Shown here: positions 1 through 39,943 of the stretch, piece by piece
How positions within the stretch are numbered: position 1 is the first letter of the stretch
How the letters are laid out: every line of letters starts with the position of its first letter
IMG/VR virus record: IMGVR_UViG_3300031787_000312
Coordinates: 1 to 39,943 of that record
Length of the DNA stretch: 39,943 nt
Strand: one strand, 5' to 3'
DNA from: a virus
The notes under the pieces: model-generated
What the model was told of the DNA's origin: nothing
Seen by the model: only the letters and a program-made list of their open reading frames with translations
The model's database searches: none
Program-made: the position numbers and the translations under genes

Positions 1-219
1 CATGCCCGAAGAGTCGCCTCCGATGACTGTTGAGCGGGCGAAAGAGGTGCTCGACCTGACCGTTCGCTACGGCGAAGAAGATGAGAAGGAAGCGCTCAAC
101 ACGCTTTGCGAACGCATCACGACGCTTGAGCGCATCATTCGCGTTCGCCTAGGCCCCGGCGCAGTGCCAACGACATCCATCCACAGCGGGCGACCGCTTT
201 ACGACGACAAGAGGAAGAG
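1..219. repeat. Left copy of terminal direct repeat
   Basis: These 219 bases recur at 39725-39943 with a constant offset of 39,724. The only difference I see is G128 here against A39852 there. The repeat lies inside a coding gene and carries no obvious cos or att feature. It is most simply the overlap left when a circular or circularly permuted genome is written linearly. A real short terminal repeat is possible. The single mismatch argues against a purely copied k-mer overlap and suggests a population variant or a read error. Confidence 0.9.
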
Positions 220-226
220 GCCATGA
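2..226 (+). CDS. Small hypothetical early protein (3' part of gene crossing the genome joint)
   Basis: Unknown function. As cut here it opens at an ATG at base 2, but the right-hand copy shows nine more in-frame codons upstream (starting with GTG at 39699, VIDAIDGKD). That GTG overlaps the stop of the preceding gene as GTGA, the usual junction in this phage, so the full protein is probably 83 residues. It is hydrophilic, with an acidic, probably helical middle part (EEDEKEALNTLCERITTLE) and a basic tail (DDKRKRP). It overlaps the next gene by ATGA. No family recognised. Confidence 0.75.
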   Translation: MPEESPPMTVERAKEVLDLTVRYGEEDEKEALNTLCERITTLERIIRVRLGPGAVPTTSIHSGRPLYDDKRKRP

Positions 227-468
227 AGTTCATCGGTTCGCCATTCTACAAAGAGGTCAAGGCTGTCATCGCTGCCATCCAGGCAGACAGCGACGACGCG
301 CCGATGGCGGTTGCGTACGTCGATGCGCTCGACATGAGCGACAAGCGCACCTTGCTCCGCGAAGCGCCGTCGATGCTTGACGAACTCGGTCACGTCCGCG
401 CGGCAAGCGAGCGTACTCCATCGTCGAAGGAAGCGATGAACGAGTGGCTTCTCAGGGTGACGACATGA
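223..468 (+). CDS. Small hypothetical early protein
   Basis: Eighty-one residues, no recognised family. The start is an ATG about 6 bases after a purine-rich ribosome site (GAGGAAGAGG) and overlaps the previous stop as ATGA. The N-terminal part (FYKEVKAVIAAIQA) looks like an amphipathic helix and the rest is charged. It sits directly upstream of the recombination gene and shares an ATGA overlap with it, so it is probably co-translated with the annealing protein. Role unknown. Confidence 0.75.
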   Translation: MKFIGSPFYKEVKAVIAAIQADSDDAPMAVAYVDALDMSDKRTLLREAPSMLDELGHVRAASERTPSSKEAMNEWLLRVTT

Positions 469-1424
469 GCACCGCACTCGCACGAAGCGTCGACGTCACG
501 AACTTCGACACCCTCGACCGGCTCAGCAACGTGCTTGCGCGTGCTGTCGACGCGTGCCCCAAGGCGTTCTTCGGGAAGCCCGCGACCGTCGCCGCCGTCA
601 TCCTCTTTGGCCAGGAAGTCGGCCTCACACCAATGATGGCGCTGCGCTCAGTGCACGTCATCAGCGGCAAGATGGTTATGTCCGCCGAGTTGATGCTCAC
701 GCTCGCGCTTCAGCGTGGCGTCAAGGCAAAGTGGGCAGAGGCAACGAACGAAGCGGCAACGCTTGTGCTGACGCGCAACGGCGAGGAGATGCTCCCGGTG
801 CGCTTCACGCTCGCTGACGCGAAGACTGCGGAGCTTCTTGGCAATCCGACGTGGAAGAAGTTCCCAGGCAACATGCTGCGTGCGCGCGCCATCACGAACG
901 CGATTCGCATGCACTGCCCCGACGTGCTCGGCCCGTGCATCTACAGTGAAGAGGAGATGCGTGACCTTGAAGAGAGCGCGCCGCCACCATCCAAGCGCGA
1001 GATAGCGGTGGCTGCGTTGACGCGTCCGGCTGTTGACGGGCAAGCGAGCGTCGCACCTGCTGGTGTGTTCCTCGGCGACCTCACAGAGGCGCCAGACAGC
1101 GGCATGCGTGGCGAGGAGACGCTCAGCGCTATCCGTCACTGCACGACGCCAGAGAAACTTTTCGCGTGGCTTGAGGCGCGCTCGAAGTACATCCGCAAGA
1201 GCGAAGGCGAAGTGCGCGAGCACATCACGAGCGTTCTGACGAAAATGTCGAAACGGGCATCGCTTGAGCTTCCAATCGTGCTCGACCGCGCTGGCCTCGT
1301 GGAAGCGTCGAAGAGCATCTACACGGGCGATGTCGTCGACACAACGGCCCAGAGACTCGCAGACAATCTTGAGGCTGGCGAAGACGCCATCCGCGATGAG
1401 CAAGAAGGGGACGGTCCACATTGA
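465..1424 (+). CDS. RecT/Bet-like single-strand annealing protein
   Basis: Probable phage recombinase of the RecT/Bet superfamily, which anneals complementary single strands during replication and repair. The first ~170 residues carry the family-like pattern: GQEVGLTPMMALRSVHVISG, then GKMVMSAELMLTLALQRG, then a TWKKFPGNMLRARAITNAIR segment ending near CPDVLGPCIYSEEEM. The C-terminal half is charged and variable. I start it at ATG 465, which overlaps the previous stop as ATGA, rather than at the in-frame ATG at 444; this gives 319 residues. The SSB-like gene follows with a TTGA overlap, a pairing common in phage recombination modules. No partner exonuclease (RecE, lambda Exo or YqaJ type) is visible. 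Confidence 0.8.
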   Translation: MSTALARSVDVTNFDTLDRLSNVLARAVDACPKAFFGKPATVAAVILFGQEVGLTPMMALRSVHVISGKMVMSAELMLTLALQRGVKAKWAEATNEAATLVLTRNGEEMLPVRFTLADAKTAELLGNPTWKKFPGNMLRARAITNAIRMHCPDVLGPCIYSEEEMRDLEESAPPPSKREIAVAALTRPAVDGQASVAPAGVFLGDLTEAPDSGMRGEETLSAIRHCTTPEKLFAWLEARSKYIRKSEGEVREHITSVLTKMSKRASLELPIVLDRAGLVEASKSIYTGDVVDTTAQRLADNLEAGEDAIRDEQEGDGPH

Positions 1425-1792
1425 GCGACAAGCCAAAACCAGCATTCAAGGTGTCAGTCAAGCCTGAGCAAGGCGGCGGCAAGGCTGTTCAACTCGCGGC
1501 GTTCTGGCGCAAAGACGACGGCAAGCTTCGTGGCTCGCTCGACGGCAAGATTGTGCAGCTGAGCGTCAAGCTCGAAGACGGCACGGTGTGCCACGTCAAG
1601 CGTAAGCCGGACAGCAAGTGGATGGACCACTATGTGAACCTCTTTGAAGAAGAGGGCTCTGCGTCGAAGTTCGCAGGCGCGGCGCAGGCCCCAAGCGCCG
1701 CAGACGACGACATCTTCGGTTCTCCGCAGCAATCAAAGACGGGCATGTTCGATGGCAGCGGTGACCTTGACGATTCTGAAATACCGTTCTAG
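1421..1792 (+). CDS. SSB-like single-stranded DNA-binding protein
   Basis: 123 residues ending in a low-complexity acidic tail that finishes DLDDSEIPF, closely matching the DDDIPF tip with which bacterial SSB recruits repair and replication proteins. The N-terminal ~80 residues (FKVSVKP, VQLAAFWRKDDGKLRGSLDG, IVQLSVKLEDGTVCHVKR) are beta-rich and could form an OB fold, but I do not see the classical SSB motifs. The start is a TTG overlapping the RecT-like stop as TTGA. Linkage to the annealing gene supports a single-strand DNA role. An alternative is a different fold that only mimics the SSB tail to compete for SSB partners. Confidence 0.75.
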   Translation: MSDKPKPAFKVSVKPEQGGGKAVQLAAFWRKDDGKLRGSLDGKIVQLSVKLEDGTVCHVKRKPDSKWMDHYVNLFEEEGSASKFAGAAQAPSAADDDIFGSPQQSKTGMFDGSGDLDDSEIPF

Positions 1793-1801
1793 CATCACGC
1801 C

Positions 1802-2230
1802 ATGAACGAGAAGCATGTTGCTATATTCTGGTCAAAAATGACCATTGGAGACGGGTGTTGGACCCATCGCGGTTCTAAGGGTTCGCACGGGTACCCACAA
1901 GCTACATGGGGCCCCCGAAGCGAACCTGCGCACCGAGTTGCATGGGAGATTACAAACGGAGTTGCCCCAAAGGGGATGTTCATCTGTCACCACTGCGACA
2001 ACAAATCATGCGCACGTCCGAGTCACCTCTATCTCGGAACTCACAAAGAGAACATGCGCGACATGCGCGTTCGCGAAGGGAATATCCGCAAAATAACGCG
2101 GGCACAGGCGGCGGCGATACGGGACGACAAAAGGACCCAAAGAGCAATCGCGGCTGACTATGGAGTGCACCAGGCAACCGTCTGGAACATCAAGAGCGGT
2201 CGAACCCACTACGACGGCGACACTCGCTGA
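1802..2230 (+). CDS. HNH homing endonuclease (free-standing)
   Basis: 142-residue HNH_3-type endonuclease. The core is GMFICHHCDNKSCARPSHLYL followed by GTHKENMRDM: the catalytic His pair and Cys/His ligands of the beta-beta-alpha metal fold, and the typical HLYLGTHKEN signature. The N-terminal DGCWTHRGSKGSHGYPQ stretch is also typical. The C-terminal ~45 residues look like a helix-turn-helix (QRAIAADYGVHQATVWNIKSG) for target recognition. Unlike its neighbours it does not overlap adjacent genes: it sits 9 bases after the SSB-like gene and is followed by a 250-base gap, as expected for an inserted mobile gene. Confidence 0.9.
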   Translation: MNEKHVAIFWSKMTIGDGCWTHRGSKGSHGYPQATWGPRSEPAHRVAWEITNGVAPKGMFICHHCDNKSCARPSHLYLGTHKENMRDMRVREGNIRKITRAQAAAIRDDKRTQRAIAADYGVHQATVWNIKSGRTHYDGDTR

Positions 2231-2380
2231 ACAGCAAGACTTCGCGCAGCAATCACGCTGCGCAGGACATGTGAGCGGCGTTTCTAGTCGCTTCTCGCGT
2301 GTGGCAACGCTCAATGACGACACGGGTACGGCTCACCACGGACGAGCCAACGCGCGCGCAGCGGGAACTGGCGCGCTTCT

Positions 2381-2452
2381 GGCCCCAATCTCACGGTGAG
2401 AAACCGCGCAGACGTGCGTCGGTGGGGAGCGGTTCGAGTCCGCTCAGGGCCA
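2381..2452 (+). ncRNA. tRNA-like element with good T-arm and partial acceptor stem
   Basis: The 3' half looks like a tRNA: a 5-bp T-stem (AGCGG/CCGCT) closing the loop TTCGAGT, then CAGGGCC and a discriminator A. The 5' end GGCCC pairs with GGGCC, giving five acceptor pairs, with C-A and A-C mismatches below. The middle is not canonical: CTCA-CGG-TGAG replaces the D-arm (3-base loop), and an extended hairpin with a 4-base GACG loop replaces the anticodon arm. Total length (72) fits a tRNA, but there is no anticodon loop and no encoded CCA. It may be a decayed tRNA, a tRNA-like structure, or coincidence. The rest of the 250-base gap shows only GC-rich inverted repeats. Confidence 0.35.
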
Positions 2453-2480
2453 TTCGATATTATTTTGAGGAGGTTTTGAT

Positions 2481-2693
2481 ATGCGATTCCGAGTGACGTT
2501 CAGCAAGTCGGGAGACATGCACTGCGCCACGCTCGAAGAGCGCGACGACTACCCAGGTCCAGGCGGTGACTTCTGGGAGACCGTTAGCAGCAACCACTCT
2601 CTCGACGGGAAAGACGCAGCGCTTGCGGGGCTGAAGCGAGGCATGGTCCGCGAACACGAAGAGCGCATGCGCGCGATCGAGGCCGCGACATGA
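2481..2693 (+). CDS. Small hypothetical protein
   Basis: Seventy residues, unknown. A very strong ribosome site (GAGGAGG, 8 bases before the ATG) in an unusually AT-rich leader fixes the start and restarts translation after the HNH gene and its gap. The sequence looks like a small beta domain followed by a charged helix (GKDAALAGLKRGMVREHEER), reminiscent of short phage HicB-like or double-psi folds, but too weak to name. It overlaps the next gene by ATGA. Confidence 0.75.
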   Translation: MRFRVTFSKSGDMHCATLEERDDYPGPGGDFWETVSSNHSLDGKDAALAGLKRGMVREHEERMRAIEAAT

Positions 2694-3109
2694 GCCGCCG
2701 CACTGTCGACATCACCGTTGACGCATACGACGCGCCCTCTCTCATCGCCGTTGCTCGCGAGCGCGAGAGGCAGCGCGACCTTGGCCACGATGACGCGATG
2801 GGCATGCCGCTCGTGCGCGTGCTCCGTGAGGCGTGGGAGTTGCGGCTGGGCCGCCCATCGGTCGGCCACATGGGCATCGCATGCGCGTCCGTGTTCCGCG
2901 CAGCGAACGACCAAGGTCGCGTCTCGTGCGCGACCGTGATGCTCGAAGAGGTCGCGGAGTCTGTCGAGGAACTGATGGAGCTTGAGCTGATGGGCGATGC
3001 GGAGCGCCGCCGCAAGTCCGAGGCTGCCGAAGTGGAGCTCACGCAAGCTGCGGCCGTGATGCTGCGCATTGCGTCGAAGCTGCGCGCTGAGCGCCAAGGA
3101 GGCGAGTGA
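2690..3109 (+). CDS. MazG-like nucleotide pyrophosphohydrolase (putative)
   Basis: 139 residues, all-helical in appearance. The pattern RERERQRDLGHDD, then LEEVAESVEELMELELM, then EAAEVELTQAAAVMLRIASK resembles the MazG/all-alpha NTP-pyrophosphatase family, whose metal site is built from EExxE and a later ExxD/E pair. Here EEVAE and the AAEVE segment could supply it. Such phage enzymes hydrolyse (d)NTPs to monophosphates, adjusting nucleotide pools or lowering alarmones. The call rests on pattern only and the second motif is not canonical. It lies in the early DNA-metabolism operon, overlapping both neighbours. Confidence 0.5.
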   Translation: MSRRTVDITVDAYDAPSLIAVARERERQRDLGHDDAMGMPLVRVLREAWELRLGRPSVGHMGIACASVFRAANDQGRVSCATVMLEEVAESVEELMELELMGDAERRRKSEAAEVELTQAAAVMLRIASKLRAERQGGE

Positions 3110-3780
3110 TGGAACGCCCGATCATCTTCAACGACGCGATGGTGCGCGCGATTCTCAGCGGCGCGAAGACCGAGACGCGACGGCCCGTCACGCCGCAGCC
3201 CGTGGACTGCATCGTGAGCAGTCGCGAGGGCGACGGGACGACCGTGACGAGCCCCACGCGCCGATGGGGGAAGCGGTGGGTCGGGCCGGACCTTGCCGAC
3301 CTCGCCAAGCTGTGCCCCATCGGCGTGCCCGGTGACACGCTGCGGGTGCGCGAAGCGTGGCGCGTCGAGTGGGGTGACACGCTTGTCTATTTTCGCGCGG
3401 ATGGCGCGAGCGAGTGGCTGTCATGTGACCAGAGCGAAGAACCGGACGTGCGTAGGTGGTCAGACAAGCTCGCTGGCGGGCTCTGGGCGCCTTCCATCCA
3501 CATGCCGCGCTGGGCAGCGCGCACCGTGCTCGACGTGCTTGAAGTGCGCGTTGAGCGCTTGCAGGACATGAGCGAAGCGGACGCACGCGCCGAGGGCTTC
3601 GTGCCGTTCAAGCACATCGACATCGATCAGCCGTTCGGCGGCGACGACTGGCGAACCAATCGCACGCACCCGTGCACGCTCGCGTTCGCGGCGACATGGG
3701 ATGCCATCTATCCAACGATGCCGTGGGCGTCGAATCCCTGGGTCTGGGTCGTGCGCTTCAAGCGCCAGGGAGGCGCGTGA
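3109..3780 (+). CDS. ASCH-domain-like protein
   Basis: 223 residues resembling phage ASCH-domain proteins: the opening MERPIIFNDAMVRAILSG then AKTETRRPV (ligand-binding strand and TRR motif), GDTLRVREAW in the middle, HMPRWAARTVLDVLEVRVER, and the ending ...WDAIYP...NPWVWVVRFKR. ASCH domains are PUA-like RNA-binding folds and some members act as RNases or amidohydrolases, so an RNA-related function is possible but unproven. The start is the ATG of a TGATG overlap, 6 bases after AAGGAGG; a GTG one codon earlier is an alternative. About 55 residues of insertion carry the aromatic-rich linker. Confidence 0.75.
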   Translation: MERPIIFNDAMVRAILSGAKTETRRPVTPQPVDCIVSSREGDGTTVTSPTRRWGKRWVGPDLADLAKLCPIGVPGDTLRVREAWRVEWGDTLVYFRADGASEWLSCDQSEEPDVRRWSDKLAGGLWAPSIHMPRWAARTVLDVLEVRVERLQDMSEADARAEGFVPFKHIDIDQPFGGDDWRTNRTHPCTLAFAATWDAIYPTMPWASNPWVWVVRFKRQGGA

Positions 3781-3983
3781 TGCCGCACCACAAAGTCACG
3801 CACCGCACCGAGGCGCGCGGGCGCATCCACACGTACGACGTGCACGTTGCCGAGTTGTGCGACGGCGCTGCGGTCGTCTGCAAGGGCGTCGGCTACACGC
3901 GAAGCGAAGCAAACGCGGCGCTTCTCAGCGCGGTGGAGCGCATGCACCGCGACCAGCTTGACGCGTTGAAGGAGGGGATGTGA
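3780..3983 (+). CDS. Small hypothetical protein
   Basis: Sixty-seven residues, unknown. Starts at the ATG of a TGATG overlap with the ASCH gene, preceded by AGGGAGGCG. The sequence reads as two beta strands (RIHTYDVHVAELCDGAAVVC) and a C-terminal helix (SEANAALLSAVERMHRDQL), a layout seen in many short dsRBD-like or ribbon-helix proteins, but no family can be assigned. It is followed by a GTGA overlap. Confidence 0.7.
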   Translation: MPHHKVTHRTEARGRIHTYDVHVAELCDGAAVVCKGVGYTRSEANAALLSAVERMHRDQLDALKEGM

Positions 3984-4297
3984 CCGACATGCATGCAATC
4001 GCTCACCGCATCCTGACGCACGACTACCCCGACATGCGCGAACGCGTGCGCACTGCATGCGCGACTCTGCGCGACGCGGTCGGCTCCAACGGACCGGAGA
4101 GCATTGAGAGTTTCGCTGAGCGTGCGGCGGCGCGAATCGTTGAGCTTGAGAAGGCGGTGGGCTACGCACTGAGCGACCTCAGAGAGCACATTGCAGACGG
4201 CGAGTGCGCTGGCCCACATGGCAACGCGCGTGAAGGCGCGTGCTCTCGGTGCAGGCCAGCGGAGTATCTTGCTAATGCGCTGGAGGTGCAGCCATGA
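3980..4297 (+). CDS. Small hypothetical protein with C-terminal Cys pair
   Basis: 105 residues starting at a GTG that overlaps the previous stop as GTGA, with AAGGAGGGG just upstream. Mostly helical (MRERVRTACATLRDAV, FAERAAARIVELEKAVGYAL). A C-terminal CAGPHGN...CSRC segment could be a small metal knuckle. Unknown function; penultimate gene of the plus-strand early operon. Confidence 0.7.
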   Translation: MTDMHAIAHRILTHDYPDMRERVRTACATLRDAVGSNGPESIESFAERAAARIVELEKAVGYALSDLREHIADGECAGPHGNAREGACSRCRPAEYLANALEVQP

Positions 4298-4623
4298 CCC
4301 CGACCCGAGCACAGTTTGACGCGGCTGAGGCGTGGCTGCTGGAGGAGTGGCGCATAAACACCGACACCTCACGCCGCATCACGAGCGGGAAGAATGCCAA
4401 GCGGCAGTGGGCTACTGACGAGTTGGCAGCGCGCCGAGACACGCGCGCCAAGCTCGCCACCGCCATCCGCGCGATTCGCGCCATGCGCCCAAACTGCATC
4501 AAGTGCGACGAGCGCCCGCAGACGCTCGGCAGCGGGCAGTATTGCTTCGCGTGCCTTGCTCGCGACCGCGCGGAGTACGCCGCGTGGGACGCGTCACTGC
4601 GAGGGCGCGAGGGCGCGACATGA
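4294..4623 (+). CDS. Hypothetical zinc-ribbon protein
   Basis: 109 residues. The N-terminal two thirds form a charged helical region (EEWRINTDTSRRITSG, ATDELAARRDTRAKLATAIR). The C-terminal part holds CIKCDERPQTLGSGQYCFAC, two CxxC knuckles 13 residues apart, a clear zinc-ribbon pattern that suggests nucleic-acid or protein binding. Starts with an ATGA overlap and is the last convincing gene of this operon. The convergent late operon ends 30 bases away, with no obvious terminator hairpin between them. Confidence 0.75.
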   Translation: MTPTRAQFDAAEAWLLEEWRINTDTSRRITSGKNAKRQWATDELAARRDTRAKLATAIRAIRAMRPNCIKCDERPQTLGSGQYCFACLARDRAEYAAWDASLRGREGAT

Positions 4624-4653
4624 CCGCCGCACTCTCCCTCACGCCCGAGACGC

Positions 4654-5334
4654 TCAAATCAAGTCGAGCATGTAGCCCATCGCGTCAACCTTGGTGCTGC
4701 CTGGCATCGAGCCGTGCTCGGCGAAACCGCGGAACGCGCGCATCTCGCGCACGCTGAGGCGCTCTCGTGGTGCTGCGATTCGAGGGATGCACACTTCACC
4801 ATCGGTCTCTTCGCCGAGGGACGCGAGCGCATCGAAGAGCCAGCGCGCGGCCTCAAGCATCGCGGCGCTTGGCGGCATGCACTCGACACGCCGCGAGCCC
4901 CACGTGCGCAACTCTGGCGTGTGCTCGTAGCCAAGTTTTAGCGCCAGCTTTGAGAGCCCAGGCCACGAAAACTCAGTGCCAATACTGCGCTCGATCACGT
5001 CGCGCCGTCCGACGTGGACGGCGGCGCATGTACGCAAGTCGAGGTGCTGAAAAATGAGCCCATCCCATGAGACGGAGAAGTTTACGCTGACCGTGAGGTC
5101 ACGCTCACCGTCTTGGCCTTTGCGCGCCTCCATCGCATCGAAGAGGCGCCGACCTGCGTCCAGCCCTTCGCGCGCTGGGCCCGCCGTCCAGTGCGACACG
5201 TGGAGGTCAACGGGAAGCTTGCGCGGCCTCGTCTCGCGGCCCTTCGCCCACATCGCAGCGGGGTCACGCAGCACGCGATCGAAGCGCGTCGAGAGCACAC
5301 GTCCGCCGTGGATGATGCCGCGAGGGAGGGTCAT
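4654..5334 (-). CDS. Endolysin: N-acetylmuramoyl-L-alanine amidase (Amidase_2 type)
   Basis: 226-residue cell-wall amidase that would cut the amide bond between muramic acid and the stem peptide at lysis. The Amidase_2/PGRP pattern is present: DLHVSHWTAG (first zinc His) near residue 45, the DGLIFQHLDLRTCAAVHVG segment (second His) followed by RSIGTEF, and near the end AEHGSMPGSTKVDAM, supplying the conserved Lys-x-Asp of the TKVD motif. No signal peptide is visible, so export should need a holin. The start chosen is the ATG overlapping the upstream stop as ATGA, after GGGAG; an ATG four codons earlier is possible. Last gene of the late operon. Confidence 0.85.
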   Translation of the reverse strand: MTLPRGIIHGGRVLSTRFDRVLRDPAAMWAKGRETRPRKLPVDLHVSHWTAGPAREGLDAGRRLFDAMEARKGQDGERDLTVSVNFSVSWDGLIFQHLDLRTCAAVHVGRRDVIERSIGTEFSWPGLSKLALKLGYEHTPELRTWGSRRVECMPPSAAMLEAARWLFDALASLGEETDGEVCIPRIAAPRERLSVREMRAFRGFAEHGSMPGSTKVDAMGYMLDLI

Positions 5335-5513
5335 GCGCGCTCCCATTTCTCGACGCGTCGAGAGTCCGAGAGGAAATCAATCGCCCCATCGACGCTGCGC
5401 AGCGCGACCTCGGCGACGCCGCCCCGCTTGGCCGCGTAGATGGCGCGCACCACGAGCGTCACGCCGTCACGATTGACGACGCGGTCGCCGACCTTGAGGG
5501 GCTTCGTGGTCAT
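5331..5513 (-). CDS. Small hypothetical protein, SH3-like
   Basis: Sixty residues, beta-rich (KPLKVGDRVVNRDGVTLVVR, GGVAEVALRSVDG), which suggests a small barrel of the SH3/KOW kind. Overlaps both neighbours by ATGA. Its place next to the endolysin hints at a lysis or wall-binding role, but this is only context. Confidence 0.65.
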   Translation of the reverse strand: MTTKPLKVGDRVVNRDGVTLVVRAIYAAKRGGVAEVALRSVDGAIDFLSDSRRVEKWERA

Positions 5514-5740
5514 GCCGCCCTCAACACTGCAAATGGCGACGTCTTCGCTTCGGCGAACCGACGGCGCACGTGGCGCCCGTATCCGCCGAGGAAGATGCGC
5601 TCAGCACGAAGCGCGCGATCGCTGAACCAGGCGCCCTCGAAGTAGATGTCGGAGGCGTCGTCAGCGCGCTCCGCTACGGCGCACGAAACATCTTCGCGCA
5701 CTGCTGCATGGAGCTGCACTCGTGAGCCGCTGGAGCGCAT
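5510..5740 (-). CDS. Small hypothetical protein
   Basis: Seventy-six residues, basic, with no membrane segment and no recognised family. I start it at the ATG of a TGATG overlap with the upstream holin-like gene, 6-7 bases after AGAGGGGG; an in-frame start nine codons earlier is less likely. Codon use and overlaps match the operon. Confidence 0.6.
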   Translation of the reverse strand: MRSSGSRVQLHAAVREDVSCAVAERADDASDIYFEGAWFSDRALRAERIFLGGYGRHVRRRFAEAKTSPFAVLRAA

Positions 5741-6138
5741 CAGTCCCCCTCTTTCGGCTCGCCCCACGTGCCCGAAGGCGCAGGCGCAAGCGTCTCGCTG
5801 TGCGCGACTGCCGACGCGATGAGCGCAGCGCTCTTTTCGAGAACGTCGCGGTCCTCAGCGGTGAGGCTCGTCGACAGTGACAGCTTGCGCAGTCGGTCGC
5901 TCATGTGCGCGCTGACCTGCGGCGACTTCTGCACGACGGCGACGACTGCGGGGTGCGGCTCGAAAAGCGCCTCCATCGCAGCGCGGGTGCCGCCTGCCTT
6001 CGCGAGGGCTTCGCGTGCGCGCGTCGTCATGGACTCGACGGTCGCGGTGCCGAAAAGCGCGGCGTAGACGCTGGGCGCAATTGACGCGACGACGGGGAGC
6101 AGCGAGAGGAGGAGGTCAACGATGGCTTGCGGGCTCAC
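5740..6138 (-). CDS. Holin-like membrane protein (putative)
   Basis: 132 residues from a GTG start that overlaps the upstream stop as GTGA. One clear hydrophobic segment lies near the N-terminus (AIVDLLLSLLPVVASIAPSV, about residues 5-28). A charged helical domain (TTRAREALAKAGGTRAAMEA) and an acidic tail (WGEPKEGD) follow. Size, single membrane segment and position in the lysis cassette fit a class III-like holin or pinholin, but no family signature is visible. Confidence 0.5.
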   Translation of the reverse strand: MSPQAIVDLLLSLLPVVASIAPSVYAALFGTATVESMTTRAREALAKAGGTRAAMEALFEPHPAVVAVVQKSPQVSAHMSDRLRKLSLSTSLTAEDRDVLEKSAALIASAVAHSETLAPAPSGTWGEPKEGD

Positions 6139-6842
6139 TGGACACCCCCAAGCGAAGGCAGCGCAATGCCAACCACCGCAAGGCGTTCGCCCAGCGAGGC
6201 CCATGCGCGCGACGCGGCTTCGAGAGCGAGACGCAACGCCTCCATCACGCGGCCTTCGTCGGCGAGCGCGGCGAGTTCGATGCCGTCGATGTACGTCGCG
6301 ACGGCTGCGACAGTGATGTCCTGTGCGTCAGCGACCGCGAGGCAGTTCGTGCGTGCGCGCTCGATGCAGGCAGCGTCAGCGGCGCACGTGTCGCGGAGAG
6401 CGGCGCACGTGGCAAGCGCTGAGGCGCGGGTGACCTCGAGGGTGTGCGAGGCGACGAGCGCGATTGTCGCGTGCGTCTGAAGCGCGGAGGGCGAGCACGC
6501 GGAGAGCGTCGAGAGCGTGAGGCCCCCGATGATGGCGAGCATGGTGTGACGCGCTGAACTGCGGCGCTGCGGCACCGTGGGCGGGCCATCTGCGAGCACC
6601 TCGCCGCCTGCGCCGGGGTCGTCGTCGTCATCGTCACGCGGTAGCTCGATGCGCTTCGGCTTCGCGGCTTCAGGCGCACCGAAGGCAGCGCGCATCACAG
6701 CGGCGCCAGCTGTGCCCAACATCGCGAGAATGCCCACGAGGACGGCCTGCGACTCGGGAGGCGCGAGCCAGAAGATGCCGCCGAGGAAGGCGCACACGAC
6801 GGCGACGAGGGCCACGGTGGGCCAGCGGATTTCGAGTTTCAT
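6135..6842 (-). CDS. Membrane protein with two N-terminal TM segments and an internal lipobox (holin/spanin-like fusion)
   Basis: 235 residues with unusual architecture. Residues 8-26 (PTVALVAVVCAFLGGIFWL) and 32-54 form a holin-like pair of membrane segments. A linker follows with a run of six Asp. At residue 101 a new Met begins a typical lipoprotein signal, MLAIIGGLTLSTLSAC, with the lipobox LSAC at 113-116. The remaining 120 residues are Ala-rich, helical and contain four more Cys. It may be one fused protein, or a second in-frame start at 6542 may release an o-spanin-like lipoprotein, though I see no ribosome site there. It follows the coiled-coil i-spanin candidate with an ATGA overlap. 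Confidence 0.6.
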   Translation of the reverse strand: MKLEIRWPTVALVAVVCAFLGGIFWLAPPESQAVLVGILAMLGTAGAAVMRAAFGAPEAAKPKRIELPRDDDDDDPGAGGEVLADGPPTVPQRRSSARHTMLAIIGGLTLSTLSACSPSALQTHATIALVASHTLEVTRASALATCAALRDTCAADAACIERARTNCLAVADAQDITVAAVATYIDGIELAALADEGRVMEALRLALEAASRAWASLGERLAVVGIALPSLGGVQ

Positions 6843-7303
6843 CGGGTGACTCCGTAGGGCTGTGTGTTGTCGAATCGTGCGAAGCTTGGGGGCGTGTGTC
6901 GGGGCACGCGCCCAGCGCGCGCTTCGTCTTTGAACGCATGAAAATCACGGTGCATCTGCATCGCTGTCTCTTCGGCGCGAGCGCGTCCGAGGCGTTCCTC
7001 TTCGTTCGCTTGGAGCACGTTGCGAATCTCTTCGCGCGCGTCCGCGAGTTCTTTGCGGGCGGCAGCGAAGGCGTCGCGCAATGCGGTCGCATCGCTCTCG
7101 GTGATGCGCGCTTGCGACTCCCTCACACGCGCTTCTGCGAGCAGCTTCTGCGCTTCCGCGTCGAGCAGCGCAGCCTTCGCGTTGAGCGTTGCGGTCCACG
7201 ATCGGGAGCGGCGCTCAAGCGCTTTCGAGACGACGACGACGAAGCCCGCGAGGGCAGCGCCGACAGCGGGAATCGCGAGTAGCGATGTGAGCGCTTCGGG
7301 CAT
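6839..7303 (-). CDS. i-spanin-like coiled-coil membrane protein (putative)
   Basis: 154 residues. An N-terminal membrane anchor (ALTSLLAIPAVGAALAGFVV, to about residue 26) is followed by a long, highly charged coiled coil (LLDAEAQKLLAEARVRESQ through REEIRNVLQANEEERLGRAR) and a proline-containing tail. This is the design of Rz-type inner-membrane spanins, which pair with an outer-membrane lipoprotein; the next gene carries a lipobox. A membrane-anchored virion or holin-regulator protein is an alternative. Starts at the ATG of a TGATG overlap. Confidence 0.55.
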   Translation of the reverse strand: MPEALTSLLAIPAVGAALAGFVVVVSKALERRSRSWTATLNAKAALLDAEAQKLLAEARVRESQARITESDATALRDAFAAARKELADAREEIRNVLQANEEERLGRARAEETAMQMHRDFHAFKDEARAGRVPRHTPPSFARFDNTQPYGVTR

Positions 7304-8292
7304 CAGACCCTCGTCCCGATCGCTGCCGTGACAGCGGGAGCAAGCGCGGCCGCGAGCTTCGCAAAGCCCGCGACACTTGGGTGCGGCACAGCGTCGCCAA
7401 GGTCCGCAGGGTCCGTCAACGTGCTCGTGAGGTCGACACGTGTCAGCGAGCCGTCAGCGTGCGCGGCATGCGCGTCAAGCACGGTCTGCACGGCGGCGTT
7501 GTACAGGCCGATGCGCGTTGTGGTTGTCGGCGCACCTGGCGTGCCCGTGTACGTCGGGATGCGCACATGCAGCACGCGAGCGCCTGAGAACGTCGTGCGC
7601 AGATACGTGATGAAGGTGCCAACGTTTCCCGCTTTTGCGACCGCTGCGGCGTCGTTCGCGGATGTCAGCACATCGTTGAGGCCCGCAAAAATAACGCACA
7701 CGTGCGGCTCAGCGTCGGGCTGACGTAGCGCCCACACACGGTTTTCAATGGCGAACTGGATACCGGTGACCTGCGCACCCGCGAAACCACAATGCGCCTG
7801 CGTCCACGAGCCTGACGTTGCGATGCCTACCTGCAGCGTGTTGGTCATCAGCGTGGAGAGCGGGACGCGGTAGCCGAGCAGGTCGGGGTCAGCGGTGCCG
7901 ACTGTCCACGAGTCGCCGCACAGCATGATGCGAGCGGCGCCTGCGATTCGCTGCATATAGTCGGCGCCTTGATCGGTCATCCCGAGAACCGTCGCGCTCG
8001 CCACGTCTCCCGTGTCGCTCGCTGGCGTGATGACGCTTTCGGTCGTGCCGTCGCGAAGCGTGACGCTGTTCGTGACGCCTGCGACGCTGGCAACATCGGT
8101 CGTCCACCGGATGTAGTAACTCGTATCGCTCGTGCGATAGAGCAGGCGCACAGCGCTCGACTCGACGGCGTATTGACTGGCAACGAAGCGGCCTGGCGAT
8201 GGCACCACGCGAGGGAGTCCGAGGGCGTAGTTGATGGCGCGAACCTTCGCGCGCGCGGTGGCCAAGGAGGTGCCGAGATTGCACATCAGCAT
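7303..8292 (-). CDS. SGNH/GDSL hydrolase, tail-associated
   Basis: 329 residues with a C-terminal SGNH esterase domain: block I IMLCGDSWTVG (Ser128), block III FAGLNDV (Asn206), and block V GDAVPHPSVAGF (Asp300, His304), the expected catalytic set. The N-terminal ~120 residues are a beta-rich attachment domain (RLLYRTSDTSYYIRWTTDVA). In phages such enzymes usually de-acetylate or cleave surface polysaccharide during adsorption. The gene lies between the tail/fibre-like genes and the lysis genes. Starts at the ATG of a TGATG overlap; a start two codons later is possible. Confidence 0.85.
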   Translation of the reverse strand: MLMCNLGTSLATARAKVRAINYALGLPRVVPSPGRFVASQYAVESSAVRLLYRTSDTSYYIRWTTDVASVAGVTNSVTLRDGTTESVITPASDTGDVASATVLGMTDQGADYMQRIAGAARIMLCGDSWTVGTADPDLLGYRVPLSTLMTNTLQVGIATSGSWTQAHCGFAGAQVTGIQFAIENRVWALRQPDAEPHVCVIFAGLNDVLTSANDAAAVAKAGNVGTFITYLRTTFSGARVLHVRIPTYTGTPGAPTTTTRIGLYNAAVQTVLDAHAAHADGSLTRVDLTSTLTDPADLGDAVPHPSVAGFAKLAAALAPAVTAAIGTRV

Positions 8293-9032
8293 CAGAGTAC
8301 CCGCCCGACTTTGGACGCTGCGTAAGTGCGCATTGTGGCGCGCTCGCCCACGGTCAAGTCGCGCGGGAAGCACGCCGCGAAGGCGACGTCAACATCGGTC
8401 GCGCTCGTGCCCTCGCGGCACCATTGGAGCATATCGAGGAAGGCGCGATCTCGTGAGTACGCGGCGCCTACGGTCTCGGTCGCATCGACGAAGATGGACC
8501 GGCTCACTTGGGCGTTCTGGCGCCACATCGCAACGATCCATCCGGCCCCATACCCAGCCGACGTGATGGATGGATTTGTTGGCTCGGATGCCTGGTACGC
8601 AAAGAGCGCGGGGCCTGTGTTTTTGCCGAAATATACCGACGTGCCACCTCCGCTCGGAGACACTGGCATCGCAAAGTTCGAGACAACCGGGTGCTGCACA
8701 GAGACAGCACTTCGCCATGCGAATACGAACGTGAACGACTGCTCGTCGACGCGTGCGGAGAGTGGAGCGATTAGCCCAGTGTCATGCGTCGTGGAGCCCG
8801 TGAACTTGGCGAAGGAGAATGCGCCCGACGTGTCAAACGCAGGGCGGCAATCACGCGTGCTTGACACGAAGGGGCGATGTGACGCGGTCACGTCCTCGGC
8901 GTATGCGATGCGCCCGTTGACGATGGCGAGCGTGTTGGCGTTGGTGAAGTCATACGCCCACGAGGCGCCCGATACGGGCAGCGGGTACGAAACGCGCTGC
9001 GTCCGCGTGCGTCTGTCGCGCTCGCGCCTCAT
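8292..9032 (-). CDS. LamG/concanavalin-like tail protein (putative)
   Basis: 246 residues with the rhythm of a laminin-G/ConA-like jelly roll: SFTFVFAWRSAVSVQHPVVS, VYFGKNTGPALFAYQ, GYGAGWIVAMWRQNA, SRSIFVDATETVGA, then a closing segment DVDVAFAACFPRDLTVGER. Such domains in tail proteins often bind carbohydrate. Position next to the SGNH hydrolase suggests both act at the cell surface during adsorption. The Arg-rich first 13 residues after the ATGA start are odd. Confidence 0.6.
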   Translation of the reverse strand: MRRERDRRTRTQRVSYPLPVSGASWAYDFTNANTLAIVNGRIAYAEDVTASHRPFVSSTRDCRPAFDTSGAFSFAKFTGSTTHDTGLIAPLSARVDEQSFTFVFAWRSAVSVQHPVVSNFAMPVSPSGGGTSVYFGKNTGPALFAYQASEPTNPSITSAGYGAGWIVAMWRQNAQVSRSIFVDATETVGAAYSRDRAFLDMLQWCREGTSATDVDVAFAACFPRDLTVGERATMRTYAASKVGRVL

Positions 9033-9412
9033 GCCAACTCAATGCCCACGTCGACCGTGCCCGAGACCGTCGCCACGATGAGGTTGATGCCCGTCTCGCC
9101 ATCACTGGGCACAGGAACATCGCGCTCGTACAGGCCAGCTTCGAGCAGGAGCCCAGCCGTCAGCGTTCCGGGGAATGAGAACGCGTCAGTCGCATCGAAC
9201 GTGGTCACCGCAGAAACGCCTGCAACGATGGGCGCAAAGCGAATCTTCGCGGGCGCGGAGAGCGCGATGCGAATCTTGCTTCCTTTTGCTGCTGTGACAT
9301 CGAACGCGGCCCCGGATGTGCCAACGCCAGTATCCTGCAACGCACCGTAGCCGTTCGCGCCACTGCACCGAAGGAGGTTGTATGCGCTTTCGCTTGCTCC
9401 GCCGTATTTCAT
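9029..9412 (-). CDS. Small virion-associated protein (hypothetical)
   Basis: 127 residues, beta-rich and poor in charged residues (GTSGAAFDVTAAKGSKIRIA, FSFPGTLTAGLLLEAGLY, NLIVATVSGTVDVGIEL), like small decoration or tail-attachment proteins. Overlaps both neighbours by ATGA between the ejection proteins and the tail-surface genes. A close resemblance in style to the 134-residue protein beside the capsid gene suggests a similar jelly-roll-like fold. Role not established. Confidence 0.6.
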   Translation of the reverse strand: MKYGGASESAYNLLRCSGANGYGALQDTGVGTSGAAFDVTAAKGSKIRIALSAPAKIRFAPIVAGVSAVTTFDATDAFSFPGTLTAGLLLEAGLYERDVPVPSDGETGINLIVATVSGTVDVGIELA

Positions 9413-12276
9413 CGTCTCGACTCCGCGCGCTGTGATTGAAGGGGCGTGCCTTGGGTCAAGGCCGAAAGCGCGCTGCTCTGTGAGCGTGTGGGCGCGCGTG
9501 TAGGTGAGGGTGCGTTCTGCTGCTGAGGTTGACTCAAAATCGCCGCTTGTGTCAAGGCGATGGAGCGAGGCGTCAGCGAAGCGTCCGACTCGAAGCCCAT
9601 AAGCGAGCCGAGCGCAAGGCGCGTCGAGTACGGGAGCACGTCGTCAGCGCGCGCATGCTCGATGAGTGCTTCCTGTGCGGACTGCACCATCCACGCGTGC
9701 ATCTCAGGGTAAAGCGTGCGCATCACCTCGACGCTCTCAGGCGTGAGTTGGCCCGTTTCGAGGTCGTCGACAATCGTCAGCGGCGTGTAGACGGCGCGAG
9801 CGTAGCGAAGGAAGCGCGCACGGTCTGGAACGCTTGGCGGGAGCCTGCGTGCAATGGTGGGCAGCGCAGAGCCGAGCGGCGCCGACTCGCGCGGAACCTT
9901 CGTCGCCAAGAACTGCGCACCGCGAACGCCAAGCTGCACCATCTCGTTGCGAGTCTGCGGCGCGACCTCGTGCATGTCCTCTGTCTGCGCTTCAAGCCGA
10001 CGCATGAGCGCAAGAGGGTCCTGCGCGCGCTCCTGCGCCTCCGCAGCGGTCTTCTCGTACTCGGACAACGCAACCATCGACGTCAACCGTCGCGTGGCCA
10101 CGCGCGCACGCTCAGCGGCGCTACGGGCCTGCACCGCTCCTCGACGCGCGGCGGGCGCCAAGCGGTTCTCGATGGCTTCACGTGATGCGTCGATGCTCTT
10201 GCGGATGTAGGAGCCCACGCCTTCACGCAGGCGCCCCTTTGTGCGTGCCGCAGCGCGCTCGATGGCGCCAAGTGCACGCGCTCGCATCGCGGGGTTGGCG
10301 AGTGCTGTGGCAGCGACGACACCAAGAGGGCCACCAGCAAAGAAGCCTACAGCCTGCGCAGCGAGGGCCCGTTCGACGCCGGTGCCAGATTCGAGCGCAC
10401 GAAACTGATTGACGGCTTTGACGCGGCCGAGAATCTCGTCGAAGTTCGTGATGGCTTGTCGCGCTGCTGCGGCGCCTGCGCGAGCACGAGCGGCCTTCTC
10501 GATGTCCATGCCCGTGTTGTCGGCCATGCGGTCGAGAAGCTCTGCGTGCGCCGCAAGAGACTCGCGGAAGACTCGCTCGCGGGTGTCGTTCGCTGCAGTG
10601 CCAGCGGAGCGCACGAACGCGTCAGTCGGCGACGAGTTCATCTCCATCACGCGACGCCACGCACTCGCTGGGTCGCGGTCGCCCTCGGCGAGGAAAGCGC
10701 GCCGGAAGTTGTTGCGCCACGTGAGGTGGTTTGTGTAGGCCTCGTTGACGTCGCGCTGCGTGTTCGCGATGCGGCCCCACATACCCTCGTCTTCGAGCGG
10801 CACGCGGATGGCGTCGTCGTAGAAGGTCTGCATGTCTCGACGAAGCGCGCTGTTCGGCGGGAGCGGGCCAATCTCGCGACCAATGCGCCGCTTGAGTTGG
10901 TCCATTGCCTCGAACATGTCAGCGGCAATCTGACGCGTGGGTGCGCCGCTCGCTGCGCTGCGGTCAATCATCTCGCGCACCGCGTCAGCGTGACCTTGGA
11001 TGCGCCGCGCTGCGATGCCCTGGCCGCCCTCGTAAAGCCGCACGTCGTCGACGACGGCCCTGCTCATGTCAGACGCTTCCTGCGCCACGCGACGGGCGAG
11101 GTTCACTTGGTCGAGGACGCGCGCGTCACTCACCTGCTCTTCGATGAGCCCACGCTTGACTGCCCACCCTTCGAGCACCTCCTGGCTGACGCCCTCGGCC
11201 GCATCAACGTCGCGCAGAATCTGGCGTGTCGCACGCTCGAAAATGTCTTGGTCGGGCTGGCCCAACGAGAGCACGTCTCGACGAATGCGCTGGCCCGCTG
11301 CGCTGCGCGCATTGCCAATGGTGCGGATGAAGTCTTCGTTGCCACCGGTGATGAGCGACGATGCGCGCGCCATCTGGTTGTTAGCAGCTTCGTAGAGGTC
11401 CGCGACACCTTCCTCCAAGTCAAAGCCCTGCGAAGCGCGCCACGCACGCGATGCGACGTCGCCAACAGCTTCGCGCACAGGACGCGAGAGCCGCAGTGCG
11501 CCGTTGCGCAGGGTCGCGCCGCCGCCGTAGAGCAGCCCGCCAGTCGCACCGCCAAGCAGCGCCCCCATGCCCACGTCAGTGAGGAGCGATTCCACGGTCA
11601 GCGGGCGGTTGCCGAAAGCGTCCTCGTTGAGCGCGTTTTGAAGGCCCCCCAGGGCCCCCTCTGTAGCGCCACCAGCAACGCCTCGCGCGAGAGCTTGGCG
11701 AATGGAGCCCGCCGCAAACTGGCGCGCAGCAAGGCCCTCCGCTGCGGTGCCAAGGTTCTCAACGATGAGCCCAGGGGCAGCGAGCGTGCGTCCGGCAATG
11801 CCCAAAGCGCCACGCTCGGCCACGTTTGCTGCAAGGCTTTCGCCAGCGGTGAGCAGTGCGGGCAGAACTGCGCCCGCCATCTCACCACCAAAGAACGCGT
11901 TTGGGTTCGCGCTGCGAAGGTCGCGATAGTAGTTCGTTGCTGGGGTGTCAGTGAGTTCATGCGCGAGGTCTGCTGACTGCGCGATGGTGCTTGCGAGGCC
12001 TGGGATGCCAGCGGTGAACCCAGCCACCGTTGACGCCACCTGTCCGCCGATGCCGCCGTAGTCGATGCGCGCCTGCCGTGCAGCCGCCTCGTCTGGCGTC
12101 TCTGGGTGGAAGAGTTGTGCGCCCGATGAAGAGCGCGCATCGAGCATCGCCTGCGCTTGCTCTGGCGTCGCGTCGTACACGCGCCCGTCAACGCCAACCA
12201 TGGGAACGGTTTGCGGTGCCACGGCTGAGGCGGAAGCCTGTGCCTCCGCTTGCGCTGCGAGTTCTTCAGGGTTCAT
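9409..12276 (-). CDS. Large internal virion (DNA ejection) protein
   Basis: 955 residues, the largest of three successive ejection-type proteins. The N-terminal ~280 residues are Ala/Gly-rich with amphipathic hydrophobic stretches (STVAGFTAGIPGLASTIAQS, DVGMGALLGGATGGLLYGGG) suited to membrane insertion. The middle is a long helical region, and the C-terminal ~200 residues (FLRYARAVYTPLTIVDDLET, LTPESVEVMRTLYPEMHAWM) resemble the end domain common in podovirus internal proteins. I see no lysozyme or transglycosylase motif. By position and composition it corresponds to T7 gp16 or P22 gp16-type proteins, which form a conduit across the envelope. The function is inferred. Confidence 0.7.
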   Translation of the reverse strand: MNPEELAAQAEAQASASAVAPQTVPMVGVDGRVYDATPEQAQAMLDARSSSGAQLFHPETPDEAAARQARIDYGGIGGQVASTVAGFTAGIPGLASTIAQSADLAHELTDTPATNYYRDLRSANPNAFFGGEMAGAVLPALLTAGESLAANVAERGALGIAGRTLAAPGLIVENLGTAAEGLAARQFAAGSIRQALARGVAGGATEGALGGLQNALNEDAFGNRPLTVESLLTDVGMGALLGGATGGLLYGGGATLRNGALRLSRPVREAVGDVASRAWRASQGFDLEEGVADLYEAANNQMARASSLITGGNEDFIRTIGNARSAAGQRIRRDVLSLGQPDQDIFERATRQILRDVDAAEGVSQEVLEGWAVKRGLIEEQVSDARVLDQVNLARRVAQEASDMSRAVVDDVRLYEGGQGIAARRIQGHADAVREMIDRSAASGAPTRQIAADMFEAMDQLKRRIGREIGPLPPNSALRRDMQTFYDDAIRVPLEDEGMWGRIANTQRDVNEAYTNHLTWRNNFRRAFLAEGDRDPASAWRRVMEMNSSPTDAFVRSAGTAANDTRERVFRESLAAHAELLDRMADNTGMDIEKAARARAGAAAARQAITNFDEILGRVKAVNQFRALESGTGVERALAAQAVGFFAGGPLGVVAATALANPAMRARALGAIERAAARTKGRLREGVGSYIRKSIDASREAIENRLAPAARRGAVQARSAAERARVATRRLTSMVALSEYEKTAAEAQERAQDPLALMRRLEAQTEDMHEVAPQTRNEMVQLGVRGAQFLATKVPRESAPLGSALPTIARRLPPSVPDRARFLRYARAVYTPLTIVDDLETGQLTPESVEVMRTLYPEMHAWMVQSAQEALIEHARADDVLPYSTRLALGSLMGFESDASLTPRSIALTQAAILSQPQQQNAPSPTRAPTRSQSSALSALTQGTPLQSQRAESRR

Positions 12277-14879
12277 TCCAGGTTCCTGCCTGACCCAGAC
12301 GAGCGCGCGCGAATGAGCGGCACCCGCTGGCGTGCGGGCTCACTCGTGGTCGGCACTGGCGTTTCTGCGCGAGGAGCGATGCCAAGTTGTGCGGCAACGT
12401 TGTCTTGGGCCTGGACGTTTGAGCCGATGCCAGCTGTGTTGCCGAGCACGGAGTTCATCTCGCGCCGCATCGTCTCAAGTCCAATGCGTAGGCCTTCCTC
12501 GGTGCCGTCGCCTCGGAGCAAGTCGCGATAGAACTGCACTTCTTGAACAGCGCCACCTGCGCCCGACATCATGCGCTGATGCGCGTCAGCGAGGGAGTCC
12601 GCGCTTCGTCGGAGGCGTGCGCCTTCTGGCGTTGCGAAGTCTGGGAGTCTGCCGTCGAAGATGCCAAACCCCGGGACGTCCCCCCCTGCCGCAACCACGT
12701 CCTCCAACTCCCGAAGGTTCGCGTCGACGACGTTCGCGCGCGCCGCCAACTCAGCAGGAAGCGCCATGCGTTGAATCGTCCCGGGAGGAAGCCCCGAGCG
12801 CACGTTCGCCTCTTGAGCGGGCATCCCACCTGCAATCAGCGTGTTCGCATTCGTCAACTGGCGCCCAAGTTCAATCGAGTCGACCCGCCCGCCTGCGCCT
12901 GGTGGTGCCATGCGCGCGCCGTTCTCTACGGGAGCACGCTCACCTTGGAGCCCGCCCTGTGGGACGCCAGAGAGCGCCAGGGCGTCTGCCGTGGGCGTGC
13001 CGGTCAACTGCGCGTTCTGCGCGTTCTCCATGCGCGTCGCCTGCTGTGCTGGCGTGAGCCGCGTCCACTCCTCCCAGCTTCCATACGGCGCACGTCCGCG
13101 CATCGCTGCCGCTGCTCGACGCGCCATCTGCTGCTGGAGGCTGCCCGCTTGCGCTTCCTGGTAGCCAGCCTGCGCGTTGCGAAGGCGAATCTGCGCCTCG
13201 GTGTTGCCCGCCGAGAGAAGGAACTCCATTTCAGCGCGTTCTGCCGCCGCGCGAGCCTCATCCGCTGCGTTGGAAAGCTGCTCTCGAAGGTTGCCCGCCC
13301 GGTCGCCAGCTTCGGCACCGTTCGTGCGCTGCGCTTGAATCTCGACTTGCGCCGCTGCTTGGCGAAGTGCGTTCTCGCGATAGGCGTTGTCGGCCGCGTC
13401 GCGCGACTGGAACTCCTGCCGCACGTTCGCGAGGATGTTCTGCTGGTCGCCGACTGCGTTGCGTGCAGTGTCGAGGTCCGTGCGCTGCGCTGCGAGGTCG
13501 CGCTCGATGTTCTGCTGGACCATCGCGAGCGCCTGGTTCGGGCCGCCAGACACGCCGCTGCCGATGCCGCCCAAGACGACAGCGATGACGTTGGCGATGC
13601 CGCTGGCACCCTGCATTGCGCGCGATGGGTCGATGCGAATCGCTGCTGCTCGGTCTGCTGCGCGCTGCACCGCTTGACGTGCGCGACCCTCGGCCATGCG
13701 CCGGTCGTTCTCGTTCTGCTCAAGGCGCCGTTGCCGTGCGATTTCGACGTCGGCGATACCCTCGCCTGCCGCCTGCGCGTCCTGTGCACGCTGCTGTGCG
13801 TATTGAACGTTGAGCGCAAGCGTGTCGCGTTGCGTGTCGAGCGGGGAGCGCTGCGGCGTGCGCATGCCACTGCCGTTCATCAGTGCGTCGACGCCGTTGG
13901 GCGCGAGCGCGGACGGCATCTCAGCGGTGCCACCTGGCGCGTTCGGGAGGCCTGCGACGTAGGGCGCAGTCTGGCGACGAGGGACGCCTACGCGTGGCGC
14001 AAGCGAGCGAATGTTGCGTGGCGCGCCCATCTCGACGGTGCCTGCCGTCTCCATCTGGACGGGGCCTGCGACGATGTCGTGCTCGAACTGCGGAGCGCCA
14101 GCGACAAGGCCCGGCGCGTACTGCGACATGCCGCCATCCCGCGGAGCGCTGGCCACCTCCGTGGGCATGAACGACGCCGGGATGGGTTCTGCGCGTGGCA
14201 GCACCTGCCCGTCGGACGTAACCGCGTAACCCTCTGGAATGCTCGTCGGTTGTGCGCGCGGGATGAGCGCACCATCGCGCACCGCGTAGTTGCGGTCGAC
14301 GTCAGCTGACGTCGGCTCTGGCGTCGGCATCGATGGGATGCCCATGGGGCCACGAACGGCCTGCGGCGCACGCGATGAGTGCGACAGTCCGTCAGGCAGT
14401 GCTGGAGTCATCGCGGAAAGGTGGCGCACAGCATCAGCGGCGCTCGGCGCAACGCGCGCGCCTGGGGGAGTGTGGATGTCGGATGCGTATCGAGCGACAG
14501 ACTGCTCGTCGAGTCCCATCGCGCGAAGCTCGTCGGCTGTCGCGTCGCTTGGAATCTGCGTGCTAATCGACGCTTGCGCCGCAAGGTTCGCTGGGGTGCG
14601 CTGATTGCCGATTATCTCAGCGGGAAGCTGGACGAACGGCTGCCCCTCAAATGGCCGCTGCGTGGCTTGGCGTGGCACAGCAAGGCGCGGCATGCGCACG
14701 GCCTCAAGTTGGATTGGTGGCGTAGGCGATGCGGGGACGCCTGCATTCAAGCGCGCTTGTTCGAGCGCTGCACGCTGCGCCGCTTCAGCTGTCGGCGTGT
14801 CTTGGAACGCGGCAAAGTCTGGCGCAGGTGCGCCGCGACGAGGGCGCACAACGCGCGGGCGGAAGCGTGGCTCATTCAT
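12273..14879 (-). CDS. Internal virion protein, long coiled-coil
   Basis: 868 residues. The N-terminal third is Pro/Ala/Arg-rich and low in structure. The centre has a glycine-rich hydrophobic patch (SGIANVIAVVLGGIGSGVSG) followed by a long Gln/Ala/Arg helix (NILANVRQEFQSRDAADNAY, ALRQAAAQVEIQAQRTNGAE). The C-terminus contains a RLPDFATPEGARLRRSADS segment and a QEVQFYRDLLRGDGTEEG-like region typical of phage internal proteins. Start chosen at the ATG overlapping the previous stop as ATGA; an ATG six codons earlier exists. Likely an ejection protein packed inside the head. Confidence 0.65.
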   Translation of the reverse strand: MNEPRFRPRVVRPRRGAPAPDFAAFQDTPTAEAAQRAALEQARLNAGVPASPTPPIQLEAVRMPRLAVPRQATQRPFEGQPFVQLPAEIIGNQRTPANLAAQASISTQIPSDATADELRAMGLDEQSVARYASDIHTPPGARVAPSAADAVRHLSAMTPALPDGLSHSSRAPQAVRGPMGIPSMPTPEPTSADVDRNYAVRDGALIPRAQPTSIPEGYAVTSDGQVLPRAEPIPASFMPTEVASAPRDGGMSQYAPGLVAGAPQFEHDIVAGPVQMETAGTVEMGAPRNIRSLAPRVGVPRRQTAPYVAGLPNAPGGTAEMPSALAPNGVDALMNGSGMRTPQRSPLDTQRDTLALNVQYAQQRAQDAQAAGEGIADVEIARQRRLEQNENDRRMAEGRARQAVQRAADRAAAIRIDPSRAMQGASGIANVIAVVLGGIGSGVSGGPNQALAMVQQNIERDLAAQRTDLDTARNAVGDQQNILANVRQEFQSRDAADNAYRENALRQAAAQVEIQAQRTNGAEAGDRAGNLREQLSNAADEARAAAERAEMEFLLSAGNTEAQIRLRNAQAGYQEAQAGSLQQQMARRAAAAMRGRAPYGSWEEWTRLTPAQQATRMENAQNAQLTGTPTADALALSGVPQGGLQGERAPVENGARMAPPGAGGRVDSIELGRQLTNANTLIAGGMPAQEANVRSGLPPGTIQRMALPAELAARANVVDANLRELEDVVAAGGDVPGFGIFDGRLPDFATPEGARLRRSADSLADAHQRMMSGAGGAVQEVQFYRDLLRGDGTEEGLRIGLETMRREMNSVLGNTAGIGSNVQAQDNVAAQLGIAPRAETPVPTTSEPARQRVPLIRARSSGSGRNLE

Positions 14880-15580
14880 TGGCCGTTCCTCCACCACGCG
14901 CCACCTTGGCCAGTGGGGGCGAAGAGACTCTCTCGGCGCTGCCGAAGCTGGTCCGCAAAGTTGGCGTGCGCAGCTTGCGCCGCTTGCTGTTGCTGGGCTG
15001 GCAGCGATTGCTGGAAGTCGTACTCCGCTTGCGTGCGCGGAGGCGCCATCGCAGGGGCCTGCGGAGCCTGTGCGGGCGCCTGTTGCGGCTGGCCGCTCGC
15101 TGCACCCATGAGGCCCTGCACTGCGCCGCCGATGCCGCCGCCCTGTGGAGCACCACCGCCGAGCATGCCGCCAACAGCCTGCGCGCCACCACCGACAGCG
15201 GTGCCCACGCCAGGGATGAGACTTGCGACGCTGCCCGCCGTCTGGAGCATGCTTCCGAGCATCTGACGCCCACGCGCTTCTTGTGCGATGCGCTCTTGGT
15301 CGGCCTGTTGGTTCAACGATTGGAAGCGCTGCTCAAGCGCGTTGTTCGTGTTGACGGCGTTTTGCGCCTGCGCCTGGAAGCGCTGACGCCCCGCCTGACG
15401 CTGCGCAGCGAAGGGGTTTGCACCCTGCCCGACGAGACCTCGGATGTCGCCTTGCGCTTGCGCTTGCGTCATCTGCCGTTGACGGCTGGCGTTCTGCAAG
15501 ATGTCGCGCGCATAGACGCCCTGGCCGCCTGCGAGGCTCGCCAATGCGCTGACTGGTTGCGTACCAAAACCGAGAGCCAT
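14876..15580 (-). CDS. Internal virion protein, small (putative)
   Basis: 234 residues, Gln/Ala-rich, with a central hydrophobic Gly patch (LQTAGSVASLIPGVGTAVGG) between Gln-rich helices, the pattern of T7 gp14-like or P22 gp7-like small ejection proteins that insert first into the envelope. A clear AAAGGTGATCC ribosome site precedes the ATG. It is separated by 3 bases from the tail gene upstream and overlaps the next gene by ATGA, so the three ejection-type genes form one unit. Confidence 0.65.
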   Translation of the reverse strand: MALGFGTQPVSALASLAGGQGVYARDILQNASRQRQMTQAQAQGDIRGLVGQGANPFAAQRQAGRQRFQAQAQNAVNTNNALEQRFQSLNQQADQERIAQEARGRQMLGSMLQTAGSVASLIPGVGTAVGGGAQAVGGMLGGGAPQGGGIGGAVQGLMGAASGQPQQAPAQAPQAPAMAPPRTQAEYDFQQSLPAQQQQAAQAAHANFADQLRQRRESLFAPTGQGGAWWRNGQ

Positions 15581-15583
15581 GGA

Positions 15584-18500
15584 TCACCTTTTTGCTGAGG
15601 CGCTGAGCGCACGACGCACAGTGCCAGACTTTACGCCAATTTCTAGGTCGACTGAGATAATCTCGTGGCCCCGTCCTGGGGTCGCGGCAGGGTTCTCCCC
15701 GATGACCTCGCCAAGCGTCAGGTACTCCTCGATTTTGAACTGGATTGCGGCGCACTTCTGGATGTTTGGACGAAGCGACAAGAGCACGCGCCCGTCGCTG
15801 TTTCGCATCGCAATGAGGTCCGCCTCGTACCATCGATGCTCTTCAGTGGGAATCGTGGCGTAGTCGTAGAACACGGTCACGCGGATGTGCCCGGTGAAGT
15901 GATACGCAAGGAGCGTTGCGCGCCATGCACGCTGAAACCCAGCGATGCCGCCTACCTTGAACCACGCCGTCTTGAGCGACTGGAGGTGCGTTGCGTTGGT
16001 CCAGTCAGCGCGCGCCTCTTCGCTGACGACGGTGCCTGCTGCGCCCACAACGCTGTCGCCGATGACTGCGTGATGCGTGGTGTCAGCGCACTGACGCGTC
16101 GACCATTGGTCTCGAAGGAAGTCCCACACGACCATGAGCCCCGTAGCCGCCCATGAGCCCAGCCACGCGCTCGTCGCACCAAGCCATCGGACTTCAGACT
16201 GGTCAGGCACGAGGACGCCGCAGAATCGCCCCGTGGTGGCCGTCTGCACCTTGTCTCCGATGAATCGCAGCGCGAGACTGCGGTCGAGCGTGTAGAAGCC
16301 GCGCTGCGACTGGAATGCGACGCCGAACGGACCCTCGACGATGGACTGCGCGCTGACGCACCCGACGTCACCAGAGAGCATTTGCGGCGACTGGAGCGTA
16401 GAGCCTTCGCCAAGTGCATCGCCGGGCGAGCCAGAGACGATGAAGATGCGGCGTTGCTTGAAGACGATGATTTTGTCGTCGATGGCAGCGATGCCCACAC
16501 AGTCGCCGCCTTCGCTTGGAACTATGAACTCCAACTCGGTCGCGAACTCAGGCGCAACGGTTGGCTGGATTGGCTTCGAGGGGAGCACCGTGTTGCGCTT
16601 CTCAGCGCTGAGCGCCCAAAGCCTGTTTTGCGTGCTTGTGATGTCGAGCACAGCGGGCGGCGCCGACGTCTCCAGTTCCGTTGCGAACCATGGCAGAGGC
16701 CCAGCGCTGAGCGTGGTGACGTACACCGAAAATGGCGTCACGTTGTATTCCGGGTTCGCGTCGACGCCTTGCCCTCGCGTGAAGTACACAAGCACACAGT
16801 CGAGCCATGTGGTGGAGCGCTTGGGCTTGAGCCGAACGGTCAGCGCTTCAGCTTCTGGGTTGTCGAACGCCGCCTGGAACACGTCGAGGTAGAGGTCGAC
16901 GCCGCGCTCCTGGTAGAGGACCATCTCGGCGAGCGGAGGAAGCGGCACTGCGACGAGGCGGCTGTAGGGAGACGGCGCCGTGCCCACGAACGCGTGGGAC
17001 GAGCACCCGCCGTTGCCAAGCGGGTTCGCATCGCTGACGTACGGCGTGGGCGCCCCTCGGTGCTCGTTGCCGTATTGGTCGACCCATACCCACGCGAAGC
17101 GGATGAACACCTCTGACGAGGTCGCAAGCGTGTTCAAACCAGCGCCAGTTGTGATGATACCCGTGATGATCGGCGCGTCGCCACGTGAAAGCGTGAGCAT
17201 CGCAGACAGGTTGGAACCTGCCATCGACACGCCAGCGCCATCACCGAAGAGCCGCGTTGAGTTTGCGCTCACCGTTCGCGTTGGCGGGGGGTTCGCGACT
17301 TGCGAGCGCACGAGGTCAACACGCACGTCCCCGTCTGCTAGTTCGGCTGGACCAGTCGCCACATGGTAGCCGAAAAACAGCGCGCCGCTGCTGTCAACGC
17401 ACGTGTGCGACTGGCCTATTTTGTACGAACCGACGTTGATGTCTTCGTAGACAGCCGACGAGAACGCGCACGCCACGCGCACGATTGCCGCCGTGCCGCC
17501 CGCGTTGTCGCCCATGCGCACGATGCGCCCAGTTCGTGGCTCAGTGCCAGCGCGGAGCACGTAGACGCTCTCGCCCCAGCTGCTGATGTAGCGTGGCTCT
17601 CCGAAGATGAATGTGTTGGCGAGGTGGAACTTGTAGGCGAAGGTGCCGTTCGTCTCGAAGACGTGCACTTCGGTGCCCCACACCTGCGTCGTGGTCCCAA
17701 AGGGTGCGCCAGGGCCATCGGCACTGATGAGCACAGCGGTGCGCGTGGAGTCCCAGCGAGCAAGCGCGACGCGCGTAGGCGCAGTGACGGCCCACCCAGC
17801 GGTCGACCACGAGCCAAACGAGCCTGAAAGGTTGGCAGCGCAAAGGCGCACATTGGGTATCAAGTTCGCGCAGATGACGCGACTTGCTGAAGCGTCGTAG
17901 AAGACAGTCGTCAACGCATAGGAGGCGTCAACAAGCGAGGCGTTGCCACTGTCGCTCTTGAGGTGGAGGATGCTTGTGGAGGCTCCGGTTGGGAACACGA
18001 CGTAGACATCGCCGCCGTTGACCGTGCACCCGAACTTGGCGCCACTGGAGTACGTGCCCGTGAAGTCCGCTGCGCTGCCGAATGTGTAGGTGCCAGACGA
18101 TAGCGTGTAGTCCGCGAAGCCGATGCGATTCGACTGCGTCTGCCCGACGATGGTGAAGCGTCGCGTCGAGGAGCCTGTTTCCACGCCCAGCACGTACGCA
18201 CGCCCTTGAACGAACCCGGTGACAAGCGTAGGGCCCGAGATGATGCGCAGAGCGCCGTCCGCAACATCGAAGAACGTCGCGTAAGTGCCAATCGACGTGA
18301 GCGCGCCGGTGCCATCGCGTGCGGCCTTCGCGTACACGACACACATCACGTCAGCGACGATTGCGATGTCGACGTTGAACACGTCGTCGCCACCACGCAC
18401 AAGCGGGTCAACGAGCGTCGCCGAGGGGATTGGCGCGTTCTCGTTCGTCTCGCGCCACAGTGCAGAAACGGTGTCGAAGGTGAAGGTGCCCTTCGTCGTC

Positions 18501-18727
18501 TTCGCGACGGTAGTGCCGTCTGCCTCGGCCACGGAGACGATTTGTCCCGTCGAACCCGGCAAGCCCGTCGAAGGCTTCAGGTCCATCGAGTAGCTCTTGC
18601 CAGCGATGCCCGTGCGCGGGAACCGGATGTTGGATGCAAGCTCGTTGCCTTCGACGAGGGCGCGCGCCTTGTCGTCCGCTTGGCCAGAGCCGATAGGAAC
18701 CGAGACAACCTGTCGTTGCAGCGTCAT
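15584..18727 (-). CDS. Large tail (tubular B-like) protein
   Basis: 1,047 residues of almost continuous beta-structure, with YxxG/FG-rich repeats resembling propeller blades (NAPIPSATLVDPLVRGGDDV, TRRFTIVGQTQSNRIGFADY, CVGIAAIDDKIIVFKQRRIF). The MTLQRQVVSVPIGSGQADDK start and the IIVFKQRRIFIVSGSPGD segment resemble podovirus tail nozzle proteins (tail tubular protein B type). The order connector, small protein, large tail protein, ejection proteins supports this. Start taken at the ATGA overlap; in-frame codons up to 29 residues earlier are probably not translated. Confidence 0.7.
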   Translation of the reverse strand: MTLQRQVVSVPIGSGQADDKARALVEGNELASNIRFPRTGIAGKSYSMDLKPSTGLPGSTGQIVSVAEADGTTVAKTTKGTFTFDTVSALWRETNENAPIPSATLVDPLVRGGDDVFNVDIAIVADVMCVVYAKAARDGTGALTSIGTYATFFDVADGALRIISGPTLVTGFVQGRAYVLGVETGSSTRRFTIVGQTQSNRIGFADYTLSSGTYTFGSAADFTGTYSSGAKFGCTVNGGDVYVVFPTGASTSILHLKSDSGNASLVDASYALTTVFYDASASRVICANLIPNVRLCAANLSGSFGSWSTAGWAVTAPTRVALARWDSTRTAVLISADGPGAPFGTTTQVWGTEVHVFETNGTFAYKFHLANTFIFGEPRYISSWGESVYVLRAGTEPRTGRIVRMGDNAGGTAAIVRVACAFSSAVYEDINVGSYKIGQSHTCVDSSGALFFGYHVATGPAELADGDVRVDLVRSQVANPPPTRTVSANSTRLFGDGAGVSMAGSNLSAMLTLSRGDAPIITGIITTGAGLNTLATSSEVFIRFAWVWVDQYGNEHRGAPTPYVSDANPLGNGGCSSHAFVGTAPSPYSRLVAVPLPPLAEMVLYQERGVDLYLDVFQAAFDNPEAEALTVRLKPKRSTTWLDCVLVYFTRGQGVDANPEYNVTPFSVYVTTLSAGPLPWFATELETSAPPAVLDITSTQNRLWALSAEKRNTVLPSKPIQPTVAPEFATELEFIVPSEGGDCVGIAAIDDKIIVFKQRRIFIVSGSPGDALGEGSTLQSPQMLSGDVGCVSAQSIVEGPFGVAFQSQRGFYTLDRSLALRFIGDKVQTATTGRFCGVLVPDQSEVRWLGATSAWLGSWAATGLMVVWDFLRDQWSTRQCADTTHHAVIGDSVVGAAGTVVSEEARADWTNATHLQSLKTAWFKVGGIAGFQRAWRATLLAYHFTGHIRVTVFYDYATIPTEEHRWYEADLIAMRNSDGRVLLSLRPNIQKCAAIQFKIEEYLTLGEVIGENPAATPGRGHEIISVDLEIGVKSGTVRRALSASAKR

Positions 18728-18966
18728 GGGATTGGCGTTCCGAGTAGGCCTGCAACCGCTGCTGCGAGGCGCGTGATAGCTTCGTCCTTCGTTGTCGGCG
18801 CAGGAGTGGCCCAATCCGACGCTGTGGCCGCATAGACGCCGCTGGACGTCCCCAGCGCATTCACATCTTGACGCATCTGGTCGAAGCCTCGTTGCGCGAC
18901 GTCAAGCGTCTTGTCGTGGTCAGGAAGGCCCGTGCGCGTAAGTGAAACGCGGCGAGCGAACGTCAT
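18724..18966 (-). CDS. Small tail-region hypothetical protein
   Basis: Eighty residues between the connector-like and the large tail gene, overlapping both by ATGA. The sequence TLDVAQRGFDQMRQDVNALG resembles an amphipathic helix. The C-terminus is an Ala-rich helix ending GLLGTPIP. Could be a minor tail component or assembly factor. No family recognised. Confidence 0.65.
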   Translation of the reverse strand: MTFARRVSLTRTGLPDHDKTLDVAQRGFDQMRQDVNALGTSSGVYAATASDWATPAPTTKDEAITRLAAAVAGLLGTPIP

Positions 18967-19619
18967 CGACGCACCCGCACAACGCGCTTGCGCTTGAACG
19001 AGTCGCGGCTCTTCGTCGCAGGCACGATCTCACGCTGCCAAACTTGGTCGCGCATGCCCATCCACACGCTCACATCTGTTTCTTCGGCGCCGAGCACTTG
19101 GATGGTCGTGTCGTAGACGACCCACGCGTCCCAGCCTGGAAGGCAATGCAGGAGGTCAGCATCAGAGCCTAGGATGGTTGGCGTTGGGATGAAGTAGTAC
19201 TCAATCGTCGCGTCTGCTGACGGCGATGGGAGCATTTCGAGCTGCGGCGCGCCACCAAGGATTCCCGCAAGGCGGTAGTACCATGGGCCTTCCGGCAAGT
19301 CGTTGTTGAGGATGTCGCTGCGCTCAAGCGTCTGAAACGGGTCGAGGTCGCGACGCGTGCCGTCCGCGAGGATGACCGTCACGGAGCGTAGTTGCCACAC
19401 CGCCGCAGAGAGCGTGATGCCAGTCGTCCCAGCGGTCATCGTTGCAGTGTCGACGCTAAGCAAAAGAGAGGAAGCCCCATCCGCAAGCCCTGCGAAGAGC
19501 GAGCGAATGGAGCCGTTCAGCATCTCGTTGAGTTGCGAATCGGTTGGACGCTGAGCACCCTCAGTGTCGGTCGTGACGCGCACGCGGTCGCGTAGCGCCA
19601 AAAGAGACACTGAGTGCAT
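18963..19619 (-). CDS. Head-tail connector / tail tubular A-like adaptor protein
   Basis: 218 residues. The typical adaptor layout is visible: an N-terminal helix bundle start (LLALRDRVRVTTDTEGAQRP then TDSQLNEMLNGSIRSLFAGL), a beta domain (GPWYYRLAGILGGAPQLEML), and LLHCLPGWDAWVVYDTTIQV followed by LGAEETDVSVW, the conserved closing helix pair of tail tubular A/gp4-like adaptors. A good AAGGACTCACG ribosome site precedes the ATG. Position between capsid and large tail protein agrees. Confidence 0.75.
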   Translation of the reverse strand: MHSVSLLALRDRVRVTTDTEGAQRPTDSQLNEMLNGSIRSLFAGLADGASSLLLSVDTATMTAGTTGITLSAAVWQLRSVTVILADGTRRDLDPFQTLERSDILNNDLPEGPWYYRLAGILGGAPQLEMLPSPSADATIEYYFIPTPTILGSDADLLHCLPGWDAWVVYDTTIQVLGAEETDVSVWMGMRDQVWQREIVPATKSRDSFKRKRVVRVRR

Positions 19620-19628
19620 CGTGAGTCC

Positions 19629-20033
19629 TTAAACGCTGGTCTCTTGGAAAGAGAGGACGATGGTGATTTCGCTGCCCGATGCGAGGTCCGCGACGGCGCC
19701 GCTGGTCAACGTTGAGAACTTCACCGTGCGAGCGGTCGCGCCGGTCTGCGTGCGGTCAGGGAGACCAACCGCAACGCCCTGTGTGATGGTTGGGTTTCCA
19801 GACGTGACGCCAACACGAACCATCGCGTTCACGTGGACGAGGAGACCCTTGAAGCGCTGGTCCCACACGACAGTGTACTGCCCTGCCGCCGAGCGCGTGA
19901 CCGTGATGGCGCCCTTGTTCGAGCCGCGCCACGTGGATGCAGCGGGGACGGCCCCGGACGCGCCCACCGCAAACGTCACGATAACGTTCGTGAGAGCAGG
20001 CCCGAAGTTTTGGACTGAGTTGCACGAACTCAT
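19629..20033 (-). CDS. Capsid-associated small protein (putative decoration or head-fibre)
   Basis: 134 residues, beta-sandwich-like and low in charge (ALTNVIVTFAVGASGAVPAA, GQYTVVWDQRFKGLLVHVNA, SGSEITIVLSFQET). Two bases separate it from the major capsid gene. I start it at the ATG right after the capsid stop; longer in-frame versions overlap the capsid gene. Proteins of this size directly downstream of the capsid gene are often decoration proteins, but it could also be a small tail component. Confidence 0.65.
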   Translation of the reverse strand: MSSCNSVQNFGPALTNVIVTFAVGASGAVPAASTWRGSNKGAITVTRSAAGQYTVVWDQRFKGLLVHVNAMVRVGVTSGNPTITQGVAVGLPDRTQTGATARTVKFSTLTSGAVADLASGSEITIVLSFQETSV

Positions 20034-20035
20034 GA

Positions 20036-21253
20036 CTACACCGCCACGCGGATACTGTTGCCAGGAGCGCGACAGGCGAGTTCGGCGTAGTAGCCGATGC
20101 GGCCCTCTACCGTGTCTTCGCCCTCCATCATCTTGAAGTAGTTGCCTTGGCCACCCTCGCTGTGGTCGATGGGGCCGGGGCACTCGCCCTTCGAGAGGAG
20201 CGTCCAGTCGTCGAGCTTCAGGCCCCAGCACACATCGATGGGGCAGTCAGCGTCGGCGATGACCGGCACGACGCCTGCGGGCGTGCGCACGGAGAGCGCG
20301 GTGTAGCCGAACTTCTCGTCAGCCGACTTGAGGTCCGTGGTCGCCTTGTTGTCGAGCTGCAACTCAAGGTCGGCCCAACGGTCGGGGTGCATGAAGTAGT
20401 GCGTGATTTTCGCACCGTTCTTCGCCGCGTACGCGCGCGAGCGCTGGATGGTCTCCAAGAGCGGGAGCGACGCGTTGTAACGCAAGCCGCCGAGGCGCGA
20501 GGAGTCGAGCGCGCGGTTCACCCCGTACAACGTGTCGGTGGGCGCCGTTGCGGGGATGTAGCGGTCGAGGCCCGTGATTTTCAGGCCGATGTCGCCGTTC
20601 TGGAAGAGGTAGTCGTTGACGGCCAATGCCGCCACGGTGCCACCACCGCAGGTGATGCTCGATGCGCCCTCGTCGCGGTTGACGGCCGTAACCGTCATCG
20701 TGCCGACGCGTAGCGTGCCAGCCGACGTGCCGTCCGTGGTCTGCGCCTGAAGCACCATGCCGACCTCGAAGAACGCGACGTCGTTCGAGTTCGTGAAGGT
20801 GATGACGTTGCCGCCGGGCAAGGTGCCGACACGAGCCTTCGCGCCACCGCCGTTGCGGTAGAGCGCGTTGCCGAGCGAGGAGTAGAGGCCCTCGTAGGAC
20901 GCATCGATTTCACTCTTGCGAGCGGTCAGGTAGCTCGTGGCATCGCCCATCGTCGAAGAGCGCACGACTTCACCGTCAATCTGGATGACGGCATAGTCCT
21001 TCTTCGCCAGGGGGATGACGAACTGGCCGAACTTCGCGTTGCCGGATGCCGACTTCGCTGCGGTGAGCGTGGCGCTGCGGCCAACGTTGTTCGCGTACTG
21101 AATGGGCTGCTTGTAGCTTTCGCCGCCCCACTTGGTGTTCTTCTTGATCATCGCAAGAAGAGGGTGGTCGTAGAGTCCCAGCTTCGGAATCTCGCCGGGC
21201 GCGTACATCGTCTTCATGGCGTTGTTGAAGTTCGCCATACTGAGAGCTACCAT
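20036..21253 (-). CDS. Major capsid protein (HK97-fold)
   Basis: 405 residues following the scaffold gene. The N-terminal region (NAMKTMYAPGEIPKLGLYDH then PLLAMIKKNTKWGGESYKQP) and the central E-loop/P-domain-like segments (KKDYAVIQIDGEVVRSSTMG, RSRAYAAKNGAKITHYFMHP) match phage major capsid proteins of the HK97 fold. A Gly/Thr-rich inserted domain (residues ~130-210) may be a surface domain. AGGTGA upstream of ATG 21253 fixes the start. No N-terminal cleavage site is evident; a separate scaffold is present instead of a delta domain. Confidence 0.85.
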   Translation of the reverse strand: MVALSMANFNNAMKTMYAPGEIPKLGLYDHPLLAMIKKNTKWGGESYKQPIQYANNVGRSATLTAAKSASGNAKFGQFVIPLAKKDYAVIQIDGEVVRSSTMGDATSYLTARKSEIDASYEGLYSSLGNALYRNGGGAKARVGTLPGGNVITFTNSNDVAFFEVGMVLQAQTTDGTSAGTLRVGTMTVTAVNRDEGASSITCGGGTVAALAVNDYLFQNGDIGLKITGLDRYIPATAPTDTLYGVNRALDSSRLGGLRYNASLPLLETIQRSRAYAAKNGAKITHYFMHPDRWADLELQLDNKATTDLKSADEKFGYTALSVRTPAGVVPVIADADCPIDVCWGLKLDDWTLLSKGECPGPIDHSEGGQGNYFKMMEGEDTVEGRIGYYAELACRAPGNSIRVAV

Positions 21254-21264
21254 GGTTCACCTGT

Positions 21265-22173
21265 TCATCCGGGCTTGCCGGAGAAAATCGCAACGGCGCG
21301 TTCAAGGCGCTCGTCTGCGGTCAGTTCTTTGGGGAGACCGCTGCTCGCTTGCGATGCGACGGCCTGCGTGATGGTCACCTTTGGGGGCGCCGCGCTGGCC
21401 TTTGTCGCTGTTGCCGGTGTTGCCACTGGCGGGGTGAACTCACCCAACAACGAGCGGTGTCTTTCGATGAACCGCTTTGCCTCTGCTTTGAGGCCTTCAT
21501 TCATTGCGGAGGCCACATCCGCAGGGCGGGCATGTGGGTTCTTCGCATACACCTCAGTTGCTACTTGATTGAGATACGCCTCGTCAAGGCCATTCTCGAT
21601 GTGGTCCTGCAAAAGCTCGAAACCCTGCTGCCTCGCAGTGGACGTCAACTCGTGCATCGCCGACTCGTAGGAACGCTGCGCCTGCTGCGCCTGATATGCC
21701 TGCTGCTTCTGTTCAAGCTCGGCAACCTTCGCGGCGAGCGCTTCGTTCTGCTTGGCGAGTGGGTCGAGGCGCGCTGCGACAACAGGGCTGATGCGGTCAG
21801 CCTGCTCGACGCGCGCGAGCACCTCCTTCGGGTCGAGGCCATGCGCACGGAAGAACGCGAGCGGGTCGTTCTTGAGCAGCGCTTCGGAGTCCTTCGCGCG
21901 CTGGATGGCGGCACGCTCAGCGGCGAGGGACGCGCGCTCTGCTTCGAGGGCCTTGCGCTCCTCGGTGGCGCGAGCGGCCTGCGTAGCTTGGAAGCGGGCC
22001 TGCACCGCGCGCTCTGCTGCTTCGCGGTCTGGCGCTGGCGTCGCTGCTGGTTGCACTGGAGTAGGCGCCGGTGGCGTAGGCGCTTCGGTCACCTCCGGTT
22101 CAACAGGGGGCGCCTCGGGTGGCGTGGCACTGGCGTTCAGCGATGCGAGTCCTGCTTCAAGTCGTTCGTCCAT
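21265..22173 (-). CDS. Capsid scaffolding protein
   Basis: 302 residues, highly charged and helical. A Pro/Ala/Glu-rich disordered N-terminus is followed by a long coiled coil (EERKALEAERASLAAERAAI, LAAKVAELEQKQQAYQAQQA), a middle helix bundle, and a Pro/Ala hinge before a C-terminal helix (KELTADERLERAVAIFSGKP). Gene order portal-scaffold-capsid and this composition are typical of internal scaffolds. A TAGGAGACCC ribosome site supports the start. Confidence 0.8.
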   Translation of the reverse strand: MDERLEAGLASLNASATPPEAPPVEPEVTEAPTPPAPTPVQPAATPAPDREAAERAVQARFQATQAARATEERKALEAERASLAAERAAIQRAKDSEALLKNDPLAFFRAHGLDPKEVLARVEQADRISPVVAARLDPLAKQNEALAAKVAELEQKQQAYQAQQAQRSYESAMHELTSTARQQGFELLQDHIENGLDEAYLNQVATEVYAKNPHARPADVASAMNEGLKAEAKRFIERHRSLLGEFTPPVATPATATKASAAPPKVTITQAVASQASSGLPKELTADERLERAVAIFSGKPG

Positions 22174-22180
22174 GGGTCTC

Positions 22181-24112
22181 CTATGCCTGCGCTGGCATCA
22201 TTGGCGCCATATCCGCAGGCTGCGGCATGGGCGCGGTAGGCTGTGGCGGCTGCATCGCTGCCTCTGCTTGCGTGAGAATCTCGGTCACGCGCTGCTCGTA
22301 GGTGCGCAGCATGTCGAGGCCGGGGTCGTCTTGGTCGACGCCCATCGCCTGCTCACGCGCGAGGAAGAACGCGCAGCGCTGCTTGGCGTAGACCAAGTCC
22401 TGGACGGGCACAGGCTCGCGCCATTCGTAGTCGCGAAGGATGCTCTCAATGTGCATGTCCGTGAGGCTCTTGGGCGCGTTGCGAAGGTCGGTCTCTTCGT
22501 CGAGGTCGGGGAGCTCCAAGAGGCGCATCATGTCTTCGACGGTCATCGCGCCAGCCTGTACGAGTTCGCCAAGCTGCTGCTTGCGTGTGCCGAAGTCGCG
22601 CGAGAGCATCGATGTCGGGTGCATCGAGAGCACGTAGTCGTCGCGGTCCTGCATGACGTCAGCCCACTTGATGCGCTGAAGCATGCTCTTGCTGCGCGAC
22701 ACGTAGACCTCGTGCTCTGGGTCCTCTGAGAGCAGGTCGACGATGACGTGCGCAAGGTCGAGGTGCAGCTTTTCAAAGGCCACTGCGACAGTCGTCAAGC
22801 GGTCGTCTCCGGTATCGTTGTACTCGCGCAGAGCTTCGCCGCTGGAGAGCCCCGCAGGCTTCTGGGAGGTGGCCTGGAGTCGACTGACGCCCGCGATGTC
22901 GTAGGCGAATGACACATTGCGGTCGAGCCACTCAAAGAGTTGCGGCGAGACGGGGTTTGGCGCGACGACGGTAGGCGGGGTGTCGCCTCGATACGCGATG
23001 ACCTCGCCGATGGCGTTCGTCATGTTCGGCGCATCGACGATGGCGTGCTCCGGAAGGTAGACCTTCGAGGCGCCAAGAAGGCTGATGGTCTCGCGTACCT
23101 TCGCCATGGTGCTCGTGATTTCGAGTTGGATGTCGGCGATGCTCTCCACGAGACCAACGCCGTAGAAGCCCTCGTCGGCGCTTGCCCAGCGCACGAAGAC
23201 AATGGGGAAGCGGTCGATACGCTTCTTCTCGTCGAGGAGCACAGCGTCGCCGATGGCGATTACATGGCGCCCATCCTCTGCGCCATGCTTCGAGCCGAGG
23301 CGCCAAGCCTCGACGATGCGCACAGGGTCGCACGAGGGGCTGTCGTGGTACTCTGGAGGGTCCGAGTCGCGTGGTACGAACTGCGCCTCGGCGATGGCCT
23401 TGCGAGCCTTGCGTGAAAGCTTCTTGCGCTCCTCGCGCATCTCATGCTCGGCGCCCTCTTCAACCTCGGCTTCGTCTTCTGGCTTGTCCTCGCGCTCGTC
23501 ATCTTCGAGCATGGCCATGAGCACTGAGCGGTCGAGCACTCGCGTGAGGTAGATGCTTCGAGGCTGCTCACGGCGCCCTTCAACGGGGTCGACCATCACG
23601 TCCTGCGTGTCGACGCGCTCGACGACAATGCGCCCGTCGTGCGACGCGACGAAGAGGCCTCCGATGCCGTCAATCTCAGCGTCACGAAACGCAGCGGTCG
23701 CCTTCGATGCAACGTTCGCGTCGCGGAAGATGCCCTCCATGTAGCGGTTCGCGCGCGTTGTGCGGTCGCGCTGTGACCACGAGGCGCCGGTCGACAGGAA
23801 GACAGGCTTTGGGCGCTGGCGCGACGCCACGCGGGCCGTAGCCGTCTCGACGACGCTCTTGCACACGTTCACGGTGTACGACTCGCGCGCAAAGAACGCG
23901 TTGAGCGCCTCGGCCATCTCGCGCGTCGTCTCAAGCGAGGACTCGAAGCCCTCTGCGTTGAACAAAGCGCGGTGGAGTGCGCGCTTGGCGATGCGCTTGG
24001 TGTTCGTCGTAGTCAGTTCGAGCGCGTCGAACGTGGACGTCACAAGCTGCCCGACGTCGTCTTTGGAGGCCTTCCACCATGGGGCATGGCGCTTCATCGT
24101 CGTTGGCGGCAT
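22181..24112 (-). CDS. Portal protein
   Basis: 643 residues, the usual size for podovirus portals. It forms the ring at the head vertex through which DNA is packaged and ejected. Portal-like features include the N-terminal helical region, FRDAEIDGIGGLFVASHDGR, the PIVFVRWASADEGFYGVGLV segment with the following helix ESIADIQLEITSTMAKVRET, and a Pro/Met/Gln-rich C-terminal tail suited to a barrel. An acidic insertion (EDKPEDEAEVEEGAEHEMRE) occurs near residues 210-230. Two starts are possible: ATG 24112, which has GAAGGG upstream and overlaps the terminase gene by 19 bases, or ATG 24097, which makes an ATGA overlap. Confidence 0.85.
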   Translation of the reverse strand: MPPTTMKRHAPWWKASKDDVGQLVTSTFDALELTTTNTKRIAKRALHRALFNAEGFESSLETTREMAEALNAFFARESYTVNVCKSVVETATARVASRQRPKPVFLSTGASWSQRDRTTRANRYMEGIFRDANVASKATAAFRDAEIDGIGGLFVASHDGRIVVERVDTQDVMVDPVEGRREQPRSIYLTRVLDRSVLMAMLEDDEREDKPEDEAEVEEGAEHEMREERKKLSRKARKAIAEAQFVPRDSDPPEYHDSPSCDPVRIVEAWRLGSKHGAEDGRHVIAIGDAVLLDEKKRIDRFPIVFVRWASADEGFYGVGLVESIADIQLEITSTMAKVRETISLLGASKVYLPEHAIVDAPNMTNAIGEVIAYRGDTPPTVVAPNPVSPQLFEWLDRNVSFAYDIAGVSRLQATSQKPAGLSSGEALREYNDTGDDRLTTVAVAFEKLHLDLAHVIVDLLSEDPEHEVYVSRSKSMLQRIKWADVMQDRDDYVLSMHPTSMLSRDFGTRKQQLGELVQAGAMTVEDMMRLLELPDLDEETDLRNAPKSLTDMHIESILRDYEWREPVPVQDLVYAKQRCAFFLAREQAMGVDQDDPGLDMLRTYEQRVTEILTQAEAAMQPPQPTAPMPQPADMAPMMPAQA

Positions 24113-25506
24113 TGCTGAACAACCCTTCGTTCGCGCGCCTTGAGCAGCGCGGCTTCTTCGTCAAATGGAGGCTTGGCAGGTGGTGGCGTGTAGGTGAGAG
24201 CCCTACACTTCCTGGCACCGTAAAGCAAGGTGTCGGACAAGTGGTCGCTCGCGGACACGTCGACGTCGGTGCGCGTCAGGTTCCACTTGAGGCCCGCGCA
24301 CTCATCGATGAGCGGCTGGCACGCAGGGTCGAGCACGACGTCGCCTTCAGCGAGCATCCCAGCGACGATGCGTCGCGCGCCAAGCTTGTCTTTCTTCTCG
24401 GCGCCCTCGAACCACTCGCCCAGGTTCTCGATGAAGTGCCGCCTGTAGCCTTCGCCAAGGCCTCCGGTGTCCACAACGCACCACTTCAGAGGAAAGTCGT
24501 TCTTGATGCGCCTGATGGTCGCCACGATGCTGTTGGGCGAGTCTCCCGGCGTCGCATGCGACTGCACGACGTGGACAGGCACCTTCGTTGGCCCGTAGAA
24601 GATTCGCGACATTCGCGAGAAGGGCATCGCGAAGACGCTGAACGCTGTCGAGGGCTTGCTTTCAGAGGTGCCTAGGTCGATGACCAGGCCGAACTCGTAG
24701 AGGTGCATCTCGTGCGTCGGGAACGGCGCGAAGTTGTGCGGTCCCATGGGGTAGACGAGGCCCCCAGCGTCGAGCGCCCACACGCCGTCTCGAAGCTGCG
24801 CGCGCGTGATGGGGTCAAGCTCTTCGAGGCTCTGTAGGTAGGTCTCTTGGTCAAGGTGCGGGTTGTCAGCGAGCTTGGCGCTAATGAAGGGGCGCTGCTG
24901 GGTAGGGTCGTCGACGTAGCGACGCTTGACCCACTCGTGACCAATGCCGCCAGGGTTGGCGCTGCACCTTGCCGCCATTGGGATGTCGGAGAGTGCACCC
25001 CTGCGCAGGCGGCTGAACAGGTATTGGTACTCGTTCGCGCGCCACTGCGTAGCTTCATCGACGCATATCGTCTGGTACTCGGCGCCTTGGTAGTTTTTAA
25101 CGATAGTGTCGTAGTTCTCGGCGTAGCCGAACGTCAGCGTTGATCCGCTTGGGAGCTCCCAGCGATGCTCCTTCGCTCGCCAACGTGCGCCAGAAGACGC
25201 GAGCCACTTCGCTGCGCGGTCCATGAGGGCGCCAGGCTGCGCCAAGTCGCTGAAGGTTCGACGCAGCACAAGCGCGTTGTGGTCTGGCCTATCAGCGTAC
25301 TTGAGCGCGCGCATGAGCAACGCGGAAGACTTGCCGCCGCCTGCTGCGCCTCCGTAGAGGGCATCTAGGGTCGTGAGCGCGAGGAAGATGCGTTGCGCCG
25401 CCGTAGGCTCCTGGGGACAGTACGGGATGGCCATTGCAGACGGCTTGTTGACGCGCACCGATTCCTCGATGGCGTCAAGCTCGGCCATGTCGAAGTCGTT
25501 GCTCAC
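24094..25506 (-). CDS. Terminase large subunit (TerL)
   Basis: 470-residue DNA-packaging motor with an N-terminal ATPase and a C-terminal nuclease. Walker A GGAAGGGKSS at 52-61, Walker B ICVDEA at 147-152, coupling motif CSANPGG at 181-187. RNase H-like nuclease acids: Asp277 in VIDLGT, Asp346 in CVVDTGG, and Asp421/Asp425 in SASDHLSDTLLYG. Portal follows with an overlap. No clear promoter lies upstream, so it is read as part of the long late operon. The sequence should be the best marker for placing the phage and its packaging type; the circular end overlap is compatible with headful packaging. Confidence 0.93.
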   Translation of the reverse strand: MSNDFDMAELDAIEESVRVNKPSAMAIPYCPQEPTAAQRIFLALTTLDALYGGAAGGGKSSALLMRALKYADRPDHNALVLRRTFSDLAQPGALMDRAAKWLASSGARWRAKEHRWELPSGSTLTFGYAENYDTIVKNYQGAEYQTICVDEATQWRANEYQYLFSRLRRGALSDIPMAARCSANPGGIGHEWVKRRYVDDPTQQRPFISAKLADNPHLDQETYLQSLEELDPITRAQLRDGVWALDAGGLVYPMGPHNFAPFPTHEMHLYEFGLVIDLGTSESKPSTAFSVFAMPFSRMSRIFYGPTKVPVHVVQSHATPGDSPNSIVATIRRIKNDFPLKWCVVDTGGLGEGYRRHFIENLGEWFEGAEKKDKLGARRIVAGMLAEGDVVLDPACQPLIDECAGLKWNLTRTDVDVSASDHLSDTLLYGARKCRALTYTPPPAKPPFDEEAALLKARERRVVQQCRQRR

Positions 25507-25847
25507 TCGGCCAACTTAGAGCCGCTCAAAGTCAGCGCTTGACGCGCGAAGTTGCCAGCGCTGCCATCGCCCTTCGTCCATGAGCCGAGGCCTTCTTCCT
25601 GCGTCAAAGGCGGTGCACTCTTCGTGGTGTCGATTGGCGGCCTACCCTCACGCAGTAGCACCTCGAATGCGCCGAGCGCCTCGATTGCAGTTGTGAGCGC
25701 ATGCGCGTCCTTTGCGTTGCTCTCTTCGAGCCCATTCTTGAACCTCGTCAGACCGCGCACAGTGTTGATTGCGCGCCACTTCTCGGCGGCTTCAACAGAG
25801 TCAGCGCGCATCCTACGCAGGTGTTCAATGGCGTCGGGAAGGTTCAC
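25503..25847 (-). CDS. Hypothetical protein upstream of terminase
   Basis: 114 residues from a GTG that overlaps the upstream stop as GTGA. The N-terminal two thirds are helical and charged (DAIEHLRRMRADSVEAAEKW, GLTRFKNGLEESNAKDAHAL) and the C-terminal part is loop-rich. It could be an accessory packaging factor because it lies between the small and large terminase genes and touches the latter, but no family is recognised. Confidence 0.65.
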   Translation of the reverse strand: MNLPDAIEHLRRMRADSVEAAEKWRAINTVRGLTRFKNGLEESNAKDAHALTTAIEALGAFEVLLREGRPPIDTTKSAPPLTQEEGLGSWTKGDGSAGNFARQALTLSGSKLAE

Positions 25848-26026
25848 TTGAGCGCCTCCACTTGTTCGTCGGTTGCTTCGTCGAGCCAGGCGCACATCCG
25901 GCCCGTGGCAGGGTCTATGTACGCGACGTGCTGCAAGCCCTCGCTGGTCACAAAGCGAATCCAACCAGCGCACCTTGGGCACGTAAACGGCCCTTTGCGC
26001 TCTTGCAGCGTGTGCGGGAAGGTCAC
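25844..26026 (-). CDS. Small Cys-containing hypothetical protein
   Basis: Sixty residues from a GTG in a GTGA overlap. Contains FTCPRCAGWIRFV, one CxxC zinc-knuckle half, and a later single Cys (GRMCAWLDEATDEQVEALK). It is beta-rich and acidic at the end. May be a mini zinc-ribbon protein. Function unknown. Confidence 0.65.
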   Translation of the reverse strand: MTFPHTLQERKGPFTCPRCAGWIRFVTSEGLQHVAYIDPATGRMCAWLDEATDEQVEALK

Positions 26027-26205
26027 GAGACCACCGCCCACGTCACGGCCACCGCAAGCAGTGTAGTCACCACGCCCAACGCGAACCCTCCGACAACGGC
26101 CCACGCAAGCCACTTGAGAAGTCCCATGCCAAGCACTTCGCGCCCTTCCTTGCTGAGGCCTTCAAGCGCCTTGGCGTCACTGTCCAGCGTGCGGTGCAAA
26201 GTCAT
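26023..26205 (-). CDS. Small membrane protein (holin-like size)
   Basis: Sixty residues with a short charged N-terminus (TLHRTLDSDAKALEGLSKEG) and one strong C-terminal membrane segment (LAWAVVGGFALGVVTTLLAV). ATGA and GTGA overlaps fix both ends. It is far from the lysis cassette, so it may instead act on the host envelope, for example in superinfection exclusion, together with the neighbouring lipoprotein and membrane peptide genes. Not assignable. Confidence 0.65.
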   Translation of the reverse strand: MTLHRTLDSDAKALEGLSKEGREVLGMGLLKWLAWAVVGGFALGVVTTLLAVAVTWAVVS

Positions 26206-26513
26206 TCGCAACTCAGCGCAGGGTTGTCCGTGACGCACCCGCACGGCGTCCAGTTGCACCACGACGGGCATTCGTCGCGAGGCGTGCACACACGAGGAGC
26301 ATCGCTTGAAGTGGCGTCAGAAGGCGCGCCAGCGTCGACAATGGGCATAGGCGCACAGTCGCAGCCAGAGGACGCCAGGAGAAGTGCGAGCATGCACTTC
26401 GACGCGGCGCGTTCAGATTTGCGCACGCGTTGCTTCACCTTGGCGAATGCGCGCAGAACGACGCGAGGCATACGCGCTTGATTCGCTGGCAGTTTGGCGT
26501 CGCGCAGCTTCAT
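26202..26513 (-). CDS. Cys-rich putative lipoprotein
   Basis: 103 residues. A long basic N-terminus (39 residues) precedes a hydrophobic segment MLALLLASSGC that ends in a lipobox-like SSGC. An unstructured linker DAGAPSDATSSDAP and a Cys-rich C-terminus (CTPRDECPSWCNWTPCGC) follow. The -3 residue is Ser rather than Leu, so lipidation is probable, not certain; a shorter start nearer the hydrophobic segment is possible. The linker and Cys style is common in surface lipoproteins of Myxococcota. Possible roles include receptor blocking as with phage T5 Llp, but this is speculation from architecture. Confidence 0.6.
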   Translation of the reverse strand: MKLRDAKLPANQARMPRVVLRAFAKVKQRVRKSERAASKCMLALLLASSGCDCAPMPIVDAGAPSDATSSDAPRVCTPRDECPSWCNWTPCGCVTDNPALSCE

Positions 26514-26644
26514 GGAGTCACCACAGCTTGCCAGACATGCGCGACGATGAACGCGCCACCCGCGAGAATGGCAGCGTTCAGCGCGACCACGCCAAGCATG
26601 AGCCCAACGAACGCAGCGAATGGAACAGCGTCGTCGCGCTTCAC
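26510..26644 (-). CDS. Tiny membrane peptide
   Basis: Forty-four residues from a GTG start overlapping the upstream stop as GTGA. After six charged residues it is almost entirely one long hydrophobic stretch (FVGLMLGVVALNAAILAGGA, then FIVAHVWQAVV), enough for one or two membrane passes. Genomic phase with both neighbours supports its reality. Unknown role; grouped with two other envelope-type genes. Confidence 0.55.
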   Translation of the reverse strand: MKRDDAVPFAAFVGLMLGVVALNAAILAGGAFIVAHVWQAVVTP

Positions 26645-26916
26645 AGCCCCTCGCCAAAGCAAACGATGTTGCCAAAAGGAATCGTGGTGCCGTTGATGAC
26701 GACTCCGACGCTCGTGACCTCCCATGCGCTTCCGCGCATGCGCTCGTCGTCACTACGAAAGCGCGTGATGGACTCTGGGCGCGAGGGCTTGTCGGGGAAG
26801 AACACGAAGACGGGCTTAGCGAAGTGCACAGCAAAGGGCTTCGCGGGCGCCTCTTCGCCCGTGTTGACGTCGATGGTGCCAACCGTTGAACGAGAAGAAA
26901 CGCGTGGAGTGCTCAT
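26641..26916 (-). CDS. Hypothetical protein
   Basis: Ninety-one residues, beta-rich (AKPFAVHFAKPVFVFFPDKP, EVTSVGVVINGTTIPFGNIV), without Cys clusters or membrane segments apart from the FVFF strand. Start at an ATG with an ATGA overlap, preceded by GGTCC-type weak ribosome site. No family recognised. Confidence 0.65.
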   Translation of the reverse strand: MSTPRVSSRSTVGTIDVNTGEEAPAKPFAVHFAKPVFVFFPDKPSRPESITRFRSDDERMRGSAWEVTSVGVVINGTTIPFGNIVCFGEGL

Positions 26917-27299
26917 GTAGGACCTTTCGTGAAGTGTAGGAGCGCGCGCCATGGTTCTAGGCGCCAATCGTTAGCCTTGTGCGGCAAAGGCCACGCAGAG
27001 ATTCGCTTGCAGCCGCTAGCCGCAAAGAGTTCACGCGCATAGCCTAGGCCTCGCGCTTCGGTGCGCACATAGCACGCGTGGACAGCTTCACCGTCGTGCG
27101 CCAGCCAGCCTAGAATCGTCGCAGGGTCGCCATCGGGATGCACGATGAGCACGCGCAGAACGGGCCACAGCGCCCGCGAGACGCCACCCATGATGCTTTC
27201 CGCAATGTGCCTATCTACTCCACGCCTAGGCCCCTTTGTGCGCCAAGTGAGGAGCACCAAAGCGGCATCATCCTGAGTTGCGTTGCGAATAGCGCTCAT
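26913..27299 (-). CDS. GNAT-like acetyltransferase fold protein
   Basis: 128 residues with the order of a GNAT domain: MSAIRNATQDDAALVLLTW (beta1-alpha1), PVLRVLIVHPDG and ATILGWLAHDGEAVHACYVR (beta2-beta4), then TEARGLGYARELF, which supplies the acetyl-CoA loop (RGLGYA, the R/QxxGxA pattern). The C-terminal part ends NDWRLEPWRALLHFTKGPT. GNAT-type proteins recur in podovirus late regions, as in the T7 internal core protein A. Catalytic activity is not shown by sequence. Start at an ATGA overlap. Confidence 0.7.
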   Translation of the reverse strand: MSAIRNATQDDAALVLLTWRTKGPRRGVDRHIAESIMGGVSRALWPVLRVLIVHPDGDPATILGWLAHDGEAVHACYVRTEARGLGYARELFAASGCKRISAWPLPHKANDWRLEPWRALLHFTKGPT

Positions 27300-27502
27300 G
27301 GTCGACCACCAAAGAGCGTGCGCCCGTCGTAGGGGTTGAACGCAATCGGCTTTGTAGCGTCGCGGTAAGCGACGATGCGCCAAGTAGCTTTGTAGGCGAA
27401 CTCGCGTTGCTGTGCCTGGTACGCCGCACGGAAGCCGCGAACCTGCATCAACGCGCGCCAACGCTTGCGTGCGGCTATGCGCCTCTTCGTGCGTCGGTTC
27501 AC
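27296..27502 (-). CDS. Small basic hypothetical protein
   Basis: 68 residues, strongly basic at the N-terminus (NRRTKRRIAARKRWRALMQ) and probably helical through QVRGFRAAYQAQQREFAYKA, which suggests nucleic-acid binding. The GTG start makes a GTGA overlap with the small terminase stop; an ATG three codons earlier (27511) overlaps it by 13 bases. Position next to the small terminase could mean a packaging accessory role. Confidence 0.6.
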   Translation of the reverse strand: MNRRTKRRIAARKRWRALMQVRGFRAAYQAQQREFAYKATWRIVAYRDATKPIAFNPYDGRTLFGGRP

Positions 27503-27957
27503 GTCAACCATCCGTTCCTGCGCCCGATAGCTTCCCAGCGTGCGCGAGCCTCTTCTTCGTTCGCAGGCACTTCAGGCTTATCAACGACGCTTTGCTCGAT
27601 TGCGAGCTTATCCCCAAAGCGCGAAGGCGAGTGCTTAGAGAGCGCCCATTGAGCCGCTTTGACGTCACCCTTGCGTGCGGCTTCCAGGACCACGCTCCAA
27701 AGCTCTGCAACGGAAGAGCCCATCGCGCGCTTAGCCCGCGCAGTGAATGCCGCAAAGTCCGATTCGCGCCCCTCGTGGAGGTCCCGCGCGCCTTTGCCAA
27801 GCCAGCGAAGCGTCGTCTCGTAGTGCACTCCGCTGATAGCGCATGCCGTATCAAGCATATGCCCGGCTTCCAGCGCTTCGAGGATATCCCTCATCGCTTC
27901 TGCGGACGCTCCAAATACGACGATGCCTTTTGGACTCACCACGCGTTCTTCGCACAC
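27499..27957 (-). CDS. Terminase small subunit (TerS)
   Basis: Up to 152 residues. The N-terminal helix-turn-helix AGHMLDTACAISGVHYETTL then RWLGKGARDL is the DNA-recognition part. A central helical core (FAAFTARAKRAMGSSVAELW, SVVLEAARKGDVKAAQWALS) and the KHSPSRFGDK ending before an acidic tail match phage small terminases. It would recognise the packaging site and hand DNA to TerL, which lies 2 kb downstream instead of adjacent. Start is uncertain: GTG codons at 27957, 27942 and 27939, none with a strong ribosome site. Confidence 0.85.
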   Translation of the reverse strand: MCEERVVSPKGIVVFGASAEAMRDILEALEAGHMLDTACAISGVHYETTLRWLGKGARDLHEGRESDFAAFTARAKRAMGSSVAELWSVVLEAARKGDVKAAQWALSKHSPSRFGDKLAIEQSVVDKPEVPANEEEARARWEAIGRRNGWLT

Positions 27958-28038
27958 AAAATGCGCAAGCGCAACAAAACAACGCGCTTCCTATGCGAAA
28001 AGGCGCGCCCCGAAAAGAGCACGCCAAAATGCGCAAAA

Positions 28039-28344
28039 TCAGCGGCCCTTTCGCTGAATCTCGCACTCAACCTCAAACGCACGCGCAAGCTCATTAGCGA
28101 CGTACTCGCGTTCAGCCTTGCCAATCTTGACACCCCACTCTTTGAAGTAGAGCCGGGCACCTTCAGTGACGTAGTAGAGCCAGAGCTTTGGCGCCTTGCT
28201 CGCGTCGTATGTGCCCTTCCGCATGCGCTCCAGAAGCGCGGACTCTACCGCCTTGCGCTTGGGGTAGAGAGCGCCTTCGCTGGCAATCGCGAGGCCAAAC
28301 TCAGTCGCCAAAACCATGTCAACCGGTGCGTTTTTCGTCGTCAT
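28039..28344 (-). CDS. Hypothetical protein, first gene of the late operon
   Basis: 101 residues, unknown, with alternating helices (MVLATEFGLAIASEGALYPK, RKAVESALLERMRKG) and an amphipathic C-terminus (REYVANELARAFEVECEIQR). The ATG lies about 17 bases after the predicted transcription start of a TTGCGC-type promoter and follows GAGAG; a GTG four codons earlier is possible. As the gene closest to that promoter it could be a late regulator or packaging factor. No HTH motif is obvious. Confidence 0.7.
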   Translation of the reverse strand: MTTKNAPVDMVLATEFGLAIASEGALYPKRKAVESALLERMRKGTYDASKAPKLWLYYVTEGARLYFKEWGVKIGKAEREYVANELARAFEVECEIQRKGR

Positions 28345-28367
28345 CTTGTCTCTCACTTTCTTTGATT

Positions 28368-28395
28368 AGAGTAGCATCGTTTTGCGCATGCGCAA
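28368..28395 (-). promoter_or_regulatory. Promoter of the late operon, TTGCGC-16-TACTCT
   Basis: On the minus strand the -35 box TTGCGC (28395-28390) is separated by 16 bases from TACTCT (28373-28368). Predicted start of transcription is about 28361, giving a leader of ~17 bases to the ATG at 28344. The -35 box is one arm of the perfect palindrome TTGCGCATGCGCAA. Four other operon heads share the layout, which supports a real promoter. Confidence 0.65.
28382..28395. promoter_or_regulatory. Operator palindrome TTGCGCATGCGCAA
   Basis: A 14-bp perfect palindrome covering the -35 box of the late-operon promoter. A bound repressor would block RNA polymerase. The core GCGCATGCGC also occurs in the operator in front of the Cro/CI-like gene at 39.28 kb, so the same protein is the obvious candidate. 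Confidence 0.65.
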
Positions 28396-28401
28396 CAACT
28401 A

Positions 28402-28629
28402 TCAGCAAGCAACCCAGCACCTAAGCTTAGGCACCCACACCCAAGGCTGGCGCCCGGACTCACGGCAAGGAACGCCAAGAGAGCGTGCGAGCCTACGGGC
28501 CGCCCTCTTAGCCTCACGAAGCGTCGTGTGCGAGCTTTTCACACGCAGATCGTCGCTATCGTCGTCATAGGTAAGTACTTCGTACCCGGTGCCCCACGAT
28601 GCGCCGTAGACGACGTCTGAGACACTCAC
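28402..28629 (-). CDS. Small hypothetical protein
   Basis: Seventy-five residues from a GTG in a GTGA overlap. The opening VVYGASWGTGYEVLTYDDDS followed by SSHTTLREAKRAARRLARSL suggests an alpha/beta mini-domain with a basic helix. The C-terminus is Trp/Val-rich (QPWVWVPKLRCWVAC). Last gene of a three-gene minus-strand operon ending just before the late-operon promoter. Function unknown. Confidence 0.65.
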   Translation of the reverse strand: MSVSDVVYGASWGTGYEVLTYDDDSDDLRVKSSHTTLREAKRAARRLARSLGVPCRESGRQPWVWVPKLRCWVAC

Positions 28630-28835
28630 GACGCCACCACCTTGCCGTGCGTCATTTCAATCCATTCGCACGTTGGCGCATGTTCTGCGCGCGCAAGCGC
28701 CACGCCTCCAAGCGAGTAATCTGCGCGCTTGTTCGACGTCATGCGCTCGCAGTAGCGGCAACGCGTTGGGGCATTCTTGGCGGCTTCAATCTCCGCGAGA
28801 AGCGCCTTGTGCGCATAGAGCGCAAGGGGAGTCAC
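28626..28835 (-). CDS. Small hypothetical protein with CxxC
   Basis: Sixty-nine residues, GTG start in a GTGA overlap. An N-terminal helix (ALYAHKALLAEIEAAKNAP) is followed by TRCRYCERMTSNKRADYSLG and a later HAPTCEWIE, giving CxxC plus His/Cys that could bind zinc. Typical of small phage early or host-takeover proteins, but not identifiable. Confidence 0.65.
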   Translation of the reverse strand: MTPLALYAHKALLAEIEAAKNAPTRCRYCERMTSNKRADYSLGGVALARAEHAPTCEWIEMTHGKVVAS

Positions 28836-29128
28836 TTCGACACCTTAGCCGCCAAGCAAGCACGGTAGAACGCCACGGAGAGCACGCGGCCAGCGTCGTA
28901 GCGCGTCACGTGAGCATTGCGCGGCGCATACGCCTTGCGCCCCTCGTAGACGGTCCGCACGCGCTTCATTTCTCCGCGCCCTTCGAGATACTCGCATGCG
29001 AGCTTGGCTTCGTGCTCGTCGCGGCATTCGTAGACGATGACTGAAGAGCGGCCAGCGGCGCCCCCCCAGCCCGAGAGGAAGGAATCGGTTGCGATTGCGA
29101 GGAAGGGCGCGAGGTTCGTGGTGGTCAT
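28832..29128 (-). CDS. Hypothetical protein
   Basis: Ninety-eight residues. First gene of the minus-strand operon driven from 29.17-29.20 kb. Contains SSVIVYECRDEHEAKLACEY then LEGRGEMKRVRTVYEG, which reads like a small ferredoxin-like alpha/beta fold with an RNA-binding look, and a C-terminal YDAGRVLSVAFYRACLAAK. Ribosome site weak (AGAGACACC). Function unknown. Confidence 0.65.
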   Translation of the reverse strand: MTTTNLAPFLAIATDSFLSGWGGAAGRSSVIVYECRDEHEAKLACEYLEGRGEMKRVRTVYEGRKAYAPRNAHVTRYDAGRVLSVAFYRACLAAKVSK

Positions 29129-29168
29129 CGTGGTGTCTCTTTCTGCCTGCGTTCTTGCTGGCCAGTGA

Positions 29169-29196
29169 ATCCTACTCTCTTCTCGTCAGCGCGCAA
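29169..29196 (-). promoter_or_regulatory. Promoter, TTGCGC-16-TAGGAT (leftward)
   Basis: Minus-strand -35 TTGCGC (29196-29191), 16-base spacer GCTGACGAGAAGAGAG, -10 TAGGAT (29174-29169). The spacer end plus -10 (AAGAGAGTAGGATTC) matches the divergent rightward promoter (AAGAGAGTAGCATTC) at 14 of 15 positions. Predicted start about 29162, a 34-base leader to ATG 29128. An inverted GCGCAA-N7-TTGCGC pair covers the -35. Confidence 0.65.
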
Positions 29197-29222
29197 CTAC
29201 TTTTTGCGCTTTTCTTTCGTCG

Positions 29223-29237
29223 TGCGCTGAAAGCGCA
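29223..29237. promoter_or_regulatory. Operator-like inverted repeat TGCGCT-GAA-AGCGCA
   Basis: Perfect 6-bp inverted arms around GAA, midway between two divergent promoters (the leftward at 29.17-29.20 kb, the rightward at 29.27-29.29 kb). Arms match the TGCGCA half-site family except the inner base. Likely a shared operator controlling both directions. Confidence 0.5.
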
Positions 29238-29265
29238 ATGATTACGGCGCGTTGCAAGATAGCAT

Positions 29266-29293
29266 TTGCGCAACGTCGGAAAGAGAGTAGCAT
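29266..29293 (+). promoter_or_regulatory. Promoter, TTGCGC-16-TAGCAT (rightward)
   Basis: -35 TTGCGC (29266-29271), spacer AACGTCGGAAAGAGAG (16), -10 TAGCAT (29288-29293). The -35 lies in the palindrome TTGCGCAA. Seven bases separate the -10 from the ATG at 29301, so transcription should start at or within a base of the start codon: a leaderless message is predicted. Confidence 0.65.
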
Positions 29294-29300
29294 TCAACCC

Positions 29301-29441
29301 ATGCAACAGAACGCATCCGCTGAAACCGTCTCACTTCCAAGCTCAACACCTGCCAAGCGCCTCCCGGCGTCGTGGTTGCGTGAGCTTGAGCGACGAGCGG
29401 CAGCGGAGCGCGCGCGCTTTGAAACGTCCCCTACGCACTGA
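29301..29441 (+). CDS. Small hypothetical protein, probably leaderless
   Basis: Forty-six residues: a Ser/Thr/Pro-rich start, then a basic-acidic helix (RLPASWLRELERRAAAERAR). First gene of the rightward accessory operon. The ATG lies directly at the predicted transcription start and has no ribosome site. In-frame codons upstream would lie inside the promoter and are therefore unlikely to be translated. No family recognised; small first-position proteins of this kind are often inhibitors of host functions. Confidence 0.55.
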   Translation: MQQNASAETVSLPSSTPAKRLPASWLRELERRAAAERARFETSPTH

Positions 29442-29456
29442 AAGAGAGAACCGCCA

Positions 29457-29801
29457 ATGTCCATCGCACACATCGAAGCCGTCACACCATCCAGCCGTCC
29501 CTACATGTCCCGTGAAATGTCCAAAGCGCTTCGCCCTTCAGAGTGGATTGCGGCAGCAAGGCGCGCTGTAGGGGGCTCGCGAGGAGCCTACCGCAATACC
29601 CCAGTGCGCATCGTCGATGGTGACGATGTGACCGTCACGGGAGAGAGCTACTATTTCACGACGCCAAGCGGCAAAACGCGCGTTCAGTATCCGGGCGCGT
29701 ACAAGTGGCGCACCGTCTATCACGCATCGACTCTGTGCATCGAGATCGGTCGTGATTGGCGACCGTCCGTAACGCGTCGCGACATCGAGCTTTTGCGCTG
29801 A
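29457..29801 (+). CDS. Hypothetical protein
   Basis: 114 residues with a purine-rich GAGAGAA ribosome site. It begins with a helical part (KALRPSEWIAAARRAVGGSR) and continues as an antiparallel beta region (NTPVRIVDGDDVTVTGESYY, TPSGKTRVQYPGAYKWRTVY) ending in SVTRRDIELL. No known family. Its place in a cluster of short unknown early-type genes is compatible with a host-directed or anti-defence role, which cannot be shown here. Confidence 0.65.
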   Translation: MSIAHIEAVTPSSRPYMSREMSKALRPSEWIAAARRAVGGSRGAYRNTPVRIVDGDDVTVTGESYYFTTPSGKTRVQYPGAYKWRTVYHASTLCIEIGRDWRPSVTRRDIELLR

Positions 29802-29856
29802 ACGCCTACGCGCCAAGGGAGAACCTTGTATCACGCTCGCTACATGAGGCGCGTCT

Positions 29857-30435
29857 ATGAAGACATACAAAAACAGGCACTTGCGCCCATCAAAGTCCGG
29901 CGATGAAGTATTGCGCCAACTCGACGAAGACGAAGCCATCGTGTTTCGCCTCGTCGGCTCTGACGTGCGCGCTACACCACGAATGGCGCGCATCGAAGCG
30001 TGGGCGCAATGGATGCACGACAACCCCGCTGACTTCGCGCGCTTGCTCTCAGAGCACCACGAGCGAGAAGCGCAACGCGAGCACGACGCGCACAAGCTTG
30101 CGCAAGCGTTAGAGCACGCGGCAGACGATGAGCTTGCATATGCGCTTAGCGTCGCGCGTGAGGCTCTCGAATGGCCGGAAGAGGCAAACCCGCACGACGA
30201 AGCCTTCGATGTCGCTAGCGAGGCGCTGGGAGTCGTGGCGCTACCATTCGACGCGTCAGCCTTGCCCCTTCCTGCCGATGTCGACGCATGGGCAGAGGTG
30301 CGAGACGATGAGCTGCGCATGACGCCTACGCGCGCACGCTGGACGCCGCAGCGCGACCCAAGGCGCTACCGCGCACGGACTGCGCTACCTGCGCAAGCGT
30401 TCATGTGCGACACGCGCACACACTACGGGCGTTGA
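29857..30435 (+). CDS. Hypothetical acidic helical protein
   Basis: 192 residues. A basic start (MKTYKNRHLRPSKSG) is followed by a long strongly acidic helical region rich in Glu, Ala and His (LLSEHHEREAQREHDAHKLA, QALEHAADDELAYALSVARE), then an acidic linker and an Arg-rich tail (RARWTPQRDPRRYRARTALP). The charge pattern could mimic DNA or mediate protein contacts. No family recognised. A 55-base gap with no hairpin precedes it. Confidence 0.6.
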   Translation: MKTYKNRHLRPSKSGDEVLRQLDEDEAIVFRLVGSDVRATPRMARIEAWAQWMHDNPADFARLLSEHHEREAQREHDAHKLAQALEHAADDELAYALSVAREALEWPEEANPHDEAFDVASEALGVVALPFDASALPLPADVDAWAEVRDDELRMTPTRARWTPQRDPRRYRARTALPAQAFMCDTRTHYGR

Positions 30436-30469
30436 CGCGGCTCTTCGCTGCGTTGCGTCAATGTTAGAA

Positions 30470-30499
30470 AATCGCGCGGGGAATGCTCTTGGCGCGATT
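30470..30499 (+). other. Stem-loop AATCGCGC...GCGCGATT
   Basis: Perfect 8-bp inverted repeat with a 14-base loop between two rightward genes. No U-tract follows, so a terminator is unlikely. It abuts the first copy of a 21-base repeat and may form a regulatory hairpin in the leader of the next gene. Confidence 0.4.
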
Positions 30500-30520
30500 G
30501 ACGGAAAATCGATTCTGGAA
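30500..30520. repeat. 21-base dispersed repeat, copy 1 (ACGGAAAATCGATT core)
   Basis: Identical over 21 bases to 30994-31014; a 14-base core recurs at 31563-31576. Contains the palindrome AATCGATT. This copy lies 14 bases before the start of the HTH gene at 30534. Confidence 0.7.
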
Positions 30521-30533
30521 ACGAGAGACACCG

Positions 30534-31121
30534 ATGCCAAGAAAACACGCGAACGCGCTCGCCATCATCATCCCCGAATGCACCGACTGGATGCAGCACT
30601 CTCCAGGGCTTCGAGACACGCTCAACAAGCCAGATGGCGGTGAGGCATGGGCCACAGTGTTTCGTGCCCTCCTAGCCTATGCCCAGCGCGGAGAACGGCC
30701 CTTCGAGGATTGGCTCCCCGACCTCGCAGCGCATCTTCTGGAGCTGGAGCGCTTGCCCTACGGCTCCGGCTTCGACGCGCCCCTCCCGGTCACCTACGAC
30801 GACGACGTGTACTCTCGCGTAATCGCAGCGGTGCGCGCGCGGAACGCCATCGAGCGAGGCCACGGTGTGCCTCGCTACTGGCTCGCGCACCTAGCCGGAT
30901 GCGCCCGACGCACCATCGAGAACGCGTGCTTTCGAGGCGCGCTCGTCGCTGTCGATGCTGGAAACTTCGACGGCAGAGAATCACCCTCACATCGACGGAA
31001 AATCGATTCTGGAACTGATGCCCGCGTGCGCCTGATTTGCCCAGAAAGCGCGCGCGCCTGGTTGGCATCGAGGGGTGTAGTTGTGGCCAGGTTGGAGCCA
31101 ACTGCACCGTGTCTATTTTGA
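30534..31121 (+). CDS. HTH-containing putative DNA-binding protein
   Basis: 195 residues. The N-terminal ~90 residues are helical and acidic (GEAWATVFRALLAYAQRGER, FEDWLPDLAAHLLELERLP). Residues 112-140 (VPRYWLAHLAGCARRTIENA then CFRGALVAV) read as a helix-turn-helix of the excisionase/MerR-like kind, and the C-terminal ICPESARAWLASRGV is typical of small HTH regulators. Start chosen at ATG 30534 since earlier codons lie in a repeat. A palindrome (CGTGTC-N6-GACACG) covers its stop codon and a sister site lies 245 bases on, so self-regulation or control of the downstream hub is plausible. Confidence 0.6.
   Translation: MPRKHANALAIIIPECTDWMQHSPGLRDTLNKPDGGEAWATVFRALLAYAQRGERPFEDWLPDLAAHLLELERLPYGSGFDAPLPVTYDDDVYSRVIAAVRARNAIERGHGVPRYWLAHLAGCARRTIENACFRGALVAVDAGNFDGRESPSHRRKIDSGTDARVRLICPESARAWLASRGVVVARLEPTAPCLF
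30994..31014. repeat. 21-base dispersed repeat, copy 2
   Basis: Exact copy of the sequence at 30500-30520, here inside the HTH gene where it encodes RKIDSG. A coding copy of a non-coding leader element suggests either a regulatory site tolerated in the gene or a past duplication. Confidence 0.7.
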
Positions 31122-31125
31122 CACG
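31108..31125. promoter_or_regulatory. Operator-like palindrome CGTGTC-TATTTT-GACACG
   Basis: Six-bp perfect arms around a 6-base AT centre, overlapping the stop codon of the HTH gene. Its reverse complement differs by one base from the core of the site at 31353-31374. Two such 18-mers 245 bases apart are unlikely by chance and look like binding sites of one dimeric protein. Confidence 0.6.
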
Positions 31126-31326
31126 CCCTGTGCGTTTGCGCGCTCGTGTCGTACATGCGACTACCCCTCGCACATCCACCCACTGCGCACCCGAGCGGCA
31201 CTGCCCATCCGCACCCTGCTCGCGCGCTCACCCTGCGCAGAGGAGCAGCTTCCCCGCCGCCCTCCCCGGTGCATCGGAAGCGGGAGAAGGGAGCGAAAGA
31301 GCACCCCCCTACCCCCCATCGCACTC

Positions 31327-31341
31327 TGGCACGCTATTTGC
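31327..31341 (+). promoter_or_regulatory. Sigma-54 (RpoN)-type promoter
   Basis: TGGCACG-CTAT-TTGC matches the sigma-54 consensus TGGCACG-N4-TTGC at every defined position, with the required 10 bases between the -24 GG and the -12 GC. Transcription would start near 31353, exactly where the 22-bp palindrome begins, and run into the 24-codon reading frame. An enhancer-binding activator would be needed, probably from the host; none is seen in the phage. Confidence 0.6.
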
Positions 31342-31352
31342 GGGACGCAGAG

Positions 31353-31374
31353 ACCGTGTCAAAACAGACACGGT
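31353..31374. promoter_or_regulatory. Operator/hairpin ACCGTGTC-AAAACA-GACACGGT
   Basis: Perfect 8-bp arms around AAAACA, placed at the predicted start of the sigma-54 transcript. On DNA it would be an operator paired with the site at 31108-31125. In RNA it would form a 5' hairpin protecting or regulating the message. Confidence 0.65.
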
Positions 31375-31389
31375 GGATGGAGGGTCTCT

Positions 31390-31464
31390 ATGGGGGTGCT
31401 CGCAGCTTCCTCCGCCGCTACCTATCGGCATGCGTCTTCGGTCGCGTTGTCGCACCTGGCGTGA
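31390..31464 (+). CDS. 24-codon small open reading frame
   Basis: ATG with a good ribosome site (TGGAGGG, 7 bases upstream) encoding MGVLAASSAATYRHASSVAL plus four residues. It is the only reading frame with a ribosome site just downstream of the sigma-54-type promoter. It may be a real micropeptide, a leader peptide controlling the downstream operon, or noise. Nothing is conserved that I can recognise. Confidence 0.35.
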   Translation: MGVLAASSAATYRHASSVALSHLA

Positions 31465-31539
31465 GCCAGCCTTCGGAAGATGGCCCAAGAGCACGCTGCG
31501 TTCAAGCGCAAAATCTGCGCAAAAGCTAGAAACTCGAAA

Positions 31540-31553
31540 TGCGCATATGCGCA
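31540..31553. promoter_or_regulatory. Operator palindrome TGCGCATATGCGCA
   Basis: Perfect 14-bp palindrome 22 bases upstream of the -35 box of the next promoter, with additional half-sites AGCGCAAAA (31505-31513) and TGCGCAAAA (31516-31524) before it. Same half-site family as the operators at 28.38, 39.28 and 39.34 kb. Confidence 0.6.
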
Positions 31554-31562
31554 AAACATTCA

Positions 31563-31576
31563 ACGGAAAATCGATT
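31563..31576. repeat. 14-base core of dispersed repeat, copy 3
   Basis: ACGGAAAATCGATT, identical to the first part of the 21-base repeats at 30.50 and 30.99 kb. Its last two bases belong to the TTGCGC -35 box of the promoter for the gene at 31621. Confidence 0.65.
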
Positions 31577-31602
31577 GCGCTTTTGTGCGCATGTGCTAAT
31601 CA
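31575..31602 (+). promoter_or_regulatory. Promoter, TTGCGC-16-TAATCA
   Basis: -35 TTGCGC (31575-31580), 16-base spacer containing an inverted TGCGCA half-site, -10 TAATCA (31597-31602) preceded by TGC. Predicted start about 31609, just before the AAGGAG ribosome site of the gene at 31621. Same geometry as four other operon heads in this genome. Confidence 0.6.
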
Positions 31603-31620
31603 AACAACCAAGGAGACACG

Positions 31621-31896
31621 ATGACATTTCTCGACCAACTCGCAGCAACACAAGACGACCTCGCCGCCGAGGAAGCGCGAGACCCGTCTTTGGCTAGGTG
31701 CTCAGGGTGCGGCTCAATGACTGACCCAGCGGTCTGCCACTGTGGCGACTACGAGACGAGCCACGAGTACGTCGATGACCACGGCTTCGTGCCTATTGGG
31801 TGCGACTGCTTCAGGTCCGATGACACTTCGAAGTCTGCACGCGTGGCGTGGAAGGCACGTGGCATCACGTGTGGCGTCGCTAAGGTGGCGCCATGA
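31621..31896 (+). CDS. Small Cys-rich protein (zinc-binding, hypothetical)
   Basis: Ninety-one residues with AAGGAG 5 bases before the ATG. Five or more Cys in CSGCGSMTDPAVCHCGDYET and GCDCFRSDD, with His residues between, suggest one or two zinc sites. The C-terminus is basic (SARVAWKARGITCGVAK). Heads the operon that contains the helicase, so a role in DNA metabolism is possible. Family unknown. Confidence 0.7.
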   Translation: MTFLDQLAATQDDLAAEEARDPSLARCSGCGSMTDPAVCHCGDYETSHEYVDDHGFVPIGCDCFRSDDTSKSARVAWKARGITCGVAKVAP

Positions 31897-32642
31897 GCAC
31901 GCTGCTTGAGCAAGTGGAGGCGATGCTTCATGGCATCATCAACGAGCGCGTGCGTGAGGATTGGGCTGAGCTTTCGACGGCCATCAACGGTCTGTCGTGT
32001 TCGACGCGAGAAGAGGCGCTCACGCGACTTCGCCATCTCCAAGCAGACGCGCGCAATGCGTGCGCTCTTTCGGTCGAGCGCACGAAAGCTCTGCGAGAGC
32101 GAGACGCAGCCCGCGCCGAGCTTGCAGGCGTCGCTGCGCAGCGTGACGCGCACCTGACGCGGTCTGCCGAGTTGGCCACGCGCAACGCTGAGCTTGAGGC
32201 GAAGACGTTCGATCTCGCAAGACTGGAGCAAGACAACGCTGGGCTTCGCAGCGCGCTTTCAAGCGAGGCGCGCAAGACGTTCGATATGCACGCACGCATC
32301 ACCGAGCTTGAGGCGCGACTTGCTGCTGCGGCGCCTGCCGAGGTTGACGGGTTCCGCGTGGGCGATTTGATCCGCCTAGAGGGGATCGCAGATTCACAAA
32401 TCGAATCGTTCATGAAGGTCACCGGCTGCTGGAGGATGCTTGTGGCCGGGCAGTGGTGGACGGTCGGGCGGCACAGTCGCAAGCCCGTCGAAGTGGGCGA
32501 CACGGTGCGATGCGTCTGGGGCAACCTCAAAGGACGCGGCGGGCGAGTCGAGTACGAATGCGGCGGCGAACAGTGGCGCGTGACGTCGCCCGATGGAGCG
32601 TTCTACGCGACCGCCAAGCACATCGTAGCGGTGGCCCCGTGA
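31893..32642 (+). CDS. Coiled-coil protein with C-terminal KOW/SH3-like domains
   Basis: 249 residues. Residues ~20-145 form a long coiled coil (LRERDAARAELAGVAAQRDA, LATRNAELEAKTFDLARLEQ). The C-terminal ~100 residues contain two small barrel-like stretches (VDGFRVGDLIRLEGIADSQI and VEVGDTVRCVWGNLKGRGG), the second with the Gly pattern of KOW motifs. It may be an oligomeric nucleic-acid-binding or scaffolding factor for the downstream helicase. Starts with an ATGA overlap. Confidence 0.65.
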   Translation: MSTLLEQVEAMLHGIINERVREDWAELSTAINGLSCSTREEALTRLRHLQADARNACALSVERTKALRERDAARAELAGVAAQRDAHLTRSAELATRNAELEAKTFDLARLEQDNAGLRSALSSEARKTFDMHARITELEARLAAAAPAEVDGFRVGDLIRLEGIADSQIESFMKVTGCWRMLVAGQWWTVGRHSRKPVEVGDTVRCVWGNLKGRGGRVEYECGGEQWRVTSPDGAFYATAKHIVAVAP

Positions 32643-32670
32643 GCCCGCGCGAATGCCACGAGTGTGCGCG

Positions 32671-34293
32671 ATGATGTACCAGCTACGCCCGTACCAAGTT
32701 GAGGCGATTGGAAGCATCCTGCACGAGTGGGAGCGCCATCGCTCGACGCTGCTTGTGCTTGCTACGGGGCTAGGAAAGACGACCTGCTTCTCCGAGGTGG
32801 CGCGCATCGCCAAAGCCGAAGGGGGGCGCACGCTTGTCCTCGCGCATCGAATCGAACTCGTTCAACAGGCCGCCGCTCGCCTTGAGACGGCCACGGTGCC
32901 AACGCAGGTAGAGAGCGGTGCGCAGCGAGCGTCATGGCTTCAGTGGCCTATCCCAAGCGCTGTAGTGGCAACCGTTCAGACGCTCAAGGGCAAGCGCCTC
33001 AAGAGATGGCCCAAGGACTTCTTCACGCGCGTTGTCATCGATGAGGCGCACCACGCCACAGCGAGCGCATACCGCGACATTCTCGACCACTTCGACAGCG
33101 CGAAGGTGCTTGGCGTCACGGCTACGCCTGGGCGCAGCGACGGTGTCGCGCTTGGCGGTATCTTCGATTCAGTCGCCTATGAGCTTGGCATCGTTGAGGG
33201 CATCAAGCAGGGCCACCTCTGCGACCTCGTGCCACTCACCATCCCGCTCGATGGAATCAGCATCGACGACGTGAAGGTGACGAAGCAAGAGCATGGGCGC
33301 GACCTCGACCCGAAGGCCATTGCCGAGAAGGTCAACGCTGACGCTCCGATGATGGTCATTGCGTCCAGCATCATCGAGCACACGCTCGAAGCGAAGCGAC
33401 CGACGCTCGTCTTCATGCCCAGCGTAGAGACTGCGCACGCACTCGCACGAACGCTCGCTGCGCACCCTGGCGTTGGCGCCAACGGCGTGCGCTCGCTTGA
33501 CGGGCAGACTGACCCTGTGACACGCAAGCAAGCGCTTGCAGACTTCGCCAGCGGTGCAGTGAAGTACATCGTCAACTGTGCGCTTTTCACCGAAGGGTTC
33601 GATGCGCCGTTCATCCAATGCGTGGCCATCGTGCGCATGACGAAGTCTCTGTCGCTCTTTATGCAGATGATTGGGCGCGGAACTCGAAACTGCGAGGGCA
33701 AGAAGAACTGCCTCGTGTTGAACTTCCGCCCAGAGAACACGAAGCACGATCTTGCGGAAGCCATCGACATCTTCGACGGGAAGGCGCTCGACTCACAGAC
33801 GCGCAGCGACATCAAGCAAGCGCTCAAAGAGGGCGCCAGCGTCCGCGAGGCGCAGGACAAGGCGAAGGAGCGCAGCGCGGCGCGCGAGCGCCGATTGGCG
33901 CAAGAGCGCGCCAAGAGCAACCTGCTGGCGAAAGTCAGCTACACCGCAACACCGCATGCGCTTTGGAGCGAGCAAGTACTCGGCGCGAAACCGGCGCACT
34001 ACAGCGCAGGCATTCCAAGCGCATTCCCGCAACAGCTTGCGACGCTGAAGGGCTTTGGCGTGGAGCCCCAGAGCAACGAGACGGTCGCCAGCGCATCGGC
34101 GAAAATCAAGGCGCTCGCAGCACGCTCACGCAAGGGCCTGTGCTCGTACAAGCAAGGCGCGTTGCTGGCGAAGAAGGGGCTCGACCCTGACCTTTCGCGC
34201 GCGGAGGCGAAACTCGCCATCGATGCGCTGGTGGCGAACAAGTGGACGGCGAACGACGAAATGCGCTCGAAGTGGGCGCGGAAGGTAGGCTGA
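32671..34293 (+). CDS. DEAH-box superfamily 2 helicase
   Basis: About 540 residues; ATP-dependent DNA/RNA remodelling enzyme of the UvrB/RecQ-like SF2 group resembling RadD and phage DEAD-like helicases. Motifs: LRPYQVEAI (Q-like) near residue 5, ATGLGKT (I) 31-37, DEAH (II) 124-127, TATP (III) 150-153, TEGFDAP near 307, and QMIGRGTR (VI) 332-339. A C-terminal ~180-residue helical extension includes a charged helix (REAQDKAKERSAARERRLAQ). ATGs at 32653, 32671 and 32674 are possible; I prefer 32671, where an 11-codon reading frame overlapping the previous gene ends. Probably supports replication or recombination, as the phage has no polymerase. Confidence 0.88.
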   Translation: MMYQLRPYQVEAIGSILHEWERHRSTLLVLATGLGKTTCFSEVARIAKAEGGRTLVLAHRIELVQQAAARLETATVPTQVESGAQRASWLQWPIPSAVVATVQTLKGKRLKRWPKDFFTRVVIDEAHHATASAYRDILDHFDSAKVLGVTATPGRSDGVALGGIFDSVAYELGIVEGIKQGHLCDLVPLTIPLDGISIDDVKVTKQEHGRDLDPKAIAEKVNADAPMMVIASSIIEHTLEAKRPTLVFMPSVETAHALARTLAAHPGVGANGVRSLDGQTDPVTRKQALADFASGAVKYIVNCALFTEGFDAPFIQCVAIVRMTKSLSLFMQMIGRGTRNCEGKKNCLVLNFRPENTKHDLAEAIDIFDGKALDSQTRSDIKQALKEGASVREAQDKAKERSAARERRLAQERAKSNLLAKVSYTATPHALWSEQVLGAKPAHYSAGIPSAFPQQLATLKGFGVEPQSNETVASASAKIKALAARSRKGLCSYKQGALLAKKGLDPDLSRAEAKLAIDALVANKWTANDEMRSKWARKVG

Positions 34294-34294
34294 C

Positions 34295-34597
34295 GTGGGA
34301 ACGATTCAACATCACGCGATTGTCGTCACAACATGGCGTGACGATGCTCCAGTCATCGCAGCAAAGGCTGCATCGCTTGGGTGCACAGTCACAGGTCCTT
34401 CGCAACCAGCCTTTGGCTTCTCGACCGTGTGCGTCGCGCCGGACGGGTCGAAAGAGGGGTGGTCGGACAGCGACGAGGGAGACGTGCGCCGCAACGAGTT
34501 TGTTGCGTGGCTCGAAAGCAAAGACCACGCATGGGTTGAGGTGGCCTTCGGTGAACTTGGCATGCGCATCGTGCGTGGCTCGAAAGATAGGATGTGA
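34295..34597 (+). CDS. Hypothetical protein
   Basis: 100 residues from GTG, preceded by GGAAGG. It looks like an alpha/beta ferredoxin-like domain: HHAIVVTTWRDDAPVIAAKA (strand-helix), FSTVCVAPDGSKEGWSDSDE, then a helix NEFVAWLESKDHAWVEVAFG and a final strand. Many phage proteins of this sort are structural partners or inhibitors; none can be named. One base separates it from the helicase gene. Confidence 0.65.
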   Translation: MGTIQHHAIVVTTWRDDAPVIAAKAASLGCTVTGPSQPAFGFSTVCVAPDGSKEGWSDSDEGDVRRNEFVAWLESKDHAWVEVAFGELGMRIVRGSKDRM

Positions 34598-34600
34598 CCA

Positions 34601-35335
34601 ATGGATGACCTGATGAACAAAGTGTCTGCGCTCATCGAATCGCACGTGAAGAGCGAAGTCGATGAGCGCTCTACGTCGCTCAAGGTGGCCTACAAGGTCA
34701 TCGAAGATGCACGGCGCGAGTTGAACGCGGTTCCGGGAGAAGGGCTCCTCGCGGCAGCCATGCGCACGTCGAGAGAACGCGACTCGCTGCGTGGGTCGGT
34801 GTGCGGCCAAACATCGAAGGACGAGATTCGACGCGGCGCACGAGCGCTCGGCTTCTGGGAGAAGCTCGTCGAGACGCTCTGCATCGGCCCCGCAGACGAG
34901 GAGACCTTCGATCACGTGATGGAGCGCATCCAGGCGATGAAGGAGTGGAGGCTCCACGCGGAAGACTGCCAAAAGCAAATCGAAGTGCTCTGCGAGCGCA
35001 TCGACGCCGTTCGAAAAGACCGCGACGCAGCGAACGGCACTGCAAGCAAGTACCGAACGATGTGGGAACAACTACACCGTGCGCAGGGCGAAGAGATTGG
35101 CGCAGCGGGGCAACTCAAGGAGCTTCTCTCGGCGCTTGGCCTTGCTCACTTCGACCGCAACACCATCGAAGGTGCACTCAAGGCGACACGGGAACGCGAT
35201 GCACGCCTTGTCGCAGAGCGCGATGACGCCGTAGCCTCTGTGCAGTCGTGGCGCGAGAAGGCGCAAGCGCTCGAAGCGAAGCTGCTTGAGGTGCGCAAGG
35301 TTGCGGACCTCACTGTCATCCACGCCGCTCCATGA
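34601..35335 (+). CDS. Coiled-coil hypothetical protein
   Basis: 244 residues, largely helical. It contains several charged coiled-coil stretches (ERSTSLKVAYKVIEDARREL, RLHAEDCQKQIEVLCERIDA, ARLVAERDDAVASVQSWREK). The short segments between are compatible with hinges. Resembles in style the coiled-coil part of the protein encoded at 31893 in the same operon; they could be partners. Function unknown. Confidence 0.65.
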   Translation: MDDLMNKVSALIESHVKSEVDERSTSLKVAYKVIEDARRELNAVPGEGLLAAAMRTSRERDSLRGSVCGQTSKDEIRRGARALGFWEKLVETLCIGPADEETFDHVMERIQAMKEWRLHAEDCQKQIEVLCERIDAVRKDRDAANGTASKYRTMWEQLHRAQGEEIGAAGQLKELLSALGLAHFDRNTIEGALKATRERDARLVAERDDAVASVQSWREKAQALEAKLLEVRKVADLTVIHAAP

Positions 35336-35787
35336 GCCTCGACGTCAACGACCTTGGAGCCCTCCTCGTGCTTGCGCGCGTGCGAGGGCTTCGTGTTTTC
35401 GGCGCTCGCGCAGTCGCGCCAGAACTCACCGAGTGCGATGCGTGGGACGAGTGCGTCGTCGCGTGGCTGTGGTCGCATGCATGCTGCGCCGCTGACCCCG
35501 AGGTCTCAGTCGACGTGCAACTTTGCGTCCTCGCTCGCGACGCGTTCATGCTCTCGATGCGTGTGCCGCGCTGCGAAGGCGCTGTGAGCGCACAGGCAGC
35601 CGCCGCAATGCTCGGATGGAACATTGACCGTCTGCGCGCTCTCGAAGCCGCTGGAGGCGTGCGCACGGTGCGTCGCGGTGACGCGCGTCGGGTGCCGCTC
35701 GACGAGGTGGAGCGCTTGCGCGAGCCTGCGGAAATGACGCCCGATGAGGTGGACGCGCTACTTGCGCGATGCGCAACGATGCGCTAG
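35332..35787 (+). CDS. HTH (MerR/excisionase-like) protein
   Basis: 151 residues. The N-terminal half is hydrophobic and helical (LGALLVLARVRGLRVFGARA, CVVAWLWSHACCAADPEVSV). Residues ~83-130 (GAVSAQAAAAMLGWNIDRLR, ALEAAGGVRTVRRGDARRVP, LDEVERL) match a winged HTH of the MerR/excisionase type: first helix, turn at LGW, recognition helix, wing RGDARRVPLDEV. Last gene of the rightward operon. It could regulate phage genes or act as a recombination directionality factor, though no integrase is present. Confidence 0.65.
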   Translation: MSLDVNDLGALLVLARVRGLRVFGARAVAPELTECDAWDECVVAWLWSHACCAADPEVSVDVQLCVLARDAFMLSMRVPRCEGAVSAQAAAAMLGWNIDRLRALEAAGGVRTVRRGDARRVPLDEVERLREPAEMTPDEVDALLARCATMR

Positions 35788-35794
35788 TCGAAGT

Positions 35795-35867
35795 GTGTCT
35801 GTAGCTCAATGGTGTAGAGCAGTGGATTTCTAACCCACCAGTGCCGCTTCGATAACGGCCAGACGAC
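35795..35867 (+). tRNA. tRNA-Arg (anticodon TCT), degenerate
   Basis: Cloverleaf without CCA: acceptor GTGTCTG/CAGACGA (six pairs, G1-A72 mismatched), D-arm GCTC-AATGGTGTA-GAGC, anticodon arm GTGGA-TTTCTAA-CCCAC with A31-C39 mismatched, anticodon TCT, T-arm GCCGC-TTCGATA-ACGGC with C53-A61 mismatched. Seven bases after the HTH stop codon, followed one base later by the terminator. It may be a functioning phage tRNA for rare AGA codons or a decaying one; the three broken pairs favour reduced function or RNA editing. Confidence 0.65.
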
Positions 35868-35900
35868 AAAGCCCGCTTAGACCAAACCTAAGCGGGCTTT
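35868..35900 (+). terminator. Bidirectional intrinsic terminator
   Basis: Thirteen-bp perfect inverted repeat AAAGCCCGCTTAG/CTAAGCGGGCTTT with a 7-base loop ACCAAAC, followed on the plus strand by GCTTTT. Because the stem ends in A3/T3 it can end transcription from both sides. It closes the rightward operon (last stop 35787, then tRNA) and the convergent leftward operon, whose last stop is at 35921. Confidence 0.85.
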
Positions 35901-35920
35901 GCTTTTGGATGTCGCTCAGT

Positions 35921-36202
35921 TCATCGAGGCGGTAGCCGCTCCATCGAGCCTCCGCGCACGAGCTTGACGCCACGAACGACGCGCTCAACGGGGACCATGC
36001 CAAGCGCTTGCATGCGGTCGCGTCCTTCGATGCAGCCAAAGCACAACGCGAGCTTGCCGACGTGACGCTTCTTGCTCGTGACGTGGTGCGATGCGTAGCT
36101 CTCCGCGTGGCGCTCGGCGCACGCCTGGTACGTGATAAGGCACGAGTACGGCTCGCACTTGACGACGTTCGAGAGCGACTTGAGGCGTTCGATGTCTGTC
36201 AT
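35921..36202 (-). CDS. Small Cys-containing hypothetical protein
   Basis: Ninety-three residues from an ATGA overlap. Contains SNVVKCEPYSCLITYQACAE, a C-x4-C pattern, His residues, and later LALCFGCIEGRDR, consistent with a zinc-ribbon (CxxC plus upstream Cys/His). Last gene of the leftward early operon. Function unknown. Confidence 0.65.
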   Translation of the reverse strand: MTDIERLKSLSNVVKCEPYSCLITYQACAERHAESYASHHVTSKKRHVGKLALCFGCIEGRDRMQALGMVPVERVVRGVKLVRGGSMERLPPR

Positions 36203-36798
36203 GTGGTCCTCACACTTCGCGCCATCGCGATAAGAATCTCGCGAAACTCCGCTGGCGTTTCCGACGCCCTCCGCTTTCCAACTTTCGGGCGATGCTCTCC
36301 GCCTGACTTTGTCTTGTTGCCGCACCACGACACCGCTGATTTTGTATCAGCATCGTTGACGCTGCCCCACTTCAGCGATGGGAGCTCGCAGCCGAACGCG
36401 TAGAGCCATGTCGCTTTCTTTGCGACGTGCCCGTAACGGCCCTGCTCCACATGGCAGGCCCAACCACCGCATGCCCCACGTTGCCATCCGCCACGTCTCG
36501 AAGGAGTGGGCAGCCCAAACACTTTAAAAGCGTCGCTGTACGCCGGATGCTCAAGCACGCCGCCGACGCGTCGAACATTGGCAAGCGCAGACGCAAAGCA
36601 TCCACCATCGTCACCGCGCTTATAACCCCACCGCGCTTCGCAGAGCGCAGCCAAACGGCACCACCGCGAACAGGGCGGGTGCGCGACGACTGGGTGCGGG
36701 CCGTCGTAGTTCCGCGCGTCGCGCTTGACGTCCCATGCGTCAACGCCAGGGACGCGAGAGTACGGCCCATCCGCATAGACAAACAGAGCGGCGATCAC
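36199..36798 (-). CDS. PPC-motif methyltransferase-like phage protein
   Basis: 199 residues from a GTG in a GTGA overlap. The conserved pattern YADGPYSRVPGVDAWD, then GPHPVVAHPPCSRWCRLA, DDGGCFASALANVRRVGGVL, LEHPAYSDAF, and ATWLYAFGCELPSLKWGS marks a family found in many phages and some bacteria. The HPPCSRW stretch recalls the catalytic PPC of cytosine-C5 methyltransferases and LEHP the later ENV position, but I see no SAM-binding FxGxG motif. Nucleotide or DNA modification is possible. The family call rests on resemblance. Confidence 0.65.
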   Translation of the reverse strand: MIAALFVYADGPYSRVPGVDAWDVKRDARNYDGPHPVVAHPPCSRWCRLAALCEARWGYKRGDDGGCFASALANVRRVGGVLEHPAYSDAFKVFGLPTPSRRGGWQRGACGGWACHVEQGRYGHVAKKATWLYAFGCELPSLKWGSVNDADTKSAVSWCGNKTKSGGEHRPKVGKRRASETPAEFREILIAMARSVRTT

Positions 36799-37259
36799 GC
36801 GCACCCCAGCTGGTACCGCGCAAACCATCTGTCGAGGATGCGCGCGCAGGCGCTGACAGAGCTGTAGAGCGGCTTCGTCGTGGCATCTTTGACGGTCCAC
36901 CCGTTCTTGATTCGCCAATGTGCTGTTCGCGAACTGATGCCGTTCGCGCGCGCAAGCGCTGCGATGTTGACCATGGGCGCCAACTCCTCGCCTGCGTCCA
37001 TGAGCCTGCGCACGCGTGGACGCGAGCACCCAAGCGCTCTCGCGGCCGCGTCGATGGACCCGCAGCGCGTGCCGTCCGCGAGCATGACGGGCTTGGCGTC
37101 CCTGATGCACGAGGCGGGCTTCTTCGCGACGCTTTCGCGCGTCACTGGCACGCCCTGAGACTTCAGCCTTGAGATGCGCTTGTGCACCGTGGACACCTGC
37201 AGTCCAAGCCTGTTGGCGAGCGCCGTGATGGACTCGAATCCAGCAACGGGCGTGGTCAT
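36795..37259 (-). CDS. Triple helix-turn-helix DNA-binding protein
   Basis: 154 residues with three HTH-like units: SITALANRLGLQVSTVHKRI (10-29), SIDAAARALGCSRPRVRRLM (68-87), and NIAALARANGISSRTAHWRI (98-117), the first also resembling the MarR/MerR style. Tandem HTH units usually bind multi-part DNA sites, as in replication initiators or multi-site regulators. It sits between the RusA-like gene and the PPC protein. It is a candidate origin-binding or regulatory protein; no catalytic motif is seen. Confidence 0.65.
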   Translation of the reverse strand: MTTPVAGFESITALANRLGLQVSTVHKRISRLKSQGVPVTRESVAKKPASCIRDAKPVMLADGTRCGSIDAAARALGCSRPRVRRLMDAGEELAPMVNIAALARANGISSRTAHWRIKNGWTVKDATTKPLYSSVSACARILDRWFARYQLGCA

Positions 37260-37810
37260 GTCGACCTCTTCGCGCGCGACTTGACCGCCTCTATTGCGCG
37301 CACATTGAGACTCGGGAACTCACAGTCGCTGACGTCGTCAGCCGTTGCCCTCCGTGCGCGCGTCTTCTTCTGCGCCACGTACGGCCCCGCGACGCGCTCG
37401 ATGCAGACCGTCGTGGTGCCCGGTGGATACAGCTTGTCACCGCGCACAACCTCGCACGACGAGCGCCGCACGAACTTGTCGGAGTCGTCGTGCCACACCA
37501 CGCCCGTGAGCGCGTCGAGCACCAGCGTCAGGACGCGATCCGTGTCGTGAGCGCGTTCGTTCGCAGGCGAGTAGACGACGTGGACGGCCCATTGATCGGT
37601 GGCCCCATACGGCATTCGCAGCAGGCCGAACGGACCCGCGAACTGGTCCGCTTCTCCGACCTTGCAGAGCTCAATCAGGCACGCCTTCGCATGCGCGCCC
37701 TTCGCTCCCGCGTCGCCCTTTGGCCGATACGTGCGAGCGTGTCCACCTCGCGCCGTGACCTTGTCGCGCTTCCAGCTGTGCACGCCTTCGATGGTGTATT
37801 GGATGATCAC
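37256..37810 (-). CDS. RusA-type Holliday junction resolvase
   Basis: 184 residues. The RusA signature is recognisable: HDTDRVLTLVLDALTGVVWH then DDSDKF gives D89-x-D91, D99 and D108/D109, the acidic residues of the active site. Differences from the classical DxDNxxKxxLDALNG are Arg in place of Asn and Thr in place of Lys. The N-terminal 40 residues are basic (SWKRDKVTARGGHARTYRPK) as in RusA. It would resolve branched recombination intermediates in partnership with the RecT/SSB module. GTG start in a GTGA overlap. Confidence 0.8.
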   Translation of the reverse strand: MIIQYTIEGVHSWKRDKVTARGGHARTYRPKGDAGAKGAHAKACLIELCKVGEADQFAGPFGLLRMPYGATDQWAVHVVYSPANERAHDTDRVLTLVLDALTGVVWHDDSDKFVRRSSCEVVRGDKLYPPGTTTVCIERVAGPYVAQKKTRARRATADDVSDCEFPSLNVRAIEAVKSRAKRST

Positions 37811-37911
37811 GTGAACAACCCGATCTGCTTTGACGTCTCCGGCGATGCTGACTGCGTCACTGCGATGCCAGTTGCCGCGAGGGACTGATCGACTCCGATG
37901 TAGATAGTCAT
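37807..37911 (-). CDS. RuvC-like N-terminal fragment (34 residues)
   Basis: A 34-residue reading frame whose first 18 residues, MTIYIGVDQSLAATGIAV, look like the opening strand of RuvC resolvases, which carries the first catalytic Asp (IxxGIDPGLxxTGxAV). It then ends ASPETSKQIGLFT, so the rest of a RuvC fold is missing. Overlaps on both sides by ATGA/GTGA show that it is kept in phase. It is either a remnant or a peptide retained for translational coupling to the RusA gene that follows. Confidence 0.55.
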   Translation of the reverse strand: MTIYIGVDQSLAATGIAVTQSASPETSKQIGLFT

Positions 37912-38147
37912 GGCTTCACGTGCCTTTCGCGCCACGCCGCATTCACGGCTTCGTGGTGCTCTTCGTGCGTTCGTTTGATTGCTTTGATGAGCGCTGCGTG
38001 CGCCGCTTGCGGTGTCCCGCCCTCGCCCTCGCACACAATCTCGCCCTCGTCGGTTTCGAGCGTAGCGAAGTGCGAGTCTTTGGCGTAGCCGGTCGACGTG
38101 CTCCCAACCCATCGCGTCCACTTCCGCGTCGTGACTTTGAAGGGCAT
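37908..38147 (-). CDS. Small hypothetical protein
   Basis: Seventy-nine residues. It begins basic (MPFKVTTRKWTRWVGSTST) and has an acidic centre (LETDEGEIVCEGEGGTPQ) and a helix (AAHAALIKAIKRTHEEHHEA), like a small dsRBD-type or HicA/B-like fold but not assignable. ATG in a TGATG overlap, preceded by GAGGGG. Confidence 0.65.
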   Translation of the reverse strand: MPFKVTTRKWTRWVGSTSTGYAKDSHFATLETDEGEIVCEGEGGTPQAAHAALIKAIKRTHEEHHEAVNAAWRERHVKP

Positions 38148-38476
38148 CACTTGCCCCTCGATTGCGCAGCGCGGAAGACGTCAGCGACCGTCTTCACCTC
38201 GTCGTGCGTGAGCCCGCTCAGGAAGTTCCACATGCGCGAGTAGAAGCGGTCGTTGATGACGCGCTCGTCAGCTACTCGCGCACGGATCGCGGGCCACTCC
38301 GACGCGTGAAAAATCTTGCCGTCTTGCGTGTGCTCGCCGTCCCCAAAGAGTTGCGCGTAGCGTCCACCAGCATGGTCGATGCGCACCCATGTGGGACCAG
38401 CGGAGAGCACACGCTCGTTCGTCTCGCCGCCTTTGCACACAAGCACAACGTCGTCCCCTTTGCGGAATGGTCGCAT
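38147..38476 (-). CDS. Hypothetical protein
   Basis: 109 residues. N-terminal barrel-like strands (RPFRKGDDVVLVCKGGETNE, RVLSAGPTWVRIDHAGGRYA) then an alpha region (SEWPAIRARVADERVINDRF, FLSGLTHDEVKTVADVFRAA). Strong AAGGAGGCGA ribosome site before ATG 38476. A nucleic-acid-binding SH3-like domain is a guess; no family recognised. Confidence 0.65.
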   Translation of the reverse strand: MRPFRKGDDVVLVCKGGETNERVLSAGPTWVRIDHAGGRYAQLFGDGEHTQDGKIFHASEWPAIRARVADERVINDRFYSRMWNFLSGLTHDEVKTVADVFRAAQSRGK

Positions 38477-38583
38477 CACTCGCCTCCTTCGATGCGCTTC
38501 GCGGCAGAGAGCGCCCAGAGCACAAGCGAGACCCACGCAGAGAGCGAGACAGCGGCGAAGATGGCGGTCGCAGGAGCGCTCAT
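38476..38583 (-). CDS. Tiny membrane peptide
   Basis: Thirty-five residues: MSAPATAIFAAVSLSAWVSL then VLWALSAAKRIEGGE, a single membrane segment with a charged C-terminus. Real phase is indicated by the ATGA overlap upstream and TGATG downstream. Such early single-pass peptides in phages often affect host envelope functions. Function unknown. Confidence 0.6.
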   Translation of the reverse strand: MSAPATAIFAAVSLSAWVSLVLWALSAAKRIEGGE

Positions 38584-38984
38584 GGGAGCACCTCCGCGTT
38601 GGCCACGTCGAACGGATGCGCCTTGGCGTTGTACGCGCCGATCCGCTGGCACGTCTCGCGCCTGTACTTGGACCCATCCTCGCATTCGATGGTCTTTGGC
38701 GTGAGCTTCACGATCTTCTTGTAGGCGATGGTGTCGAACGTATCGAAGCCGCCTGGATGCGCTTTGACGCGCAGGTGTCCCTTGCGGTGCTTCGTGCGAA
38801 CCTCGAAATGGGCCACGGAAGCCGGTAGCGAAGCAACCTTCGCAGCGACCTCCTCGCGCGAAATCTCGGCGCGGTCTGTCGTGCGCATGACGCCGTCTGC
38901 GCCGACTGAGACCCTCACCTTCACTACGAAGGAAACTTCAACGCTCATCATAGCGCGCACGTATTTAAGATACTCGTCGCTCAC
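38580..38984 (-). CDS. Hypothetical protein
   Basis: 134 residues from a GTG in a GTGA overlap with the repressor gene. The sequence alternates strands (SVEVSFVVKVRVSVGADGVM, VAHFEVRTKHRKGHLRVKAH) and a C-terminal lysine-rich portion (IAYKKIVKLTPKTIECEDG, SKYRRETCQRIGAYNAKAHP). Could be a beta-barrel nucleic-acid-binding protein. Second gene in the leftward early operon. Confidence 0.65.
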   Translation of the reverse strand: MSDEYLKYVRAMMSVEVSFVVKVRVSVGADGVMRTTDRAEISREEVAAKVASLPASVAHFEVRTKHRKGHLRVKAHPGGFDTFDTIAYKKIVKLTPKTIECEDGSKYRRETCQRIGAYNAKAHPFDVANAEVLP

Positions 38985-39256
38985 GACGGCACCGTGATTC
39001 GCGCAGGCGGCGGCACGAGCGCAACAACGCGCTTGTCGGCGAGCGAGTCGCCCTTCAACGCGAGCACTTCCGCAATCTTGTACGCGCATCGCGCGCCAAT
39101 AACAGGCAAGTCGGACTGCTCTGCGCGCTCAGCAGAGACGATGGTGCGTCGCGAGACGCCAGCGGCGGCAGCAAGTTCGTCTTGCGTGAAGTTGAAAGCG
39201 AGGCGCCGCGCGCGGAACTTGATTGAGAACTCAGAGAGCTTTTTGGTGTTGGCCAT
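38981..39256 (-). CDS. Cro/CI-type HTH transcriptional regulator
   Basis: 91 residues with an XRE/Cro-CI helix-turn-helix: TQDELAAAAGVSRRTIVSAE at about residues 24-43, preceded by a basic helix (IKFRARRLAFNF) and followed by YKIAEVLALKGDSLADK. No cleavage or oligomerisation domain, so closer to Cro than to full CI. Its ATG coincides with the predicted start of transcription from a TTGCGC promoter that overlaps a TGCGCA palindrome, implying an autoregulated leaderless message. It is the best candidate to bind the palindromes found at all operon heads. Confidence 0.8.
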   Translation of the reverse strand: MANTKKLSEFSIKFRARRLAFNFTQDELAAAAGVSRRTIVSAERAEQSDLPVIGARCAYKIAEVLALKGDSLADKRVVALVPPPARITVPS

Positions 39257-39261
39257 GTCGC

Positions 39262-39289
39262 ACATTAGCGCTTTTGCGCGCATGCGCAA
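39262..39289 (-). promoter_or_regulatory. Promoter of the repressor gene, TTGCGC-16-TAATGT
   Basis: Minus-strand -35 TTGCGC (39289-39284), 16-base spacer, -10 TAATGT (39267-39262). About seven bases further the ATG at 39256 begins, so the RNA should start at or next to the start codon, as for lambda cI from its maintenance promoter. The -35 lies in the inverted repeat TTGCGCGCATGCGCAA. Confidence 0.7.
39274..39289. promoter_or_regulatory. Operator TTGCGC-GCAT-GCGCAA
   Basis: Inverted TTGCGC/GCGCAA arms around GCAT in the spacer between repressor and rightward early operon, covering the -35 of the repressor promoter. Contains the 10-bp palindrome GCGCATGCGC also present at 28.38 kb. Confidence 0.65.
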
Positions 39290-39335
39290 GTTTCTGTCCG
39301 GTAAGCCTATTTGCGAGGGCTGCGTCGATTTGTTG

Positions 39336-39351
39336 TTGCGCAAATGCGCAA
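39336..39351. promoter_or_regulatory. Operator TTGCGCA-AA-TGCGCAA
   Basis: Perfect 7-bp arms around AA in the leader of the rightward early operon, 19 bases before ATG 39370. Half-sites are identical to the other operators. No TTGCGC-16-TA promoter for the rightward operon is visible in this gap; a -10-like CCTATT/TATTTG near 39308 is a weak candidate. Confidence 0.6.
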
Positions 39352-39369
39352 GTCATGCGAAGGTTGGTC

Positions 39370-39702
39370 ATGGACGAAACAACGACGCCGGGAACGGCAA
39401 AGCGCACACACACAACGTTCAAGAGCGCCGAGGTGCTTGAGGACATCGCCAAGGTCTACGACATCCAAGCCGACAAGCTCCAGGAGAGCCTTGAGAACGC
39501 CCGCAACAAGAGTGCGGCGTACAGGTCGATGGCGATGATCGGTCGCCGCGTCAAGAGCGACGTCTACCCATCCTCGAAGCCAGGGTGCAGCGTGGTCACC
39601 GTGCTTGTTGCTGGGCTCCCAAAGAGCGGCAGCGGGAAGACGTTCCTCGACGCAACGCGTGACCTTGAGCGCGTCCTCGGTGGCCTTGGGGAGGCTACGT
39701 GA
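39370..39702 (+). CDS. Hypothetical protein, first gene of the rightward early operon
   Basis: 110 residues. N-terminal helical region (TTFKSAEVLEDIAKVYDIQA, DKLQESLENARNKSAAYRSM), then strands and a Gly/Ser loop SVVTVLVAGLPKSGSGKTFL. The loop resembles a P-loop, but the first Gly of GxxxxGKT is Pro, and no Walker B is present, so ATP binding is doubtful. GAAGG precedes the ATG. It leads into the gene crossing the joint by a GTGA overlap. Unknown function. Confidence 0.7.
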   Translation: MDETTTPGTAKRTHTTFKSAEVLEDIAKVYDIQADKLQESLENARNKSAAYRSMAMIGRRVKSDVYPSSKPGCSVVTVLVAGLPKSGSGKTFLDATRDLERVLGGLGEAT

Positions 39703-39943
39703 TTGACGCAATCGACGGCAAAGACATGCCCGAAGAGTCGCCTCCGATGACTGTTGAGCGGGCGAAAGAGGTGCTCGACCTGACCGTTCGCTACGGCGAA
39801 GAAGATGAGAAGGAAGCGCTCAACACGCTTTGCGAACGCATCACGACGCTTAAGCGCATCATTCGCGTTCGCCTAGGCCCCGGCGCAGTGCCAACGACAT
39901 CCATCCACAGCGGGCGACCGCTTTACGACGACAAGAGGAAGAG
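39699..39943 (+). CDS. Small hypothetical early protein (5' part of gene crossing the joint)
   Basis: Begins at a GTG overlapping the previous stop as GTGA and runs off the right end inside the terminal repeat. When joined to the left end it stops at the TGA ending at base 226, giving 83 residues. This copy carries Lys in place of Glu at the position of the single repeat mismatch. Confidence 0.75.
   Translation, partial: MIDAIDGKDMPEESPPMTVERAKEVLDLTVRYGEEDEKEALNTLCERITTLKRIIRVRLGPGAVPTTSIHSGRPLYDDKRK
39725..39943. repeat. Right copy of terminal direct repeat
   Basis: Second copy of the 219-base end repeat. It differs from the left copy by one base, turning a Glu codon (GAG) into Lys (AAG) in the gene that crosses the joint. 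It shows that the plus-strand operon starting at 39370 continues into the genes at the left end of the window. Confidence 0.9.

Follow-up and report, generated by a model that had tools for sequence, protein, structure and literature searches.

A sigma-54-like motif, a palindrome and a micro-ORF are parts of one predicted RNA fold in an uncultured phage

The window analysed here, the whole stretch of 39,943 nt, is probably the complete, circularly permuted genome (~39.7 kb) of an uncultured phage, since positions 1-219 and 39725-39943 overlap by 219 nt with 99.5% identity. It encodes terminase, portal, capsid and internal virion proteins, as well as RecT, HNH and helicase proteins, an Sf6-like small terminase and one tRNA-Arg; integrase families are absent from the phage. 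A GDSL-type lipase/acylhydrolase, possibly a virion-borne hydrolase, is encoded among the structural genes (7303-8373). Searches with the protein encoded upstream of our locus, the helicase, the portal and the terminase returned a single close relative, IMGVR_UViG_3300046000_009554 (39,984 bases), which has the same genome plan and different ends, and a 99% identical fragment that stops short of the locus. All other relatives are phages at ~30-40% protein identity, with portal and capsid common at ~30%; the next relatives share ~31% identity in the portal protein. We found no DNA-level similarity to the region among phage records and no similar plasmid DNA.

The locus lies between two plus-strand genes. 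The upstream gene (30534-31121) codes for a 195-aa protein with no assigned family, in which inspection by eye suggests a possible helix-turn-helix; its AlphaFold model has low confidence (pLDDT 40). The first downstream gene (31621-31896, 91 aa) gives way to unrelated sequence in the close relative. Divergence from the relative amounts to 15 of 371 positions in the noncoding stretch 31122-31492 and to 52 of 588 across the upstream gene (P = 0.004). We rejected the long frame at 31146-31529 as coding sequence, since its substitutions, judged by hand, lack third-position bias.

A preliminary description had placed in this stretch a sigma-54 promoter, a palindrome beginning at its predicted start site and a 24-codon frame, and all three are present. 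The sigma-54-like motif TGGCACG-CTAT-TTGC (TGGCACGCTATTTGC) occupies 31327-31341 on the plus strand with the correct -24/-12 spacing, predicting a +1 at 31353 when the C of TTGC is taken as -12. It has an 11-base exact core with GG and GC elements in consensus context, is intergenic and points in the operon direction. The exact core TGGCACGN4TTGC occurs once, against 0.04 expected from shuffles of the whole window on both strands; chance matches of this kind will turn up in a scan of many windows, and at up to two mismatches the core shows no excess (4 found, 9.8 expected). Both boxes are identical in the sole available relative, which passes the conservation check proposed in the preliminary description; the test is weak because the two genomes are ~92% identical over the motif stretch and all 68 bases around the motif are unchanged. 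Nor is this invariance special, as an equally long run further on (31421-31492) is also unchanged. The motif is absent from seven distantly related records. Neither phage carries a gene for an enhancer-binding protein (PF00158), which is not decisive, as a host activator would suffice. Within the literature searched, no lytic phage was described as having a sigma-54 promoter, although such a case may exist elsewhere.

The palindrome ACCGTGTC-AAAACA-GACACGGT (31353-31374, plus strand) begins at the predicted +1 and consists of perfect 8-bp arms around a 6-nt centre. The preliminary description was incomplete in that it missed a twin dyad and the nested fold enclosing all three features. The twin (31106-31125; CGTGTCAAAATAGACACGGT on the minus strand) overlaps the upstream gene's stop codon, at a separation of 247 bp. 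Within the window, 31109 and 31356 are the only mismatch-free sites of GTGTC-N6-GACAC, and both dyads match GTGTCAAAAYAGACAC exactly, with 0.28 matches expected even at up to three mismatches; the only two exact copies are GTGTCAAAATAGACAC on the opposite strand (31109-31124) and GTGTCAAAACAGACAC (31356-31371). Together with its flanks, the twin forms an inverted repeat with 31345-31375 (27 of 31 positions), the best in the genome at spacings of up to 520 bp. The upstream dyad stays perfect in the relative, and the downstream dyad becomes GTGTCAAAAAGTACAC, losing its innermost pair and retaining 7-bp arms. A terminator reading of the dyads was ruled out, there being no T-run after either on the plus strand, and an invertible promoter segment between them is unlikely given the lack of integrase families. 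DNA pattern scans of virus and cell genomes returned no more matches to the dyad than chance.

In a whole-genome folding scan (150-nt windows, both strands, 30 shuffles each), 31276-31425 ranked first of 1,062 windows with the lowest z (-8.4 on the plus and -6.9 on the minus strand), the tRNA region being the sole other place in that range (z -5.8 and -7.6). The structured RNA offered as one option in the preliminary description is thus well supported, the region being the strongest predicted fold of the genome. The sense strand of 31290-31409 can, according to the folding model, form a very stable Y-shaped, three-way-junction RNA that holds the micro-ORF start (minimum free energy -65 kcal/mol, z -6.5; all folding energies are model values at 37 °C). 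P0 (31290-31294/31405-31409), P1 (31299-31308/31392-31401) and P2 (31311-31314 and 31316-31320 with 31376-31380 and 31382-31385) make up one long arm, hairpin P3 (31324-31352) carries the -24/-12 motif, and hairpin P4 is the palindrome. The promoter-like motif, the palindrome and the tiny gene are pieces of one RNA stretch that is predicted to fold tightly.

The element of the relative, 94% identical, adopts a near-identical predicted fold (-63.5 kcal/mol, z -5.5) with one pair fewer in P4 and two more in P0; the consensus of both folds has 39 pairs. Of the seven substitutions, five hit unpaired positions of the window's structure (P = 0.03); scored against the structure of the relative, the count drops to four (P = 0.11). 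The change at 31382 breaks a pair and that at 31381 replaces it, shifting a C-A mismatch by one base and keeping GGAGG, and the change at 31367 opens the innermost P4 pair. No pair has changed on both sides between these two sequences, and the searches gave no intermediate relatives, so the evidence for the fold is energetic, not covariational. The minus strand folds nearly as well (z -6.2); one G-U pair occurs in P0 and a second is gained in the relative, and pairs of this kind can form only in plus-strand RNA. Rfam 15 covariance models gave no relevant match to 30400-32400 even at E up to 1, and a covariance model of the fold retrieved nothing beyond the two known copies, apart from weak matches on their opposite strands. 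A DNA pattern scan for the P1-P2 strand revealed no family, its three other matches folding differently.

The micro-ORF (MGVLAASSAATYRHASSVALSHLA, 31390-31464, plus strand, 24 codons) starts with an ATG 15 bases past the dyad, behind the ribosome-binding site TGGAGGG (31378-31384). In the predicted structure this site and the AUG sit in the 3' strand of P2 and P1, the ribosome site in that of P2. Opening the start is calculated to cost 32-34 kcal/mol in RNA begun upstream and 13-17 kcal/mol if the transcript begins at 31353; the starts of 26 other genes of the phage require 4.7-24.8 kcal/mol (below 16 in 22 of them). The frame, with its start and ribosome site, is kept in the relative with three substitutions, one silent and two replacing, too few to judge selection on a protein, and the micropeptide is without independent support as a protein. 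The combination of GGAGG and a closely following ATG occurs eight times on the plus strand of the window: compared by eye, four are starts of plus-strand phage ORFs, one is the micro-ORF, and the remaining three fall within minus-strand gene territory, probably by chance; the micro-ORF start is hence plausible but not compelling.

Our preferred reading, held tentatively and with less than even confidence, is that the element works as a start-site translation switch like those of T4 gene e and I-TevI. In T4 gene e, late promoters lie in the sequence coding for the 5' strand of an inhibitory structure, and the late messages are translated well (PMC3014915). In the phage element, read-through messages from the upstream genes would fold so as to hold the micro-ORF start closed, with translation off; read-through is plausible here because the plus strand has no terminator-like site between 30400 and 32700. 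An internal transcript from the -24/-12 motif would start at 31353, inside the DNA that codes for the fold. Such a transcript would lack P3 and the 5' halves of P1 and P2, would carry the P4 hairpin as a cap at its 5' end, and would present a far more open micro-ORF start. The same DNA would then specify both the fold that inhibits read-through RNA and, within it, the promoter whose transcripts escape that inhibition. Dependence of that promoter on sigma-54 is possible from the motif, as a further and weaker step.

As in the T4 cases, a predicted inhibitory structure covers the ribosome site in read-through RNA, a promoter motif lies in the DNA of the 5' strand, and internal transcripts would be without that strand. 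The T4 promoters, by contrast, are phage-specific late promoters that have been mapped, and their targets are full genes; our element is a three-way junction with a sigma-54-like motif and a frame of 24 codons. The analogy is one of anatomy. Several observations count against a switch: the inverted repeats may also act in DNA, with the minus strand folding almost as well, the target has only 24 codons and no sign of protein-level selection, and the opening energy from 31353 still exceeds that of most gene starts of the phage. Were the switch correct, phages would have a second lineage in which a promoter is stored within the very fold whose inhibition it evades, with a possible tie to an alternative sigma factor of the host. 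Sigma-54 aside, the three signals that looked separate form a single object, an undescribed and strongly structured phage RNA element.

A functional structured RNA that is not a switch, such as an RNase III processing site, an mRNA-stabilising element or a small noncoding RNA, would account for the strength and conservation of the fold and is the strongest competitor, although we consider it unlikely. Under this reading the -24/-12 match would be a coincidence within a conserved stem, in keeping with the low chance expectation for the sigma-54 core being set against the many windows read, and with a micro-ORF unsupported as a protein. It leaves aside that the ribosome site and AUG fall exactly in the 3' strand and that GGAGG survives a double substitution, and no Rfam family matches. 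The T7-type RNase III processing stems are likewise long, intergenic and part of polycistronic phage messages; the element differs from them in its three-way junction.

Less probable again is that the inverted repeats act in DNA, as an operator pair (31106-31125 and 31353-31374) bound by a phage or host regulator that perhaps forms a DNA loop around an internal promoter; the RNA fold would be a by-product. The centres of the two dyads have been kept as reverse complements (TATTTT and TGTTTT), for which hairpin loops have no need, and the rank of the 31-nt inverted repeat, the near-equal folding of the minus strand and the helix-turn-helix proteins encoded by the phage all fit such a pair. Like operators of Cro/CI-type phage repressors, the two dyads are near-identical palindromes with an A/T-rich, asymmetric centre, and the phage encodes an HTH_3 protein. 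Unlike those operators, the dyad does not occur beside the HTH_3 gene (none near 39.2 kb, in the control region of this Cro/CI-like gene), where a different palindrome, TTGCGCNNATGCGCAA, is found. The downstream dyad is moreover damaged in the relative, the site shows no excess in virus or cell genomes, and P1, P2 and P3 lie outside the dyads and are left unexplained.

A plain sigma-54 promoter of the kind put forward in the preliminary description, at which the RpoN holoenzyme and an enhancer-binding protein of the host would transcribe rightwards from 31353 with the fold irrelevant, seems very doubtful: the exact, correctly spaced core, its intergenic position and direction and its identity in the relative speak for it, and the lack of an activator gene in the phage and of a recognised activator site, the absence of the motif from the seven distant records and the conserved stem, which gives another reason for the motif's conservation, speak against it. 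Compared with bacterial sigma-54 (RpoN) promoters such as the Salmonella set (PMC3844500), the motif is alike in its exact GG/GC elements, spacing, intergenic position and operon direction and unlike in having no known activator site or activator gene and in being buried in an RNA stem. Only a slight probability attaches to a host sigma-54 promoter embedded in the inhibitory fold, by which a host stress or nutrient signal would both start the transcript and open translation of the micropeptide; if true, read-through transcripts could not make the micropeptide. Over the switch and the promoter-only reading together, we put a working sigma-54 promoter at about one in three.

The preliminary description was partly supported overall; its suggestion that part of the operon may respond to a host regulatory state found no support, as neither phage has an enhancer-binding protein gene and the downstream operon has its own operator-rich candidate control region. 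This region (31506-31597, plus strand) lies outside the fold and contains TGCGCATATGCGCA at 31540 and TTGCGC half-sites. A like cluster lies upstream of the minus-strand Cro/CI-like HTH_3 gene (39274-39346), and the divergent region heading the operon has a smaller one (29191-29268). TTGCGC/TGCGCA half-sites within 130 bp number 8, 8 and 6 at 39274-39351, 31506-31597 and 29191-29268, respectively (uniform expectation of the maximum 3.9, 99th percentile 6), and a palindrome other than the GTGTC dyad is common to 31506-31597 and the HTH_3 gene control region. The clusters are likely shared repressor operators, and a phage repressor acting on them is the more ordinary candidate input to the operon. 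The HTH_3 protein may bind them; a second candidate regulator is the minus-strand protein encoded at 36795-37259, which has strong matches to winged and other helix-turn-helix families.

Two further repeats were observed. ACGGAAAATCGATT is present in exactly three copies, all on the plus strand (30501-30514, 30995-31008 and 31563-31576), with no further match at up to two mismatches; the relative keeps every copy, and a similar YTRGAAA motif lies ~36 bases upstream of each. An imperfect 36-nt inverted repeat (75%; 29166-29201 and 29261-29296) sits in the region from which the late minus-strand genes and the plus-strand operon diverge.
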